From assembly GCF_022539405.1 (NCBI RefSeq), contig NZ_CP054394.1:1992501-2056500 (forward strand): a stretch of DNA of 64,000 bases, given 5' to 3'. Within the stretch, counting starts at the first letter, position 1. Every line of letters starts with the position of its first letter. Of the stretch, positions 1-64,000 are shown piece after piece. The translations under genes were made by a program, and so were the position numbers. Under the pieces are notes generated by a model that searched no databases, had not been told where the DNA came from, and was given only the letters and a program-made list of their open reading frames with translations. The stretch is from Natranaerofaba carboxydovora. Its GTDB lineage: Bacteria; Bacillota; Natranaerobiia; Natranaerobiales; Natranaerofabaceae.

Positions 1-1363
1 CCCAAAGTTCATCGGGTAACCCAAACACAACTGCATCCTGTATTTCTGGATGTTCATATAACACTTCTTCTATTTCACGAGGATATATATTAAATCCTCC
101 ACTAATAATCATATCTTTTCTACGATCAACAATATAAACATAACCATTTTCATCAATTTTGGCCATATCTCCAGTATAAAACCAACCATCTTTCAATTCT
201 TTTGCTGACTCTTCAGGCTTTTTCCAGTATTCTCGCATAACATTTTCTCCTGTTGTAATAATCTCTCCTATTTCTCCTACTTCTACATCTTTATCATTAT
301 CATCAACAACTCTTACACGAACACCAAAAGCCTCTCTACCTGCAGATTGTAATCTTTTTAATTGTTCATCTGTACCTTCAAGGACATGATCTTCTTTAGG
401 TAGAACAAGAACTGGATTTGGCGCCTCACTTAAACCATATACTTGTACAAAAACTCTACCAAACTTATTCATTGCTTGTTTCAATAATGACACTGGCATA
501 GGAGCTGCAGCATAAACAATTGTTTTTATACTACTCAGATCATAATTATCTAGTTCTTTAAAATTAATAAGCATATTAATCATAGTGGGAACCATCCAAA
601 TAGTGGTAACCTTCTCCTTTTCTACAATTTTACAAAAGTCTTTCGTTGAAAACCTTGGCATAATTACATTACATGCACCTTGAACAAAGTGAGGTAATAT
701 TTTAGTCCCTCCCCCATGAGCAATAGGTGCAACAGTTAGTAAAACATCGTTTCGATTAATCTTCATTTCATCCACTAGGCAAGTTATCAAAGAAGAATAG
801 CGGGATTGAAAATCTGTTACAGCTCCTTTTGGTTTTCCAGTAGTCCCAGAAGTATAAAGAATTTGATACAAATCTTCATTGGAGACCTCTTCATAAACCT
901 CTTCAGAGTTTTCTAGCTTTAACATTTCTTCATAATCCTGAAAAAATTCTTTATATTCATCCGGATCATCCCCAACAAAAATAAAGTTTTTAACTGTTTC
1001 TAAATCCTTTATAATATCTTTTACTTTATCATAAAGCTCTGAACTAAAAACTAAAGTGTTAGCTTCTGAATCATTTATAATATAACTACATTCATTTGAA
1101 GAAAGTCTAGGATTAAGAGGAACTCTAACAAAACCAGATTTAATTAATGCAAAATCTACCTCCACAAATTCATTACAATTAGGTAATAAAATTGCCACCC
1201 TATCACCTTTTTTCACACCTAATCTTGCAAGTGCTTTAGCACATCGATTTGACCGATCATTTACTTCCTTAAAAGTAAAACGCTTGTCACCATATACCAG
1301 GGCTGTATCATCTGGAAAATAACGTGATGTGCGATTGATCATATAAGCTAATTTATTCTTCAA
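1..1363 (-). CDS. Acyl-CoA synthetase (AMP-forming), 3' end beyond window
   Basis: Class I adenylate-forming enzyme that activates a carboxylic acid with ATP to an acyl-AMP and then loads CoA; presumably cytosolic. About 454 codons are visible. The core motifs read cleanly: P-loop YTSGTTGKPKG near residue 170, YGLSE near 306, YTGD near 395, and DRRKDMIISGG near 412. The C-terminal domain with the adenylation lysine lies off the left edge, so the gene is partial only because of the window. The start is a TTG placed 7-8 bases after an AAAGGAGAG ribosome site; no ATG in frame has a comparable site. It lies downstream of the DUF3870 gene in the same direction, with a hairpin terminator between them, so it probably has its own promoter. 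The substrate (medium or long chain, or aromatic) cannot be told from the visible part. Confidence 0.93.
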   Translation of the reverse strand, partial: MKNKLAYMINRTSRYFPDDTALVYGDKRFTFKEVNDRSNRCAKALARLGVKKGDRVAILLPNCNEFVEVDFALIKSGFVRVPLNPRLSSNECSYIINDSEANTLVFSSELYDKVKDIIKDLETVKNFIFVGDDPDEYKEFFQDYEEMLKLENSEEVYEEVSNEDLYQILYTSGTTGKPKGAVTDFQSRYSSLITCLVDEMKINRNDVLLTVAPIAHGGGTKILPHFVQGACNVIMPRFSTKDFCKIVEKEKVTTIWMVPTMINMLINFKELDNYDLSSIKTIVYAAAPMPVSLLKQAMNKFGRVFVQVYGLSEAPNPVLVLPKEDHVLEGTDEQLKRLQSAGREAFGVRVRVVDDNDKDVEVGEIGEIITTGENVMREYWKKPEESAKELKDGWFYTGDMAKIDENGYVYIVDRRKDMIISGGFNIYPREIEEVLYEHPEIQDAVVFGLPDELW

Positions 1364-1404
1364 TTTTTACTCTCCTTTCTTTAAATAAATAGATTTAAAA
1401 ATAA

Positions 1405-1456
1405 AAAATCCAGCGGAAAAGCATTAACTGTCTAAAATGCTTAGCCGCTGGATTTT
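1405..1456 (-). terminator. Hairpin terminator between DUF3870 gene and acyl-CoA synthetase
   Basis: A 12-base perfect inverted repeat (AAAATCCAGCGG at 1405-1416 and its complement at 1445-1456) encloses a second inner stem (AAGCATT/AATGCTT). Read leftward, the stem is followed by a T-rich run, as expected for an intrinsic terminator after the DUF3870 gene. It could also act as an attenuator ahead of the synthetase. Confidence 0.75.
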
Positions 1457-1534
1457 ATTTGCTAACAAACTAAAACCTTTATTTGGGATTAGTTCACAAA
1501 TAAACCAGCAAATATATTAAGTTTTTTTAAAATC

Positions 1535-1858
1535 TTAAAAACTATCGTAATATTTGTCATAGCAAGACTTTAAAGCCTGACAAAAAGCAGAAACAGAAGG
1601 AATCTTCACTCTATTATATATTTCTTCAATTAACTTATCAACCCCATCACTGAATCTATACCCAACAACAATCTCCTTTAAATAATTATTCGTAATGTCT
1701 GTTATCACAGTAAATGATGCATCTTTTATTTCAGAGCTAGACTTTTCTATAACTAAAACAACTCCCGCTTTACTGTATTTATCCTTTAAAGCTGTCCCTT
1801 TAGGTAATTCTGCAAATCCGGTCACTAATACTGTATTTTTATAAAATTTACTATCCAT
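1535..1858 (-). CDS. DUF3870 domain protein
   Basis: A 107-residue soluble protein whose pattern (VLVTGFAELPKGT near the start, then GVVLVI, DASFTVITD, VGYRF and a C-terminal KSCYDKYY helix) resembles the DUF3870 family, a small clostridial family without an assigned biochemical role. No signal peptide or membrane segment is visible. The start ATG follows an ATGAGGA ribosome site. It sits 52 bases downstream of an M20 amidohydrolase gene in the same direction and upstream of an acyl-CoA synthetase. Co-occurrence with such genes suggests an accessory role in amide or acid catabolism, but that is inference only. The family assignment is by recollection of sequence pattern and has not been searched. 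Confidence 0.75.
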   Translation of the reverse strand: MDSKFYKNTVLVTGFAELPKGTALKDKYSKAGVVLVIEKSSSEIKDASFTVITDITNNYLKEIVVGYRFSDGVDKLIEEIYNRVKIPSVSAFCQALKSCYDKYYDSF

Positions 1859-1910
1859 CGTTTAAATCCTCATATTTTATAATTTTAATAAAAAAATATC
1901 ATAGTTATTT

Positions 1911-3101
1911 CTAGTTGTCAATAAAGCTCTGTGTTTTCATTTTAAACTCTTGGTGTATATCAGGCAAAACTTCGTTATTTATCAACAGGTCTATACATGT
2001 CATAGCCATAGCTTTTGAGCTAGTTAATAATCCACTTTTACTTTTGTAGGGTTCTGCTGCTTGCAAAAATTCTTCTGTATGAAGCTTAACACCTTCATTA
2101 GAAATAGCAACATAAGGGTGTATCGCTGGCAAGCTCCAGCTTACATTCCCCATATCTGTAGAACCTACCATCTTTTCTTCCTCGGAAATTTCTTTACCTA
2201 ATTTTTTTAAATTATCAGCAAACAAGTTAGCAAGTCGATTATTGGTTAAAATACCTTTGAAAGTTAATTCATACTCCTCATAATCACATTTTGTACCAGC
2301 AGCCAAAGAAGCTCCCTCGGCACACTTTTTTACTTTATCTGTAATCTCATCCAAAGTAGGTTGCTCTAATGCCCTTATTTGAATCTTGGCAGCAGTATAA
2401 GCAGGTATAATGTTAGGTTCAGAGCCACCATCAGTTATTATACCATGTATTTTGACAGTTCCAGGTAATTGTTGGCGTAAAGCATTTACATTGTTAAACA
2501 AATTAACAACAGCATCTAATGCATTAATTCCTTCATAAGGAGCTTTCGCTGCATGAGCTGACAACCCTTCAAAAGTAAATTTTATTGATTTTCTAAAAAA
2601 GGACTTACTTTTTACAAAATTTTTGTCACTTGGATGAGCCATCAGAGCCACATCTAGTTCGTTAAAAGCACCGTTATTCTCAAGATAAACCTTACCTCCA
2701 TAGGTTTCTTCTGCAGGTGTTCCAAATAACACTATCTTTCCAGGTAAATTCTCTCGGTTCATTAATTTTGCAATAACTAAATATGCTCCAATTGAAGAAG
2801 CTGCTATTATATTATGCCCACAAGCATGTCCCATCTTTAATGAATCATATTCTGCCATAATTCCGATTACAGGTCCAAAAGAACAAGTTTCGTATTCACT
2901 TTTAAAAGCTGTATCAAGATCACATATACCTTTTTTAACTTTTAATCCTTTGCTTTTTAATACAGTAATTATTTTGTCAACTGCTTTATATTCATTACAT
3001 CCTGTTTCAGGGTTATCATAGATAAACTTAGATAAATCCACTAAAGTATCCTGGATACTATCTATTTCTTTAATAGCTTCTTGTTTTAATTTTTCTATCA
3101 T
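1911..3101 (-). CDS. M20 family metallo-amidohydrolase (AbgB/M20D-like)
   Basis: A 396-residue zinc-type amidohydrolase of peptidase family M20, related to N-acyl-amino-acid and p-aminobenzoyl-glutamate hydrolases. Metal-site motifs are visible: GHACGHN near residue 90, PAEETYGGK near 130, and the dimerisation-domain segment around GLSAHAAKAPYEG, followed by a C-terminal STDMGNVSW motif. Length is usual for the family and the gene looks intact. There is no signal peptide, so it acts in the cytoplasm on an imported N-acylated or amide substrate. It is followed on the same strand by DUF3870 and an acyl-CoA synthetase, a set compatible with hydrolysing an amide and activating the released acid. 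The exact substrate cannot be assigned. Confidence 0.88.
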   Translation of the reverse strand: MIEKLKQEAIKEIDSIQDTLVDLSKFIYDNPETGCNEYKAVDKIITVLKSKGLKVKKGICDLDTAFKSEYETCSFGPVIGIMAEYDSLKMGHACGHNIIAASSIGAYLVIAKLMNRENLPGKIVLFGTPAEETYGGKVYLENNGAFNELDVALMAHPSDKNFVKSKSFFRKSIKFTFEGLSAHAAKAPYEGINALDAVVNLFNNVNALRQQLPGTVKIHGIITDGGSEPNIIPAYTAAKIQIRALEQPTLDEITDKVKKCAEGASLAAGTKCDYEEYELTFKGILTNNRLANLFADNLKKLGKEISEEEKMVGSTDMGNVSWSLPAIHPYVAISNEGVKLHTEEFLQAAEPYKSKSGLLTSSKAMAMTCIDLLINNEVLPDIHQEFKMKTQSFIDN

Positions 3102-3194
3102 AAAACTTCAAACCTTCCAAGTCTTTATAATTTTCATTTTTTTCTTTCAGAAAAAACAAGTTATAATTATCCTAAATTAAAATAATAAATTAAA

Positions 3195-3291
3195 TGGCGG
3201 GAGTATATGGGAATCAAACCCACAGCAGACGGAACTCGCCCGCCAGACGGATTTGAATTCCACGGGGAGCACCCGTTCGCCAACTACTCCA
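3195..3291 (-). tRNA. selC: tRNA-Sec-like gene (anticodon UCA), aberrant structure
   Basis: Read on the minus strand, this stretch ends in a genomically encoded GCCA. It has an anticodon loop ATTCAAA (anticodon TCA at 3254-3256), a long variable arm that pairs as GGCGG/CCGTC, and a T-arm GTGGG/CCCAT. This is the overall plan of bacterial selenocysteine tRNA. Several details are wrong for a healthy selC. The first acceptor pair is T·C and the eighth is G·A. The D-stem has two mismatches in six pairs. The T-loop is TTTGATT instead of TTCGANT. A second match to the acceptor 5' strand (GGGAGT, 3305-3310) lies 19 bases upstream, as if a short segment flanked by GGAGT copies had been inserted. It may be divergent, or a decaying pseudogene. 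Confidence 0.6.
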
Positions 3292-3478
3292 TAAGGGTAT
3301 TCTCACTCCCATAAAAGTTATTGTAACAGTAATCTTTAGAAGTAGCAAGGTTTAAAGATATTATATCTTTTGCTCTTTTACGTGTGATTTTTAGTCTATG
3401 CGGTGGTGGCGTGGGGGTGACATTTTTGTTCTCCATAAAAATAATTAGGTGCCCAAGAGATTTTTAAAAAATTTATAC

Positions 3479-3506
3479 TTGACTACTTATGACATGTCTT
3501 TATAAG
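3479..3506 (+). promoter_or_regulatory. Sigma-A-type promoter for MFS gene
   Basis: TTGACT (3479-3484), a 16-base spacer, and TATAAG (3501-3506), about 70 bases upstream of the MFS start codon. Both hexamers match the vegetative consensus in five of six positions. No operator-like palindrome is obvious beside it. Confidence 0.5.
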
Positions 3507-3578
3507 ATTAACAATGCAGTAATATTTGCCAAATTAAGCTTAACCAGTCGAACAAAATTTGTGAAAGGATGAAAAATT

Positions 3579-4892
3579 TTGACGCACAAAAATAAAATCT
3601 ATTTGATGTGGTTCATCTTAGCCTTTGCTTATATTATCGCCCAATTTCACAGGGTAAATTTTGCTGTTATAGTTGATTATGTAATAATTGATTTTGGAAT
3701 TGAAAAAGCTTGGGTAACTGGTTTCTTGGGTGGCATGTACGGGATAACTTATCTAATAATGCAGATACCATCGGGGTTATTGGCTGATTCATGGGGCCCA
3801 AGGAAAACTGTTTTTACAGGTATGATAACAGCTGGTATAGGAACAATATTATTTATTGCCACTGACATAATATTTTTTGCATTTATGGGAAGACTTCTCA
3901 TTGGCTTTGGTGTAGCTATAGTCCTAGTGCCGATTATGAAGTTTCAAAGCAACTGGTTTGAACCTACCCAGTTTGCTACTCTTACAGGATTAGTAATCTT
4001 ATTAGGAAATATTGGCAAGCTATTTGGGACTTCTCCTCTCGCTTATTTTGTTACTGTTTTTGGATGGAGAAGTATTTTTCTTGTTGTAGGGATTATTACT
4101 ATTTTTATAGCATTACTTACCTGGATTATGGTAAAGGACAACCCATTAGAAGATAAAGGTAAGAAAAATCCCAATGAGAAAAAGTTTGATTATGTTGATG
4201 ATATAAATATCAAGAAAAACATAATTAAGTCATTGAAAAATCAGCACTTGTGGTTTTTGTTATTGATCGGTTTTGGAATGGCTGGACCACATTTAGCCTT
4301 TGCTGGTACCTGGAGTATCAATTATCTTATGCATATGTATGACTTAACAAGGCTACAAGCTTCCCATTATCTGATGGTGATGACAATAGGGACAGGCATA
4401 GGCGCTTGTTTCATTGGCTATTTATCCGATTATTTAAAAATTAGAAAAAAACCATTAGCATTTCTTTTATTGTCAAATATACTAGCTTGGACAGTAGTTG
4501 TGGTATGGTATGGAGGTCACCCTCCTTCTCTCTTGCTATATTTTTTATTTTTCATAATAGGTTTTTGTCTTTCGGGAGTTTCACTCATCCTTTCTCTTGC
4601 TAAGGAAAAAAGTCCTCCTGAGTATTCAGGAACAAGTATTGGTATCGTCAATATGGGACCTTTTGCTGGGATGGCATTATTTCAGCCTTTTCAAGGCTGG
4701 CTTTTGGGTCTTCACTGGACTGGCCTCACTGATGAGATGGGTAACAAAATATATCCCTTAGAATCCTTTCAGCTAGTTTTTTTAACATGTATTTTAATGT
4801 CTATAATCAGTCTTTATTGTGTCTTTAAGATACAGGAAGAAATTAAAAGTACAGATAAATCATATAAGATACAATTAAATAGAGGACAATAA
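3579..4892 (+). CDS. MFS transporter
   Basis: A 437-residue major facilitator permease with about twelve hydrophobic helices. The hallmark loop 2-3 motif reads GLLADSWGPRK near residue 77, and a central hydrophilic loop (residues about 190-225) separates the two six-helix halves. The general look is closest to anion:cation symporter-like MFS members, but the substrate is not readable. The start is TTG, 9 bases after a GAAAGGA ribosome site. The gene stands alone, with its own promoter-like element upstream. The roughly 270-base gap to the ABC exporter downstream holds only a weak inverted repeat (ATTATGG/CCATAAT, about 5050-5085) and no gene. Confidence 0.88.
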   Translation: MTHKNKIYLMWFILAFAYIIAQFHRVNFAVIVDYVIIDFGIEKAWVTGFLGGMYGITYLIMQIPSGLLADSWGPRKTVFTGMITAGIGTILFIATDIIFFAFMGRLLIGFGVAIVLVPIMKFQSNWFEPTQFATLTGLVILLGNIGKLFGTSPLAYFVTVFGWRSIFLVVGIITIFIALLTWIMVKDNPLEDKGKKNPNEKKFDYVDDINIKKNIIKSLKNQHLWFLLLIGFGMAGPHLAFAGTWSINYLMHMYDLTRLQASHYLMVMTIGTGIGACFIGYLSDYLKIRKKPLAFLLLSNILAWTVVVVWYGGHPPSLLLYFLFFIIGFCLSGVSLILSLAKEKSPPEYSGTSIGIVNMGPFAGMALFQPFQGWLLGLHWTGLTDEMGNKIYPLESFQLVFLTCILMSIISLYCVFKIQEEIKSTDKSYKIQLNRGQ

Positions 4893-5162
4893 TTGATTGA
4901 GTTGATCTACTTTATATTGCAAGGTGTCACCAGACTAGTAAGCAAGTTCACGGCTAATCGTACCCACAATTAAAGTTAGCACAGTGTAGGTTGCAATTAT
5001 GTTAAGTTCGTGACAAAATTAAGCTTAATGGCTTGTCGTACATAAAGATATTATGGGCATTAAACGGCAGCTACCATAATTGCTACCAATCAATATATTT
5101 TTTTGATAAAATAGATAAATAAACAGCAAAAATAAATGTACTACCACTTAAGGGTGATTTTC

Positions 5163-6899
5163 ATGAAATCAGAGAAGCGGGTCATCACAAATCTACTAGA
5201 ATATATAAAAATGTTTTGGCCTCCATTTGTAGGAGCTTTTTTATTTCTTGGTTTATCAGTAGTTCTAAGTCTAGTTCCCCCCTGGCTTATTCAATATGGA
5301 GTAGATAATATAATAGCTGAAGGCAATAGAAATCTATTAGTAATATTTGCCTTAATAATGATAGCAGTAAGTTTAATCAAAGGGATTGTAGATTTTTTGC
5401 AAAGATATCTGGCAGAGCTTGCCTCACAGCGAGTTATCCATAGATTAAGGTCAGATCTATACTCTCAGTTGAACAGGCTTTCTTTCTTTTTTTATGATGA
5501 GAAAAAAACAGGAGACATCATGTCCAGGTTAACTTCTGATACAGAAACTTTAAGAAGGTTTTTTTCTTTTGTATCAATCAATATAGTTGCTAACATAGCA
5601 ACTATATTTGGTGTGCTGATAATCCTTTTTATTTGGGATTATCGCCTGGCAATGATGTATATTTTGATGCTTCCCCTTATGTTTCACGCCATGAAAAAGT
5701 ATGCAAACAAAGTAAGCCCTGTATACAAACAATCTAGAAAGCGCCTGGCAAGCCTTACAGATAATGTTCAAGAAACCTTTAGCAAGATAGAAACTGTAAA
5801 ACTTCTAGGAGGCGAAAGCTACGAAGAAGAACTCTTTGATAAGGAAAACAACGGCTATAGGGAAGCTAATATCAACGCATCCAAAATATCTGCCTTTTGG
5901 ATGCCGTATGTACATTTTCTTCTTGGGCTAGCAACTTCTTTGGTGATCTTTATTGGGGGGCTGCTTGCTATTAGAGGAGAAGTTACTATAGGTATTTTAC
6001 TTGGTTTTACAAGCTATCTTGCAATCTTAACCCGCCCTATAAGACAGACTGGAATGATGATTAATCTTGTTTCTAGAGCCATAGCAGGGGGAGAGAGAAT
6101 TTTTGAGCTCTTGGAAGAAGAGCCTGATATCAAAGACAAACCAGATGCCACCCCCCTACCTCCAATCAAAGGAAAAGTCGAGTATCAAAAGGTTTCATTT
6201 TCGTATACAGAAGATAACAAAATCTTAAGAGATATTAGCTTTGCTGCACAACCAGGAGAGACAATAGCAATAGTAGGCCCCACAGGAGCAGGCAAAACCA
6301 GCCTTATTCACCTTCTGCCAAGGTTTTATGACCCTATAGAAGGAAATATCTATATAGACGGCTACAATATAAAAGATGTTACTATCAGCTCACTAAGAAA
6401 TCAAATAGGAATCATTATGCAGCATGATATGCTTTTTTCCACATCAATTAAAAATAATATTTCTTACGGCAACCCAGACGCCACAGATGAGGAGATCACC
6501 CATTGTGCTAAGCTTGCCAGAATACATGATTTTGTCACTTCTCTTCCAGAAGGTTATGAGACCCAGGTAGGGGAAAAAGGAGTCAAACTATCAGGCGGTG
6601 AGATCCAAAGGGTTATCATTGCCAGGTTATTACTTCAAGATCCAGGATTAATCATTATGGACGAATCAACCTCTAACCTTGATGAAAAAGTAGAAGAAGA
6701 TATTCAAAAAGCTTTTAGAGAGCTTTTCAACAATAGAACCGTCTTTGTCATAGCACATCGACTGTGGACCATTAAGGAAGCAGACAAAATATTAGTTATA
6801 AAAGACGGAGTGCTAGCCGAATACGGCACTCATGAAGAACTTTTGAGTTATGATTCTGGAATATACAAAAATATGATAAAAGAAGGCATAGAGGTGTAG
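5163..6899 (+). CDS. Heterodimeric ABC exporter, subunit 1 (TMD-NBD)
   Basis: A half-transporter of 578 residues with six N-terminal transmembrane helices fused to one ATPase domain, of the YheI/YheH (BmrC/BmrD), LmrC/LmrD multidrug exporter type. Walker A GPTGAGKTS lies near residue 371, Q-loop IMQHDMLF, signature LSGGE near 476, Walker B with catalytic glutamate MDEST near 500, and H-loop AHRLWT. The ATP site residues look canonical. I take the ATG at 5163, which has an AAGGGTGA ribosome site, rather than an upstream in-frame ATG at 5136 without one. The second subunit begins 3 bases after the stop, so the two form a translationally coupled pair that most likely builds a heterodimer. Substrate unknown (drugs, lipids or peptides are all possible). 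Confidence 0.9.
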   Translation: MKSEKRVITNLLEYIKMFWPPFVGAFLFLGLSVVLSLVPPWLIQYGVDNIIAEGNRNLLVIFALIMIAVSLIKGIVDFLQRYLAELASQRVIHRLRSDLYSQLNRLSFFFYDEKKTGDIMSRLTSDTETLRRFFSFVSINIVANIATIFGVLIILFIWDYRLAMMYILMLPLMFHAMKKYANKVSPVYKQSRKRLASLTDNVQETFSKIETVKLLGGESYEEELFDKENNGYREANINASKISAFWMPYVHFLLGLATSLVIFIGGLLAIRGEVTIGILLGFTSYLAILTRPIRQTGMMINLVSRAIAGGERIFELLEEEPDIKDKPDATPLPPIKGKVEYQKVSFSYTEDNKILRDISFAAQPGETIAIVGPTGAGKTSLIHLLPRFYDPIEGNIYIDGYNIKDVTISSLRNQIGIIMQHDMLFSTSIKNNISYGNPDATDEEITHCAKLARIHDFVTSLPEGYETQVGEKGVKLSGGEIQRVIIARLLLQDPGLIIMDESTSNLDEKVEEDIQKAFRELFNNRTVFVIAHRLWTIKEADKILVIKDGVLAEYGTHEELLSYDSGIYKNMIKEGIEV

Positions 6900-6902
6900 A
6901 TA

Positions 6903-8735
6903 ATGCGCGGTGGAATAAAAAAGTTCGTAAACTCAAACGAAAAAAAGCCCGGTTATAATTCTCTAAAGAGGCTTTCAAAAAACCATTACAAATTAATCAA
7001 AAGTTATTTGATATCTCACAAGAGAAAATTATTTTTTGCAGTTTTAGCTACAATTTTTGTTTCACTAAGTGCTCTCATCAGCCCCTATCTGATGAAAGTA
7101 GCTATCGATGATTACATCATTCCCGGTAACTTTAGAGGCTTAACTATTGTATCTATATTAATATTGCTATCTTATGTACTGTCCTGGTTCTCATCATACT
7201 GGCAGACCTATCTTGCAGGCTGGGTAGGACAGGATTTGGTATCAAGTTTACGAAAAGATGTGTTCTCACATATCAAAAAGCTTGACCTAAATTTTTATAA
7301 CCAAAGGCGTACCGGCGAAATAATGTCCAGGGTTACTCATGATGTAAACACCCTGTCAGAGCTAATCACGGGTGGATTTGTCCATTTTGTCAGTGATATA
7401 TTTACCCTTCTTGGAATAATTGTGATTATGTTTTATCTTGATATAAGCCTTACCCTAATAATCTGCTTGCTTATACCATTTGTAATGTTTATTTTCTTTG
7501 CCCTCGGCCAAAAAATGCGTAATGCTTATCACCATGTCAGAGAAGAAATGGCCAGGCTAAATGCAGACGTGGAAGAAAACTTGTCAGGCATTAGAACAAT
7601 CAAGGCCTTAAATAGGGAGCAAATAACTCAGGAAAACTTTAAAAAGCTAAGTATAAATAATATGAAAGCAAACCTTCGTGCTGTCGGGATTTTTTCTTTG
7701 TTTTTTCCCGCCATGAATTTTAGCCGTGTTTTAGGAGAAGCCCTTGTACTTGGGTATGGAGGCCTTCAAGTAATAGATGGCAATATGACAGTGGGTGTGC
7801 TGGCAGCTTTTTTAAGTTATGTGCGACGCTTCTTTAGGCCTATAATGGATTTAAGCCAGGTATTTAACACTTATCAAGCTGCAGCCGCCGCCCTTGATAG
7901 GATAAACGAATACTTTAATATACCTGCCGAGAGCAGTACACATAACATATCTCTAACAAAAAACAAAGCTTATAATATTTCATCAAATACATCATCTAAC
8001 TCATTTAACTTCAAAGGTTTAACAGGCGAAATAATCTTCGAAAATGTAAGTTTCTCTTATGGGCGAAATTTAATCTTGGACAATTTTGATCTCGAGGTCC
8101 CCCCAAAAACCACTTCAGCTCTGGTAGGAGCCTCAGGAGCCGGCAAAAGTACAGTGATAAATCTACTAACCAGATTATATGAACCAGAAAAAGGCAAAAT
8201 CCTTCTAGATGGAATAGATATAAAAAACATTCCACCAGAAACATTAAGAAGCCAAATAGGAGTAGTTTCACAAAATGTCCAGTTATTTGATAGATCTATA
8301 GAAGAAAATATTAAATACGGGACTTTCGGTGCAACCCTTGAAGAAGTCAAAGAAGCCGCCCAAAAAACTCGCGCGCACGACTTTATCAAAGACCTACCTG
8401 AAGGCTACAAATCTACAGTGGGAAAAGAAGGAATAAAACTCTCAGGAGGGCAAAAACAGCTTATATCTCTATCTAGAGTAATCTTAAAAGATCCAAAAAT
8501 ATTAATTCTTGATGAACCAACTTCTAATGTAGATACCTATACAGAAAGGCTAATAATAAATACTATAGAAAAGATGTTAAAAGACAAAACAATTATCTTG
8601 ATCTCTCACAGGATATCTACCATAAAAGCCGCCGATGAAATAACTTTTATCTCTAACGGAAAAGTTGAAGCTAAAGGAACCCACTATGAGCTAATAAAAA
8701 ACAATCCAAAATACAAAGATATATTTAGAATTTAA
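6903..8735 (+). CDS. Heterodimeric ABC exporter, subunit 2 (TMD-NBD)
   Basis: The partner half-transporter, 610 residues: a hydrophilic N-terminal tail of about 30 residues, six membrane helices, then an ATPase domain. Walker A GASGAGKST is near residue 409, Q-loop VVSQNVQLF, signature LSGGQ near 513, Walker B with glutamate LDEPT near 536, and H-loop SHRIST. A Ser/Thr/Asn-rich linker (residues about 342-370) between the two domains is longer than usual and absent from subunit 1. The ribosome site GAGGTG overlaps the stop codon of subunit 1. Its last 11 bases overlap the convergent DUF429 gene. Many heterodimeric exporters have one degenerate ATP site; here both subunits retain the Walker B glutamate and standard signature motifs. 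Confidence 0.9.
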   Translation: MRGGIKKFVNSNEKKPGYNSLKRLSKNHYKLIKSYLISHKRKLFFAVLATIFVSLSALISPYLMKVAIDDYIIPGNFRGLTIVSILILLSYVLSWFSSYWQTYLAGWVGQDLVSSLRKDVFSHIKKLDLNFYNQRRTGEIMSRVTHDVNTLSELITGGFVHFVSDIFTLLGIIVIMFYLDISLTLIICLLIPFVMFIFFALGQKMRNAYHHVREEMARLNADVEENLSGIRTIKALNREQITQENFKKLSINNMKANLRAVGIFSLFFPAMNFSRVLGEALVLGYGGLQVIDGNMTVGVLAAFLSYVRRFFRPIMDLSQVFNTYQAAAAALDRINEYFNIPAESSTHNISLTKNKAYNISSNTSSNSFNFKGLTGEIIFENVSFSYGRNLILDNFDLEVPPKTTSALVGASGAGKSTVINLLTRLYEPEKGKILLDGIDIKNIPPETLRSQIGVVSQNVQLFDRSIEENIKYGTFGATLEEVKEAAQKTRAHDFIKDLPEGYKSTVGKEGIKLSGGQKQLISLSRVILKDPKILILDEPTSNVDTYTERLIINTIEKMLKDKTIILISHRISTIKAADEITFISNGKVEAKGTHYELIKNNPKYKDIFRI

Positions 8736-9495
8736 TTTCCATTTTTATCCCTTTTTCATCATACTCCTCATTTTCATCAGGTATGCTTTTTAGGGCTTTC
8801 AAACTATTCAACCAGGCAGATAAAACAAGGGTAAGCGAGAGTGCATCCAAAATATCGTTTTTAGCTACCTCTGCTCTTTTCTTCTTTTTCATAGAGTTAT
8901 TAACAATATCCTGGGTGAAAGAGGGCGGTTGATTAAGTATAGAACTAGTAGAGGACCTTAAAATATCAAAACGCTCTCTTAACCCATCCTTGGTTTGTTT
9001 GCTGTACTTTAATTCATTGTTAGCTAATTTCATAAAGCATAACTCAGGATGCGCTTCTTTGATTATATTCGCTGCCTTACTATTATTAATAATAAACCTA
9101 TCCATTTCTCTTATTTTAGAAACTATAAACCAGGTCTGTTTAGAAAGGCCCTTACCTGTCATTACTTTATTTGTATAGTTGGCTTTTTGATAGGTCTTTT
9201 CATAAACTGCTGCCCTACAAGGCACTCTAAATACACTTTGTCCCCGCTTTCCAAGTAATTTTCTTGCCTCTTTATCGCATTTTCTCTCCTCTTCTCCCTT
9301 TTCTTTAAGGCCTATAGGTATATCAACCAAAATCAACTCCGCATCATAATGCCTTCCCCATAGAGAAACCACATCAGAAAAAATCTCCCATTCCCATCTT
9401 GCTATTTCAAATTTATTTGCTCCAAGCTTATCAAAGCTAAAAGCTAAACCAAACCATCCTGCTCTACAGCCATCTACCCCAACTAACTTTGTCAT
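8725..9495 (-). CDS. DUF429 family protein
   Basis: A 256-residue soluble protein recognised as DUF429 from its N-terminal VGVDGCRAGW, then VDIPIGL, a CDKEARKLLG segment, and SVFRVPCR. The family is predicted to have an RNase H-like fold, which the early VDGCRAGW acidic strand fits, but its biochemical activity is unsettled. The start ATG follows an AGGGTGG ribosome site. It converges on the ABC exporter gene, with which it shares 11 bases at the 3' ends. It is followed 30 bases after its start side by an unrelated envelope gene in the same direction, so the two minus-strand genes might be cotranscribed. No sign of truncation. Confidence 0.8.
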   Translation of the reverse strand: MTKLVGVDGCRAGWFGLAFSFDKLGANKFEIARWEWEIFSDVVSLWGRHYDAELILVDIPIGLKEKGEEERKCDKEARKLLGKRGQSVFRVPCRAAVYEKTYQKANYTNKVMTGKGLSKQTWFIVSKIREMDRFIINNSKAANIIKEAHPELCFMKLANNELKYSKQTKDGLRERFDILRSSTSSILNQPPSFTQDIVNNSMKKKKRAEVAKNDILDALSLTLVLSAWLNSLKALKSIPDENEEYDEKGIKMEIKF

Positions 9496-9527
9496 AAGAC
9501 CACCCTACTAAATCAGTTTATTGCCCA

Positions 9528-11021
9528 TCAAATACTGAATAGGATAAGATTATCCCCGTCATCTACTATAATTTTATCATCTTTTACAAAAACAATTTCC
9601 ACATCTTTGTCACAGTAAAGTTCATAAATCTTTTCACCATTATCTATAACAAAAATACAATTATTTAAAAATAAACCTTCCCCTGCGACCTCAACCGTTC
9701 TAATCCCTTCGTGACTGTATCGCCCTTCTCCTGTCACAGGATCTATGAGTTCAATTGTTTCATCTTCTTTTAATGATGGTATATAACCAATATTTTTAGC
9801 AATCTCCTTTTTAAGTTCTAATGATATCCCATGCTCTATTTTAGTTTTTCTCTCCCACAACTTTTCTCCATCACCAGGTTTTACAGCTTTTATAGAAGAT
9901 ACTTTGTCTTGATAGTCTTGTGTAAATATAAACGCTTTGTCATCCAAAATAAAACCATCTAACCTATCTTTATTAGAGAACTCAAATTTTGACAGAATAT
10001 CTCCACTTACTTTTTCAACAAACAAAACTTTAGCTTCACCAATATTATAATCTCTATTTTTATTTTCACTTTCACTTTTTTTCTCAATTATCATTAGTGA
10101 CACATCACCAAAATCCCCCCCTTTTTTTTGATCTCTATCAATTATCAAAAACCCTGGATATAAACTATTTAACCTTTTTGTTTTCTCACTAACTCCTTTA
10201 GAAGTTAACTTTCCTTTTCTGTGCCATAGTATCTCTCCATCTTCACCAAGTACTGTTACAAAGTCTAGTTCTAACTCATTAGATACATCCTTTTCAAAAC
10301 TTCTCTCCCATTTTTGTTCTCCAGTTATATTTCTTTTGCCCACCTTATAATATTTTCCCTCGCTATTAGAATAATAGATAGGTTTGTTTGATGAAACATT
10401 ATCACCTATTGCGATAGAACCAAAATTTACTGAAAAAGCATCAAGTAACTCCCCTGTCTCATAGTCATGAACAGAAACTCCCTCACCTCCACGAGAACCC
10501 TTAATAGGACTGTCGCTATCATGATCATCACCGCCATAAAAATTTCCTTTAGCAATTAATTTGTAGTTTGTTTTTAAAAGTTGATAAATTCCTAGAAGGG
10601 GACTATTTCTGGCAATAGGGTGACTCCATAATATTTCGCCTGATGATATCTCAAGCTTAACAAGCGAAGGCTTACCAAAATCCAGAGGCAATACTGCTAT
10701 ATCATCCATTAATAATATCTCTGGTTCTATATGATAATCTTCGACGATGGGGTGAACTCCTTCTATCTCCCAAATTATTTCGCCTGTTTCAAAATTTATT
10801 AAAAATAATCTGTCATCTGAATATGTCAAAAGCCCCTGTGGAGTTAATTCAGCAAAAGAAGAACCTAAAGTATGGTCTTGTTCTAATGGTATTTCCCATA
10901 CTTTATTTGCATCTGTAAGCTTGTTTGTTTCCTGATCAAAGCCCAGGTAGATAGCACTCAAATAAATACCAAAAGTCACTACAAATACTAAAATATACAT
11001 TTTAAAAACTCTATATTTCAA
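9528..11021 (-). CDS. Membrane-anchored PQQ-like beta-propeller protein
   Basis: About 497 residues: one N-terminal membrane helix (residues about 8-27), then a region outside the membrane with repeated blade-like motifs of the PQQ/BamB type, such as FETGEIIWEIEG, ISSGEILWSHP, ITGEQKWERS and GDGEKLWERK. These W-x-x-x repeats at about 40-60 residue spacing indicate a seven- or eight-bladed propeller. No catalytic dehydrogenase residues or extra domain can be assigned, so a scaffold or sensor role is as likely as an enzyme. The ATG at 11027 lies immediately behind the ribosome site AAAGGTGGA with almost no spacing; the TTG two codons later has a 7-base spacing and is the better start. Confidence 0.72.
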   Translation of the reverse strand: MKYRVFKMYILVFVVTFGIYLSAIYLGFDQETNKLTDANKVWEIPLEQDHTLGSSFAELTPQGLLTYSDDRLFLINFETGEIIWEIEGVHPIVEDYHIEPEILLMDDIAVLPLDFGKPSLVKLEISSGEILWSHPIARNSPLLGIYQLLKTNYKLIAKGNFYGGDDHDSDSPIKGSRGGEGVSVHDYETGELLDAFSVNFGSIAIGDNVSSNKPIYYSNSEGKYYKVGKRNITGEQKWERSFEKDVSNELELDFVTVLGEDGEILWHRKGKLTSKGVSEKTKRLNSLYPGFLIIDRDQKKGGDFGDVSLMIIEKKSESENKNRDYNIGEAKVLFVEKVSGDILSKFEFSNKDRLDGFILDDKAFIFTQDYQDKVSSIKAVKPGDGEKLWERKTKIEHGISLELKKEIAKNIGYIPSLKEDETIELIDPVTGEGRYSHEGIRTVEVAGEGLFLNNCIFVIDNGEKIYELYCDKDVEIVFVKDDKIIVDDGDNLILFSI

Positions 11022-11187
11022 ATGCATTCCACCTTTTACTCTTTTTTATTATTATTTTCACTTCTTTTGTGTAATTATTTATAAAAAAATTACATTTTTT
11101 TATCATCAATTTGCAATATTTTATATATATTTTGTTAAGATTAGAATTGTTAAAGGGATAATTATAAATTTTCAAGGAGGGTTTAGC

Positions 11188-11610
11188 TTGATTACAAGAA
11201 AAAAATTAGTTGCTTTGCTTTGTATTTTATTACTTAGCACTGCAGCAATTTTTGTTGGAGTAGGTTGCGGTGAAGAAGAACCTATGGATGATTTAAAGGA
11301 TGAAGAAGAACTACCTGAGGAAGACACAAAAGAAAAACCAGAAGATGCGCCTGATTTAGAGGATCCAGAAGAAGAAAACGACCTTAAAGAAGAAGAGGAA
11401 GATCTTTTTGAAGAGCCAGAAGATGAAAAAGACTTAAAAGAAAAAGAAGATGAACTAGAAGAAGAGCTTAAAGAAAAAGAAGAAAAGCTATTTGAAGAAC
11501 CTGAAGAAGAAGATCTAGAAGAACCAGAAGGAGATCTAAAAGAGCCAGAAGAAGGAGAAAAGAAATTAGACGAAAAACTTGAAAAAGAATTAGAAGAACA
11601 ACTTAATTAA
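11188..11610 (+). CDS. Glu-rich low-complexity lipoprotein
   Basis: A 140-residue secreted protein: positively charged start, a hydrophobic stretch, and a lipobox-like GVGC around residue 27, after which nearly every residue is Glu, Asp, Lys, Leu or Pro. Short acidic blocks (EEPEDEKDLKEKED and relatives) repeat loosely, so it is probably an extended, highly charged filament or coiled coil tethered to the membrane. The lipobox has Gly at -3, which is not ideal, so lipidation is likely rather than certain. The TTG start follows a perfect AAGGAGG. A strong terminator follows immediately, so it is a single-gene unit. No enzymatic domain is visible; ion or metal binding, or a structural wall role in a saline habitat, would be guesses. 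Confidence 0.7.
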   Translation: MITRKKLVALLCILLLSTAAIFVGVGCGEEEPMDDLKDEEELPEEDTKEKPEDAPDLEDPEEENDLKEEEEDLFEEPEDEKDLKEKEDELEEELKEKEEKLFEEPEEEDLEEPEGDLKEPEEGEKKLDEKLEKELEEQLN

Positions 11611-11619
11611 TTTTATTTT

Positions 11620-11655
11620 AAAAGCCCGATTCTATAATTTTGAATCGGGCTTTTA
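11620..11655 (+). terminator. Intrinsic terminator
   Basis: GCCCGATTC (11624-11632) and GAATCGGGC (11642-11650) form a 9-base stem with A-tract and T-tract flanks that extend it by four A·T pairs. It begins 10 bases after the stop of the Glu-rich lipoprotein gene. Confidence 0.85.
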
Positions 11656-11737
11656 AAATATACTCTTCCATGACCTTCATTAAAATAGTACAATAGTAAT
11701 TAAAGGATTTTATAAACTTCAGGGGGTCAAATAACAA

Positions 11738-11920
11738 ATGTGGTCAATACTATTATTTTTATTGATATTTATCTTTGTAGGATGGGCAATAATGGTTACC
11801 TATAGCTTACATAATTTAGATACCAGGGTTAAAAACTTAGAAAATATACTTGAAAATATAAATAATGAAGTACAGAACAAAACAACTAAATCTCAAAACA
11901 ACGATACTACTGAAGAATAA
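11738..11920 (+). CDS. Small single-helix membrane protein with coiled-coil tail
   Basis: A 60-residue protein with one N-terminal membrane helix (residues 3-24), a short heptad-like stretch LDTRVKNLENILENINNEV, and a polar Asn/Thr/Glu-rich tail. A CAGGGGG ribosome-like site lies upstream, but its spacing to the ATG (about 13 bases) is longer than usual. Its stop codon abuts the stop of the convergent gene at 11921 with no gap. No family was recognised. The composition and topology resemble small bitopic membrane proteins seen in many Firmicutes; whether it is translated needs protein or ribosome-profiling evidence. Confidence 0.55.
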   Translation: MWSILLFLLIFIFVGWAIMVTYSLHNLDTRVKNLENILENINNEVQNKTTKSQNNDTTEE

Positions 11921-12274
11921 TTATAATTCTTCCTTTTCTTTTTCTATATTATTTATTTCCCTCAAAATTTGGTTAGGCGCTATTCCTCCGTAAAATCTCA
12001 TCGCCCCACCAACTGCTACGAGAGGAAGTGTATAACCATCTTCCATAAATTCCTTAACATCCGGTATCATTTCATGATCTTCAGTAACAATGTCAATAAA
12101 GGTAACTTCTACTTTTTCTTCGAGTCCTTCTTCAGCAAAAAACACCTCGAGTGCTGATGCTTCCTCGTCCATTGTAGGCACATCACCACATCCTCCTCCA
12201 TCACAACCATCACAACCACTTTCTTCAGGAACTCTACCTTTAATTCCAAAGATTTCAACGCTTATTTTTTCCAA
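11921..12274 (-). CDS. Small thioredoxin-like (YuzD/DUF1462-like?) protein
   Basis: A 117-residue cytosolic protein with a Gly/Cys-rich N-terminal loop (ESGCDGCDGGGCGDVP, residues 19-34) and a C-terminal segment LPLVAVGGAMRFYGGI that looks like the cis-proline and beta-strand end of a thioredoxin fold. The plan, an early CxxC followed by an acidic central helix and a [LP]-V-x-G region, recalls YuzD (DUF1462) proteins, but the Cys loop is richer than I would expect there. A disulfide or metal-binding role is plausible but unproved. The start is TTG, 7 bases after AGGGGTG. The stop touches the stop of the small membrane protein on the other strand. Confidence 0.65.
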   Translation of the reverse strand: MEKISVEIFGIKGRVPEESGCDGCDGGGCGDVPTMDEEASALEVFFAEEGLEEKVEVTFIDIVTEDHEMIPDVKEFMEDGYTLPLVAVGGAMRFYGGIAPNQILREINNIEKEKEEL

Positions 12275-12495
12275 TAACTTTCACCCCTATCTATGAACAA
12301 TTTCAGTAACTAAACATTTATAATTAATACACTATTTATATAATCATAATAGAGTTTTTATGTCAAATAACTATTTTAATTTACTATTTCTTTTTTTATT
12401 AAACCAAAAGAAGGAAATGCCATACATTTTTGTAGAATCAGTAAATAGTTATATTATATGAGAAAGTGTCAAAAAATTACTAGGGGGTGTACTTA

Positions 12496-12747
12496 TTGAA
12501 ACATGAAAATAAAAAGTTTATCCTTGTGTTAACTGTCTTAATTTTATCTGTTATTTTACAATTTTCATTTCAACCATTTGCAGTTAATGCACATTCTTCA
12601 TTATCTTCAGGAGAAGTTATTAATGTAGCTTCAAATCAAGCCACTGATAATGAAGAAGCAAGCGCACTACCAATGTACATTATTCTTGCAGTATTATTTA
12701 TAGGTTCTTTTATTGTTAGGGTGTTATATTATCAAAGTAAAAAATAG
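12496..12747 (+). CDS. Small secreted/membrane protein
   Basis: An 83-residue protein with an N-terminal hydrophobic signal segment ending near VNA-HSS, a short polar stretch, and a second hydrophobic helix near the C-terminus (PMYIILAVLFIGSFIVRVLYY), then a lysine-rich end. It therefore probably crosses the membrane at its C-terminus with about 30 residues exposed outside. The ribosome site is AGGGGG at 12482-12487, and the TTG at 12496 has an 8-base spacing. A GTG at 12487 lies inside the ribosome site itself and is not a realistic start. It is followed 56 bases later by cardiolipin synthase, possibly in one transcript. No family recognised. Confidence 0.6.
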   Translation: MKHENKKFILVLTVLILSVILQFSFQPFAVNAHSSLSSGEVINVASNQATDNEEASALPMYIILAVLFIGSFIVRVLYYQSKK

Positions 12748-12803
12748 TAATATAAATAACATCAAGCAATATTTAAATATTTCATTTTGAGGGAGCAGTC
12801 AAC

Positions 12804-14219
12804 ATGAGTATATTAAGTTTAGTTCTGTCCGGTATTATAATCTTAAATATAGTTTTTATATTTTTTCTAATTTTCTTTGATAGAAAAGATCCTGCCTCAA
12901 CCTGGGCTTGGATATTAATTTTGAGCCTCTTGCCAGTTGTAGGCTTTATCCTTTATTTACTCCTTGGATTAACTCCTAGGAAAAAACGAATTTTCACAAG
13001 AAAAGCTAGGCAGGATAGAATCAAAAAGCACGACTTAATAAAAGGAACGCCTGATTATGAGGTATGGGAAGTTCCTGAAGAAGACCTAAACAAAGTAATA
13101 CAGATTGATTTCGCCCATGAACAGATAGTATACTCAAAAAACAACCATATAGACATTTTTGTCAGTGGAAATAAAAAGTTTCGTTCTCTATTCAAAGATA
13201 TTAGAGAAGCAAAACATCACATTCATATAAGCTATTATATTATTAGAAATGATAAACTAAGCAGAAGACTTCTTAAAGTTTTGACTGACAAAGCAAGAGA
13301 AGGGGTAAAAGTAAGGATTTTATATGATAGCATAGGGGCAAGACAACTCCCCAAAGATTTTTTTAATGTCTTCAAACTAGCAGGAGGCCAAGTCGCCCGC
13401 TTTTTCCCTTCCTATTTGGATATAAATAACAGAAACCACAGAAAAATAGTTGTTATTGATGGCAAAATAGGGTATACAGGCGGGTTTAATATCGGAAAAG
13501 AATACATTAGTCTAGACAAAACCTTTGGCTTTTGGAGAGATACTCACATAAAAATAACCGGAGAAGCAGCCAAATCCCTGCAAGAAAGATTTTTACTCGA
13601 TTGGAATTTTGCTTCTAACGAAGATTTAATATCGCATGAATTATATTATCCATCCTTACCATATTACGGCAGATCCGGTGTACAAATCGTAGCAAGCGGG
13701 CCTGATAGCTCCTGGGAAGAAGTCAAAGCATTTTTCTTAAAAATGATCTACATGGCCAAGGAGTCTATATATATTCAAACCCCGTATTTCGTTCCTGACG
13801 AAAGCCTTTTAGAAGCTTTGAAGATCGCTTCTATCTCAGGTGTAGATGTTAGAATAATGGTTCCAAATAAACCAGATCATATGTTTGTATACCCAGCCAA
13901 TCACTGTTACGGTGGATTGATGCTCGAAGTTGGTGCCAAATGGTACATGTATGAAAATGGTTTTTTGCACAGCAAAATGATTATAGTGGACGGCAAAATT
14001 GCTTCTGTAGGAACCTCCAATATGGACGTTAGAAGTTTTAAGTTAAATTTCGAAATTAATGCTTTTATATACGATCCTTTAGTTGCCATAAAACTAAGAA
14101 GAATCTTTATGAAAGATTTAAAATATTCAAGAGAAATAACTAAAGAATTTTATGACAAAAGAGGCATTGCTATGAAAGCTAAAGAGTCAATTGCTCATCT
14201 TATATCTCCAATACTCTAA
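12804..14219 (+). CDS. cls: Cardiolipin synthase
   Basis: A 471-residue membrane enzyme that joins two phosphatidylglycerol molecules into cardiolipin and glycerol. Two N-terminal hydrophobic helices (residues 3-22 and 33-53, with the common DPASTWAWILIL signature) anchor it. Two phospholipase D HKD motifs follow: HRKIVVIDG near residue 212, with GGFNIG after it, and HSKMIIVDG near residue 391, with GTSNMD after it. Length and architecture are typical of bacterial ClsA-type enzymes. The ribosome site GAGGGAG precedes the ATG by 9 bases. Cardiolipin enrichment is a common response to salt, which fits the acidic secreted proteome here, but regulation is not visible. Its end meets a convergent signalling gene with only 6 bases between stops. 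Confidence 0.93.
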   Translation: MSILSLVLSGIIILNIVFIFFLIFFDRKDPASTWAWILILSLLPVVGFILYLLLGLTPRKKRIFTRKARQDRIKKHDLIKGTPDYEVWEVPEEDLNKVIQIDFAHEQIVYSKNNHIDIFVSGNKKFRSLFKDIREAKHHIHISYYIIRNDKLSRRLLKVLTDKAREGVKVRILYDSIGARQLPKDFFNVFKLAGGQVARFFPSYLDINNRNHRKIVVIDGKIGYTGGFNIGKEYISLDKTFGFWRDTHIKITGEAAKSLQERFLLDWNFASNEDLISHELYYPSLPYYGRSGVQIVASGPDSSWEEVKAFFLKMIYMAKESIYIQTPYFVPDESLLEALKIASISGVDVRIMVPNKPDHMFVYPANHCYGGLMLEVGAKWYMYENGFLHSKMIIVDGKIASVGTSNMDVRSFKLNFEINAFIYDPLVAIKLRRIFMKDLKYSREITKEFYDKRGIAMKAKESIAHLISPIL

Positions 14220-14225
14220 AATACT

Positions 14226-16010
14226 CTAAAGTATATTAATCTCATCTTTCTTCATCAGTTTAACAAACACCTTTGCTAGTTCAGGATCAAATTGGCTCCC
14301 AGCACATTTTGATATTTCGTTTAATGCTTCTTTGTTTGAAATGGCCTTTTTGTATGATCTATCATTAGTCATAACATCGTAGGCATCTACTATAGATATG
14401 ATTCTTGACAAATAGGGTATCTCTTTTTCTTTCAAACCACGGGGATAACCTTTACCATCCCAACGCTCATGGTGGGATAATATTTCCTCTGCAACATGAG
14501 CAAGGTTCTCTGTAGACCGTGTTATGCGCCATCCAATTTCCGGGTGTTCCTTTATTTTTTCCCACTCTTCATCAGTTAATTTGCCAGGCTTTTTTAATAT
14601 ACTTTCTGATATTACTACTTTTCCTATATCATGTAATGTTGCAATCAAAGATAGTCTTTCAAGTTCAACCTCAGCTAAACCCAATTCCTCTCCAAAATGA
14701 AAGCTAATACTCGTCATTCTTAAAGCATGTTTTTCAGTCTCATCACTTTTGTTTCTCAAATTTTTAAGTAAAGCCTGAATAATATCTTTTTTGACACTAT
14801 CATTTTCCTCAAATTTATTTTTATACATTTTATCTTCTGCTTCTTTAAACACATCATCAAAGGGTTTACTTGAGGTTGATTTGACTGCATAACCTATGGC
14901 CACTCTTACAGGAACAGTTTCAACTATAGATTTACTTGCAGCATCCTTAATTTTTCTTGTGACTTTCTCCACATATTTTTCATCTGAGTTTGGAAAAAGC
15001 AATACAAATTCATCCCCTCCCCAGCGGATAATAGCTCCGGCATCGTCACAGGCATTTGTAAGTATTTTAGCCACACATATTAACAAGTTATCTCCAGCCT
15101 GATGCCCAAAGGTATCATTAACCAACTTGAGCCCATTAACATCAATAACTACTACACTCAGCGGAAAATTCTCTTCCACATCAATACGCTTTATTTCTTC
15201 CTCTAAGTAAGCACGATTATGAAGGTTTGTCAAAGTATCATGATAGCTTAAATGTGCCATTTTTTCTTCCTGTTTCTTTTTTTCAGTTATATCAGATATT
15301 ATTGTAAGGATTGATAACTTGCCCTGATAATGTATAGTAAAAAGACTTACCTCTATCCATTTAACTGCTTTTTTTGTTTTTATCTGAAATTCAAAGCTTT
15401 CGGGTTTTTCTACTTCATATAAGAGGGAAGGGTTATTAATAATCTCCTTTATTTGATGCTGTTTTATTTGGTCAGAACCTGAATCGGATATGAGATTCAT
15501 AAAAGGTTTATCGGTAATTTTTTCTCTATTTTTATTAAATATCACAGCCATAGATAGATTAGAATAAGCCACGTACCCATCCTGAATTATACATATACCA
15601 GCAGAACTATTTTGAGACAGCGTCTGGTAACGTTTTTCTGATTCAAGAGATAACTCCCTTATCTTGAATAGATTTTTTAGCCTTATTTCAAGCTCCTGCT
15701 TTTTTATAGGTATATTAATGAATTCATCTATCTGCTCTAATATGTCATCAGTCAGATGATTTTTTTCTTCATTAGATACCAATATTAGAACAGGCATAAA
15801 TATAGGATTTGCCTTACTTTTCATCTCTCTTATTTGCCCTTGATTATTAATAAAACCTATATAATCAGATATAATTAAATCAACCTTTTGATCCTTCAGA
15901 GACTTGTTTTCTTCAGGCATAATAACTTCATAATTTTTTTCTTTTTCCAAAAAGTCTTTTAAAATATTTTGATTTTGTCTATGATTCAATATTAATATTA
16001 TCCTTTTCAT
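14226..16010 (-). CDS. REC-PAS-GGDEF-HD-GYP cyclic-di-GMP signalling protein
   Basis: A 594-residue cytosolic regulator with four domains in order. First is a receiver-like domain (residues 1-115; a possible phospho-acceptor in LIISDYIG, lysine in NIPIKK, but weak acidic pocket). Next is a PAS domain (about 125-245), then a GGDEF domain with intact RWGGDEF (near 340-345), then an HD-GYP domain with HDIGKV and HHERWDGKGYPRGL. GGDEF makes cyclic-di-GMP and HD-GYP degrades it, so the protein could do either or switch between them. It lies 16 bases downstream of the KaiC-like gene in the same direction, so the two are an operon. A close relative lacking the receiver domain lies at 47438-49612. 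Confidence 0.88.
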   Translation of the reverse strand: MKRIILILNHRQNQNILKDFLEKEKNYEVIMPEENKSLKDQKVDLIISDYIGFINNQGQIREMKSKANPIFMPVLILVSNEEKNHLTDDILEQIDEFINIPIKKQELEIRLKNLFKIRELSLESEKRYQTLSQNSSAGICIIQDGYVAYSNLSMAVIFNKNREKITDKPFMNLISDSGSDQIKQHQIKEIINNPSLLYEVEKPESFEFQIKTKKAVKWIEVSLFTIHYQGKLSILTIISDITEKKKQEEKMAHLSYHDTLTNLHNRAYLEEEIKRIDVEENFPLSVVVIDVNGLKLVNDTFGHQAGDNLLICVAKILTNACDDAGAIIRWGGDEFVLLFPNSDEKYVEKVTRKIKDAASKSIVETVPVRVAIGYAVKSTSSKPFDDVFKEAEDKMYKNKFEENDSVKKDIIQALLKNLRNKSDETEKHALRMTSISFHFGEELGLAEVELERLSLIATLHDIGKVVISESILKKPGKLTDEEWEKIKEHPEIGWRITRSTENLAHVAEEILSHHERWDGKGYPRGLKEKEIPYLSRIISIVDAYDVMTNDRSYKKAISNKEALNEISKCAGSQFDPELAKVFVKLMKKDEINIL

Positions 16011-16026
16011 TATTTATCAACCTTTC

Positions 16027-17505
16027 TCAGTAGTCCCCATCTTTGTGATCAATTTTATCCTCAACAAACTCTAGATTACCAGTCAGCATCCCCTGTATTT
16101 TCGAGAGTGGTGTTCCTACTTTCAAACCATATTTGGTTATATCAAGTTCTCTTAAATTCTTTTCAAAGTCACCCATTCTTTTCTTGAGTATTCCTATAGC
16201 TTTTCTTAATTCACCTTTTATTTCAAGATAGCGAAGAAAAATTATATTATCTGCAATATGACTTATACCATATTCAGAAACTTTTAGATCACCTGTAATA
16301 TTATGAACTTCATTAGTCAAAATCAAAGTAACTCCCATATTTTTCAAGTATGCAGATAAAGAATGAAGATGTCTAAGCATTTTTTTGTCCCCACCTTCAT
16401 CTGCTCCAAAGGAAACCAGATATCCTGAAATACCATCAAGCATCACAATATCAGCCCCTGTCCCCTCCACTCTATTTCTTACAAGATATGAGAATTCATC
16501 AGGAGTATAGTCAAGAGGATTTATTTTGTCAATAAACAGTTTTTCCTTCTCTATCATCTTTCTAATTGGTATATTTATTGCTTCACATCTGTTTATTAAA
16601 GACTCTTGATTTTCTTCAAAGGTATATATCACTGAACATTCGCCTCTACCAGAAGCTTCTTTCAAAAATTGAGTTCCTAAAGTTGTTTTACCAACACCTG
16701 TAGGCCCACTAATTAAAGTAGTGGTTCCTTTTTCAACCCCTCCACCCAACAGCTCATCTAGTTCAGGTATCCCTGAAGAAATAGTTTCGAAGGTAAAATC
16801 TTTCACGCTTTCTCTTGGATCTAATTTTGGAAATATTATCATTCCATCCCCTTTAAGTCTAAAAGAATGTGACCCATATTGAAAATCAGAACCTCTAAAT
16901 TTGACAACCCTTATACCTCGCTCTTCCCCACTAAATTCAAGATCAATAACTCCATCTGACATAAACTGCAAATCATCATCATTAACAGCATTACTTGCCT
17001 CCGACAACATTAACATTGTGCCACCCTTACCTGTAGCAAGCTTTATTAAAGATACAATCTGCTTTCTAAACTGATACACATCCGGAGATACAAATCTAAG
17101 TTGAGTTATACCATCTATAAGTATCCTATTTGGATTTACTGCATTTATTTTTTCGGATATCTTTTGCAGTATAGGTAAGTTTTCTACTTCATCTGAACTA
17201 AATATATTATAACTCATATCATCACCTGCAAAATCCGACGATGGGGTTAAATCAAGAAAATTTATGTTATCCATGTCAAGACCTTTCTTAACGCCGTCAC
17301 CACGTATTTTACTCTCTGGTTCTGACAAAGTAATAAATAACGTATTTTCACCATTAGAGGCCCCATCATACAAAAATTGAAGCCCTAGAGTGGTTTTTCC
17401 CGTTCCGGGCCCCCCTCTTACTAAATAAGCACTTTCTGAAATAAATCCGCCTTTTAATACTTGATCAAGACCTGCCACACCACTAGGAATTCTAGTTTCA
17501 CTCAT
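16027..17505 (-). CDS. Double-domain KaiC/RadA-like ATPase
   Basis: A 492-residue protein made of two tandem KaiC (RecA-fold) domains. The first has Walker A GGPGTGKTT at residues 31-39 and a following SEPE in place of the usual EE pair. The second has GPTGVGKTT near 266-275 and an EENQE that keeps the catalytic glutamates. Each domain also shows a Walker B-like hydrophobic strand ending in DG (RILIDGI and VMLDGISG). Cyanobacterial KaiC is a clock ATPase, but no kaiA or kaiB is present. In other bacteria such proteins partner with sensor enzymes, and the operon with a cyclic-di-GMP protein supports a signalling role. The start ATG follows GGAGGGA. The 245 bases upstream hold no recognised element. 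Confidence 0.85.
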   Translation of the reverse strand: MSETRIPSGVAGLDQVLKGGFISESAYLVRGGPGTGKTTLGLQFLYDGASNGENTLFITLSEPESKIRGDGVKKGLDMDNINFLDLTPSSDFAGDDMSYNIFSSDEVENLPILQKISEKINAVNPNRILIDGITQLRFVSPDVYQFRKQIVSLIKLATGKGGTMLMLSEASNAVNDDDLQFMSDGVIDLEFSGEERGIRVVKFRGSDFQYGSHSFRLKGDGMIIFPKLDPRESVKDFTFETISSGIPELDELLGGGVEKGTTTLISGPTGVGKTTLGTQFLKEASGRGECSVIYTFEENQESLINRCEAINIPIRKMIEKEKLFIDKINPLDYTPDEFSYLVRNRVEGTGADIVMLDGISGYLVSFGADEGGDKKMLRHLHSLSAYLKNMGVTLILTNEVHNITGDLKVSEYGISHIADNIIFLRYLEIKGELRKAIGILKKRMGDFEKNLRELDITKYGLKVGTPLSKIQGMLTGNLEFVEDKIDHKDGDY

Positions 17506-17752
17506 GTATTTCCCTCCTTGTCCACTAAGAGCAAAATGTTAATTAAGTAACTTTGCTATCTAATCAAGTCTTTGCACAAGAATCAATATATTTATATTAA
17601 TATTATATAATTAAAAGTTATATAATAAAATCTTAATTTCCTCTTTTATTTTACTAAAAGTTAAAATTTCTACCTTTTAGAAGGAATTCCAACATTATTC
17701 ATTGTATTTAAATATAAAGAATAAAATTTTAGGAAAAATAGGAGTGAAAAAT

Positions 17753-18088
17753 ATGACAGATGATAACCAAAATTCAAATAACAATACTTCTAATAACGAA
17801 GACGCCCCACAAAAAGAAATAGTTAGAGAAGTAGTCGTGGAAAAAAGAGAAGACAACTCTCTCGGAATAGTCGCCCTTGTCACCGGTATACTGGCCCTTG
17901 TAACCTCTTTTTGCTGTCCATTTATCGACATTATACTGGCAATAATAGCGATAGTAACAGGTATAATAGCGCACAAAAATGATCAGCAGTACGGCCTAGC
18001 TGGAATTATCCTTGGAGCTGTTGCAATCTTGATATGGTTCTTAGCAATAGTAGGAGTGGGTTTTATTGCAATCCTTGAAGGGCTATAA
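17753..18088 (+). CDS. DUF4190-like small membrane protein
   Basis: A 111-residue protein: an Asn/Asp-rich polar N-terminus (residues 1-38), then two or three membrane helices of the DUF4190 type (LGIVALVTGILALVTSFCCPF, ILAIIAIVTGIIAHK, and a longer final helix around GAVAILIWFLAIVGVG). The family is common in Gram-positive bacteria and has no assigned biochemical role. The ATG at 17753 follows TAGGAGTG with 7-8 bases spacing; an in-frame ATG-like extension upstream has no ribosome site. Its end overlaps the start of the DUF2752 gene by about 20 bases, indicating translational coupling, so the two membrane proteins may work together. Confidence 0.78.
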   Translation: MTDDNQNSNNNTSNNEDAPQKEIVREVVVEKREDNSLGIVALVTGILALVTSFCCPFIDIILAIIAIVTGIIAHKNDQQYGLAGIILGAVAILIWFLAIVGVGFIAILEGL

Positions 18089-18485
18089 AGATATAAAACT
18101 AAAAAATTTAAATCTAGTCAGAGTTTTAGAGTTTTTTCTTGTATTTTTGTTTTTCACTATGTTTATCATTGCGGTATTATACGTAACTAATACAATGACT
18201 TTTCCCTGGTATGACACATGTAATATAAGAAGCAGTACAGGGTTATTATGTCCAACCTGCGGCGGGACTACTGCTACTGCAGCCTTGTTAAATGGAGACC
18301 TCTTACAAGCACTAAAGAGTAATTTTTTTGTAATATTATCATATCCTGTACTAATGTATTATGGTTTCAAAAGCACTTACTATGTCTTATCGGGAGATAC
18401 TCTTGCTAATCTGAGAATAAACACAAAGTTTATCTTTTTCTGGATAGCTCTGATGGTGATTTTTACTGTTTTTCGAAATATATAG
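18066..18485 (+). CDS. DUF2752 membrane protein
   Basis: A 139-residue protein recognised as DUF2752 by the CPTCGGTTATAALLNGD motif (residues 62-78) between two membrane helices, followed by one or two more hydrophobic helices. The CPxCG pattern may bind a metal or form a disulfide; the family role is unknown. The start is taken as TTG at 18066, about 9 bases after AGGAGTG, which places the start inside the last codons of the DUF4190 gene. Start choice is less certain than usual, since a second TTG in frame lies at 18075. Immediately after the stop lies a short remnant of the inverted-repeat element described at 18485. Confidence 0.72.
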   Translation: MQSLKGYKDIKLKNLNLVRVLEFFLVFLFFTMFIIAVLYVTNTMTFPWYDTCNIRSSTGLLCPTCGGTTATAALLNGDLLQALKSNFFVILSYPVLMYYGFKSTYYVLSGDTLANLRINTKFIFFWIALMVIFTVFRNI

Positions 18486-18518
18486 ATTTTGGTACAATAT
18501 GACTTTTTGCACCAGAAT
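18485..18518. repeat. Internally deleted remnant of inverted-repeat (MITE-like) element
   Basis: GACTTTTTGCACCAGAAT (18501-18518) is identical to the right inverted repeat of the element at 32826-32924. The 13 bases GATTTTGGTACAA (18485-18497) match that element's left end (GATTCTGGTGCAA) in 11 positions. Only three bases separate the two ends, so nearly all internal sequence is missing. Confidence 0.6.
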
Positions 18519-18551
18519 TATATCGAATTTTTATAGGAAAGGTGAATTCTT

Positions 18552-20453
18552 TTGACTACCTTACTGGAGATAAATCTTAAGACAAAAAGTATTCAAAAAA
18601 AGAATATTGAATCTTCAAGAAAAAAATACATAGGGGGACTTGGGATAAATACAAAGCTTCTTTATGATCTTGTATCACCTAATGATGACCCTCTATCCCC
18701 TGGTAATGTCCTAATCTTTGGAGCTGGTTCTCTTGTTGGCAGTAAGCTGCCCACCGCCTGCAGGACAGAAGTGACTGCCAAGTCTCCTCTAAGCGGACTT
18801 TTTGGCACTGCTAATGCCGGAAGCAAGTGGGGCTATAACCTCCACTGTGCTGGAATAGACCATGTTCTTATTAAGGAAAAATCAAAAACACCTATATACC
18901 TAGTAATAGATAACGAAAAAGTTTATCTTGAAGATGCCAAAGATGTCTGGGGTTTTGATACCTACGAAGGAACCGATAAGCTCAAAAAAAAGCATGGAAA
19001 AGACTTTAGTATAGCCATTATTGGGCCAGCAGGGGAAAATCAAATAAGATATGCCTCCATCCAAAATGACTATCACGCTAGTTGGGGAAGGACTGGAATG
19101 GGGGCCGTAATGGGCAGTAAAAATTTGAAGGCTGTTATAGTGCGCGGCAATAATACGCCTGAAGCCAAGCACCCAGCTAACTTAAAAGAACTAAAAAAAG
19201 AAGCGCACAGAAGAATAAAAAATGAACCGACTTTTGGACCCACTAGAAAATACGGAAGTATGATAACTTCAGACCCCTTTAATGATATAGGTGCCTTGCC
19301 TGGCTATAATTTTGACAGTGGTTCTATAGAAGATTGGAGTAATCATCTTGGCAGGAAAATATATGACACTAAGTACAAAGAAAAAGACTTAGCCTGTCAT
19401 TCTTGTCCTGTTGCTTGTGCTCACTTGACAAAAGTAACAGAAAAGGAACTCAACAACCCCACCACAGATTATCAATCTAAAGAGATTAAAGGTAATAAAG
19501 GTATGGAAATAACTTTTGCTATGGAATTTGGGGCTAAGCTTGGCCTAAAAGAAATCCCTGAAATACTCAAGTGCGTTGAGCTATGTGATAGATATGGGAT
19601 GGATGTTGTATCTAGCGCAGGAAGTGTAGCATATTTTATAACCTCTTTTAAAGCAGGGCATTTCAAGAATGTAAATATAAATTTCACTCCTGAATGGGGA
19701 GATTATAACAGTATCTGGAATTTAATTAATATGATAGGCAAAAGAGAAGGAATTGGAGATTTGCTAGCTGAAGGTGTCAAAAGGGCCTGTCAAAAATATC
19801 CTGAGACTGAGAAGTTTGCTTATCATGTAAAAGGAGTAGAGCTTCCCGGCAGAGACCCTAGAGCCAAAATGGATGTTTGGTCCCTTGGTTATCTTACAAG
19901 CACCCGGGGCGGAGATCATCTAAGGGCCCGCTCCCCCGTCGAAAACCTAAAAAAAGGACTAATAGATTACAAAACTGAAGAACTAGGAGTTACCAGAGAA
20001 CATATTGAAAATGAACTTGATATGCCAAAAAAATTAAAAGATAAAATATTTGGAACTCCTCCCACTGGAGTTGATATTCCTGCCATGACAGTATATGCAG
20101 AAAATCTTATAACCATTATCAATTCAGTTGGCTTTTGTATAAGACCACCAATCCTTCGTTCTTTAGGGCCAGATTTTTATGCCCGTGCTATGAATGCTTT
20201 TCATGGAGACGATTTTACAGAGGAATCTATTTATCAAGCAGCCGATACAATTTACAAATTACAGCTAGAATTTAATTACCGGGAAGGTTCTAAGCCCGCT
20301 AGTACAGCTGATTATGTATTCCCCTCCCGGTTTTATAACGAAAGCCTAAAATCTTATAACTCATCACACAGCCCTTTAAAACACAGTCCTTTGGATAAAA
20401 CAAAAATTCAAAGTCTCCTTGATGAATATTATAAATATAGATCTATACCTTAA
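18552..20453 (+). CDS. Aldehyde:ferredoxin oxidoreductase (tungsten type)
   Basis: A 633-residue member of the AOR family, which oxidises aldehydes to carboxylic acids with ferredoxin as electron acceptor, using a tungsten- or molybdenum-bis-pterin and one [4Fe-4S] cluster. Recognisable features are the N-terminal GGLGINTKLLYD, the pterin-binding stretch CRTEVTAKSPLSG, the WGRTGMGAVMGSKNLKA motif, the cluster ligands CHSCPVAC near residue 281, and a further Cys in SVGFCIRPP near 535. Length is normal. The TTG start follows GGAAAGGTGA. It could work with the downstream but opposite-strand ADP-forming acyl-CoA synthetase and the CoA-transferase at 31 kb in acid-aldehyde interconversion; substrate range is not readable. 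Cytosolic. Confidence 0.9.
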   Translation: MTTLLEINLKTKSIQKKNIESSRKKYIGGLGINTKLLYDLVSPNDDPLSPGNVLIFGAGSLVGSKLPTACRTEVTAKSPLSGLFGTANAGSKWGYNLHCAGIDHVLIKEKSKTPIYLVIDNEKVYLEDAKDVWGFDTYEGTDKLKKKHGKDFSIAIIGPAGENQIRYASIQNDYHASWGRTGMGAVMGSKNLKAVIVRGNNTPEAKHPANLKELKKEAHRRIKNEPTFGPTRKYGSMITSDPFNDIGALPGYNFDSGSIEDWSNHLGRKIYDTKYKEKDLACHSCPVACAHLTKVTEKELNNPTTDYQSKEIKGNKGMEITFAMEFGAKLGLKEIPEILKCVELCDRYGMDVVSSAGSVAYFITSFKAGHFKNVNINFTPEWGDYNSIWNLINMIGKREGIGDLLAEGVKRACQKYPETEKFAYHVKGVELPGRDPRAKMDVWSLGYLTSTRGGDHLRARSPVENLKKGLIDYKTEELGVTREHIENELDMPKKLKDKIFGTPPTGVDIPAMTVYAENLITIINSVGFCIRPPILRSLGPDFYARAMNAFHGDDFTEESIYQAADTIYKLQLEFNYREGSKPASTADYVFPSRFYNESLKSYNSSHSPLKHSPLDKTKIQSLLDEYYKYRSIP

Positions 20454-20518
20454 ACTTGCTGGCTTTATTTTCCAAGTCATTAGCAAGCTCTGTTACTTTT
20501 CATTAATGCACTTTGAAA

Positions 20519-20557
20519 CAAAAAAAGCCTTCATACCAGTGAAAATGGTTAGAAGGC
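20519..20557 (-). terminator. Intrinsic terminator of acyl-CoA synthetase operon
   Basis: Read leftward, GCCTTC..ACC/GGT..GAAGGC (20527-20557) forms a stem followed by a run of seven T. It lies just after the stop of the BioD/Pta-like gene and terminates the minus-strand operon. The opposite direction lacks a T-run. Confidence 0.7.
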
Positions 20558-20604
20558 AAAAATCTCACTTGAAATTTATAGAATCTATTATTTGCATATC
20601 GTCT

Positions 20605-21669
20605 TTAATTTTCTCCTAGATAATCCCACAGTATATCCAGATCACAATACGTTTTTATATTATCTCTAGCAAGCTCCATGCTTTCCTTATTGCCAGGTTT
20701 TATCCTGGTTGATACATCATGCAGTTTCTCGACGGTAGTATAGGTGTCATAATGAACCAATATAACTGGTACATTTTTCTCTTCGGCTTGAGATAATACT
20801 TTTACGTTTGGATATAGACCACCAGTTAGGATCAATACAGAAGTACTAGTCTCAAGAGCTGTAAGAGCAAGATCACTTCTATCTCCGCCAATTATCAAGG
20901 CCTTATTGGTAGAACGCCTCAAATACTTTAATCCGCTTTCTATCGTCATTGTTCCAACAACTATATCTTCTACGCGTTTATCAAGATTATCTTTGCCAAC
21001 TAACAGTTCTCCACCTAGAACATCCAAACATTCATTAACTGTAGGGGAGGTTAGTTCAGACATAGCAGGTATTATCCCAAGTACATTATACCCTTCTTCT
21101 TCCATCTTAACCTTGTGTATTCCTTTTGTTTTCTCATAAGTAGCCAGAGGAGTGTTATTAAATATATTACCTAAAACAGGAATATCCAAAGCTTCCAAGT
21201 GTTTATTAAAGAAAAAAGTCTGATCAAAGCTAAAATCATCTTTCAAAACACTTGTAAGTAAAACAGACGCTTCAAATTCAGATGCCAACGAAATACAGTC
21301 AAGACCCTGACTAGCAAGGATATATGGTGATGTAGAGCCACCCACAATAAGAACATCAGCATCATCTTCATTTTTGATTCTGTCAAAAGCTTCAAAAACA
21401 GCTTTTCTGTAGTCCTCCTTATTTTCTCTGCCCGACAGATACATAGGCCCTACATTAACAGGTACAATGGAACTCAAATCACAAGAAGTTTGAAGCACAT
21501 CCTTTAACAGCAGTCCATCTTCATCTTCCTTTTGGGTTGGCCAAGGTGAATAACCTATGGGTTTAAAATATTTTACCTTGTATCCTTTTGAACACAAATG
21601 CATAGCAAGCCCCAAAGATACAGTGGTTTTACCACTACCAGATGCCCCCATAACATAAAGTTTTTTCAA
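20605..21669 (-). CDS. BioD-like/DRTGG protein (phosphotransacetylase N-terminal family)
   Basis: A 354-residue protein matching the stand-alone N-terminal part of long Pta proteins. It has a dethiobiotin-synthetase-like P-loop domain (GASGSGKTT at the start, KYFKPIG near 36, VIVGG-like strand near 105) followed by a DRTGG domain (IIGGDRSDLALTALETS near 268). It lacks the catalytic acetyl-transfer domain, so it is unlikely to make acetyl phosphate itself; a nucleotide-sensing or regulatory role is more probable. The GTG at 21678 sits inside the GAGAGGTG ribosome site, and the TTG three codons later is correctly spaced. It follows the ADP-forming acyl-CoA synthetase by 70 bases on the same strand, a common pairing that ties it to acetate or acyl-CoA turnover. 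Confidence 0.8.
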   Translation of the reverse strand: MKKLYVMGASGSGKTTVSLGLAMHLCSKGYKVKYFKPIGYSPWPTQKEDEDGLLLKDVLQTSCDLSSIVPVNVGPMYLSGRENKEDYRKAVFEAFDRIKNEDDADVLIVGGSTSPYILASQGLDCISLASEFEASVLLTSVLKDDFSFDQTFFFNKHLEALDIPVLGNIFNNTPLATYEKTKGIHKVKMEEEGYNVLGIIPAMSELTSPTVNECLDVLGGELLVGKDNLDKRVEDIVVGTMTIESGLKYLRRSTNKALIIGGDRSDLALTALETSTSVLILTGGLYPNVKVLSQAEEKNVPVILVHYDTYTTVEKLHDVSTRIKPGNKESMELARDNIKTYCDLDILWDYLGEN

Positions 21670-21739
21670 GACAAACACCTCTCACTATCAAAATTTCAAT
21701 TCCAAACCATTTTTTTTCTCATAATCTTTTTTCTGACTA

Positions 21740-23851
21740 TCAATCATCCCACTCAACTGTTATCTTGACATCAACAGCTAACACACCTTCTTCGTAAACA
21801 AACACTGGATTCAAATCAACCTCAGTTATCTCCGTAAAGTCTTCACAAAGCACAGCTAACCTTCCAATAACATCTTTTACTGCACTAATATCTGATGGAG
21901 ACGACCCTCTGAAACCTCTAAGCATCTTATAAGCCTTTGTCTCTAATATCATATCCCAAATCTCATCGTCACTCAAACCCTTACTTAGCCTAAATGAAAC
22001 ATCCTCTATCAAGTTTACATAAATTCCACCTAAGCCAAAAGCTATCAAAGGTCCAAAAATCAAGTCTTTGCTCATTCCTACGATTACTTCATTGCCTTCA
22101 GGGGCCATTTTTTGTACATCTACACCGTGAAGTGCCAAATCGGGGAAATACTTTTGAACTCTATCCAAAATATCTATAAACCCTTTCTCTACTTCCTCGG
22201 CACTTTCAAGACCAACTTTAATACCTCCAAAGTCAGTTTTGTGTTGAATGCTAGGCGAAGCAACCTTCAATACAACGGGATATCCCATCTCTTCTGCTAT
22301 CTCTACAGCTTCTTTAGAACTTCTGGCAAGCTTAATAGGCGCCGCCGGAATCCCATAAGCATCTACAATAGAAAAAGCCTCACTGCTCAATAGCACCCTT
22401 CTATTCTCCTTGAACGCATCATACAGGTTAGCCTTAACGATATCTTTTTTTACATCACTATAACAAAGGGGCTTATCCTTACATTCTTTTTTCTTATAAG
22501 AAGCATAAGATACCATTGCACCGATAGCTTTTACAGCTTTCTCAGGAAATGTATAACAGGGGATATCACCTTCATTTAAGATTCGCTCTGCCTCAACAAA
22601 AAAATCACCACCCATAAAAGAAGCAAATATAGGCTTATTTTTGTAAATCTGCTGTTTTTCTACTAATAACTGGGAGAGCTTAGATGGCCTTGCAAGTTCT
22701 GATGGACCAAGAAGTACGATCAAATTATCTACTCCTTCATCCTGCAAAATTGTGTCTATTGCAAACTCAAACCTATCATAAGTCGCATCACCCAAAACAT
22801 CAACAGGATTATAGATACCCGCCTCAGAAGGCAGTCCTTCTTGAAGTTTGTCGGTTGTATCCTTACTAAACTTGGCCATCTTTAAGCCCTCTTTTTCTAT
22901 CCAATCAGTTGTTATTATAGCAGGTCCCCCGGAGTTGGTTATAACAGCCACACTGTCCCCTTTTGGAAGATTATGCTTAGAAAAAGCTTCTGCCAGATCA
23001 AATAGTTCTTCTAGGCTGTGAGCTCTAAGGGCACCACTTTGTCTAAAAGCAACATCATAGGACATATCGTTGCCGGCCATAGCACCGGTATGAGATGAAG
23101 CAGCCTGAGCTCCTGACTCACTTGCACCAGATTTCAGGATGATCACCGGTTTTTTCTTACTTGTCTTTTTGACAGCGTCAATAAACGCTTCTCCTTCTAC
23201 AACATCTTCTAGATAACACAGTACGACACTGGTGTTATCGTCCTCTGCCATAGACAAGATAAAGTCAGCTTCGTTCAAATCACTTTTGTTCCCAAGACTA
23301 ACAAATCTCGAAAAACCAATATTCACATTAAGACTCCAATCCAGGATAAAAACCAAAAGAGCACCACTCTGAGATATAAATGCAACATTACCCTTACTAG
23401 GGAAATCCCCTGCAAAAGAAGCATTAATAGGAGTATGTGTATCCATTATCCCTAGGCAGTTCGGTCCAAGAACTTTGATGTCAGTTTCTTTTGTGATTTG
23501 GATAAATTCTTTTTCTCTTTCTTTTCCTTCCTTGCCAACCTCTTTAAAGCCAGCAGTAATAACTATAAGGTACTTAACCCCACACTCAACTGCTTCTTTA
23601 GCTACCAGGTTAACGGCATTTGAAGCCACAACAATAATAGCAAGTTCCGGCGGGGTTTCTATCTCTTTTAGAGATGAATACGACTTCAAACCCAGAATCT
23701 CTTGTTTGCCTGGATTAACTGGATAAACATCCCCCTCAAACCCATAATCCATAATATTCTTTAACACTATGTTTCCTATCTTTCCTTCTTTGTCAGAAGC
23801 ACCAACCACAGCTACAGAGTTAGGTTTAAAAAAATCTTTAAGAAGTTCCAT
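21740..23851 (-). CDS. Acetate/acyl-CoA ligase (ADP-forming), fused alpha-beta
   Basis: A 703-residue enzyme that converts an acyl-CoA plus ADP and phosphate to the free acid and ATP (reversible), giving substrate-level phosphorylation. Domains in order: CoA-binding Rossmann domain (KPNSVAVVGASDKEGKIGN), ligase-CoA domains with the phosphohistidine loop SSHTGAMAG near residue 260, then an ATP-grasp domain with the second histidine in QHKTDFGGI near 545. The alpha and beta parts, separate in some archaea, are fused here. The ATG at 23851 follows AAAGGGTGA with good spacing; a GTG three codons earlier lies inside that site. It is in an operon with the BioD/DRTGG gene. The aldehyde oxidoreductase nearby could supply the acids. 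Confidence 0.9.
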   Translation of the reverse strand: MELLKDFFKPNSVAVVGASDKEGKIGNIVLKNIMDYGFEGDVYPVNPGKQEILGLKSYSSLKEIETPPELAIIVVASNAVNLVAKEAVECGVKYLIVITAGFKEVGKEGKEREKEFIQITKETDIKVLGPNCLGIMDTHTPINASFAGDFPSKGNVAFISQSGALLVFILDWSLNVNIGFSRFVSLGNKSDLNEADFILSMAEDDNTSVVLCYLEDVVEGEAFIDAVKKTSKKKPVIILKSGASESGAQAASSHTGAMAGNDMSYDVAFRQSGALRAHSLEELFDLAEAFSKHNLPKGDSVAVITNSGGPAIITTDWIEKEGLKMAKFSKDTTDKLQEGLPSEAGIYNPVDVLGDATYDRFEFAIDTILQDEGVDNLIVLLGPSELARPSKLSQLLVEKQQIYKNKPIFASFMGGDFFVEAERILNEGDIPCYTFPEKAVKAIGAMVSYASYKKKECKDKPLCYSDVKKDIVKANLYDAFKENRRVLLSSEAFSIVDAYGIPAAPIKLARSSKEAVEIAEEMGYPVVLKVASPSIQHKTDFGGIKVGLESAEEVEKGFIDILDRVQKYFPDLALHGVDVQKMAPEGNEVIVGMSKDLIFGPLIAFGLGGIYVNLIEDVSFRLSKGLSDDEIWDMILETKAYKMLRGFRGSSPSDISAVKDVIGRLAVLCEDFTEITEVDLNPVFVYEEGVLAVDVKITVEWDD

Positions 23852-24142
23852 CACTTTCACCCTTTCAAAATAGCCATTAAAACTATAATCTATCTAATTG
23901 ATCTACGTTATACATTGCTATTATATGTTTAATTCTAGAAAGATTTGTTATTCCCTTCACAATTTGCGGTAAAGAATATTTCGAAAATTTTCATCCTGTA
24001 TCTTAAACTAGAAAGAATAAATAAAATACTATAAAATAAAGTGGGATTGAAATCACAATTTTACTGCAAAAGTTTATTCAAATGATTTATAGTGTTAATA
24101 ATAGATACATCTAAAACTCGAAAGGGGAGAAATAAATACTTT

Positions 24143-25492
24143 ATGAATGACAAAAACTGGTTAGATAAAGACAAAAATCTTATCTGGCATTCTATGTTTA
24201 GATACGGATCTGGCAAAGAACCCCTACTGGTAAAAAAAGCAGAAGGCATTAATATAATTGATGAAAAGGATAACCATTATGTTGACGGATTATCAGGTCT
24301 TTGGTGCGTAAATATAGGCTACGGAAGAGAAGAAATGGCAAGATGCACCTATGACCAGATGGTAGAAATGTCATATACAGCGCTAACAAACAGTCATCTG
24401 CCAGCAGTTGAGCTAGCAGATAAGTTAAATAAGTGGCTTGATGATGAATATGTTTTTTATTTTTCAAATAGTGGCTCAGAAGCCAATGAAACTGCTTTTA
24501 AATTAGCAAGACAATATCATCACCAAAATGATAATCCAGGTCGTTACAAATTTATATCTCGCTACAGGGCATATCACGGTAGTTCTTTTGCATCTTTAGC
24601 AGCAACAGGACAGTCCCATAGAAAGTACAAATATGAACCGCTAGCCCCTGGTTTTTTGCATATACCTCCGCCTGACTGTTATAGGTGTCCATTTAACAAA
24701 GAAAAAGCCAACTGTGAACTAGAATGCGTAAGTGCCCTTGAGCAAACCATTATATATGAGAATAAAAATACTATTGCCGGAGTTATCATGGAACCAGTTA
24801 TAACTGGTGGTGGTATTTTAGTAACAAGAGATGATTATTTCAAAAAAGTAGAAGAAATCTGTAATGCCCACGGGGTACTTTTTATCGTAGACGAAGTAAT
24901 TTGCGGTTTTGGCAGGATGGGGAACAGATTTGGGTATATGCAGTACAACGTAAGTCCGGATATTATCACAATGGCAAAAGGAATAACAAGCGCCTACCTA
25001 CCTCTATCTGTTACAGCTGTTAAGAGAAGTATTTTTGATAAGTTCAAAGAACCGGGAGATTATGAACACTTTCGCCATGTAAATACTTACGGCGGCCACC
25101 CTGCTGCTTGTAAAGTTGCAGTCAAAAATATGGAGATCATTGAAGAGGAAAACTTAATAGATAATACTAAAAAAATGGGCAACATACTTGAGAAAAAATT
25201 ACAAATCCTTCTTAATAATAAAAATGTGGGAGATATTAGATGCAAAGGATTACTAGCAGGTATTGAAATGGTCGAAGACAAAAAGACTAAAAAACCTCTA
25301 AAGGAAGAAAAAGTTGGGCAAATTATTGCAGAATGTAAAGACAAAGGTCTAATAATAGGTAAAAATTCAGATACCATTGCCGAATATAATAACATTCTGA
25401 CATTAGCCCCTCCACTTATTATTTCTGAAAAAGATATTGATTTTATTGTAGATATATTAAGAAATGTTATAAGCTCTCACTTTCCTTCATAA
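24143..25492 (+). CDS. Class III aminotransferase (omega-amino acid type)
   Basis: A 449-residue pyridoxal-phosphate aminotransferase of the omega-amino acid:pyruvate or aspartate-aminotransferase-family type. The cofactor site is visible as NSGSEANETAFKLAR near residue 110, DEVICGFGRMG near 265, and the Schiff-base lysine in MAKGITSAYLPL near 291. A Cys-rich insert CYRCPFNKEKANCELEC near 180-195 is common in this subgroup and may bind a metal or be structural. The ATG at 24143 has a ribosome site AGGGGAG, though about 13 bases away; no better in-frame start exists. Likely substrates are beta-alanine, putrescine-type amines or 4-aminobutyrate; the sequence does not decide. A hairpin overlaps its stop codon. 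Confidence 0.85.
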   Translation: MNDKNWLDKDKNLIWHSMFRYGSGKEPLLVKKAEGINIIDEKDNHYVDGLSGLWCVNIGYGREEMARCTYDQMVEMSYTALTNSHLPAVELADKLNKWLDDEYVFYFSNSGSEANETAFKLARQYHHQNDNPGRYKFISRYRAYHGSSFASLAATGQSHRKYKYEPLAPGFLHIPPPDCYRCPFNKEKANCELECVSALEQTIIYENKNTIAGVIMEPVITGGGILVTRDDYFKKVEEICNAHGVLFIVDEVICGFGRMGNRFGYMQYNVSPDIITMAKGITSAYLPLSVTAVKRSIFDKFKEPGDYEHFRHVNTYGGHPAACKVAVKNMEIIEEENLIDNTKKMGNILEKKLQILLNNKNVGDIRCKGLLAGIEMVEDKKTKKPLKEEKVGQIIAECKDKGLIIGKNSDTIAEYNNILTLAPPLIISEKDIDFIVDILRNVISSHFPS

Positions 25493-25504
25493 AAGTGAGA
25501 GCTT
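25471..25504. terminator. Hairpin at aminotransferase stop, shared by both strands
   Basis: AAGCTCTCACTTT (25471-25483) and its exact complement AAAGTGAGAGCTT (25492-25504) form a 13-base stem across the aminotransferase stop codon. T-runs are weak on either side, so termination is likely bidirectional but not proven. It would also terminate the small gene at 25558-25638 on the minus strand. Confidence 0.6.
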
Positions 25505-25557
25505 ATCTAGTTTGTTGCTATATATGTTGCTATATTTATATTTATGATCTCATCATG

Positions 25558-25638
25558 TTATCCAACTATATACCCAACCACAGCTAATCCGATAACCAAA
25601 CTACTAACAACAACTATTCTTATTTTAAACTTAGTCAT
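25558..25638 (-). CDS. 26-residue single-helix membrane peptide
   Basis: A very short reading frame: ATG ACT AAG TTT and on to TAA, encoding MTKFKIRIVVVSSLVIGLAV followed by VGYIVG. The N-terminus has three lysines and one arginine, and the rest is one continuous hydrophobic helix, so the product would sit in the membrane with its N-terminus inside. The ATG is preceded by GAGGAGGG at about 7 bases, one of the strongest ribosome sites in the window, which is the main reason to call it. It is too short for homology assignment. It may be a small regulator of a membrane protein, a toxin-like peptide, or a leader. No antitoxin-like RNA is evident. Confidence 0.5.
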   Translation of the reverse strand: MTKFKIRIVVVSSLVIGLAVVGYIVG

Positions 25639-26061
25639 CTTTTTTCCCTCCTCAAAGTCACAAACTGTTGTTCAACTGCTAATATATACTATACACTGTA
25701 ATAGCAAATAAAACAATCCCTATTATAGTTGGAAAAATAGGTTTTTTTACACTTTTTTATTGTCTTATATATTATTTTCTCATTATAACTTTGTTTTTTA
25801 AATTTGACATTTTAATATTACTCCGTTGTATTTATGAAGGTATTTCTAAAATAATGTAGAATTTAGAAAGAGTATTGCATTAAAACAAGATTTGTTCTAA
25901 TCTATGAACCAGGAGAGAAGCTAACTTGGAAATTAACCTTTTTGTTTTTATTTTACACTCCATACCCGACTCGCTAGGGATAACGTTTTTTACTTTAGTT
26001 TGAATACTCGTACTTAAAATCACTAAAGGAGCCAGCTACACTTATTAAGGCAGGGATAGGG
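25639..26061. other. Gene-poor region upstream of hybrid kinase
   Basis: This AT-rich stretch holds the upstream region of the 26-residue peptide gene and the leader of the kinase. A TTG at 25926 with AGGAG 10 bases before it opens a 25-residue hydrophobic frame (to 26003), which is a weak candidate only. No RNA gene, repeat or operator was recognised. Confidence 0.4.
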
Positions 26062-28161
26062 ATGAGTTGGGAAAAAAATAGGTTAAAAAAAGTTCAAGAA
26101 ATAATAATGGTAACTAAATTTTTCACATTAATATTTGTTTCGATGGCCATAATTAACTACATTGAGCCCCATGCAATTTGGGGGCAATTTGATAATAATA
26201 TTTTCATAGTTTTAATTATCTTAAATATAATTTTTTTATTAGCCATCATCTATTTTGATCGTACTTTTTTGAAGAATAATCAAAAAATACCCAAGCACAG
26301 TTTAATCCTTAGTATTGGCTTTTTTCTATTAGTAACTTTTATAATCAACATGAAAGAACAGGCAGATACCCTTATTATGATCCTTTACATACTACCTTTA
26401 CTTACAATTTCAATAACCCACGGACTTTTTTACGCACTTTCTTTTGCTGGATTAATTAGTATAAATGTACTATTCTTTAATTATGATTTTTTGAATGGAC
26501 AAGATGTTTTTGATATTTATATTATTTTTATTGGAATTTTGTTTTTGACCGCCTGGTTAGCAGGCAGTTTTACTGACCTGGAAAGAAAAGCCAGAGATGA
26601 CCTAATAAATTTGAACAAAGCTTTAGAAGAAAGCGAAAAAAAATACAACATTCTTTTTAATGGAACTTCTGATGTAGCTGTTCTATGCCAAGTCGAAGAA
26701 AATTTTAAAGTTAAAATTCTCAAGGCAAACCACTATTTTATCAATTCATTTAATCTAAAAAGCAACGAGATCCACGGCAAATATCTTAATGAAATTTTAA
26801 GCCAAGATATAATAAACAACTGGACGCAAAAAGCATTTGAAGCCTTAAAGGGAGGTAAAGAGATACGTTTTGAATGCTTTCACTTAGATAAGTACTATGA
26901 TACTAAATTTATTCCGATTGTAAATAACAACAAAACGACCCATTTAATTATTACAGCCTCTGACATCACTCACAAAAAAGAAATGGAAAATTATCGCATA
27001 GAACTGGAAAAAATGGAGTCTATAGGTCTATTAGCTGGGGGAATAGCCCATGATTTCAACAACCTACTCATGGTTGCCATAGGTAATATTTCTTTAGTAA
27101 AAGAAAAACTAAACATATCTGATCAAAAAGATAATTACATATTTGAGTTATTAGAAAAAGCAGAAAATAGCCTGGACAAATCAAAAAGTTTGACCCAACA
27201 ATTATTAACTTTTGCAAAAGGGGATTCCCCTGTAAAGAAAGCCATCTCTATTAAAGATTTATTAAATGAAGCTTGTAGCCTTGTTCTAGCAGGCTCTAAT
27301 GTAAATTGTGAATTAATAACAGAAGATGATTTGCGCCCAATAAAAGCAGATGAAGGCCAAATCTATCAGGTCATTAATAACATTATGATTAATGCTAAAC
27401 AAGCTATGCCAGAAGGTGGAACAATAAAAATAGAAGCAGAAAATATAACAATCAACAATGATGAAAATTCACTTCCATTAGATAGTGGTGATTATGTAAA
27501 AATATCCATTAAAGACGATGGTATTGGAATACCCAGAGAATATCTTGACAAAATATTCGATCCTTATTTTACTACAAAAAATGAAGGCAGTGGCTTGGGA
27601 CTAGCTTCCTGTCACTCAATAATACTAAAACATGGTGGCTACATCACAGTTGATTCCAAACCAGGTATTGGTACAACTTTTAATATTTATCTAAAAGCTG
27701 CATCATTTGAAGAATTAGAAAAGAATGCCAAAACACAAACAGACTCTCTCGATCTAAATGGAAATGCCAGTATTCTTATCATGGACGATGAAGCTATGAT
27801 AAGAGAAACACTCTATGAAACTTTTAGCAGATATGGTTACGATGTTGCCTGCGCAAAGGATGGTGAAGAAGCATTAGATATAGCTAGAAATAGAGATCAA
27901 ACATTTGATATTGCGTTTTTGGATTTGACAATTCCTGGGGGAAAGGGAGGAAAAGAAACAATAAAAGAATTAAAAGATATTAATTCAGAAGTTAAAGCTT
28001 ATATAATGAGCGGTTACAGCGAAAGCCACGTAATGTCTAATTATTATGATTATAATTTCGAAGGAGTAATAAAAAAACCTTTTAGAATAAGTGAAGTTAA
28101 GGAAATTTTAGACACCGAACAAAAATCAGAACAGGAAAAAGAAAAGGAAATAAAAAATTAA
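26062..28161 (+). CDS. Hybrid sensor histidine kinase with receiver domain
   Basis: A 699-residue membrane sensor. The first 170 residues carry five or six hydrophobic helices. They are followed by a PAS domain (about 190-310), then the phospho-acceptor helix with GGIAHDFNNLLM (histidine near 331), an ATPase domain with NNIMINAKQAMPEGG and DDGIGIP, and a C-terminal receiver domain (from about 570: ILIMDDEAMIRETL, phospho-acceptor Asp in AFLDLTIPGGKGG, and conserved Lys in KKPF). This HDFNN H-box type is typical of NtrB-like hybrid kinases. No cognate output gene is adjacent; phosphate may pass to a distant phosphotransfer protein. The ATG follows an AGGGATAGGG run. Signal unknown. Confidence 0.88.
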   Translation: MSWEKNRLKKVQEIIMVTKFFTLIFVSMAIINYIEPHAIWGQFDNNIFIVLIILNIIFLLAIIYFDRTFLKNNQKIPKHSLILSIGFFLLVTFIINMKEQADTLIMILYILPLLTISITHGLFYALSFAGLISINVLFFNYDFLNGQDVFDIYIIFIGILFLTAWLAGSFTDLERKARDDLINLNKALEESEKKYNILFNGTSDVAVLCQVEENFKVKILKANHYFINSFNLKSNEIHGKYLNEILSQDIINNWTQKAFEALKGGKEIRFECFHLDKYYDTKFIPIVNNNKTTHLIITASDITHKKEMENYRIELEKMESIGLLAGGIAHDFNNLLMVAIGNISLVKEKLNISDQKDNYIFELLEKAENSLDKSKSLTQQLLTFAKGDSPVKKAISIKDLLNEACSLVLAGSNVNCELITEDDLRPIKADEGQIYQVINNIMINAKQAMPEGGTIKIEAENITINNDENSLPLDSGDYVKISIKDDGIGIPREYLDKIFDPYFTTKNEGSGLGLASCHSIILKHGGYITVDSKPGIGTTFNIYLKAASFEELEKNAKTQTDSLDLNGNASILIMDDEAMIRETLYETFSRYGYDVACAKDGEEALDIARNRDQTFDIAFLDLTIPGGKGGKETIKELKDINSEVKAYIMSGYSESHVMSNYYDYNFEGVIKKPFRISEVKEILDTEQKSEQEKEKEIKN

Positions 28162-28166
28162 TCAGT

Positions 28167-28200
28167 TAAACAGCCCGAAATCAATAATCCGGGCTGTTTA
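28167..28200. terminator. Bidirectional terminator
   Basis: TAAACAGCCCG and CGGGCTGTTTA (28167-28177 and 28190-28200) make an 11-base stem between the convergent kinase and clpC genes. Its A- and T-rich flanks would allow termination in either direction. Confidence 0.7.
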
Positions 28201-28244
28201 ACTAAATTAACTCACAAACTTATACTTTTTTACTTTTTTCTTTA

Positions 28245-30803
28245 TTACTTTGCAACTTTTTCTTTTTTATTAAAGGTTAGCTCCTTAGATTCTTTTTCTT
28301 CTAAATCTACTATATCTACATCTACAATTATTTCGTCCCCCGCTACTATTTCACCACTTAAAATTTTCTCTGATAAAGTATCCTCTAGATATTTCTGAAT
28401 AACTCTTCTAAGTGGTCTTGCTCCATAAGCAGGATCATAGCCTTTTTCTGCTAATAATTCTTTTGCTTCTTTTGTTACCATTAGGTTAATATCAAATTCT
28501 TTCATCCTTCTATCCAGCTCTTGTAACATCAAATCAATAATTATCTTTAAATGCTCTCTTTCTAAAGAATGAAAAACAATTATCTCATCTAATCTGTTCA
28601 AAAATTCTGGTTTAAAAGTATTTTTCAAGACCTCAACCACTTGATTTTTCATGCTTTGGTAATTATTCTGCTTATTTTCTTCCTCAGTTGCAAATCCAAG
28701 TCCTTTAACACTTGACCCCTCATTAATCCTCTCTGCACCAACATTTGAAGTCATTATGATCACCGTATTCTTAAAATCAACAACTCTACCTTTAGAATCT
28801 GTTAATCTTCCATCTTCTAAAACTTGAAGCAATGTATTAAATACCTCTGGATGAGCTTTTTCTATTTCGTCAAACAAAATCACCGAATACGGGCGTCTCC
28901 TCACCTGTTCAGTTAATTGACCTCCATCATCATGTCCAATGTACCCCGGAGGTGAACCTACAAGCTTAGATGTCGTATGACGTTCCATATATTCAGACAT
29001 ATCTAACCTAATAATGGCGTTTTCGTCTGCAAAAAGTGCTTCTGCCAGCGCTTTTGCAAGTTCTGATTTCCCTACCCCGGTAGGTCCTAAGAATACAAAA
29101 GAACCAATCGGCCTTTTGGGGCTTTTTAGACCTGCTCTAGCTCTTCTAATAGCATTTGATACAGCTGTTACTGCTTCGTCCTGGCCAACGATACGTTTGT
29201 GTAGCGTTACTTCCATATCAAGAAGTTTGTCGCTTTCTTCTTTAGTTAATCTACTTACTGGTATACCAGTCCAGTCAGAAACCACATTTGCTATATCCTC
29301 ACCACCTACCTGAAGAGGTTTGTCTAAATTCTTCTGCTGTTGTTCAATCATATTCATTTCCTCATCTCTTAATTCGGCTGCTTTTTCATAATCCTGATGA
29401 TTTACAGCTACTCTTTTCTCATCTCTAATATGATCTAATTTGGTTTCTAATTCTTTTTCTGAATTCGAAGAATCAAAGGAATATAATTTTACTCCAGCTG
29501 CTGCTTCATCAATTAAATCAATAGCTTTATCAGGCAAAAATCTACTGGTTATATATCTATCAGAAAGTTTAACCGCATTTTCTAATGCTTCATCTGTAAT
29601 TTCTACTTCATGGTGAGCCTCATATCTATCTCTTAGACCTTTTAACACTTCTAACGTTTCATAATTAGTAGGCTCGTCTATCTTTATCGGTTGAAAACGT
29701 CTTTCAAGGGCCGAATCTCTTTCGATATTCTTCCTGTATTCATCCAGAGTAGTTGCACCAATGCACTGAAGCTCTCCCCTGGCCAAAGCTGGTTTTAGAA
29801 TATTTGAAGCATCAATTGCTCCTTCTGCACCACCAGCACCAATAACAGTGTGAAGCTCATCGATGAAAAGTATTATATTCTTATTACTAACCACTTCATC
29901 AACTATACCTTTTAATCTTTCTTCAAATTCACCACGATATTTAGTTCCCGCAACTATTGATGCTAATTGCAAACTTACAATTCTTTTACCTTCCAATATC
30001 TGCGGTATATCACCTTCAACTATTTTTCTGGCAATACCTTCTGCTATTGCCGTCTTTCCAACTCCAGGCTCTCCAACTATACAAGGATTATTTTTTGTCC
30101 TTCTAGATAGGACCTGGATCACTCTTTCTATTTCTTTTTCCCTTCCAATAATTGGATCTAATTTGTCTTCCATAGCTAATTTCGTAAGATCAGTCCCAAA
30201 TGAATCTAAAACTGACTGTTTTTCAGAATTTGGATTTTGTTTCATAAATTTTTCACCACCAAATTTATTAAATTTCCCCTCTTTAATATCAAAGTTTTTC
30301 TCTTGATATTCATCTGCTTCTCTTTCATCAAATCCGCTCAAAATCTTTAAAACTTCCTCTCTCGCACTCTCTAGACTTACATTCATCTTACCAAGTATCT
30401 CAGAGGCCACACCCTCGTCAGCTTTGTCTTTTTCTGCTAACTCGCCTTCCATTATTAACCCTAATAACAGATGCTCAGTACCTACATAATTGTGACCCAT
30501 CTTCTTTGCTCCCTCTAAGGCAAGCTCAATTACTGTTTTTACGCCTGTTGTATATGGGAAGTACCCCTGTTTTTCTCCTTCATCATAATCTTTAATCTTG
30601 TTAAAATCTTCTATAATCTCTCCTCTTACATTTTCTATATATACACCAAGGTTATTTAATGCTATCGCTCCAACCCCGTCACTTTCACGTAAAAGCCCTA
30701 ACAATACATGCTCTGTTCCTATATAATCATTGTTTAATGATTTGGCCTCTTCAAGGGATAAAGTCATTACTCTTTGCGCTTTTTTAGTAAACCTTTTACT
30801 CAT
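28245..30803 (-). CDS. clpC: ClpC AAA+ chaperone/unfoldase
   Basis: An 852-residue Hsp100 unfoldase that feeds substrates to ClpP. Domains in order are a double N-terminal Clp repeat (residues 1-150), AAA-1 with Walker A GEPGVGKTA near 217 and Walker B FIDELH, a middle region with a UVR-like YEKAAELRDEEM segment that marks ClpC, AAA-2 with GPTGVGKSELAK near 552, and a C-terminal small domain. I choose the ATG at 30803 (MSKRFTKKAQRV), since the GTG three codons earlier lies in the GGGGTGG ribosome site. Unlike the usual ctsR-mcsA-mcsB-clpC operon, it stands alone here. A CtsR-type operator sits just upstream, so heat and stress control by CtsR is probable. Confidence 0.95.
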   Translation of the reverse strand: MSKRFTKKAQRVMTLSLEEAKSLNNDYIGTEHVLLGLLRESDGVGAIALNNLGVYIENVRGEIIEDFNKIKDYDEGEKQGYFPYTTGVKTVIELALEGAKKMGHNYVGTEHLLLGLIMEGELAEKDKADEGVASEILGKMNVSLESAREEVLKILSGFDEREADEYQEKNFDIKEGKFNKFGGEKFMKQNPNSEKQSVLDSFGTDLTKLAMEDKLDPIIGREKEIERVIQVLSRRTKNNPCIVGEPGVGKTAIAEGIARKIVEGDIPQILEGKRIVSLQLASIVAGTKYRGEFEERLKGIVDEVVSNKNIILFIDELHTVIGAGGAEGAIDASNILKPALARGELQCIGATTLDEYRKNIERDSALERRFQPIKIDEPTNYETLEVLKGLRDRYEAHHEVEITDEALENAVKLSDRYITSRFLPDKAIDLIDEAAAGVKLYSFDSSNSEKELETKLDHIRDEKRVAVNHQDYEKAAELRDEEMNMIEQQQKNLDKPLQVGGEDIANVVSDWTGIPVSRLTKEESDKLLDMEVTLHKRIVGQDEAVTAVSNAIRRARAGLKSPKRPIGSFVFLGPTGVGKSELAKALAEALFADENAIIRLDMSEYMERHTTSKLVGSPPGYIGHDDGGQLTEQVRRRPYSVILFDEIEKAHPEVFNTLLQVLEDGRLTDSKGRVVDFKNTVIIMTSNVGAERINEGSSVKGLGFATEEENKQNNYQSMKNQVVEVLKNTFKPEFLNRLDEIIVFHSLEREHLKIIIDLMLQELDRRMKEFDINLMVTKEAKELLAEKGYDPAYGARPLRRVIQKYLEDTLSEKILSGEIVAGDEIIVDVDIVDLEEKESKELTFNKKEKVAK

Positions 30804-30847
30804 TTTTACCACCCCATTTTTTAATTTTCCCTATTAACTCCAGCTGT

Positions 30848-30864
30848 TTTGACCTTCTTTGACT
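30848..30864 (-). promoter_or_regulatory. CtsR-type operator for clpC
   Basis: On the minus strand the bases AGTCAAAGAAGGTCAAA match the established CtsR heptad consensus RGTCAAA-NAN-RGTCAAA exactly. It lies 44 bases upstream of the clpC ATG and overlaps the predicted transcription start, the classical repressing position. Confidence 0.75.
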
Positions 30865-30874
30865 ATTTAAATAA

Positions 30875-30903
30875 ATTATACCCTATTAACGTATAAAAGT
30901 AAA
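30875..30903 (-). promoter_or_regulatory. clpC promoter
   Basis: TTTACT (30898-30903 on the minus strand), a 17-base spacer and a perfect TATAAT (30875-30880). The predicted start of transcription falls at about 30867, directly before the CtsR-type operator. Confidence 0.65.
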
Positions 30904-31035
30904 GATAAGAATTTAAGAATTACATTAAATTTCCTTCCATATGCTTAGTTTTACTTCAACATTCCATGTTTTTTGATATTATTAGTTATTATTATTGGTT
31001 GGGTCAATTTTCATAAAATTTTTAATAGAATCTCA

Positions 31036-31052
31036 ATTGGGTCAATGCCAAT
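31036..31052. promoter_or_regulatory. Palindrome ATTGG-N7-CCAAT, distal copy
   Basis: ATTGG (31036-31040) and CCAAT (31048-31052), separated by seven bases. The same arms and spacing occur again in the promoter at 31208-31224, which suggests two binding sites for one dimeric regulator. Confidence 0.4.
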
Positions 31053-31202
31053 GTTAAGAGTCAATTGTTTTACCCAGATTGTCAGAATTAAATAGATATC
31101 AAATAGATTTCCCAAAACTTCCTAAAGCCTTTTTCGCACGGCATTGTTTTAGCCGTTAATATTTTAGCAACGCTTTGACATCATTGCGGTTCATTGTTTT
31201 GT

Positions 31203-31232
31203 TTGACATTGGCCTGTGTCCAATGCTAAAAT
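31203..31232 (+). promoter_or_regulatory. Promoter with embedded palindrome for CoA-transferase gene
   Basis: TTGACA (31203-31208), 18-base spacer, TAAAAT (31227-31232). The palindrome ATTGG-N7-CCAAT (31208-31224) fills the spacer almost exactly, so a protein bound there would block RNA polymerase. The gene starts 50 bases downstream. Confidence 0.6.
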
Positions 31233-31281
31233 ATACAAACAATCGGTATCTTAAATTACGTAATCAGGGGGGAGCTTAATA

Positions 31282-32799
31282 ATGAAAACAGATAGAATAT
31301 TAAATAGTAAATTATATAAGAAAGTCATATCTGCAGACCAGGCTGCAAACATTATAGAAAACAACATGACTGTTGCAACTAGCGGATTTACCCTTTCTGG
31401 CTATCCAACAGAAGTGCCCCTGGCTATCGCCAGAAAAGCAGAAAAAGAAAAAAACTTTAAAATCAATTTGTACACGGGAGCCTCGGTAGGTGAAGAGCTA
31501 GACAAAGCTTTGGCTGATAACAACGCAATAAACAAAAGGCTTCCTTATCAGACTAATAACAAAACAAGGGATATGATCAACGACCAGCGCATAAATTACA
31601 TCGATCTACATTTGAGCCATTTCCCCCAGGAGTTACGTTATGGATTTTATGGCAAAATTGATGTGGCAATAATAGAAGCAGCATCAATTACTAAAGAAGG
31701 TAACATTGTACCAACAACATCAGTTGGCGCAAGTCCAACTTTTTGTGACCTAGCAGACAGTATTATAGTAGAAATTAACGATAATAAGCCAATTGAATTG
31801 TCAGGGATGCATGATATCTATACACCATTAGACCCACCAAACAGAGAACCAATTCCTTTAACAAGTCCAGAAGATAGAATAGGTACCCCCTACATCAAAG
31901 TAGATCCTGACAAAATAAAAGGCATTGTTTTAACCAATAGACGAAAAAACATTTCAAAAATACTATCCACTGATGAAACAAGTGATCAGATAGCTAACCA
32001 TTTAATAGAGTTTTTACAAGGTGAAGTCCTAAAAGGAAGATTAGGAAAAAATCTACTCCCTCTACAGTCAGGAGTAGGCAAAGTTTCAAACGCTGTATTA
32101 AAAGGACTATCTAATTCGATGTTCAAAGACTTATATTTTTATTCCGAAGTTATACAGGATTCGGTCCTTGATCTATTAGATGAAGGCACAATCAAATTTG
32201 CTTCCGCAACTGCATTTTCATTATCAGAACATGGTTTTAAAAAAATGGTCAAAAACATTGATACCCTAAAAGACAAAATTGTACTAAGACCCCAAGAGAT
32301 AAGCAATCATCCTGAAATTATAAGACGACTGGGCTCAATAGCAATGAATACAGCTATCGAAATAGACATATTCGGCAATGTGAATTCTTCACATATTAAT
32401 GGAAGTGATTTGATGAATGGTATTGGTGGTTCAGGAGATTTTGCGAGAAATAGCTATATGAGTATATTTACCACCCCTTCTGTAGCAAAAGGAGGTAGCA
32501 TCTCGGCCATAGTACCAATGGTCACTCATGTTGACCATACTGAACACGATGTCCAAATAGTAGTAACAGAGCAGGGACTAGCTGATTTAAGAGGATTAGC
32601 GCCAATCGAAAGAGCAGAAGCAATAATAGAAAATTGTGCTCACCCAAACTTCAAAAATTTGCTCTGGGCCTACCTAGAAAAAGCAAAGAAAAAATCTGGC
32701 CACACGCCCCATTTATTAGATAAGGCATTTAGTTATAATTTAGAATTGCACCCATATAGTAAAGAAAACAATGTAACAACACTTGAGTCTTTAACATAG
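31282..32799 (+). CDS. Acetyl-CoA hydrolase/CoA-transferase (Cat1/AarC-like)
   Basis: A 505-residue CoA-transferase of the family that includes succinyl-CoA:acetate CoA-transferase (Cat1, AarC, ACH1). It moves CoA between an acyl-CoA and a free acid through an enzyme glutamyl-CoA intermediate. The expected catalytic glutamate lies in the FYSEVIQD segment near residue 295. The CoA-binding region VTEQGLADLRG near 432-445 and the early VATSGFTLSGYPTEVP are also typical. Full length and intact. The ATG follows AGGGGGGAG. Its promoter region contains two copies of a palindrome (ATTGG-N7-CCAAT), so it is likely under specific control. It fits an acid-fermentation or acid-uptake role beside the ADP-forming acyl-CoA ligase at 22 kb. 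Confidence 0.9.
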   Translation: MKTDRILNSKLYKKVISADQAANIIENNMTVATSGFTLSGYPTEVPLAIARKAEKEKNFKINLYTGASVGEELDKALADNNAINKRLPYQTNNKTRDMINDQRINYIDLHLSHFPQELRYGFYGKIDVAIIEAASITKEGNIVPTTSVGASPTFCDLADSIIVEINDNKPIELSGMHDIYTPLDPPNREPIPLTSPEDRIGTPYIKVDPDKIKGIVLTNRRKNISKILSTDETSDQIANHLIEFLQGEVLKGRLGKNLLPLQSGVGKVSNAVLKGLSNSMFKDLYFYSEVIQDSVLDLLDEGTIKFASATAFSLSEHGFKKMVKNIDTLKDKIVLRPQEISNHPEIIRRLGSIAMNTAIEIDIFGNVNSSHINGSDLMNGIGGSGDFARNSYMSIFTTPSVAKGGSISAIVPMVTHVDHTEHDVQIVVTEQGLADLRGLAPIERAEAIIENCAHPNFKNLLWAYLEKAKKKSGHTPHLLDKAFSYNLELHPYSKENNVTTLESLT

Positions 32800-32825
32800 A
32801 CAGACTCTGACGTAGTTCACGCTTG

Positions 32826-32924
32826 ATTCTGGTGCAAAAAGTCATATTAACATAGTTTTATGTCTAGTTGTAATACATCTTGATAACACTATGACTTATG
32901 TAAATAGACTTTTTGCACCAGAAT
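32826..32924. repeat. MITE-like inverted-repeat element, copy 1 (99 bp)
   Basis: Two perfect 18-base terminal inverted repeats (ATTCTGGTGCAAAAAGTC at 32826-32843, its complement at 32907-32924) enclose 63 bases with no coding capacity. An AATACATCTTGAT internal segment is shared with the longer copy at 46.5 kb. It lies between the convergent CoA-transferase and EamA genes and could also act as their terminator. Confidence 0.7.
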
Positions 32925-32950
32925 TATTATTTTAATTTTTTTATTACAGA

Positions 32951-33826
32951 TCATCTGGTTTTAACTGTTAATAAAGCAAGGCTAATAAACAACAATATTA
33001 TTCCCACAAAATTAATACTTGTTATCTCCTCCCCCAACAGGAAAAATCCTAGTAGCGCTGCTGTCAAAGGCTCTGCAAGAGTTAGAGTAACACTTGTAGA
33101 CGCCGGAACCTTGGACAATCCGGCAGAAAAGAGTAAGTATGCTGCAACTGTAGAAAATACACCCAAATACAAAATAGTGAGAAAACCAGGTAACTGAAAT
33201 ACCCAATCTATAGGGTAAAAGAAAATTATAGGCATTAGGAATATTGCACTACTAGCAAATATAACTGCTGTCACTGCTTCTGGGGCCTGATGATTTAATA
33301 AAACTTTACTTCCAAGTATATATATAGAAAAAGCAAACCCAGCTATAAGGGAAAAGAATACTCCTAAGGGATCAGCCGTAGCTTCCACTTCGCTCGAGAT
33401 AACCAGAAGAATACATCCTGTTATGGCAAACACTGTAGAAAAATACCACACTTTTTTAGGTACTTCTTTCAAAAAAATATATGATAGTATCCCTGAAATT
33501 ACAGGGGCAGTTCCCATAATTACAATTGTCCCGACAGCCACACCAGCTAATCTAACACCTGTAAAAAAGAAAGGTTGAAAGGCAGCCATTCCAATTATTG
33601 AAACTATAACAGGTTTTATTGGCCAGGGGTTATCAAAATTGATAGACCCTCTGAAAATCGCTAACATCAATAATAAAAAACCACCCAACAACATTCTAAG
33701 TGAAGCCACAGTTATTGGAATAGCTTCGGGTGGTCCAAGGGCTTGAGCAGTTCCTGAGGTTCCCCAGATAGCTGCCCCAACCACTACAAAAATAGCCCCT
33801 ATAATTCTATCCTTTTTTGGTTCCAA
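32951..33826 (-). CDS. EamA-family (DMT) permease
   Basis: A 291-residue protein with ten hydrophobic helices in two homologous halves, as in the EamA drug/metabolite transporter superfamily. The first half carries GAAIWGTSGTAQ near residue 18 and the second a comparable start near ISSEVEATADPLG-FFSLIAGF around 135. These transporters commonly export amino acids or metabolites; the substrate cannot be assigned. The start is a TTG after GGAGTGATATAAT, giving MEPKKDRIIG. The C-terminus SLALLTVKTR is typical of the family. It is convergent with the CoA-transferase gene, separated by the inverted-repeat element. No operon partner is visible. Confidence 0.85.
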   Translation of the reverse strand: MEPKKDRIIGAIFVVVGAAIWGTSGTAQALGPPEAIPITVASLRMLLGGFLLLMLAIFRGSINFDNPWPIKPVIVSIIGMAAFQPFFFTGVRLAGVAVGTIVIMGTAPVISGILSYIFLKEVPKKVWYFSTVFAITGCILLVISSEVEATADPLGVFFSLIAGFAFSIYILGSKVLLNHQAPEAVTAVIFASSAIFLMPIIFFYPIDWVFQLPGFLTILYLGVFSTVAAYLLFSAGLSKVPASTSVTLTLAEPLTAALLGFFLLGEEITSINFVGIILLFISLALLTVKTR

Positions 33827-34130
33827 ATTATATCACTCCATTATAAAACATAACTTTATATTATTCCGTTAAAAGCAATCTTATATAATACTATCATTAC
33901 TTATAACTTTGAATCAATCTTTTTTATAAAGTCACCCTTTTCATTTATACATATTTTTTTGAAGTTTGGATAATTTTTAGCAGGTATTTTTTATTTTATC
34001 TAGAATTAGCTAATTTAGAATAAAATAAGATTGTTGGTAATATTATGATAAAGGTTATATAGGTAACACGGGGGTCTCTATATAGTACCCCCATAATATT
34101 AAATAAAATTTTTAAAGGAGGGAATTTATC
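33827..34130. other. Upstream region of the wall-anchored flavoprotein gene
   Basis: This 304-base AT-rich gap has no gene. It carries a weak promoter-like pair (TTGTTG near 34031, TTATAT about 18 bases later) and the hairpin at 34070-34092. Nothing else was recognised. Confidence 0.4.
34070..34092 (+). promoter_or_regulatory. GC-rich palindrome in leader of wall-anchored flavoprotein gene
   Basis: GGGGGT (34070-34075) and ACCCCC (34087-34092) flank CTCTATATAGT. The palindrome is conspicuous in an AT-rich leader and lies about 40 bases before the TTG start, close to the predicted transcription start. It may be an operator or a 5' RNA hairpin that stabilises the message. Confidence 0.45.
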
Positions 34131-34625
34131 TTGAAGAAAATTGCAATTTTAGCAGTATTTGCTCTAGTTCTTGGGCTAACTTCAGGAGCTATGGCAGGAT
34201 ACGCAGATGGTACTTATGAAGGAGAGGCAGAAGGTTTTAATGGCCCTGTTACAGTTGAAGTAACTGTAGAAGGTGGAGAAATTACTGCCATTGACGCTAC
34301 AGGTGACGATGAAACACCAGATTACTGGGAAGATGCTCAAGTTACTGTAGATGACATTATTGCTGCCCAGTCTACTGATGTAGACCTAGAGACTGGAGCA
34401 ACTGGCTCAAGCGAAGGAATAGCTAACGCTGTTGACAACGCACTTGCAGATGCAGAAGCAGAAGAAACCGAAGAAGAGCCTGCTGAAGAGCCTGAAGAAG
34501 AAGTAGACGAAGAAGAGGAAGAAGAAGAACTTCCTGAAACTGGTGGCGGCGTTCTACCAATACTACCTGGTATCGGCGGACTTATTGCTGCTGGTGGAGC
34601 ACTATTAATCGCTAAGAGAAAGTAA
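34131..34625 (+). CDS. LPXTG-anchored FMN-binding domain protein
   Basis: A 164-residue surface protein. Signal peptide residues 1-23 (cut after AMA-G) are followed by a compact FMN_bind domain (residues 24-107) that starts YADGTYEGEAEG and ends in the flavinylation motif TGATGSS, with Thr91 the expected attachment point for FMN via a phosphoester. Residues 108-133 are a Glu-rich stalk. LPETG (134-138), a hydrophobic helix and KRK form a sortase signal. TTG start after AAAGGAGGG. A class D sortase gene begins 39 bases downstream, so it is probably the dedicated anchoring enzyme. FMN attachment needs an ApbE-type transferase, which is not in the window. Likely role: wall-held flavin redox carrier; partner unknown. 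Confidence 0.88.
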   Translation: MKKIAILAVFALVLGLTSGAMAGYADGTYEGEAEGFNGPVTVEVTVEGGEITAIDATGDDETPDYWEDAQVTVDDIIAAQSTDVDLETGATGSSEGIANAVDNALADAEAEETEEEPAEEPEEEVDEEEEEEELPETGGGVLPILPGIGGLIAAGGALLIAKRK

Positions 34626-34664
34626 ATTTAAATTGACACGTATGAAATAAAGGGTGAAAAATCT

Positions 34665-35375
34665 ATGAGTTATAAAAATACAATATCTAAACTACAGGAT
34701 AAAATACAAAATAAAATACGAGTTCGCACCCTAATTGGAATTGTACTTTTGCTGGCCGGAATTTCTCTGGCCAGCTTTCCTTATTTCCATAATATGTATT
34801 ACCAACATATACAAGCAAGCCAGGTTGAACAAAAATTAGCAGAATTCCAGGAGAAAGAAAATCCCTCATTTGTAGCAGAAGATAGAGCCTATGAAAGAAA
34901 TGTAACCCAGGACGTTTATGAAGACAAAGATCAGGAAGAGGAGCAAAGTGATGAAAGATTCGCCAACGAATTAGAACCTGATGATGGCATCCTGGAAATT
35001 CCAGCAATTAATCTACAATTAACAATAGGATATGGGGTAGAGCTCTCTGATTTAGAATCTAGTCCAGGGTTTTATCCAGAAAGCGGAACTCCAGAAACCG
35101 GAAATGTATCTATCGCAGGACACAGAACAACCTATGGTGCACCTTTTAATCAATTAAACGAACTAGACGAAGATGATGATATATACCTTTACTATCAGGA
35201 CAAAAAATATACTTACAAAGTTAGCGAAGTTTTTGACACACACAAGCACGATTGGACAATTATTGAACCTACTTCTGAGCCTGCTTTAACTTTAACAACA
35301 TGTCATCCACCTGGCTCATCTGAGAGACGCCTGATAGTTCGCGCTTATCTAGATGACTCTAAAGATGACTTTTAA
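34665..35375 (+). CDS. Class D sortase
   Basis: A 236-residue membrane-anchored transpeptidase with one N-terminal helix (residues about 21-40), an acidic stalk, then the sortase beta-barrel. Catalytic residues are readable: His153 in IAGHRTTYG, Cys213 in TLTTCHPPG, and an Arg in RRLIVRA (residues 221-222). The TLTTC and absence of extra N-terminal domains suggest class D. The partner is the LPETG flavoprotein directly upstream, with a ribosome site AAAGGGTGA between them; no other LPXTG protein is in the window. This makes a two-gene unit for putting one flavoprotein into the wall. Its 3' end overlaps the convergent hydrolase gene by 17 bases. Confidence 0.88.
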   Translation: MSYKNTISKLQDKIQNKIRVRTLIGIVLLLAGISLASFPYFHNMYYQHIQASQVEQKLAEFQEKENPSFVAEDRAYERNVTQDVYEDKDQEEEQSDERFANELEPDDGILEIPAINLQLTIGYGVELSDLESSPGFYPESGTPETGNVSIAGHRTTYGAPFNQLNELDEDDDIYLYYQDKKYTYKVSEVFDTHKHDWTIIEPTSEPALTLTTCHPPGSSERRLIVRAYLDDSKDDF

Positions 35376-36240
35376 AGCGATGAATACAACTGAAAATATG
35401 TTCGCGCAATTGTTTGTATGACAAAGCCCCTGTAGTATGCCCTTTTTCTATAGTAGTAACTTTTAATCCTCCATATGAATCTTTCTGACGTTCGTATCTT
35501 ATTAGCTCATCATAACGAGCTAATAAAGGAAAAACATTACTATTATCTCTTCTGGCAAAACCTCTCTCAAAATTTAGCACAGATTCAATTAATTCAGGCT
35601 TTTGTTTGGCCTCTTCACTAACTGCTTCACTATACACAGACCTCAAAAAGACATCATCCATAGCTACACCGGCCAAAAGTGGTGTATATAATTTAGCACT
35701 ATTGTAATGGATATGATGAAGGTTCGTGATAAAACCTCCAAGGCTAGTTCCTGCAACCAAAGTTTTTTTAACATTCTTTTCCTCAAAGTAACAAGCCAGT
35801 GTTTCAATTAAACACACTGATACAGAAAGCATTGTTATAATATTTTCTAGTGATCTTATCCCATGCTGGAAATCTTTCATAGATTTATGAAAAGGTGCTC
35901 TAACTAAAACTAAATTTAAGTTTAAATTTTCTTTTTCATAAGGGAATATCCCTCTAAAGCTATAATCATAAGGTATCTCGCTTGCACCATGGTGATAGAT
36001 AATCACCGGCTTTGATTCATCTATCCACCTGGCAATACGAAATCCTGGATTTAATTCTCCAACCACAGTATTAGCATTAACCTCATAATCCCCTTCTCCC
36101 ATAATATTAGGCAATCCTAACTTAATATTTTTTAAATTTTCCTCAATTCCAATTGATTCTATTCCTTCCCTAAAGTACTTAGGCATTAACCTTGACCCAA
36201 TACCAATAGAGGCTTTGTCTATCATACCATGATAATTCAT
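35359..36240 (-). CDS. Alpha/beta-hydrolase family protein
   Basis: A 293-residue soluble protein with an alpha/beta-hydrolase plan: oxyanion-type VIIYHHGASEIP near residue 82, nucleophile elbow AGTSLGGF near 167, and a late histidine in EKGHTTGAL near 265. The Asp of the triad cannot be placed with confidence. It is not close enough to a known esterase or lipase for me to name a substrate. No signal peptide is visible, so it is cytosolic. It starts at an ATG after AAGGGGATAA and converges with the sortase gene, overlapping it by 17 bases at the 3' end. Confidence 0.7.
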   Translation of the reverse strand: MNYHGMIDKASIGIGSRLMPKYFREGIESIGIEENLKNIKLGLPNIMGEGDYEVNANTVVGELNPGFRIARWIDESKPVIIYHHGASEIPYDYSFRGIFPYEKENLNLNLVLVRAPFHKSMKDFQHGIRSLENIITMLSVSVCLIETLACYFEEKNVKKTLVAGTSLGGFITNLHHIHYNSAKLYTPLLAGVAMDDVFLRSVYSEAVSEEAKQKPELIESVLNFERGFARRDNSNVFPLLARYDELIRYERQKDSYGGLKVTTIEKGHTTGALSYKQLREHIFSCIHRFKSHL

Positions 36241-36422
36241 AATATTATCCCCTTTCTAAATTACGAAGAGATTCTAATTACAATATTCTAATTATGTTCT
36301 AGTTGGAATTATTTACTTTGAAAGAATTTTGTTTTCTTAGCGACAAAATAAATATATTTACGTTTTAATATATAGGAGTACAACAAACAAGGCAATAGAT
36401 AATATAAAGGGGGGGAGCCAAA

Positions 36423-37433
36423 ATGCATCCAAGAAAAAAAGTTCTTTTCATCCTTTCGCTAATACTGTTAATTATTTTAGTAACTACTAGTTATGTTATG
36501 GCTAACATGTTTAACAGGACAGAAGAGTCAGATTATGCTTCAAAGTTGGACGAGCTCTATCAGAAATACCAGTTGTTAAATGAAGAGAATTTGCTTCTTC
36601 AGGAAAAATTAGATTCACTAACAGAAGAAAAATATAATAGCACTAGCGTCTATGAAGAGAAAATAGAAGAAATAGAAGAACTAAGGTCAGGGAAAGAAAG
36701 TATCATTAACAAATTAATTCAGACAAAAGAAGAGTTAAAAAAGATCAAAGAAACTAATACTAATAAAAGTGATGATAATAGCAATAATCTAAATGAAAAA
36801 AATAATGTTGCATATTTAACTTTTGATGATGGACCAACCCACAATACAGAGAAAATCCTAGACATCTTAAAAACTTATGATGAAAATGCTACTTTTTTCT
36901 CTATCGGAGATGACACACCTTTTGGTATTAATATGTATCATAGGATAGTTGATGAAGGCCATGCTCTAGGAAATCATACCTACACTCATGATTACGAAAA
37001 AATTTATAACTCTCCTGAAGATTTTATGAAAGACTTTCGAGAAATGGAGGAGTTTTTAAATAACACAGTAGGTATAAAACCAAACATTATGCGGTTTCCT
37101 GGAGGCTCAAAAAGTGCAAGTGCTCTTCAAGCTGCAGGATATGATGTTATTGAAGATATAATCGAATTATTAAATAAAGAAGGTTATGTATACTTTGACT
37201 GGAATGTAACATCTGGCGATGCATCTTACCCTCCTCCAGATAAAGATGAGATTGTTAATAATGTATTAGAGGGAGCCACAAATCAAGAACACACAGTAAT
37301 TTTATTTCACGACGGGCCATCCCAAGATGCCACAGTAAAAGCTCTTCCAAAAATAATTGAAGGTCTAAAAGAAATGGGCTTTTCATTTGATATTTTATCA
37401 GAAGACTCCTACAGAGCGCAGTTTAGTAGATAA
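36423..37433 (+). CDS. Membrane-anchored polysaccharide deacetylase (NodB family)
   Basis: A 336-residue extracellular enzyme. An N-terminal membrane helix (residues about 7-26) is followed by a coiled coil rich in Glu, Lys and Leu (residues about 38-110), then a NodB deacetylase domain from residue 136. Metal and catalytic motifs are visible: TFDDGPTHNTEK, the zinc pair in GNHTYTHDYEK, RFPGGS, DWNVTSGDA, and a late HDGP. These fit peptidoglycan N-acetylglucosamine or chitooligosaccharide deacetylases, which make the wall resistant to lysozyme. The coiled coil would hold the catalytic domain away from the membrane. The ATG follows an AAGGGGGGGAG ribosome site. Its stop lies 9 bases from the convergent tauE gene. 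Confidence 0.88.
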   Translation: MHPRKKVLFILSLILLIILVTTSYVMANMFNRTEESDYASKLDELYQKYQLLNEENLLLQEKLDSLTEEKYNSTSVYEEKIEEIEELRSGKESIINKLIQTKEELKKIKETNTNKSDDNSNNLNEKNNVAYLTFDDGPTHNTEKILDILKTYDENATFFSIGDDTPFGINMYHRIVDEGHALGNHTYTHDYEKIYNSPEDFMKDFREMEEFLNNTVGIKPNIMRFPGGSKSASALQAAGYDVIEDIIELLNKEGYVYFDWNVTSGDASYPPPDKDEIVNNVLEGATNQEHTVILFHDGPSQDATVKALPKIIEGLKEMGFSFDILSEDSYRAQFSR

Positions 37434-37442
37434 AATGAAATA

Positions 37443-38183
37443 TTAACTAAGAAGAAATCTTATAGCCATGGCTATAAGTACTAACCCAATAACAAATTTA
37501 ACAACCCTATCTCCCTTTCTCACAGAAACTTTAACCGAAATAAATGCTCCTATAGCAGAACCTAGAGCAAGGGAGATAGCATAAATATAATTTATATTTC
37601 CTGTAAAGCCAAACAAAAACAAAATCGGTATATTGTATATTAAAACAATAAACACTTTGTGCATATTAATTTCCACAAAGCTTATCCCTTTAAGGTATTT
37701 CAAAACAAAAATAATTAAAAATCCTATACCGGCCTGTACAAACCCTCCATATAAACCAACTATGAACATGCCAAGCCATAACAAATATCGGCTTGGCTCT
37801 TTGCTACTCTTCTTAATCTTATCTGTTGGGACAAACAAAGAAATAATCACAAATATAATTACGCCAGACAATATGTTTTGAAAAGCATCATCACTTATAT
37901 TAACAGCCAAAAAAGCTCCTATAACTGCCCCAGGTATTGTCAAAAGACCTAAGATTATACTCTCTCTTATACTCTTATCTAACTCGTAAGCATAGGTGCT
38001 AGCCCCGGAAGTACTCTCAACTAATAACCCTATTCTATTAGTTCCATTTGCAACCGGGGCATCAACACCAAGAAGCATCATAGTAGCCAGGGTAAGTGCC
38101 GAACCTCCCCCTGCCATCACATTTACAAAGCTTGCTACAACTCCTGCAAAAAAAATTAATAACATTCTTAGTAGTTCGTCCAA
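37443..38183 (-). CDS. TauE/SafE family sulfite/sulfur-anion exporter
   Basis: A 246-residue membrane protein with about eight helices and the TauE/SafE look: an early NVMAGGGSALTL loop and the second-repeat GGFVQAGIGFLIIF motif near residue 146. Family members export sulfite, sulfoacetate or related anions, or exchange thiosulfate; the substrate is not determined by sequence. TTG start after AGGAGGGG. It lies 53 bases downstream of the CoA-disulfide reductase-rhodanese gene on the same strand. This tauE-plus-rhodanese arrangement resembles the persulfide-stress cst operon of staphylococci, so export of sulfite or thiosulfate formed from persulfide is a reasonable inference. Confidence 0.82.
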   Translation of the reverse strand: MDELLRMLLIFFAGVVASFVNVMAGGGSALTLATMMLLGVDAPVANGTNRIGLLVESTSGASTYAYELDKSIRESIILGLLTIPGAVIGAFLAVNISDDAFQNILSGVIIFVIISLFVPTDKIKKSSKEPSRYLLWLGMFIVGLYGGFVQAGIGFLIIFVLKYLKGISFVEINMHKVFIVLIYNIPILFLFGFTGNINYIYAISLALGSAIGAFISVKVSVRKGDRVVKFVIGLVLIAMAIRFLLS

Positions 38184-38236
38184 TTTTTCCCCTCCTGAAC
38201 GCCAAAGCTACTGACCATTGACCTTTAACCTTAAAC

Positions 38237-39910
38237 CTATTTAGATTCTAATTTTCTTTTCGCATACTTATAGGATTGATAGCCACCGTCCAAATTATAT
38301 ACCTCATAATTATTCTGCAAGAGTATCCTTGATACAAGATATGAATTTAGCCCCTGATCACAGTATACTACAATTTTTTTGTCCTTTGGTATCTCTGATA
38401 ATCTATCCCTTACTTCATTAACCGGTATATTTAGCGCCCCTTCAATAATACCATTTTCTTCTGCTGCATTCTTATCTCTCACATCAATTACAAGAATATT
38501 TTTTTCATCAATATCCATTGAAATAAAATCATTAGCATCTATTGATTTAACAAGATTATTAACAATATTTTCAGCTACGAAACCCAACATGTTAACCGGG
38601 TCCTTAGCAGAGGAATAAGGCGGTGCATAACAAAGATCAAGTTCCTTAAGAGTATACACAGATAATCTACCTTTAATTGCAGTAGCAATTACATCGATTC
38701 TTTTTTCTACACCTGTTTTACCCACAGCTTGAGCCCCATAAATCGTACCATCCTCAGGATCAAAAAGAAGTTTAAGTGACATTTTATTTGCACCTGGATA
38801 ATATTTAACCTGGTTAAAAGGGTGAATATGAACAGTTCTATAGTTTTTGTTAAGTTCTTTAAGCTGTTTTTCATTTGCACCAGTTGAGGCAGCAGTTAGC
38901 TCAAATACTTTAATGACTGAAGTACCAAGGGTACTTTTTACTTTGTCCGTGTCACCATAAATATTGTTTGCAACCCCTCTCCCCTGCCTGTTAGCAGGTC
39001 CTGCCAGGGGTATAACTGCAGGTTCTGTATTTACATTTTCTTCAACTTCTACAGCATCGCCGACAGCATAAATACTAGGGTCACTAGTCTGCATGTATTC
39101 ATCTACTTTGATTGAGTTTTTGACCCCCGCTTCTAGATTAGCATCAAGGGCAAATTTACTTTCAGGTACAACTCCTACAGACATTACAATCATATCCGTT
39201 TTAATTTCAGTGTTGCTATTAAGAATTAGAGTTTTACCATCTTCTCCTACTTCTTTTAGTGCATCACCCAAAATTAGCTTTATACCCTTTTCCTCTAAAT
39301 GTTCTTCTACTATGGATGCCATCTCAAAATCTAAGTTAGGCAATACTTGAGGTAACATTTCTACAAGATAAACATCCAAACCTTTTTCTTTTAGGTTTTC
39401 GGCAATCTCTATTCCGATAAATCCTCCACCTACAACTACAGCTTTTTTAGCATTGTTATTTTTTAAATAATCCTTTATCTTGTCAGAGTCAGAGATAGTT
39501 TTCAAGGCAAACACGTTATTAGCTTTATCTAAGCCAGGAATTGGCGGCATAATAGGTTTTGAACCAGGCGACAAAACAATATAATCATAAGATTCTCTGT
39601 ACGTTTCATCTGTTTCTAAATTTTTTAAAGTTAATTCTTTTTTGTCCCTATCTATAGATACAGCTTCAGTCTTTATTCTTACGTCCAGATTAAACCGCTT
39701 TTGCATGTTTTCTGCACTTTGAACCAGAAGATCCTCCCTATTTGAAATCACATCTCCAACATAATATGGCAAACCACAATTAGCAAAAGAAACATGTTCT
39801 CCTTTTTCGATGAGTAAAATTTCTGCGTTTTCATCTAATCTCCTTAATCTTGCTGCAGTACTTGCACCTCCTGCAACACCACCTACAATAATTACCTTTT
39901 TGTTACTCAT
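38237..39910 (-). CDS. CoA-disulfide reductase fused to rhodanese domain
   Basis: A 557-residue flavoprotein. The N-terminal FAD/NAD(P)H pyridine-nucleotide disulfide oxidoreductase part has VIIVGGVAGGASTAAR at the start, the redox cysteine in SFANCGLPYY near residue 44, and a second nucleotide site (VVGGGFIGIE) near 160. A C-terminal rhodanese domain (about 465-557) has its active-site cysteine in VVYCDQGLNSY. Such fusions reduce CoA disulfide or CoA persulfide and handle sulfane sulfur, releasing sulfide or passing it on. ATG start after GAGGAGGGG. A sigma-A promoter and a C4-G4 palindrome of CsoR/CstR type lie directly upstream, and tauE follows in the operon. Confidence 0.9.
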   Translation of the reverse strand: MSNKKVIIVGGVAGGASTAARLRRLDENAEILLIEKGEHVSFANCGLPYYVGDVISNREDLLVQSAENMQKRFNLDVRIKTEAVSIDRDKKELTLKNLETDETYRESYDYIVLSPGSKPIMPPIPGLDKANNVFALKTISDSDKIKDYLKNNNAKKAVVVGGGFIGIEIAENLKEKGLDVYLVEMLPQVLPNLDFEMASIVEEHLEEKGIKLILGDALKEVGEDGKTLILNSNTEIKTDMIVMSVGVVPESKFALDANLEAGVKNSIKVDEYMQTSDPSIYAVGDAVEVEENVNTEPAVIPLAGPANRQGRGVANNIYGDTDKVKSTLGTSVIKVFELTAASTGANEKQLKELNKNYRTVHIHPFNQVKYYPGANKMSLKLLFDPEDGTIYGAQAVGKTGVEKRIDVIATAIKGRLSVYTLKELDLCYAPPYSSAKDPVNMLGFVAENIVNNLVKSIDANDFISMDIDEKNILVIDVRDKNAAEENGIIEGALNIPVNEVRDRLSEIPKDKKIVVYCDQGLNSYLVSRILLQNNYEVYNLDGGYQSYKYAKRKLESK

Positions 39911-39958
39911 GTTTAACCCCTCCTCTATTCTAATTGAAGTACTAATTCAAGATGTTAT

Positions 39959-39975
39959 ATACCCCCCAGGGGTAT
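39959..39975 (-). promoter_or_regulatory. CsoR/CstR-type operator
   Basis: ATACCCC-CCA-GGGGTAT is a palindrome of the C-tract/G-tract form bound by the CsoR/RcnR/CstR repressor family. It sits just after the predicted transcription start of the CoA-disulfide reductase operon. Since that operon handles sulfane sulfur, a CstR-like persulfide sensor is the most likely binder; the regulator gene is not in the window. Confidence 0.6.
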
Positions 39976-39984
39976 TATAAGATT

Positions 39985-40013
39985 ATGTTATCATTCTATT
40001 ATACTTTTGTCAA
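39985..40013 (-). promoter_or_regulatory. Promoter of CoA-disulfide reductase/tauE operon
   Basis: On the minus strand, TTGACA (40008-40013), a 17-base spacer, TAACAT (39985-39990). The -35 is perfect and the spacing ideal. A second -10-like TATAAT overlaps the operator's far side. Confidence 0.65.
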
Positions 40014-40310
40014 ATCAAGGTTATATCAAGGTTATATCTAGTATCATAGTTTATGAAGGTTTAATTATATTTGGGATGGTCTAAATGCTAAGTCTAGAGC
40101 ATTTTGGGAACGAATATGTTTTAGCGGGAGGCATAATAGGGTTTTCCCATTGAAGGGAAAACCCGGGGTGGCTGTTGGGGTAAGCGGAACAGGAAAATCT
40201 AGTTGCACGGTAGGCGGATATATAGAATAGCTGAGGCTGGACAAAAACTACTTGATAAGATTAGTATATACTAATTTCGAATAGAAGCTCCGGGTATTCC
40301 TTCAAGAGCA

Positions 40311-41339
40311 TCAGTCATTATTACATTGTTTTATATTTTCACTCTCTTCAAGCTGTTTGGCCTGTTCTTTGTACAACAGGTTAGATCTAACCTTAATTTT
40401 TACCCTATCAATTATAATCGCAAGAAAAATCAAAGCACCTTTGGCAGCTTCAACAAGGGTCACCTCCACTCCAAGAAGGTTAAGTGAGTTTGAAAACATA
40501 CCAAGCAAAAGTGCTCCACCTAACATTCCAATAGCAGTGCCTTTGCCCCCATGAAGACTTGCGCCACCAAGAATAGCACCCGCAAAAGATAAAAGTACAT
40601 TGCCATCACCCATAGAATTAGTAACAGAACCCTGTCTACCTGCTGTCATTATACCAGCTATAGCTGCTAACACCCCAGCTACAGCATAGCCATACATTAC
40701 CATCTTAGTCGTATTTATCCCCGAAATATAACTTGCCTTTGGGTTCCCACCTGTTGCTAAATACCTTCTTCCAATTGTAGTATATTGAAGCACCACGTGA
40801 AAAATTAAATATGTAACTAGCATCAAAACTACTGCAAAAGGAATATTGCCTGCAATCCTAGCACTTCCCGCAAACCTATATACATCAGAAAGGGGATATA
40901 TCGAAAAAGGTACCAAAAATAATACTACCCCTCTTAAGATTATCATTGTTGAAAGAGTTTGTAACAAAGGATTCACTTTTATCTTAGAGATAAAATACCC
41001 GTTAAACATACCTACTAGAAAGCCTATTATTAGAGTTAAGATCAAAGTCAGCACAGGGTGAAGCCCAAAAGGAAGCCACCTAACCGCAAAAAGCATTGCC
41101 ATCCCCGGCGCAAAAGCAAGAGTTGATTCTAATGATAGGTCAAGATTACCACTCATAAGTATTAGACCCTGCCCAAGGACAAGCATACTCATTATTGATG
41201 AATGATAAAGGATATTAACTAAATTCCCATAGGTTGCAAACTGCGGCGTGATAAACATATTAATAAGAAAAAAGCCTAACAATATTACCCAGATAAGATT
41301 GTCAAGCAAAAATAGTTGAGCTCTAAGTGTTCTAGACAT
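40311..41339 (-). CDS. Sugar-type ABC transporter permease (RbsC-like)
   Basis: A 342-residue integral membrane protein of the ribose/autoinducer ABC permease family: eight to ten helices, with LMSGNLDLSLESTLAF near residue 61 and the loop GGASLHGGKGTAIGMLGGALLLG near 258. It would form the membrane channel with the ATPase encoded at 42681-44240. The two genes are now separated by a TnpB element, whose right end abuts the permease ribosome site ACCAGGAAAAG. No periplasmic/lipoprotein sugar-binding gene is adjacent, so the operon is incomplete as seen or the binding protein lies elsewhere. Its promoter must read through or start within the element. No frameshift is visible. Confidence 0.87.
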   Translation of the reverse strand: MSRTLRAQLFLLDNLIWVILLGFFLINMFITPQFATYGNLVNILYHSSIMSMLVLGQGLILMSGNLDLSLESTLAFAPGMAMLFAVRWLPFGLHPVLTLILTLIIGFLVGMFNGYFISKIKVNPLLQTLSTMIILRGVVLFLVPFSIYPLSDVYRFAGSARIAGNIPFAVVLMLVTYLIFHVVLQYTTIGRRYLATGGNPKASYISGINTTKMVMYGYAVAGVLAAIAGIMTAGRQGSVTNSMGDGNVLLSFAGAILGGASLHGGKGTAIGMLGGALLLGMFSNSLNLLGVEVTLVEAAKGALIFLAIIIDRVKIKVRSNLLYKEQAKQLEESENIKQCNND

Positions 41340-41340
41340 T

Positions 41341-41564
41341 AACTTTTCCTGGTTACTAAAATATGCACAAATCTAAACATTGTGCCCTGAAACCACCGCC
41401 GCCGAACCAAGAAAAGGCGACTTACCGCAGAGATTTTCACTCTGTTTCGCCAGTATAGGGTCATCTATCTAAAGTAGAAGACAGACCAGCGACTCCCTGT
41501 TAGGGACGGCAGATGCGATAGGCCTTTCCTTCCCATGGTATTAACCTATCGCAGGAAAAGAACT
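41341..41564 (-). ncRNA. Structured region 3' of tnpB, candidate omega RNA (reRNA)
   Basis: Downstream of tnpB the transcript can form several stems in a row: TGCGATAGG/CCTATCGCA (41514-41522, 41545-41553), TCCCT-AAC-AGGGA near 41493-41505, and a nested GGCGA/TCGCC stem that encloses CAGAG/CTCTG (about 41417-41451). Established knowledge: TnpB nucleases use an omega RNA encoded at the 3' end of the gene and running into the element's right end. The position and structure fit, but the boundaries and guide are not determined. Confidence 0.5.
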
Positions 41565-42533
41565 TTAGTAACTCAGGATTTTCACCTCCTGCCTTTTTAG
41601 TTTATGATCGCTCAGATTAAATTCCAAAAACTTATTTGCCATGTTCCACAATGTCCAGAGATGATAATGTTTAAAGTTATCTATCTTTTGGATAATATCT
41701 TTTAAATATTTTATCTTGTTGGATTCTTCCTTTGATCCAATAAGATTTTGTAAATATGGTTTTAGTTCTTGTAATTTTTGAATTAGCTTCACTGGGAGCT
41801 TTTCTCTGTAGCCAAGACCCCTGCGGCCAATTACCAAGGCTGCAGCCTGGTGAACTGAGAGGACCCTGGATTTTATGAAGTTACCCTGTTTTGTCATAAT
41901 GGTAACGGCTGTACGGTCAATATTTACGTCTATCCCGGCTATGAGTTGAGCACTAATTGGATGTTTTGGTTTTAAGTTACCTTTTTTAGTTTTGTCACCC
42001 CTTGAGTAGAGCTGGTTAGTTCGAAGGTCTTTCCATTCCTGGTTTGTTATATGGCCTTTTGTTCTTGCACAGAAGTTTTTCTTGCCACCAAAGATGGCTG
42101 GTGGGATAGTGTGATTATCTATATGATTTTCAAGTTCTGTTTGCTTTTGTTCTAGTTTTTTTACTCTAAACTCTAGTCCTTCTAGGCAGGTTTTTAAGTC
42201 AACTTTTCGGGGTGTTTTTTTGCCGGTTTTGTAAGTTTCGATTTTCCGCCGGGTTTTTATTAACTTGGCTTTGGTTTCTTCTAGATACAAAACCAAAAGC
42301 TCTTTTTGGCTCTGTATGATAGTTTTTGCCTGAAGGGTAGCATCTTCTGAGTAGCGTTTGTTTAGGCGAAAAACCCGCTGAAGTAATTTGTTTGTCTCGT
42401 TTTGATCTAAGCCATTTAGTAACCTGTTATAGCTGTAGCGTTTTGCTGCACAGAATTCCCTCATTAAATTATCTAGCTTAACCTTGAACTGCGGTGATAT
42501 GTTTTTAAGTTTGAGCATCCTGGTGGTTTTCAT
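41565..42533 (-). pseudogene. tnpB: TnpB (IS200/IS605 OrfB) with internal deletion
   Basis: A 322-residue TnpB-related protein. The N-terminal wedge and coiled region (residues 1-140) is followed by the RuvC-I strand AGIDVNIDRTAVTIM (near 199-213), which carries a catalytic Asp. After GNFIKSRV it goes straight to LSVHQAAALVIGRRGLGYREK, a block that in full-length relatives follows the rest of RuvC. The part between, with the RuvC-II glutamate, zinc finger region and final Asp, is therefore missing without a frame break. The nuclease is probably inactive. There is no tnpA. The gene has its own promoter (42594-42622) and lies inside a sugar ABC operon. The missing block is inferred from remembered family structure. 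Confidence 0.7.
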
Positions 42534-42593
42534 ATTTTGTAGCCTCCAATTTTATTATGGCGGTTATTGTTTGCGAACTGATGTTCTGGCTAT

Positions 42594-42622
42594 ATTATAC
42601 TGTTTTTTCGCAGGATAATCAA
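42594..42622 (-). promoter_or_regulatory. Promoter of tnpB
   Basis: On the minus strand, TTGATT (42617-42622), 17-base spacer, perfect TATAAT (42594-42599), about 60 bases before the tnpB ATG. It could also drive the permease gene beyond the element. Confidence 0.55.
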
Positions 42623-42680
42623 CTTAAATACAGAAATATTTAGTTTTTTCTAAAATTGTGCAGAAATTTTTAGGCTGTTT

Positions 42681-44240
42681 TCAACCTCCTCCTTTGTTTT
42701 CACGTTTTTTGCCCTGTATTGCTATATAAATATTTTCCTCATCAAATTCATCTTTAGTAAACTCGTCAATCAATCTGCCCTCATGCAAAATTAAAATCCT
42801 ATCACACACTACCATTAGATCCTCCACTCCTGGTGCAGTAAGTATAATTCCAGCATCAGCTGACAACTCATCCTTAATTATTCTCAAGATACTCTCCTTA
42901 GCTCCAACATCTACCCCTTTTGTAGGTTCATCCAATAGGTAAACAAGCGGTTCATTTGACAATATCTTACCTACTACCACCTTTTGTTTATTACCACCGC
43001 TCAAATTCTCTATCTCCTCTTCAGGAGAAGCAACTTTTATTTCAAGAAGATCAATTAAATCCTGGACCTGTTTGTCCTCTTTTTTCTTACTTACAAATAA
43101 TTTGCCAGCAATTTTGTGAAAAGCGTTCAAAACAAGGTTTTTGCGCACACTTAACACTTTTATTATACCTTCCTCTTCCCTATCTTCAGGTAGATAAACC
43201 ACACCGTTACGAAAAGCCTCATAAGGTGTTTTAAATAAAGTTTTATTCCCTAAAATTTCAATCTCACCACTATCTGACGGGTCTATTCCGGAGGCAGCCT
43301 TCATTATTTCTGTCCTTCCACTACCCCTAAGCCCTGCAATCCCAACTATCTCATTTCGCCTTAATTCAAGATCTATATCCTGAAAACAATCTAGTTTATT
43401 AAAGTCCTTTATTTTCATAATCACTTCTTTTTCTTCTCTAGTAGGAGAAACCTCTTTTTCTGTAAATTCCTTTTCTTTTTTTATTTGGTCAATATTATTT
43501 TTCTTTTCACCAATTATCAAATGGGAAAACTTTTCTTCATCAAGATCACAGCAGTTTTCAACCCCTGCAATCATCCCATCTCTTAATACAGTGACTCTGT
43601 CGCAGATATCAAGTATTTCCGATGTAATATGGGAGATAAATAAAATACATTTGCCCAAGTTTTTATTTTTATTTATTATTTCGAACAAAAAACTAATATC
43701 CTCACGAGTTAGTGATGAGGTGGCCTCATCAAGAATTATAATCTCAGGCTCCTCCACATAAAAGGCTTTAACAATCAGAAGCAACTGCTGTTCACTAGGG
43801 GATAGGTCCCCTCCTGTAACCCTAACATTAATATTAAGGCCAGCTGTATCAATTATTTCTTCTGCTTTCTCGAAAAGGTTTTGCCAGTTAAGTATTCTGC
43901 CTTTAGAAGCATACTCAGGCAAGAATAGATTCTCTGCCACAGTTATATCCTCAATAATATTAGGTTCCTGAGGAACTATGGAAATATTTGCTTCTCTGGC
44001 TACTTCCCTAGATAAAGAACTGTAATTCTTATCTTTTATTACTATCTCACCATCAGTAGGTTCTATAATACCAGACATAATATTTACGAGGGTTGATTTT
44101 CCGGCACCATTTTTCCCTATTATCCCGTGAACTTCGCCTTTCTTTGCTTCAAAATTCACATTGTTTAAGGCAATAGTGCCCGGGTAAAATTTTGAAAGTT
44201 TATTTATCCTGAGGATTTTTTCGCTGTTATTGCTGCCCAA
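42681..44240 (-). CDS. Sugar ABC transporter ATPase, double domain (RbsA/MglA-like)
   Basis: A 519-residue protein with two tandem ATPase domains, as in RbsA, MglA and XylG of carbohydrate ABC importers. The first has a normal Walker A GKNGAGKST near residue 45, signature-like LSPSEQQ, and ILDEATSS. The second has a degenerate Walker A GLRGSGRTE near 290 but a proper signature LSGGNKQ and LDEPTKGVD; this asymmetry is normal for the family. A TTG at 44240 is 8 bases after AGAGGGG, whereas the GTG at 44249 lies within that site. The partner permease gene is downstream beyond the TnpB element. Substrate could be a pentose, nucleoside or autoinducer. Confidence 0.88.
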   Translation of the reverse strand: MGSNNSEKILRINKLSKFYPGTIALNNVNFEAKKGEVHGIIGKNGAGKSTLVNIMSGIIEPTDGEIVIKDKNYSSLSREVAREANISIVPQEPNIIEDITVAENLFLPEYASKGRILNWQNLFEKAEEIIDTAGLNINVRVTGGDLSPSEQQLLLIVKAFYVEEPEIIILDEATSSLTREDISFLFEIINKNKNLGKCILFISHITSEILDICDRVTVLRDGMIAGVENCCDLDEEKFSHLIIGEKKNNIDQIKKEKEFTEKEVSPTREEKEVIMKIKDFNKLDCFQDIDLELRRNEIVGIAGLRGSGRTEIMKAASGIDPSDSGEIEILGNKTLFKTPYEAFRNGVVYLPEDREEEGIIKVLSVRKNLVLNAFHKIAGKLFVSKKKEDKQVQDLIDLLEIKVASPEEEIENLSGGNKQKVVVGKILSNEPLVYLLDEPTKGVDVGAKESILRIIKDELSADAGIILTAPGVEDLMVVCDRILILHEGRLIDEFTKDEFDEENIYIAIQGKKRENKGGG

Positions 44241-44492
44241 GCTTTTCACCCCTCTACTTTAACTCGAATTTAAACACCACCAACAATATCCTATTATTCA
44301 TAAGAGTCAAAAAATCCTTCATCCATATAATAAAATATCCTTTTAAAACTTTCTTTTAAATATAGGACTTTAGAATCAAGGGAATTATACGGATTTAAAG
44401 AATATTTTGTCGTTGTATTGTCAAAGCATATTGTCATAATATTATTATTTTATAGAAAAATCATACACAAAAAAGGGGTTGAAGCCACATTG

Positions 44493-46499
44493 ACTGGATT
44501 TTTTAACATCAAAAACAAAATAATGTTAAGTGTAATCTGTTCAGTTATAATATGTACCATTATTCTTGGATTCTTTTTAATCCAAAGAAGCGATAATTTT
44601 ATTGAACAACAAGCTATGGAAGATGTACAAGCTGATTTGAATTCTTTTGAAACAGCTTTGGATCAAGAACACTCTATTTTAGAAACAATTTTCCAAACTT
44701 TACGTAGAGATGACGAAATAATTGAAGGTTTAGCAGAAGATGATACTAGAAACATAGCCATTATCTCTTCTGCATTACTCACGGATTTAAGAGGCAGTTA
44801 TGACGTGACTCATTTTAGTTTTTATAATTCGGACCTAGAGCCCTTACATCATACTGAAGGGGACGACCCAGTTCTAGAGGAGACAGAAACTTTAAGAACT
44901 TCCTCTGCTCAAAATATGAGAGTTGAACAGGGATTTTATGCAAGGGAAGACGGGTTATACCTGGCAACAACAGGCCCTGTAAGAGATAGCGGTGGAAGTA
45001 TGGTTGGCGTGATAGAGCTAGGAAAGTATATAGATAATCAGGATCTTGATATTATTTCAGAAAATATGGAATCTGAGTTAACAATTTTCATGGATAATGA
45101 ACAAATCACTACCACACTACAAGATGAAGAGGGAGAAAGAACCATAGGAACAACTTTAGAACAGGAAGATATTATTGATCTTGTTTTGAACGAAGGAGAA
45201 GTTTGGACTGGAAGACAGCAGCAGTTACTTAATGATCAAGTGGGTTATTTTTCTGCTTACGGGCCTTTATCAGGACCTGATGGTGATACTATCGGAATGC
45301 TATTTGCCGGCATGCCTACAGCGGAAGCCGATAATTTAATGTTTGATAATATAACAACAGCTGCTCTTATAGGAGTTATAGTATCAATCGTAGCTGCCAT
45401 TGCTGCATTTATTATATCTAAGAAAATTTCATCACCGATAATAGAATTAAGCAGTGCTGCCGAAAGGGTTGCAGAAGGCGACCTAAATGTGGAATTAGAT
45501 GACAAATATACAAAAGACGAAGCAGGAAATCTAAAACGAGCTTTTAAATTAATGGTTAATAACTTAAATGAAATGATCCATAAAGTAAAAGACACCTCAA
45601 CAAATATCTCTTCTTCTGCAGAAGAACTAAGCGCAACTACTGAAGAAATCACCAGCGGCATAAATGAGCTTTCGAGCTCAGGAGAGAAGTTAGCAGAAAG
45701 CGCTAACAAACAAAAGCAGAGTATCAATAACATAACAAGCGCTACAGAAGAAACTTCTGCTTCAATAGAAGAGATGTCAGCTACATTTGAGCAGGTTACA
45801 GCTTCGGCAAATGAAACCAGTGAAATGGCCAAAAGAGGACAAAAGGAAATGGAAAATGCTGTAAGACAAATGGAAGAAATAAGCAATGCTACTGGGAATG
45901 CTTATGAGAACATTGAACAGCTAAAAGATTATTCAAGTGAAATTGAACAAATTATCGAAATGATAAGCGATATCTCTGAGCAGACCAACCTGCTTGCCCT
46001 AAACGCAGCTATTGAAGCTGCAAGAGCAGGTGAGCACGGTCAAGGGTTTAGCGTTGTTGCAGATGAGGTCAGAAAACTTGCAGAAGAATCTAGAGATTCA
46101 AGCGAAAAAATATCAGGTTTGATAAGCAAAGTCAGAGCACAAACCACAGAAGCAGCAAGTGCAATGGAACAAAATACCAATAAGGTCAAAGAAGGTATGG
46201 AAGTTATCAAAAATGGCGCTAGCTCTTTTGAACAAATAACAAATTCAATAAATGAAGTTGCGGAGCAGATGGACAATACCACAAAAACAGCAGAAGAAGT
46301 TAGCAAGTCTGGAGAGCAAATAGCCAATTCAATTAAAGAGATTGAGGAGAGCACATCCGAAGTTGCCAATTCTTCAGAACTTGTATCAAACGGTATAGAC
46401 CAACAATCTTCAGCTACCGATGAAGTAGCAAAATCGGCAGAGAATCTTGCTAACATAGGAGAAGACCTGCAGAATTTAATAGAGAAATTTAAGGTTTAA
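44493..46499 (+). CDS. Methyl-accepting chemotaxis protein
   Basis: A 668-residue chemoreceptor: N-terminal membrane helix (residues about 14-34), a large external sensor domain (about 35-280) of the Cache type with a [17 protein letters not shown] segment, a second membrane helix (around 290-310), HAMP, and a long cytoplasmic coiled coil. The kinase-control tip is clear: [18 protein letters not shown] followed by [16 protein letters not shown] near residues 498-530. Gln/Glu pairs on either side are likely methylation sites. The TTG at 44493 after AAAAGGGG is preferred to upstream frames. Its ligand is unknown; the ABC genes are divergently oriented, so a sugar could be sensed, but that is a guess. 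Confidence 0.9.
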
Positions 46500-46511
46500 A
46501 AGTTCCACGAT

Positions 46512-46706
46512 TGATTCAGCTGCAAAAAGTCTATTCACATATGTAAGTGTTTTTTATTGATACATCTAAGATTCGTCCGCAGTCGAAATAAGGTCTAACG
46601 ACCTCCTGGTCATTAGACCTTATTTCTTATTTCGACTGATTTCTCATCAAGATGTATTGCAATTAAAAACAAAACTTTGCTCATATGACTTTTTGCAGTA
46701 GAATCA
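46512..46706. repeat. MITE-like inverted-repeat element, copy 2 (195 bp)
   Basis: Terminal repeats of 20 bases (46512-46531 and 46687-46706) match each other at 18 positions and share the core GCAAAAAGTC with copy 1. The extra middle segment contains a second, nearly perfect inverted repeat (arms 46581-46598 and about 46613-46637) that could terminate transcription. ATACATCT-type segments near both inner ends match copy 1, so this looks like copy 1 with a further hairpin inserted. Confidence 0.65.
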
Positions 46707-46732
46707 CAGTTTAATTTCACAAAAAAGTTAAA

Positions 46733-47404
46733 TCATTGTAATATATCTTGAAACTTTATCTCACTATTTGGCTCTAACACTACAAAATCGCTATCATAAG
46801 GACCTGTAAGAAGCTTCTTAAAATATTCTAAAGTTCCAGGTAAGATAAAATGTTCAAGCTTTAGAGCTTTTGCAATCTGTTTAGTCGTTTTTGAAAAGTC
46901 TTCAATATCATCAATCCCTGTATCAACAATGCCTAATCTACTATAATTTTTAAGCATCATCTCATATATCCTATCAGCTTTTTCTTCACCATATTTTTCT
47001 ACTGTTTGAGAGTACTCATACCAGATATTTTTTTCATTATCTAACCATCCTCTAGTCAAAAAATATGTTCCACCAGAGTCACTAACCTCTTTTCTTTTGT
47101 CATCAGAACCTAACAGCAAAGTTATACAGTCTTCCACACCAGGTAATATTAATTCAAAGTTTCTAGACTTAAGACCAAGAACAGAATTGCCACAAAACCC
47201 AAAAGCAAGTAGTACCCTCTCAACGTTATTATTCTCATTATCAAGCTTATCTAGCTCTTCTTGTAATCTGCTCTTTAGAAATTCGGGTGTATTGTGAAGA
47301 CCCGATTCCACCCAAATAATTTCATAATCAACTTCAGTCTCTTCTATAGAAGCCTCTAGTTCTTTTTTCAGGGTTTCACATGCAACTAGTACTGTATTAT
47401 TCAC
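46733..47404 (-). CDS. DUF1638 domain protein
   Basis: A 223-residue soluble protein recognised as DUF1638 by LAFGFCGNSVLGL near residue 66, LPGVEDCITLLLGSDD near 88, and GGTYFLTRGWLD near 110. Members of this family often lie beside corrinoid methyltransferases and resemble a nucleotide-sugar-like or cobalamin-related fold, but activity is unproved, and no methyltransferase gene is adjacent in this window. Conserved cysteines (CGN and DCI) may be functional. GTG start about 10 bases after TTGGAG. It is 33 bases upstream of the PAS/GGDEF gene on the same strand, so the two might share a transcript. Confidence 0.78.
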   Translation of the reverse strand: MNNTVLVACETLKKELEASIEETEVDYEIIWVESGLHNTPEFLKSRLQEELDKLDNENNNVERVLLAFGFCGNSVLGLKSRNFELILPGVEDCITLLLGSDDKRKEVSDSGGTYFLTRGWLDNEKNIWYEYSQTVEKYGEEKADRIYEMMLKNYSRLGIVDTGIDDIEDFSKTTKQIAKALKLEHFILPGTLEYFKKLLTGPYDSDFVVLEPNSEIKFQDILQ

Positions 47405-47437
47405 TATTTATCAACTCCAAAAAAGCGGTATAACTAC

Positions 47438-49612
47438 CTACCTCATCATTTTTTCAAAAGCCACAGCCAAATTTGGGTCAAATTGGGTTCCTGCACATGC
47501 TTTGATCTCATCAAGAGCCTCATCTTTAGACATTCTCTTTTTGTAAGATCTCCCATTTGTCATCACATCATACGCATCGATGATAGCTATTATTCTCGCC
47601 AAGTAAGGTATTTCTTCACCTTTTAAACCATATGGATAGCCCTTACCATCCCAGCGTTCATGATGACTCAAAATTTCCTCTGATATATATATTAAACTTT
47701 CAGAAGTTCTGGCAATTCTTTGTCCTGTCTCTGGATGTTCTTTTATTTTCTCCCATTCATCCTTTGTTAATTTTCCTGGTTTTTTCAATACTTCCTCAGA
47801 TATAACTACCTTTCCGATGTCGTGCATTGTTGCTAACAACGATAGCTTATCAAGATCTTCTGCACAAAGATCCAGTACTTCCCCAAATTTAAAACTAAGC
47901 TCTGTCATCCTCCAGGCATGCTCTTCTGTTTCATCGCTTTTTTCTTTAAGAGTCCCCAATAGCGCCGAAATTATATTACTCCTAGCACTATTAGACTCTG
48001 TAAGTTTGTTCTGATACATACGATCTTCTGCTCTCTTAAAAGCATCCTCAAGAAGTTCATAAGTATTTCTTTTAGTTGCCGATCCAAGGGCTATCCTTAC
48101 AGGCAGAGATTCAACCTGGAAATTCTCGCTTTCTTTTTTTATTCTTGTAAGAATTTCTTTTGCTTCTTCTTTATCTGTCTGGGGCAAAAATATAACAAAC
48201 TCATCACCTCCCCAACGGACAATTATATCATCCTTGCGACAAGTTTTTTTCAATATCTCTCCGGCGCGTACTAAAAGCTCGTCTCCAACTTTGTGTCCAT
48301 AGGTATCATTTACAAGCTTTAGACCGTTAACATCTGCCATAATAACACTTATAGGCAAATTTCTATTAACGTCAAGGCGCTTCTTTTCTTCTTCCAAAAA
48401 AGAACGATTATAAAGCCCTGTTAAATCGTCATGATAACTTAAATAAAGCAATTTTTCTTCTACTTTTTTTCTTTCAGATATATTTCTAGAAGTTACAACA
48501 AACCACTTCTCATAAGGCAAATCGGAATAGCGAATAGATATTTCAATAGGGAAAACATTACCGTCTTTTCTACAATGATAAGTTTCAAAAGTTACATCAG
48601 AATATTTCATTGACTGATAAAACTTTTCCTTCAATTCTTCATTGGAAATCTTTGATTTTATATCAAAAGGAGTTAATTCTAAAAGCTCATTCTTTGAATA
48701 CCCAAGTTCAATACAGGCAGTTTTATTTACATCCAAAAGTTTAAAAGAGGGATAGTCAATAATAAATATATTATCTGCAGAACTATCTAAAGCATTTCTA
48801 AATCTTATTAAAGACTTCTCCGTTTTTTTCCGCTCTGTAATATCTATAAATGTCGCAACTATAGTAATAAGACTATGTTCTTTACTTTTTTCATCAGTAT
48901 AGATAAGACTAGCAGAAAGATTAACTTCCATCATCTGACCATCTTTTCTTTTGATAGCCAGATCTCCACTCCAACTGCCTTCTCTAAAAAGATTTTCAAT
49001 TATATTTTTAGCTTTTTCCTCTTCATGCCAATAATCTGACAATATAGTTCCAAGTACTTCATCCTCATCCTCATAGCCAAGCAGCTCCAAAAATGAAGGG
49101 TTAACATACGTGATCTTTCCTTCTGTATTGACAAGAGCAACAGCATTAATAGATGATTCTATAGCTTGTCCTTTGATATCTAGCTCCTTTTGTATATGCT
49201 GTTTTTGTTCGGCGACCTTCTTTCCGGTAATATTTTCATGAACAATTACAACTTTTCGTTTAGAAGATGAAATTGATCCAATATAAGGTGTAACACGCCC
49301 CACAAACCACCGTTCCGTATCAGGAGAGTGACAGGAATATTCTAATTCAAAGAAATCAATTTCACCATTAATCACAGCTCTAACGCCTCTGGCAAATTGA
49401 CTAGCACTATCCATTTCATCGCCTTCTACCCTATCACAAACATCAATGTAATTAACTCCAGGACCTACTTTTTCGGGGTTAATACCATTGTCTTTAGCAA
49501 ACTGTTCCCACGACTTATTGACTTCTTCTATGTAACCTTTTTCATCCAAAAGACAAATATTTGCGTTTAAAGAGTTAAGAATAGCCTGCATTTTATTATT
49601 TCTATTGCTCAT
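47438..49612 (-). CDS. PAS-PAS-PAS-GGDEF-HD-GYP cyclic-di-GMP protein
   Basis: A 724-residue cytosolic signalling protein. Three PAS-type sensor domains (about 5-125, 135-255, 260-390) precede a GGDEF domain with intact RWGGDEF (near 475) and an HD-GYP domain with MHDIGKV and HHERWDGKGYPYGL. It can in principle both make and break cyclic-di-GMP; which activity dominates is not readable. The C-terminal halves of this and the protein at 14226-16010 are closely similar, so they are paralogues with different sensory inputs. The ATG at 49612 follows TTGGTGAT; an upstream ATG lacks a site. It lies downstream of the crotonase terminator, so it is transcribed separately. Confidence 0.88.
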   Translation of the reverse strand: MSNRNNKMQAILNSLNANICLLDEKGYIEEVNKSWEQFAKDNGINPEKVGPGVNYIDVCDRVEGDEMDSASQFARGVRAVINGEIDFFELEYSCHSPDTERWFVGRVTPYIGSISSSKRKVVIVHENITGKKVAEQKQHIQKELDIKGQAIESSINAVALVNTEGKITYVNPSFLELLGYEDEDEVLGTILSDYWHEEEKAKNIIENLFREGSWSGDLAIKRKDGQMMEVNLSASLIYTDEKSKEHSLITIVATFIDITERKKTEKSLIRFRNALDSSADNIFIIDYPSFKLLDVNKTACIELGYSKNELLELTPFDIKSKISNEELKEKFYQSMKYSDVTFETYHCRKDGNVFPIEISIRYSDLPYEKWFVVTSRNISERKKVEEKLLYLSYHDDLTGLYNRSFLEEEKKRLDVNRNLPISVIMADVNGLKLVNDTYGHKVGDELLVRAGEILKKTCRKDDIIVRWGGDEFVIFLPQTDKEEAKEILTRIKKESENFQVESLPVRIALGSATKRNTYELLEDAFKRAEDRMYQNKLTESNSARSNIISALLGTLKEKSDETEEHAWRMTELSFKFGEVLDLCAEDLDKLSLLATMHDIGKVVISEEVLKKPGKLTKDEWEKIKEHPETGQRIARTSESLIYISEEILSHHERWDGKGYPYGLKGEEIPYLARIIAIIDAYDVMTNGRSYKKRMSKDEALDEIKACAGTQFDPNLAVAFEKMMR

Positions 49613-49660
49613 ACAAATCACCAATTAATATTCTATCACATATTGACATAATTTTGAATG

Positions 49661-49692
49661 AAAAAACCGGCAATTGATATCAGATTGCCGGT
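49661..49692 (-). terminator. Terminator of crotonase gene
   Basis: On the minus strand, ACCGGCAAT (49684-49692) and ATTGCCGGT (49666-49674) form a 9-base stem followed by six T. It lies about 55 bases beyond the crotonase stop. Confidence 0.8.
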
Positions 49693-49746
49693 GATCAACA
49701 CTTATTACTTATTAAATCCTTTACATATTACAATTTATCCCTATAT

Positions 49747-50532
49747 TTATTTATCCTTAAATTCTGGTTTTCTTTTCTCCATAAAAGCTTTCATACCTTC
49801 TGTTTTGTCCTCTGAAGAAAAACACACTCCAAGGGCACTGCTTTCTATAACCGTACCAGACTCAATCGTTTCCTCATAAGCACTATTAATTGTTTCTTTG
49901 GCAAGTGACATTGCAACCATACTCTTTGATGCAATCTTCTTAGCCATTTTAGTCGCAGTCTCCATCAATTCATCTTTACCAACAACTTTATTAACTAGAT
50001 TTAACTCTTTTGCCTCTTCTGCCCCAATAATATCCCCTGTGTAAATCAGTTCTTTTGCCTTAGCCATGCCAATTAGTTTAGGCATTCTTAAACAACCTCC
50101 AAAACCAGGGAAAATTCCAAGGGTAATCTCAGGAAGTCCCATCTGGGCATCTTCTGATGCTATCCTTATATCAGTAGCAAGGGCAAGCTCCGTACCCCCG
50201 CCCAGGGCATAACCGTTTATTGCCGCTATCACAGGTTTTTTAAGGTCCTCTATAAAATTCATTATCTCATGCCCATATAGAGAAAACTTCTTGCCTTCAG
50301 AAGCATCCATATCTTTCATAGCCTTGATATCCGCTCCACCTACAAATGCTTTGTCACCAGCACCAGTGATAATCACACATTTAATACTATCCTCATCTTT
50401 TATTTTCTTGAAGTTTTCATAAAGCTCATTCATAACATCAGCATTCAAGGCATTCATTGCCTCCGGGCGATTGATTGTCAAAAGTGCAATACTATCCTCA
50501 ATTGTTTCTCTAAGAACCAGACTCTCTGACAT
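49747..50532 (-). CDS. Enoyl-CoA hydratase (crotonase family)
   Basis: A 261-residue crotonase-fold enzyme that adds water to a trans-2-enoyl-CoA (for example crotonyl-CoA). The oxyanion hole segments GGADIKAM near residue 65 and GGGTELALA near 110 are present, and both catalytic glutamates are placed: one in GTELAL and one in PEITLGIFPG. The rest, including the C-terminal GVCFSSEDKTEGMKAFMEKRKP, is normal. Length is standard. The ATG follows GGGAGGAATTTT. No thiolase or 3-hydroxyacyl-CoA dehydrogenase gene is adjacent, so the pathway (butyrate type or acid degradation) is not fixed. It is followed by a clean terminator. The DUF362 gene lies 63 bases upstream on the same strand. Confidence 0.9.
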   Translation of the reverse strand: MSESLVLRETIEDSIALLTINRPEAMNALNADVMNELYENFKKIKDEDSIKCVIITGAGDKAFVGGADIKAMKDMDASEGKKFSLYGHEIMNFIEDLKKPVIAAINGYALGGGTELALATDIRIASEDAQMGLPEITLGIFPGFGGCLRMPKLIGMAKAKELIYTGDIIGAEEAKELNLVNKVVGKDELMETATKMAKKIASKSMVAMSLAKETINSAYEETIESGTVIESSALGVCFSSEDKTEGMKAFMEKRKPEFKDK

Positions 50533-50595
50533 TTTAAAATTCCTCCCTTTAATTTTTTATTAATATTTCAACAAATTTCTTGCTTAGCAGGTATC

Positions 50596-51894
50596 TTACA
50601 GCAAAAAATCTCCTTCTCTAAACTTGTCTTTATCTACTTCATATTGTTTAAACAGGCTTTTTCTATACTGGTAATATGCCTTTTCTTTTACTTCTATTCC
50701 ATTTTCTTTTAGGGTGCTAGCAATTTTAGATAGAGTTGGAGGACACCCCTTGATCTCAATTTTTTCGTTTATTTTAGAATTATCTTTGTTAAGATTAACT
50801 GCACACTTACCAAGAAGTACTGTTTTGTCATATCCGCCTTCAGAAACCATCCTCTTACCAGACAAAAACTCCATATCCTGAAAAGGACCTCTTTGATAAG
50901 CATCAAGCAGTAATATAAGCATAGCATTATTTAAAAAGGAACATCCTGAACAAAGAGTATTATCATATTTAGGATAAAACAAGTCCTCTACGCCTAACTT
51001 TTTAAAAACAGGTGGACCAGAGTTATCCTCTAACCACTCCCAGTCCCACTCCAAAGGTGTTTTGACATCCTCTATGTCCTCACCGGTTATTTTTATTTCA
51101 TCAAAACTTCTATCATAATTTTCTTGATAATCTTTCAGGTGAAAGATATCCTCTGGTGAAAAACCCAAAATCTCACTTCCCACTACATCTGCACCAAAGC
51201 AATCTTTTGAAGCAACCAAAATATCAGTCCTATGTGCTTTGCCATTTATGAAAGGCCCTTTTTCCAAACTGTATATTCCATCTATGATTGTAAGATCTGG
51301 TGATATCTTTTTCCCCAGTTTACTTATGAAGTGATCAAGAGAAATCTTATCATGGTGACAGAACATCTTAGAGCGGGTATCGATACAACCTTTTAGGTTC
51401 TTTAGGCCCAAAGAAACCTTTGTTGTGCTGTGAGTTTTTAGAACGGGTAGGTTAATTATAAAGTCCGCATTTAACACATGATCACTAACATCTAAGCTTA
51501 TGTCCCCACCATCAAGGTCAACCTTTGTAAAAGGCCCATCATTAAAATCAATCAACTCGACACCATACTTTTCTTCTAATTTGCTATAGCCAAGACCATC
51601 AAAAGCCTCCTTAGTACTAGAACCTAGCTCCTTAAACTCCATGCTCCCTTCCCCAACAGTAATGTTAGAACAACCATGCTCCTTTAATAATTTAATAACT
51701 TCTTCAACCAATATAGTAGTTGTCAAAACACCATATTTAGGGAAAGGATAAACCCTATCCCAAAAAACTAAGTTTGGCTTAATAAGTACTTTATCGTCTG
51801 TTCTTAGCTCACTAAGACCATCACATTTTTCAACTGCTTCTTTTATGCTTTCGCTGTTTTCGTTGAATTTAACAACACTTACAGCAGTCGACAT
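50596..51894 (-). CDS. DUF362 family protein
   Basis: A 432-residue protein of the DUF362 family, which often occurs with iron-sulfur proteins. It has VLIKPNLVFWD near residue 38, VGEGSMEF near 83, VLNADFIINLPVLKTH near 140, and GIYSLEKGPFI in the middle, the usual order. The C-terminal part carries a CSGCSF motif near 322 and further Cys that might bind a cluster. No CoA- or nucleotide-binding site was assigned. I prefer the ATG at 51894 after a GGGGTGTTTTC ribosome site, rather than a much earlier frame start overlapping the QueG-like gene. It lies 45 bases after that gene, so an operon is likely, with crotonase following. Confidence 0.8.
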   Translation of the reverse strand: MSTAVSVVKFNENSESIKEAVEKCDGLSELRTDDKVLIKPNLVFWDRVYPFPKYGVLTTTILVEEVIKLLKEHGCSNITVGEGSMEFKELGSSTKEAFDGLGYSKLEEKYGVELIDFNDGPFTKVDLDGGDISLDVSDHVLNADFIINLPVLKTHSTTKVSLGLKNLKGCIDTRSKMFCHHDKISLDHFISKLGKKISPDLTIIDGIYSLEKGPFINGKAHRTDILVASKDCFGADVVGSEILGFSPEDIFHLKDYQENYDRSFDEIKITGEDIEDVKTPLEWDWEWLEDNSGPPVFKKLGVEDLFYPKYDNTLCSGCSFLNNAMLILLLDAYQRGPFQDMEFLSGKRMVSEGGYDKTVLLGKCAVNLNKDNSKINEKIEIKGCPPTLSKIASTLKENGIEVKEKAYYQYRKSLFKQYEVDKDKFREGDFLL

Positions 51895-51938
51895 CTTTGA
51901 AAACACCCCACATAAATGCTTTGTTTTATTAGCTTTTT

Positions 51939-52706
51939 CTATTTCATCTCTCCTGCAGGACAATTCTTAAAACATTCAAAGCAAAAATATTGAAATCCTA
52001 GAAAACCTGCTTGGTAAAGGCGCCAAAAATGCACATCTCTTACCATCTTCTGCCTTTCTTCTACAGATGCCTCTGCAAAGCGACTCCAAAACTTAACCTG
52101 GCTTGCAATACCATATGGCTGGCTATTCTTTAGACATCTCATTGCATCTGTTTTTCCTTCTTTTTCAAGTGCATTTGCCGGGCATTTTTTTACACAAATA
52201 TTACACCCGGTACAAAAGTCCTCCATAACATCAGGATCTGATGCAAGTTTCAAATTTGTTAATATTGCTGTGAAAACAACCTTACTTCCAAGCTTTGGGT
52301 GTATAATTAGGTTATGTCTACCAAAATTACCTAAACCTGCTGCTTTGGCAGCATGCCTAAGAGAAACATCTCCTACAGTACCTTTAGTTTCATAGCTCAT
52401 CTCTAAAGGATAGGAAGGAGAAACAGTCATAGCTTTCACTCCGAATTCTCTCTCAATAAACCTGCCTAGCTTATAATTACAAGAACGTGAAAACTCCATC
52501 ACATCCAAACGACCGCCAAAGGCCATCTGCATATTCTCGCTTTCACAATTACTTAGCTCTTTATAAGCCAAAACCACTATAGACTTAACATCTGGATAAA
52601 TCGATTTCAAGTCAGGAGAATTAGGGCTTTGATAATCACTAACATCTGCTATACCAACATCATCCACCCCGAGATCCATAGCAACCTTTTTAATCTCTTC
52701 TTTCAG
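51939..52706 (-). CDS. QueG-like double [4Fe-4S] protein
   Basis: A 255-residue member of the epoxyqueuosine reductase/reductive dehalogenase-related family. The C-terminal half has two cluster motifs: CTGCNICVKKCP near residue 175 and CFECFKNCP near 242, plus a further Cys in AMRCLKN. The N-terminal part reads KEEIKKVAMDLGVDDVGIA, the normal beginning for this family. A perfect TAGGAGG is followed 8 bases later by a CTG at 52706, which restores the expected N-terminus; the GTG at 52715 overlaps the ribosome site. The start is therefore called as CTG. It is shorter than true QueG and has no cobalamin motif I can see, so queuosine synthesis is not claimed. Electron transfer with DUF362 is likely. 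Confidence 0.75.
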   Translation of the reverse strand: MKEEIKKVAMDLGVDDVGIADVSDYQSPNSPDLKSIYPDVKSIVVLAYKELSNCESENMQMAFGGRLDVMEFSRSCNYKLGRFIEREFGVKAMTVSPSYPLEMSYETKGTVGDVSLRHAAKAAGLGNFGRHNLIIHPKLGSKVVFTAILTNLKLASDPDVMEDFCTGCNICVKKCPANALEKEGKTDAMRCLKNSQPYGIASQVKFWSRFAEASVEERQKMVRDVHFWRLYQAGFLGFQYFCFECFKNCPAGEMK

Positions 52707-52844
52707 AACTAGCACCTCCTATCATATCAGTTTAAAAACATATTTTCGTTCACTTTTACGAAAGAGTTAATTTCCTCAAAATTCTTTCGATTAAAATTCT
52801 TCGTTAATAAAATGAAAATTCCTGCCAAGGAGTAATACAACTTT

Positions 52845-53288
52845 TTATTCTTTCACAGGATATGCAAGACAAGCCCCTCCAAGAACATCACTTAACAAAA
52901 TTTCAAGTTCTTCTTTTGTTAAGTTTTCATTCTTTTTGTCAACTGTTGCATTTACATTCAAGGCTAAAGGAGCCGAAATTAAAAATAAGTTCACCAGGTT
53001 AGGACACCCCTTGCTTCCACCTAAAGTAGAAGTCACAGATTTGGTGAACCCTTGAGATACTCTAACCCCTTCCATCTTTTTTACAAGAGTTTTCAATTCT
53101 TCACATTCCTCTTTAGGTTTTTTATTTAATTTTAACTGAACATTCTCAATAATGAACTCAGAAGTCTCAACATCTAACGTCAACAAAAAATCATGATACA
53201 TATCCTTCATAGTAACATCTAATTGATAAGTAGATGAGTCCTTTTCCTTAATATCGACATTAAAGTTCCTATTGAATAGGCTAGTCAT
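52845..53288 (-). CDS. DUF2889-like protein
   Basis: A 147-residue soluble protein that fits the DUF2889 pattern: N-terminal FNVDIKEKDSSTYQLDVTM, a DFLLTLDVETSEFIIENV strand pair, CEELKTLVKKMEGVRV, and a GGSKGCPNLVNLFLISAPL motif. No catalytic function is established for the family. The ATG at 53288 after AGGGGGG is clearly better than an earlier in-frame start. It stands alone, downstream in orientation from nothing obvious and divergent from the TRAP transporter by about 235 bases; that intergenic stretch holds both leaders but no recognised operator. DUF2889 genes are often near acyl-CoA enzymes, which is compatible here. Confidence 0.65.
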   Translation of the reverse strand: MTSLFNRNFNVDIKEKDSSTYQLDVTMKDMYHDFLLTLDVETSEFIIENVQLKLNKKPKEECEELKTLVKKMEGVRVSQGFTKSVTSTLGGSKGCPNLVNLFLISAPLALNVNATVDKKNENLTKEELEILLSDVLGGACLAYPVKE

Positions 53289-53524
53289 ATTTAACCCCCC
53301 TAGATATTTTAGAAGATAATTCTTATACATTTCTTTCAATTATATCCATTTTCACTCAACTTTTCTAGGACATAATTATTAGATTTTTGGCAGATTAATC
53401 AAGTTAGTAAAATTTTTTTCTAATAGGCAGGATTAGATGTAGCATTATAGAAGGTTATATTGTTTCAAAGAAGTAAATACATTAAATACAGGATATTATC
53501 CGAACAAGGGGGCTTGATTAGTTA

Positions 53525-54583
53525 ATGAAAATTAGACTTTTACTTACCTTATCAATTGTAGCCATATTAACCCTAACACTACTTTCTTTCACTGGGTGTG
53601 ATGGTGACGGTGACGGGGTTTATGAGCTGCAAATGGCTACATTTTGGCCAGCGGAAGATGCTCAGGTAGCAGAAGGCCATCAAGCATGGATTGATGAGAT
53701 AGAAGAACGAACTGACGGACAAGTTCAAATAACGCTGCAGGCAGGAGAAGCTTTACTGGGAGCTGATGAAATTTACGAAGGTGTTGCTGATGGTGTGGCA
53801 GATATAGGTACAACCTGTCCATCTTATACTCCAGGGTTTTTCCCGGTAACAGAAGCTTTTGAGCTTCCTGGATACAACAATGACAACGCTCTTGTGGCTT
53901 CACTGACCATGCAAGAAGGATACGAAAGGCTTAAAGAAGAAGGATTGATGGATGAATATGATGACAGTAAAGTATTGATGTTTTGGGCAACAGGCCCCGG
54001 TGATATCAAAACCACAGATCCAGTAGAGAGCTTAGATGATCTTTCTGGAATGGAGATCAGATCTGCAGGAGGTACAGTTGCAACACTTAGAGCCCTTGGG
54101 GCCGAGCCTACAGGGATGCCTATGTCAGAAGCATATGAGAGTTTAGATTCAGGAGTGGTTGACGGCATTCTAGGTCCTACTGATACTCTTAAAGGATTTA
54201 GGCTTGCAGAAGTTTTGGATTATATTACTAAAACCCCATATTTGTATAATGTAAGCTTTATAAAAACCATGAACTTAGATACCTGGGAGTCATTACCTCC
54301 CGATATTCAAGAAGTATTTGAAGAGGTTAATGAAGAATTTGTATATGAATATGGGAAGTTAATGACCGATCTTACTAGAGCAGGACAGGAATACGGTATT
54401 GAAGAAGGTATGGAAAAAATTGAACTTTCCTCTGAGGAAGAGGAGAAGTTTTTGGACAGCATAGATGGTGTTGTCGAAGAGTGGATTGAAGAAAAAGAAG
54501 ACGAAGGTTTGCCAGCTAGAGAAATAGTAGATATTATTGAAGAATTAGATGAAAAATATTCAGAGGAATATGGGGATTATTAA
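53525..54583 (+). CDS. dctP: TRAP transporter solute-binding lipoprotein (DctP)
   Basis: A 352-residue extracellular binding protein for a sodium- or proton-driven TRAP importer. The signal peptide ends at a lipobox SFTGC with Cys25 as the lipid anchor, followed by an acidic spacer. DctP signatures are readable: YELQMATFWP near 36, GADEIYEGVADGVADIG near 80-95, and the substrate-site region EIRSAGGTVATLRALGAEP near 178, with the carboxylate-binding Arg likely the one in EIRSAGG. Substrate is probably a carboxylate, but type is not readable. ATG start with an AAGGGGG site about 14 bases upstream. A hairpin and two permease genes follow, making a complete TRAP operon. Confidence 0.9.
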   Translation: MKIRLLLTLSIVAILTLTLLSFTGCDGDGDGVYELQMATFWPAEDAQVAEGHQAWIDEIEERTDGQVQITLQAGEALLGADEIYEGVADGVADIGTTCPSYTPGFFPVTEAFELPGYNNDNALVASLTMQEGYERLKEEGLMDEYDDSKVLMFWATGPGDIKTTDPVESLDDLSGMEIRSAGGTVATLRALGAEPTGMPMSEAYESLDSGVVDGILGPTDTLKGFRLAEVLDYITKTPYLYNVSFIKTMNLDTWESLPPDIQEVFEEVNEEFVYEYGKLMTDLTRAGQEYGIEEGMEKIELSSEEEEKFLDSIDGVVEEWIEEKEDEGLPAREIVDIIEELDEKYSEEYGDY

Positions 54584-54620
54584 TAAAACAGCTAAATTAA
54601 TTAAACAGATAAATAATAAT

Positions 54621-54656
54621 AAATCATGGAGAAGGGCTACCCCCTCTCCATGATTT
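54621..54656 (+). terminator. Intercistronic hairpin after dctP
   Basis: AAATCATGGAGA (54621-54632) and its complement TCTCCATGATTT (54645-54656) form a 12-base stem. With only a weak T-run it would attenuate or stabilise, giving more binding protein than permease, a common pattern in such operons. Confidence 0.65.
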
Positions 54657-54708
54657 AATGATAAAATAAACATTTCTAGGATACATACCAACACGGAGGC
54701 TAAAACAT

Positions 54709-55218
54709 ATGAAAAAATTCGAAAAGATTGTTCAAACGCTTACGTTGTGGGCATCTTACATCGGTCAAGTTGCACTTTTTAGTGCAACGGCTTTGGTAGT
54801 AGGAAATATTTTGCTACGCTGGTTGTGGAGGCCTATACCAGGAACTCATGAATTAACAGAAATCTTTGGAGCTATTCTTCTCGCTATGGGTATAGCTTAC
54901 TGCGCTTTATTAGACGGGCATATATCAGTTGATTTTCTTGTAGAAAAGCTACCTCCGAAGCGAAGAGCTATTGTTGATAGTATTACAAGTTTAATCGCAT
55001 TTGTTTTTATTACTTTAATGTCAGGTCAAATGATTAATTATGCTGGTAACCTACTGTCAAGAGGAGCAGCTAGTTCACATTTAGGTATCCCTAATTTTCT
55101 AGTTGCATACCTTGTTGCTTTTGGTTTTGTAATGTTATCATTAGTTCTTCTATTAAATTTTATAAAAAAAGTACTAATAATTGCAGATAAATCGCAGAAA
55201 GGAAGTGAAACACAATGA
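54709..55218 (+). CDS. dctQ: TRAP transporter small permease (DctQ)
   Basis: A 169-residue membrane protein with four helices, the small Q subunit of a tripartite ATP-independent periplasmic-type transporter. Typical motifs are FSATALVVGNILLRW near residue 24, PGTHELTEIFGAILLAMGIAYCALLDGHISVDFL near 44-78, and a C-terminal lysine-rich end. It pairs with DctM, whose start overlaps its stop by four bases (ATGA), so they are translated together. ATG start after an ACGGAGG ribosome site. Full length. Confidence 0.9.
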   Translation: MKKFEKIVQTLTLWASYIGQVALFSATALVVGNILLRWLWRPIPGTHELTEIFGAILLAMGIAYCALLDGHISVDFLVEKLPPKRRAIVDSITSLIAFVFITLMSGQMINYAGNLLSRGAASSHLGIPNFLVAYLVAFGFVMLSLVLLLNFIKKVLIIADKSQKGSETQ

Positions 55219-56516
55219 GCGATATAGGAATTGGACTACTATCTATAATAGTTATTTTTATTTTTCTCTTTGCAAGGATGCCTGTAGCTTATATTATGAT
55301 TGTGGTTGGCATGGCAGGGTATGCTATAATAACCTCTATTCCTGCAGCACTCTCTGTAGGGTCATCCACTATGTTTAGCACTTTTACCTCCTATTCTCTC
55401 ACTGTGATACCTCTTTTTGTCTGGATGGCATATATTGCATATTATGCTGGTATAAGCCGCAGAGTTTTTGATGCTACTTATAAAGTTACAGGCAGGATAC
55501 CTGCAGGGCTAGCTTTAGCTACTATTGGAGCAAGCACCGCATTTGGTGCTATATGCGGTTCAACAACAGCTACTGCAGCTACTATGAGTACTGTCTCGCT
55601 TCCGGAAATGAAACGATACGAATATAATGATTCGCTAGCTACTGCAACTGTTGCTTCCTCAGGAGTCCTTGGCATAATGATACCGCCAAGTGTAATATTC
55701 ATTATATATGGCATATCTACCGGGGAATCTATCAGACAGTTGTTTATGGCAGGTGTTGTACCCGGTATAATGCTAATGCTTTTATTTATGTTAGTAATTT
55801 TTGTCCAGGCATGGAAAAATCCATCTCTTGCTCCTAATGGCCCAAAAGTCTCATGGAATGATAAGTTCTCATCCATATTAAATGGTAGTGTAGAAGTTGT
55901 CATTATATTTATTGCTGTTGTAGGAGGGTTATTTGCTGGTTTGTTCACTGAAACAGAAGCTGGTGCAGTAGGTGCTTTTAGTACCCTGTTGGTAGCAGTT
56001 ATAAGGAAGCAAATTGACTGGGAAGGTTTTAAAAATTCTTTAACCGATGCAATACAAATCTCGGCAATGATTTTGTTTTTGGTAGCAGGAGCTACAATCT
56101 TTGGGCGTTTTCTTGCTGTTACAGGATTACCTACTGCTATGGCCAACTGGGCAGTTGAGCTTCCACTTCCCTCTGTCGCTGTACTGGCGATAATACTGTT
56201 TATTTATCTAATTCTTGGATTTTTCATTGATGCCCTTGCCTTGATTCTTCTAACAGTTCCAATATTCTATCCTGTTGCTGTAGAACTTGGCTTTGATCCT
56301 GTCTGGTTTGGTGTAATTATCGTTTTGGTAGTTGGCATGGGAGTTATCACACCTCCCGTTGGGGCAAATGTCTATGTAGTAGCCGGTATAGATAAAGACA
56401 CCCCGGTAATGACAATTTTCAGAGGTATCTGGCCATTTCTGGGTGCTATAATATTTTTGTTAGCTATCTTAATGGCTTTTCCACAGGTTGCGCTTTTTCT
56501 TCCTGGCCTTATCTGA
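55215..56516 (+). CDS. dctM: TRAP transporter large permease (DctM)
   Basis: A 433-residue large membrane subunit with about 12-13 helices. It forms the translocation path and is driven by the cation gradient. Readable signatures: ARMPVAYIMIVVGMAGY near the start, AFGAICGSTTATAATMSTVSLPEM near 113-136 and the matching GVLGIMIPPSVIFIIYG near 148-164, and the second-half VGMGVITPPVGANVYVVAGI near 372-392. These glycine/serine-rich hairpins are the family's ion and substrate sites. ATG start four bases inside the DctQ stop. In a halophile, sodium coupling is a likely driver, though residues alone do not prove it. Confidence 0.92.
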   Translation: MSDIGIGLLSIIVIFIFLFARMPVAYIMIVVGMAGYAIITSIPAALSVGSSTMFSTFTSYSLTVIPLFVWMAYIAYYAGISRRVFDATYKVTGRIPAGLALATIGASTAFGAICGSTTATAATMSTVSLPEMKRYEYNDSLATATVASSGVLGIMIPPSVIFIIYGISTGESIRQLFMAGVVPGIMLMLLFMLVIFVQAWKNPSLAPNGPKVSWNDKFSSILNGSVEVVIIFIAVVGGLFAGLFTETEAGAVGAFSTLLVAVIRKQIDWEGFKNSLTDAIQISAMILFLVAGATIFGRFLAVTGLPTAMANWAVELPLPSVAVLAIILFIYLILGFFIDALALILLTVPIFYPVAVELGFDPVWFGVIIVLVVGMGVITPPVGANVYVVAGIDKDTPVMTIFRGIWPFLGAIIFLLAILMAFPQVALFLPGLI

Positions 56517-56567
56517 GCCTAATTATCTTCTTTCAAAAAACTTTATATAAGGAGCTAGGATCTACAA

Positions 56568-57863
56568 ATGATAATTCTATACTACAAAAAGGACAATATA
56601 TATTATACCCTGTTATTGATGTTAGTAATAACACTATTCACTTTACCGGCCATATCGGGATGTAATGATGAACCAACAGATTATAACGAAAAAGACAAAA
56701 GTAAATCAGGGGAAAAAATAGATGAAAATAAAGCAGAAGACGAAGAGGAAATTAACGAAACCACCGAACTTACAATCTCTGCTGTTGGAGATATCATGGT
56801 ACATGACCCTCAATTAGACGCTCAATATGATCATGAAACAGATAAATATGATTTCAAAGACAATTTTCAGCATGTTACCTCACATATACAAAATTCTGAT
56901 CTGGCTTTAGCCAATTTGGAGACGGTTCTGGCTGGTGAAGAAGAGGAGTTTACGGGGTTCCCACTCTTTAATTCTCCTGATGCTCTAGCAGATGCTTTGA
57001 AACAGGCTGGGTTTCATGTTCTCTCTACAGCTAATAATCACAGCTTAGACCGGGACAAGCCGGGAATCAAAAGGACAGTAGAAGTAATAGAAGATAGAGG
57101 CATGAAAGCCATTGGTACTAGAAAAAACACCGATAAAAAAAGTTACATAATAAAAGAAATAGAAGGAGTGGATATTGGTTTATCCGCTTATACTTATGAA
57201 ACTCCCCGTTACAACAATCAGAGAACCATCAATGGCATCCCTATGTCAGAGGAAGTTAATGAACTGGTAGATAGTTTTAATCCAGAAGAACTTGATAATG
57301 ACATGAATGAAATGGTAGAACGAGTAGAACTGCTGCAGGATGAAGAGGTTGACCTGGTTGTATTTTTCTTGCACTGGGGGCAAGAATATCAACGCTATCC
57401 AGATGAGTATCAAAAGAAAATTGCCCAAGAATTAGTAGAAAACGGAGTAGATGTGATCTTTGGAAGTCATCCTCATGTAATTCAGCCCGTAGATAAAATA
57501 AAAACAGATTCAGGCAAACGTGGTATAATTATTAATTCCATGGGGAATTTCCTTTCAAATCAGCGTTCTAAATACTTGAATAATCCCTATACCGAAGATG
57601 GCATTATATTTCATATAGATATTTTGTCCGATGGTGATGAAGAAGTATCTATAGATAAAGTCAGTTATACTCCTACATGGGTACACAGATTCCAGGAAGA
57701 TGGACAACGAAACTATAGCATTCTTCCTCTTCCCCACGCTTTAGAAGATAAGGAGGAATACGGTCTATACAACGAAACAGATATAGAAAGAGCAGAGAGA
57801 GCCTGGGATAACACCCGCTCTATTCTAGAAGAAGGTTCTTATGAACCCGAGCTATTAAAATAA
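56568..57863 (+). CDS. CapA/PgsA-like metallophosphatase-fold lipoprotein
   Basis: A 431-residue secreted protein. The signal ends in a lipobox AISGC with Cys33, followed by an acidic low-complexity linker. The body is a CapA-type calcineurin-like domain with AVGDIMVHDPQ near residue 73, NLETVLAG near 117, STANNHSLDRDKPG near 153, FFLHWGQEYQ near 265, GSHPHVIQPVDK near 300, and NSMGNFLSNQ near 323. CapA/PgsA homologues are needed for poly-gamma-glutamate capsule synthesis, but no capB/C-like ligase genes are present here, so a different envelope role is equally possible. It converges with the hexa-flavin gene; a strong terminator lies between them. Confidence 0.85.
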   Translation: MIILYYKKDNIYYTLLLMLVITLFTLPAISGCNDEPTDYNEKDKSKSGEKIDENKAEDEEEINETTELTISAVGDIMVHDPQLDAQYDHETDKYDFKDNFQHVTSHIQNSDLALANLETVLAGEEEEFTGFPLFNSPDALADALKQAGFHVLSTANNHSLDRDKPGIKRTVEVIEDRGMKAIGTRKNTDKKSYIIKEIEGVDIGLSAYTYETPRYNNQRTINGIPMSEEVNELVDSFNPEELDNDMNEMVERVELLQDEEVDLVVFFLHWGQEYQRYPDEYQKKIAQELVENGVDVIFGSHPHVIQPVDKIKTDSGKRGIIINSMGNFLSNQRSKYLNNPYTEDGIIFHIDILSDGDEEVSIDKVSYTPTWVHRFQEDGQRNYSILPLPHALEDKEEYGLYNETDIERAERAWDNTRSILEEGSYEPELLK

Positions 57864-57927
57864 TTCGAATCGATTAATTATATTAAAAGCTTGCTATCCC
57901 TCAATTTGATTTCTCGAATGATATAAT

Positions 57928-57963
57928 CAAAAAGGTTCCAGTCATTAAACTGGAACCTTTTTG
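57928..57963. terminator. Bidirectional terminator
   Basis: AAAAAGGTTCCAGT (57929-57942) and its complement (57949-57962) form a 14-base stem with T-runs on both strands, between convergent capA-like and six-repeat flavoprotein genes. Confidence 0.88.
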
Positions 57964-57994
57964 ATGTAATTAGTCTTATAACTTGTAAACCAAA

Positions 57995-60469
57995 CTACTC
58001 TCTATAAACGCCTCTGTTAATTCCATCTACTATAGATGAAATAGTTTTGTTAGATCTCAAAGTAGCTCCAGTCACTGTATCATAATCTTCTACAATCCCG
58101 TCAGCATCGTATAAATCAACTAGTGTAACTCTTATATCTTCCCCTTCCAAATACTCTAGAAGCTGCTCATACTGCTCTGCTACATCGCCTGTTACTCCAT
58201 CGTCATCTACATCGTATTCTTCTCCACCATAGTAGAGATGTCTATAACCCGCATCTGTTACTACATTGTCTTCTAAAGTAAACTGTACATTTACCTGCAT
58301 ATCTCCACCGTCGGAGAATATTCCTCTGTAAGTTCCATCTTCAAAACCTATACCTACAGGTGAATATCCTGCAGCTATTTCATCTTCACTATAGATACCA
58401 CGATTAAGTCCATCCTTAATTGCTGAAAGTGTCTTATTAGCTCTTAGAGTAGCTCCTGTAACTGTATCATAGTCCTCTACTATTCCATCTGCATCATACA
58501 AGTCAGCAAGTTTAGCTCTTACATCTTCACCTTCTAAATGCTCGCCTAACTGCTCATACTGTCTTGCTACATCACCCAATGCTCCATCGTCATCTACGTC
58601 ATACTCTTCTCCACCATAAGCAAGATGTCTGTAGCTAAAGTCAGTTATTACATTGTCTTCTAAAGTAAACTGTACGTTTACCTGCATCTCGCCGCCATCA
58701 TTGAATATACCTCTGTACGTACCATCCTCAAAGCTCATTCCTACAACTGGTGAATACCCTGCGGCAATTTCGTCATCTCTATACAACCCGCGGTTAAGAC
58801 CGTCCTTAAATGCCGAAATTGTTTTGTTAGCTCTTAGGGTAGCGCCGGTAACTGTATCATAGTCTTCTACTATTCCATCCGCGTCATATAGATCTGCTAA
58901 ATTTGTTCTTATATCTTCACCTTCTAAATATTCTAGAAGCTGCTCATACTGCGCCGCTACATCTCCTAATGCTCCATCGTCTTCCTCATCATACTCTTCG
59001 CCGCCATAGGCTAGATGCCTGTAGCCTGCATCGGTTACTACATTATCCTCTAAAGTAAACTGCACATTTACCTGCATCTCGCCGCCGTCTTCAAAGATAC
59101 CTCTATAAGTTCCATCTTCAAAGCTTAGGTTCAGAGGTGAGTATCCTTCTGGCACTCCATTTTCGAACCTATAAGCTCCTCTATTCAAGCCATCAACAAA
59201 AGCTGATATTGTTTTGTTAGCTCTTAGAGTTGCTCCTGTAACTGTATCATAGTCTTCTACTATTCCGTCTGCATCATATAAGTCAGCGATGCTATCTCTA
59301 ATATCTTCACCTTCTAGATACTCTAATAACTGCTCATACTGCTCTGCTACATCGCCTACTGCTCCATCGTCTTCCACATCATATTCTTCGCCACCATAGG
59401 CTAAGTGCCTATAACTTGCATCGGTTACTACATTATCTTCAAGAGTAAACTGCACGTTTACCTGCATCTCGCCTCCATCTGCAAATACTCCTCTGTAAGT
59501 TCCATCTTCAAAGCTTAATCCAGCAGGCGAATATCCTTCAGATATCTCATCATCTCTGTATAGTCCACGGTTAAGACCGTCAACAACTGCTGATAAAGTT
59601 TTGTTAGCTCTTAATGTAGCTCCTGTTACTGAATCATAATCCTCTACTATACCATCTGCATCATATAGATCAGCTACTGCATCCCTTATATCTTCACCTT
59701 CTAGATAGTCTAAAAGCTGCTCATACTGCTCTGCCACATCGCCTGTTACTCCATCATCATCCACGTCATATTCTTCCCCACCATAATACAGATGCCTGTA
59801 ACTTGCATCAGTTACCACATTATCTTCTAAAGTAAACTGTACGTTTACCTGCATATCTCCACCATCAGAGAATATACCTCTATAAGTCCCGTCTTCAAAA
59901 CTTTCTCCTTTAATAGGAGAGTATCCTTCTGGTGCTTCATCTTCAAAGCTATAAGCTCCTCTGTTTAGACCATCAACCATTGCTGACAATGTTTTGTTAG
60001 CCCTTAGAGTAGCTCCGGTTACAGAATCGTAATCTTCTACTATACCGTCCGCATCATATAAGTCAGAAATACCCTCTCTAATATCTTCACCTTCCAAATG
60101 CTCTAAAAGCTGCTCATACTGCTCTGCTACATCGCCTGTTACTCCATCATCTTCAACATCATATTCTTCGCCGCCATAGGCTAGATGCCTGTAGCTTGCA
60201 TCTGTTACTACATTGTCCTCCAAAGTAAACTGTACGTTTACCTGCATCTCTCCGCCGTCTTCAAAGATACCTCTATAAGTTCCATCTTCAAAGCTCTTGT
60301 TCTCAATTGCTTGCCAATCTAACATATCCTCTTCTACCGCTTCTTCTGGCAGCTCTTCTTTTTCTTCTTCCTTTTCTTCATCAATATCAATGTCATCAGG
60401 TTCACAACCAACAATAAAAGTAGCTGCGACTAATACAGCTAGCAAAATAAGTATTCCTTTTTTAAACAA
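57995..60469 (-). CDS. Lipoprotein with six tandem FMN_bind domains
   Basis: An 824-residue extracellular protein. The signal ends in the lipobox FIVGC (Cys22), then comes an acidic linker, then six near-identical FMN_bind repeats of about 130 residues, starting near residues 59, 190, 319, 449, 579 and 708. Each begins FEDGTYRG and ends in DGLNRG (DGINRG in the last), and each carries one flavinylation motif VTGATLR; predicted FMN threonines are 154, 285, 414, 544, 674 and 803. Up to six covalent flavins are expected. Known pattern: ApbE attaches FMN to the Thr of such motifs, as in PplA, NqrC and RnfG. TTG start after AAGGGGGG. No apbE is in the window. Role probably surface electron transfer or redox buffering; partner not visible. 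Confidence 0.9.
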   Translation of the reverse strand: MFKKGILILLAVLVAATFIVGCEPDDIDIDEEKEEEKEELPEEAVEEDMLDWQAIENKSFEDGTYRGIFEDGGEMQVNVQFTLEDNVVTDASYRHLAYGGEEYDVEDDGVTGDVAEQYEQLLEHLEGEDIREGISDLYDADGIVEDYDSVTGATLRANKTLSAMVDGLNRGAYSFEDEAPEGYSPIKGESFEDGTYRGIFSDGGDMQVNVQFTLEDNVVTDASYRHLYYGGEEYDVDDDGVTGDVAEQYEQLLDYLEGEDIRDAVADLYDADGIVEDYDSVTGATLRANKTLSAVVDGLNRGLYRDDEISEGYSPAGLSFEDGTYRGVFADGGEMQVNVQFTLEDNVVTDASYRHLAYGGEEYDVEDDGAVGDVAEQYEQLLEYLEGEDIRDSIADLYDADGIVEDYDTVTGATLRANKTISAFVDGLNRGAYRFENGVPEGYSPLNLSFEDGTYRGIFEDGGEMQVNVQFTLEDNVVTDAGYRHLAYGGEEYDEEDDGALGDVAAQYEQLLEYLEGEDIRTNLADLYDADGIVEDYDTVTGATLRANKTISAFKDGLNRGLYRDDEIAAGYSPVVGMSFEDGTYRGIFNDGGEMQVNVQFTLEDNVITDFSYRHLAYGGEEYDVDDDGALGDVARQYEQLGEHLEGEDVRAKLADLYDADGIVEDYDTVTGATLRANKTLSAIKDGLNRGIYSEDEIAAGYSPVGIGFEDGTYRGIFSDGGDMQVNVQFTLEDNVVTDAGYRHLYYGGEEYDVDDDGVTGDVAEQYEQLLEYLEGEDIRVTLVDLYDADGIVEDYDTVTGATLRSNKTISSIVDGINRGVYRE

Positions 60470-60680
60470 AATTTGTCCCCCCTTGTAGCTATTTGTTGTA
60501 ATATCGTAATTCTAACAATGCTCATTCTTAATTTTTGTTTATCCCCCCCTCCCTTATGATTCTTTTAACAATAACTTAAACAAAATTATCTAATTATAAT
60601 TTCTAAATAATTAGTTGTTTGTGACAACATTATCATATCATGTAATTAAGGGGGTTTAACACTATGTTCTTTGTCCTAAC

Positions 60681-60721
60681 AAAAAGGACAAATGTCCTTA
60701 GTGTGTAGGTACATTTGTCCT
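60681..60721 (-). terminator. Terminator of two-component system
   Basis: On the minus strand, AGGACAAATGT (60711-60721) pairs perfectly with ACATTTGTCCT (60685-60695), then TTTTTG follows. It overlaps the response-regulator stop codon. The rest of 60470-60680 is the leader of the six-repeat flavoprotein gene; no other element was recognised there. Confidence 0.8.
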
Positions 60722-61370
60722 AGTCAGAATCTAAACTTCTACTACGAACCCAGTAGCTAGCAGCTTCTGTCCTGTTAGAAACATTAAGTTTTCTTAAAAT
60801 GCTGCTCACATAGTTTCGAACCGTTTTGTCCGAGATGTCTAGTGCCTCTCCTATTTCTTTATTGGCTTTACCTACACTAATCATTTGTAATATTTCAACT
60901 TCTTTCGGACTTAACTTACTGCTTATTCGATTCTTGACATCTTTTGTTTTCAAATCGTTTATGACATTTTTCGTAACTGAGGGATCTAGTACAACTTTTC
61001 CTTCTTGTACCTGCTTTATTGTTTTTATTAACTCGTCACTATCGATATTCTTAAGTAAATAGCCCTCTGCACCAGCTTTAATGGTCTCTGTAACAATATG
61101 CCTGTCAGCATATGCTGTTAATATTATGACTTTAATCTCAGGAAACATTTTCTTAATATTACCGCAGCCTATTATTCCATCTGCATCCGGTAGTTTAAAG
61201 TCAAGTAGTATTACATCGGGGGCATTTTCTTCAATAGAGCCCATAGCTTCGTTTAATGTCCCCACTTCCCCACAGACTTCAATAGAATCATCTAGGTCTA
61301 GTATTAACTTCAAACCGTTTCTAACTATGCCGTGGTCTTCAACTAACAATACTTTTGTTGAGTTCTTCAT
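60720..61370 (-). CDS. NarL/LuxR-type response regulator
   Basis: A 216-residue DNA-binding regulator. Receiver domain residues 1-120 show VLLVEDHG, the phospho-acceptor Asp in VILLDFKLPDADG near 56, and a Lys in LLKNID near 106. The C-terminal LuxR helix-turn-helix (KLSPKEVEILQMISVGKANKEIGEALDIS near 150-178, DKTVRNYVSSILRKL) follows. It starts 32 bases inside the sensor gene, so the two are translationally coupled and form a LiaS/NarX-type two-component system. ATG start after GGGAGGG. The target could be the adjacent six-repeat flavoprotein gene, but no binding site was recognised, so this is only a positional guess. Confidence 0.9.
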   Translation of the reverse strand: MKNSTKVLLVEDHGIVRNGLKLILDLDDSIEVCGEVGTLNEAMGSIEENAPDVILLDFKLPDADGIIGCGNIKKMFPEIKVIILTAYADRHIVTETIKAGAEGYLLKNIDSDELIKTIKQVQEGKVVLDPSVTKNVINDLKTKDVKNRISSKLSPKEVEILQMISVGKANKEIGEALDISDKTVRNYVSSILRKLNVSNRTEAASYWVRSRSLDSD

Positions 61371-62760
61371 CCTCTGTTCCCTCCCAGGGTATTACTGTTT
61401 CTACCATTGTTCCATTTTGCAATCTTTTTATTTTAAAAGAACCTTCAGCTCTTTCTGCCCTTTCCCTCATGGATCTTATGCCAAGCTGTTTATTTTTATG
61501 CAAATCATCCTTAGATATCCCGATACCATTATCAGTTACTCTAACTAATAGATAGTCATAATTACTGTACATGAAAACTTCAGCTTTAGTAGCCTTAGAA
61601 TGTTTCAACACATTACTAATAGCTTCCTGCACAATATAGTAGACTTGTGTTGATTTTTCCGGTGATAATTGCCCTAGAGTGTAAGAGGGCATTTCGCTTT
61701 TCAAACTTATATCCATATCATGACTATTATTAAACTCATCCACTAACTTCTGTAGATTACTCTGCAAATCTTCAAACTCAACGGTTTGGGTAGCTGTGGA
61801 TTCTAGAAACTCCCTTGTTTTATCAACAGCGCTGTTCAAGTCAGCCTTAACTTCCTTTAATAGTTCATCTGCTTTCTCCCCGGTTTTATTTTTCATGATA
61901 TACTCAACTTTTAACCCTGCTGAATAAAGGACTTGAATAATACTGTCATGAATCTCCATTCCCAACTTTCTTCTTTCTTCGCTGATAGTTCTTTGCTTTT
62001 GTAACAAGTTGAGTTTTTCTTTCTGCTCCCAGCTAAAGGTTTCTATCACCTTAACTAACAAAATATTAATCCCTATACCTGTGGCAATTTTGCCTACCTG
62101 GATAGGAAATCTAAAAATATTTTCAAACAAGTCGTTGTTAATAACATTTGCGGGGAAAAAGTTATCAGGGCTAACAAAGAGACCATCTATAATTCCATAG
62201 ATTAATATAATAACAGCTAACTTTTTATATTTACTTGCTATCTTACCAAGCTTTCTCTTCTCCATCAAATTTCCGTTCAAATATAAAGCTAGAGCGGAGC
62301 TAATACCCCCCAGAAAACTTAAAATATACCGCAGGAAAATTGTATTGTATTCGGGGTGAATAATATGGTAATCAAAACTGTAGTAGCTCATTAAAAAAAT
62401 AAATCCACCAAACCAGCTTGCTAGTAGAATAAAAGGTATTTTGTTAGTCCATTTTTTTAACTTTTCCTTCAAAGGTAACAAGATAAAACCAAAATACATT
62501 AAAAATGCAAAAGAAACAGCTTTTAGTACTTGTTTAATAATAAAAATTGTTGTGTAGGAATCAGGGTATAAGTCAGCAATTACAACCATAGTAACCCATT
62601 CAGAAAGCCCGTGGGCAATGCCAAATATCCCTAAATATTTCATGGCTTTCACTAACTGAAAATTGCTCACTTTTACATCTTTTCTTTGTATGGCAAACAA
62701 TCCCATAGTAATAAATACACTACCATATATTAAATATAAAAAGAAATATTCCTCTGGCAT
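61339..62760 (-). CDS. Membrane sensor histidine kinase (HisKA_3)
   Basis: A 473-residue sensor with seven or eight hydrophobic helices in the first 240 residues, no long external domain, then a coiled linker and HisKA_3 dimerisation helix RRKLGMEIHDSIIQVLYSAGL (phospho-His near residue 272), followed by an HATPase domain with QEAISNVLKHS and TDNGIGIS. Such many-helix sensors detect signals in or near the membrane. It is coupled to the response regulator gene by a 32-base overlap. The ATG follows ATAAGGAGA. Lying two genes from the six-repeat flavoprotein, it might sense redox or envelope state, but nothing in the sequence shows it directly. Confidence 0.88.
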   Translation of the reverse strand: MPEEYFFLYLIYGSVFITMGLFAIQRKDVKVSNFQLVKAMKYLGIFGIAHGLSEWVTMVVIADLYPDSYTTIFIIKQVLKAVSFAFLMYFGFILLPLKEKLKKWTNKIPFILLASWFGGFIFLMSYYSFDYHIIHPEYNTIFLRYILSFLGGISSALALYLNGNLMEKRKLGKIASKYKKLAVIILIYGIIDGLFVSPDNFFPANVINNDLFENIFRFPIQVGKIATGIGINILLVKVIETFSWEQKEKLNLLQKQRTISEERRKLGMEIHDSIIQVLYSAGLKVEYIMKNKTGEKADELLKEVKADLNSAVDKTREFLESTATQTVEFEDLQSNLQKLVDEFNNSHDMDISLKSEMPSYTLGQLSPEKSTQVYYIVQEAISNVLKHSKATKAEVFMYSNYDYLLVRVTDNGIGISKDDLHKNKQLGIRSMRERAERAEGSFKIKRLQNGTMVETVIPWEGTEDEELNKSIVS

Positions 62761-62800
62761 ATAAAGATCTCCTTATTCATGAAAAATTTTTCAACATTAT

Positions 62801-64000
62801 TTAAGCCAACGATTCCAATTTTTGATATTTCTCTTCCAAAAGATTTAAAGTCTCTTGATAAGCTTCATTAGTAGCTTTTGCCTTTTCCCCGTCTTTGTAT
62901 AGTTCAGGGTCACTTAAGGATGCTTCTAAATCCTGCTTCTTTGCTTCTAGCTTATCAATCTGCTCCATTAATTCATCTACCTGCAGTTCTTTTTCTTTAT
63001 TACTTTTTGTCTTAGTGGAGGTGCTATTAGCTTTTCTGGCTGTTTTTTTGCCTGCTTCTTTCTTTTGTTCTTCTTTTTCTCTTTCTTTTTTTATATCTTT
63101 TAACTTTTGGGCTTTCTCCATATATTCTGAATAATTACCCCCAAAGACATCTACTTCCTCCCTTGAAAGATAGATGATTTTATTTGCCACTTTGTCTAAG
63201 AAATAACGGTCATGAGATACAATAATTAGAGTACCTTCAAAGTTTAATAAAGCATCTTCTAGCGCTTCACGGCCCATAATATCGAGATGATTAGTAGGCT
63301 CATCCAAGAGAAGTAGGTTTGGCTTTCTCATAAATAATTTGGCAAGCTTCAAGCGTACCTGCTCGCCTCCACTAAGGTTTGAAACATATTCTGTCATTTG
63401 CTCTGCAGAAAAATAAAACCTACCAAGGATACTCCTAACGTACTCTTCTCTCCCAAAAGGTTCTTCAGTTCTTAGCTCTTCAATTAAGGTGTATTCAGGA
63501 GTTAAAAGTTCTTGTTCCTGGTCCAAATATCCAAGCAAAACACCACTGCCATATTTAACTTCTCCTGTAGTACTTTTGTCATAATCAGCTATTATCTTTA
63601 GAAGTGAAGTTTTGCCAGCACCGTTTGGACCAATTATACCTATTTTTTCTCCTCTAAAGATTTTACAAGACAAAGGTGGAAATAACCTTTGCTCTTTGAT
63701 ACTCTTACTCACCTTTTCTAATATAAGTGTCTCATCACCGCTTCTTTGATCTGTATCAATGCTAAGATTCATAGAGGAGTCTTTTTGGGGTTTTGCTGTT
63801 AGAGTCATTTTTTCTAGCTGTTTTCTTCTACTTTGGGCTTGTTTGGTCTTTTGGCCTTCGATATTTCTCCTGATAAACTCTTCTGTTTTTTTAATATATT
63901 TTTGCTGTTTTTCATATTCTTTTTCTTGCCTTTCTTCTAATAGCTTTTTTTGTTCTATATAAGAACTATAATTACCTTTATAAACCGTCAATCCTTGTTC
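62801..64000 (-). CDS. ABC-F family ATPase, N-terminal part beyond window
   Basis: About 400 codons of a soluble, two-ATPase ABC-F protein are visible; the frame is open at the right edge, so the first ATPase domain is off the window. The visible part starts in the arm region TVYKGNYSSYIEQK, continues through the interdomain linker (KKTEEFIRRNIEGQKTKQAQSR), then the second ATPase: GPNGAGKTS near residue 122 of the visible part, LSGGEQ and LLLDEPTNHLDI, and SHDRYFLDKV. A C-terminal Lys/Glu coiled coil and DUF-like helical pair end it. This Uup/YdiF-type architecture binds ribosomes and relieves stalls or gives antibiotic protection. It is separated by 40 bases from the sensor gene. Confidence 0.9.
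   Translation of the reverse strand, partial: EQGLTVYKGNYSSYIEQKKLLEERQEKEYEKQQKYIKKTEEFIRRNIEGQKTKQAQSRRKQLEKMTLTAKPQKDSSMNLSIDTDQRSGDETLILEKVSKSIKEQRLFPPLSCKIFRGEKIGIIGPNGAGKTSLLKIIADYDKSTTGEVKYGSGVLLGYLDQEQELLTPEYTLIEELRTEEPFGREEYVRSILGRFYFSAEQMTEYVSNLSGGEQVRLKLAKLFMRKPNLLLLDEPTNHLDIMGREALEDALLNFEGTLIIVSHDRYFLDKVANKIIYLSREEVDVFGGNYSEYMEKAQKLKDIKKEREKEEQKKEAGKKTARKANSTSTKTKSNKEKELQVDELMEQIDKLEAKKQDLEASLSDPELYKDGEKAKATNEAYQETLNLLEEKYQKLESLA

Follow-up and report, generated by a model that had tools for sequence, protein, structure and literature searches.

Multi-flavinylated FMN_bind proteins, of which 2081 multi-domain examples with up to 13 sites have been reported (PMC8238504), are secreted proteins in which tandem, near-identical domains bearing the ApbE motif are joined by flexible linkers (Meheust et al. 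2021; SaFMN3 and CbFMN4, Tong et al. 2023), and they are commonest in Gram-positives (Meheust et al. 2021; Tong et al. 2023). The flavinylation motif has been defined as D-x-x-[ST]-G-A-[ST] (PMC12052999), and the FMN-bind1 type, exemplified by 3O6U, has a core of about 120 residues (PMC11334425). Titration of SaFMN3, which carries three FMN, gives a single potential of −184 mV, and the authors of that work take this to mean that there is no directionality (PMC10339131). Published surveys put forward multi-flavin proteins as functional counterparts of multi-heme cytochromes, while calling their role generally unclear.

The lipoprotein described here is encoded in a 64,000-nucleotide stretch of DNA, referred to below as the window. 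Its several FMN_bind domains and its lipobox, which marks it for a place outside the cytosol, make it a new member of the described class (PMC8238504, PMC11334425), with which it shares secretion, tandem near-identical domains, the ApbE motif and flexible linkers. It differs in that its domain, present six times, is longer and strongly acidic, and in lying at an orphan locus that lacks an apbE of its own and is linked to a two-component system. A preliminary description of this DNA had considered six tandem domains to exceed the known examples, a view at odds with the 13 sites already published. That description also overlooked the adjacent two-component system, the strongest pointer to the function of the protein. 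We put at roughly 70% the probability that the protein is an ApbE-flavinylated, membrane-tethered electron carrier switched by this adjoining system.

A lipoprotein with six FMN_bind domains

The 824-residue reading frame is preceded by a Shine-Dalgarno stretch, GGGGGG (Table 1). An acidic tail extends from Cys22 to about residue 59 and is followed by six 114-residue repeats (residues 60–173, 191–304, 320–433, 450–563, 580–693 and 709–822), separated by linkers of 15–17 residues. Scanned for copy number, PF04205 (FMN_bind) matches the protein in six stretches (E = 1.9e-14; 54.5 bits against a curated cut-off of 22), and DYD[ST]VTGAT, which contains the full D-x-x-[ST]-G-A-T flavinylation motif, occurs in six of six repeats. 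The initial reading of one lipoprotein with six FMN_bind repeats, each with a TGAT, is thereby confirmed. Given the intact motifs, the lipoprotein signal and the presence of apbE in the genome, covalent FMN at the six sites is very likely. It is extremely improbable that the domains go unflavinylated and play a structural role: altered motifs (TAAT, SAAT or AGAT replacing TGAT) do occur in some single-domain paralogues, but all six motifs are canonical here, and in the family alignment every complete motif retains its final Thr/Ser, including those without the Gly.

Table 1. Features of the six-flavin locus and of a second FMN_bind locus (window positions)
Feature	Position	Strand	Detail
Single-domain FMN_bind protein	34131..34625	+	LPETG wall anchor; intact flavinylation motif
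Sortase	34665..35375	+	directly after the LPETG FMN_bind gene
Six-domain FMN_bind lipoprotein	57995..60469	-	824 aa; TTG start; pI about 4.05
Domain 6	58004..58345	-	predicted FMN-Thr803
Domain 5	58391..58732	-	predicted FMN-Thr674
Domain 4	58781..59122	-	predicted FMN-Thr544; AlphaFold model pLDDT 93, pTM 0.85
Domain 3	59171..59512	-	predicted FMN-Thr414
Domain 2	59558..59899	-	predicted FMN-Thr285
Domain 1	59951..60292	-	motif DYDSVTGAT; predicted FMN-Thr154
Lipoprotein signal peptide	60404..60469	-	lipid-attachment Cys22 (lipobox FIVGC), from sequence
Predicted operator	60686..60697	.	GGACAAATGTCC; only exact GGACAWWTGTCC in the 3.26-Mb genome; before the six-flavin gene
Second predicted operator	60709..60720	.	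GTACATTTGTCC; one mismatch; 23 bp from the first
NarL/LuxR-type response regulator	60720..61370	-
HisKA_3 sensor kinase	61339..62760	-	multi-pass N-terminal membrane sensor, about aa 1–255

Age, fold and arrangement of the domains

The six repeats are 82–90% identical in protein sequence (mean 86%) but only 77–85% identical in DNA, with a mean dS of 1.25, a mean dN of 0.095 and synonymous sites near saturation. The little sequence drift noted in the preliminary description thus holds for the protein and fails for the DNA. The high dS and low dN show that the repeats are old copies whose likeness comes from purifying selection; recent duplication or gene conversion as its source was ruled out by the dS of about 1.2. 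A tree of 52 related domains unites the six in a single clade (support 100/99), which points to an expansion, or an old homogenisation, specific to the lineage. Relatives mostly have one or three domains, with one two-domain paralogue.

Relative to the PF04205 core the domain has about 35 additional residues, and single domains therefore match the Pfam model weakly: member 1 of the alignment on its own gives no match, and 38 of the 48 family members do match. PF04205 alone was dropped for counting copies per genome, the raw genome search having overlooked the six-domain gene. The core of the FMN-bind1 type fits the size of the longer domain. The AlphaFold model of domain 4 is confident and shows three strands followed by three helices. 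A Foldseek search with the domain model placed 3o6u, 8p2a (SaFMN3-D2), 2kzx and 8p2b among the best matches, but these are weak, with E values of 0.03–0.1 and none below 0.001. Sequence searches of the PDB with the full protein and with a six-domain profile yielded nothing useful, and a 48-member profile yielded sub-threshold matches only, to FMN4 domain 1 and 2kzx. The full-length model is poor (pLDDT 59, pTM 0.40), with low-confidence linkers, and for this reason flavin-flavin distances from it were abandoned.

These properties bear on how electrons might move along the chain, which the preliminary description had pictured as a possible surface flavin wire. An extracytosolic electron-transfer role finds genetic support in the neighbours and relatives described below; the near-identical domains speak against a directional wire. 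As an ordered hopping path through the envelope, six FMN on one chain would be in line with a suggestion made in print for multi-flavinylated proteins generally (PMC8238504), yet domains so alike are unlikely to differ in potential, SaFMN3 has a single potential, and the linkers are long and of low model confidence. We therefore regard an ordered path as unlikely, although diffusive hopping between beads is possible. The near-identity of the domains, the single potential of SaFMN3 and the low-confidence linkers fit a string of equivalent carriers passing electrons by contact, or a store. A protein that mainly buffers up to 12 electrons by the membrane, or scavenges oxygen, instead of relaying electrons, would also have near-identical domains, and oxygen does react with reduced SaFMN3 (PMC10339131). 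However, multi-heme cytochromes and reductases share its predicted regulation, which speaks for a respiratory path, and we consider storage as the main function improbable.

The domain has relatives in soda-lake metagenomes, Halomonas, Spirochaetota and Clostridia, and 15 of 398 sampled Bacillota genomes have matches to the family at E ≤ 0.001, about half to two thirds of them strong. Judging from the acidic proteins and the soda-lake relatives, the organism is probably salt- and alkali-loving. Several family members (L021, L024–L028, L045 and L047) carry TAAT, SAAT, AGAT or TAAS for TGAT. The two-domain paralogue (L063, 6884–7843) is without a lipobox, has IstA/IstB-like (IS21-type) transposase genes directly upstream, and was probably shortened by insertion. 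At L103 (5475–6610), two adjoining single-domain genes form a tandem pair that may represent a first step to multi-domain forms.

Flavinylation machinery and candidate electron donors

The genome encodes one ApbE (E = 8.3e-77), so that the homologue on whose presence the preliminary description had made its reading depend does exist. Its gene lies in a cluster ordered rnfCDGEAB - mnh - apbE - PF07456, in which RnfG is two-domain and mnh is an Mnh-type antiporter cluster. PF07456 is the family to which EetB belongs, the subunit for FAD export that Listeria requires for flavinylation (PMC9973259), and a NusG_II (EetA-like) gene is present away from the six-domain locus. EetB-like and NusG_II/EetA-like genes occur elsewhere in the genome, but no eet cluster (ndh2, eetA, eetB, dmk, fmnA, fmnB) surrounds the six-domain gene. 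The likeness to extracellular electron transfer by PplA in Listeria lies in a flavinylated (here predicted) lipoprotein and in a genome that encodes both ApbE and an EetB-family protein; the absent cluster sets the two apart.

Many FMN_bind proteins are encoded in this genome. The single-domain protein with an LPETG wall anchor (Table 1) is possibly a later step of the same path as the six-domain lipoprotein. A search of the genome for a ferric-reductase-type donor found none; apart from RNF, no classical flavinylated donor complex was seen, and RNF is the best candidate for the membrane donor. The absence of a transmembrane donor gene at the six-flavin locus counts against the carrier reading. 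Under that reading, the lipoprotein would be anchored at the outer face of the cell membrane, and each of its six flexibly linked, near-identical domains would receive one FMN from the sole ApbE of the cell. The resulting high-capacity tethered carrier would take electrons from a membrane donor, perhaps RNF, and deliver them to acceptors in or beyond the wall.

The genome has a second multi-flavin lipoprotein, of 588 residues (L069, 4684–6450; C1:2300683–2302449), with five flavinylation-type motifs and domains of the ordinary FMN_bind type. Elsewhere, related domains are tied to known electron donors, in keeping with the carrier reading. At L105, one is encoded inside an rnf operon. A Halomonas gene (L037, 6157–8348) fuses cytochrome b5 to a related FMN domain and overlaps a Ferric_reduct/FAD/NAD flavocytochrome gene, and this pair may form a two-gene electron path from NAD(P)H to the periplasm. 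The window also contains a tRNA-Sec gene (3199–3290), which makes it probable that the organism produces selenoproteins.

A two-component system adjoins the six-flavin gene

A sensor kinase and a response regulator lie upstream of the six-flavin gene on the same strand; its other neighbours are CapA-like and TRAP genes. No Pfam or NCBIfam model matches the membrane sensor of the kinase. The pair resembles NarX/NarQ-NarL in its HisKA_3 kinase core, in its NarL-like regulator (both from the best NCBIfam stretches) and in its association with respiratory gene control. It differs in scoring far under the NCBIfam cut-offs (102.7 bits against 578 for NarX; 151.3 bits against 250 for NarL), in its different, unnamed membrane sensor and in the palindrome GGACAWWTGTCC.

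Three-domain FMN_bind genes of two other families also have the kinase-regulator pair at their side, at L099 in identical gene order, and at L100. In G001 and G002, the closest relatives within the order, no kinase lies beside the three-domain genes, which counts against the carrier reading with its switch. A search with the sensor region alone gave matches in 59 of the 398 Bacillota genomes. The five closest kinases, the present one included, all adjoin predicted flavoproteins: the six-FMN protein, three-FMN proteins twice, an FMN_bind protein with a fumarate-reductase-like flavoprotein, and a GAT-motif protein with apbE. Across Bacillota loci, an FMN_bind or multi-heme gene lies within about 5 kb of the sensor kinase in 18 of 40 cases, compared with 1 of 40 controls (Fisher p = 8e-6; the controls, drawn from the same genomes, were HisKA_3 kinases lacking the sensor); two loci found via their FMN gene are excluded from this count, and some of the 40 share a genus and are not fully independent.

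The close linkage between kinase, regulator and flavin lipoprotein, seen in three families, would also be expected if the lipoprotein reported the redox state of the envelope to the adjoining kinase and were not itself the main carrier. The same kinase type, however, stands beside large multi-heme cytochromes, which are likelier to be targets than sensors, and the palindrome precedes carrier genes, making a sensing partner very unlikely. We favour the carrier reading, in which the kinase and the NarL-type regulator would respond to a redox-related signal and cause the lipoprotein to be made, the regulator binding the GGACAWWTGTCC sites ahead of its gene.

A palindrome at flavin-protein and multi-heme loci

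The palindrome GGACAWWTGTCC was found from the gaps preceding flavin genes, and the two copies at the six-flavin gene (Table 1) are paralleled by pairs about 20–23 bp apart at L099, L100 and L159. Among 43 sensor-kinase loci, 6 have an exact copy, against none of 40 control loci. No other of the 1024 palindromes of the form scores as high, but the test is partly circular because three of the loci tested are those in which the motif was noticed. As a cleaner test, a whole-genome search of 19 genomes for exact AAA/TTT-core sites placed 8 of 12 within 3 kb of a sensor kinase, where 0.36% was expected. These eight lie in the present genome and in G002, G208, G075, G110, G170, G080 and G115, and the G080 and G115 sites fall in regions previously unexamined. 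At the level of one mismatch, genome-wide sites show no enrichment (16 versus 18 in the control). One such site in the present genome precedes an FMN-domain paralogue (L221) by about 315 bp.

The upstream palindrome might be nothing but the terminator of the regulator gene, and the neighbourhood a matter of chance. The first site directly follows the regulator gene and also scored as a weak terminator-like stem, and several other copies follow a regulator gene too. Copies away from the 3′ side of a regulator nevertheless precede a three-FMN gene (L100), a flavoprotein (L138), a multi-heme cytochrome (L145) and, as one of the remaining AAA/TTT-core sites, a formate-dehydrogenase-like operon (L255), which argues against a terminator as the sole role. 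Together with the genome-wide specificity of the palindrome, this leaves the chance explanation with very little probability.

Bacillota multi-heme cytochromes in other genomes share the sensor-kinase neighbourhood and the palindrome with the six-flavin protein (L142, L145, L159 and L249), although they carry heme in place of covalent flavin and have no sequence relation to it. A like kinase and site thus stand beside multi-heme cytochromes or fumarate-reductase-like flavoproteins in other Bacillota, and flavins here would take the place of hemes. We judge it on balance likely that this two-component family, hitherto undescribed, with its unnamed membrane sensor and predicted operator GGACAWWTGTCC, is a general Bacillota switch for extracytosolic electron transfer, controlling interchangeable carriers (multi-heme cytochromes, multi-flavin lipoproteins and flavin reductases), and that its target grew to six flavins per chain in the present lineage.

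Within the open-licence literature we found neither a link between two-component systems and flavinylation ("histidine kinase" is absent from the main papers) nor a sensor-kinase family and palindrome shared by multi-flavin proteins and multi-heme cytochromes. The neighbourhoods of this sensor-kinase family suggest one switch for two interchangeable kinds of extracellular electron carrier. The occurrence of both kinds beside one sensor-kinase family and one palindrome provides independent evidence that they do equivalent work, and the regulator with its predicted site offers a handle for finding the carriers' partners and the conditions of their expression.

Other genes beside the sensor kinase

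A gene for a small membrane protein, DoxX-like by sequence appearance, often adjoins the regulator (L168, L169, L173, L174, L177 and L145), and several of these loci are without FMN or multi-heme genes. Secreted proteins of the form EGxxVGYSWxGEA adjoin the same kinase type at L155 (2117–3199), L139 (3036–4130) and L156 (2909–3688). Those of L155 and L139, which scanned without a Pfam or NCBIfam match, have a flavinylation-like GAT motif near the C terminus, and the three proteins may represent an unrecognised flavinylation substrate.
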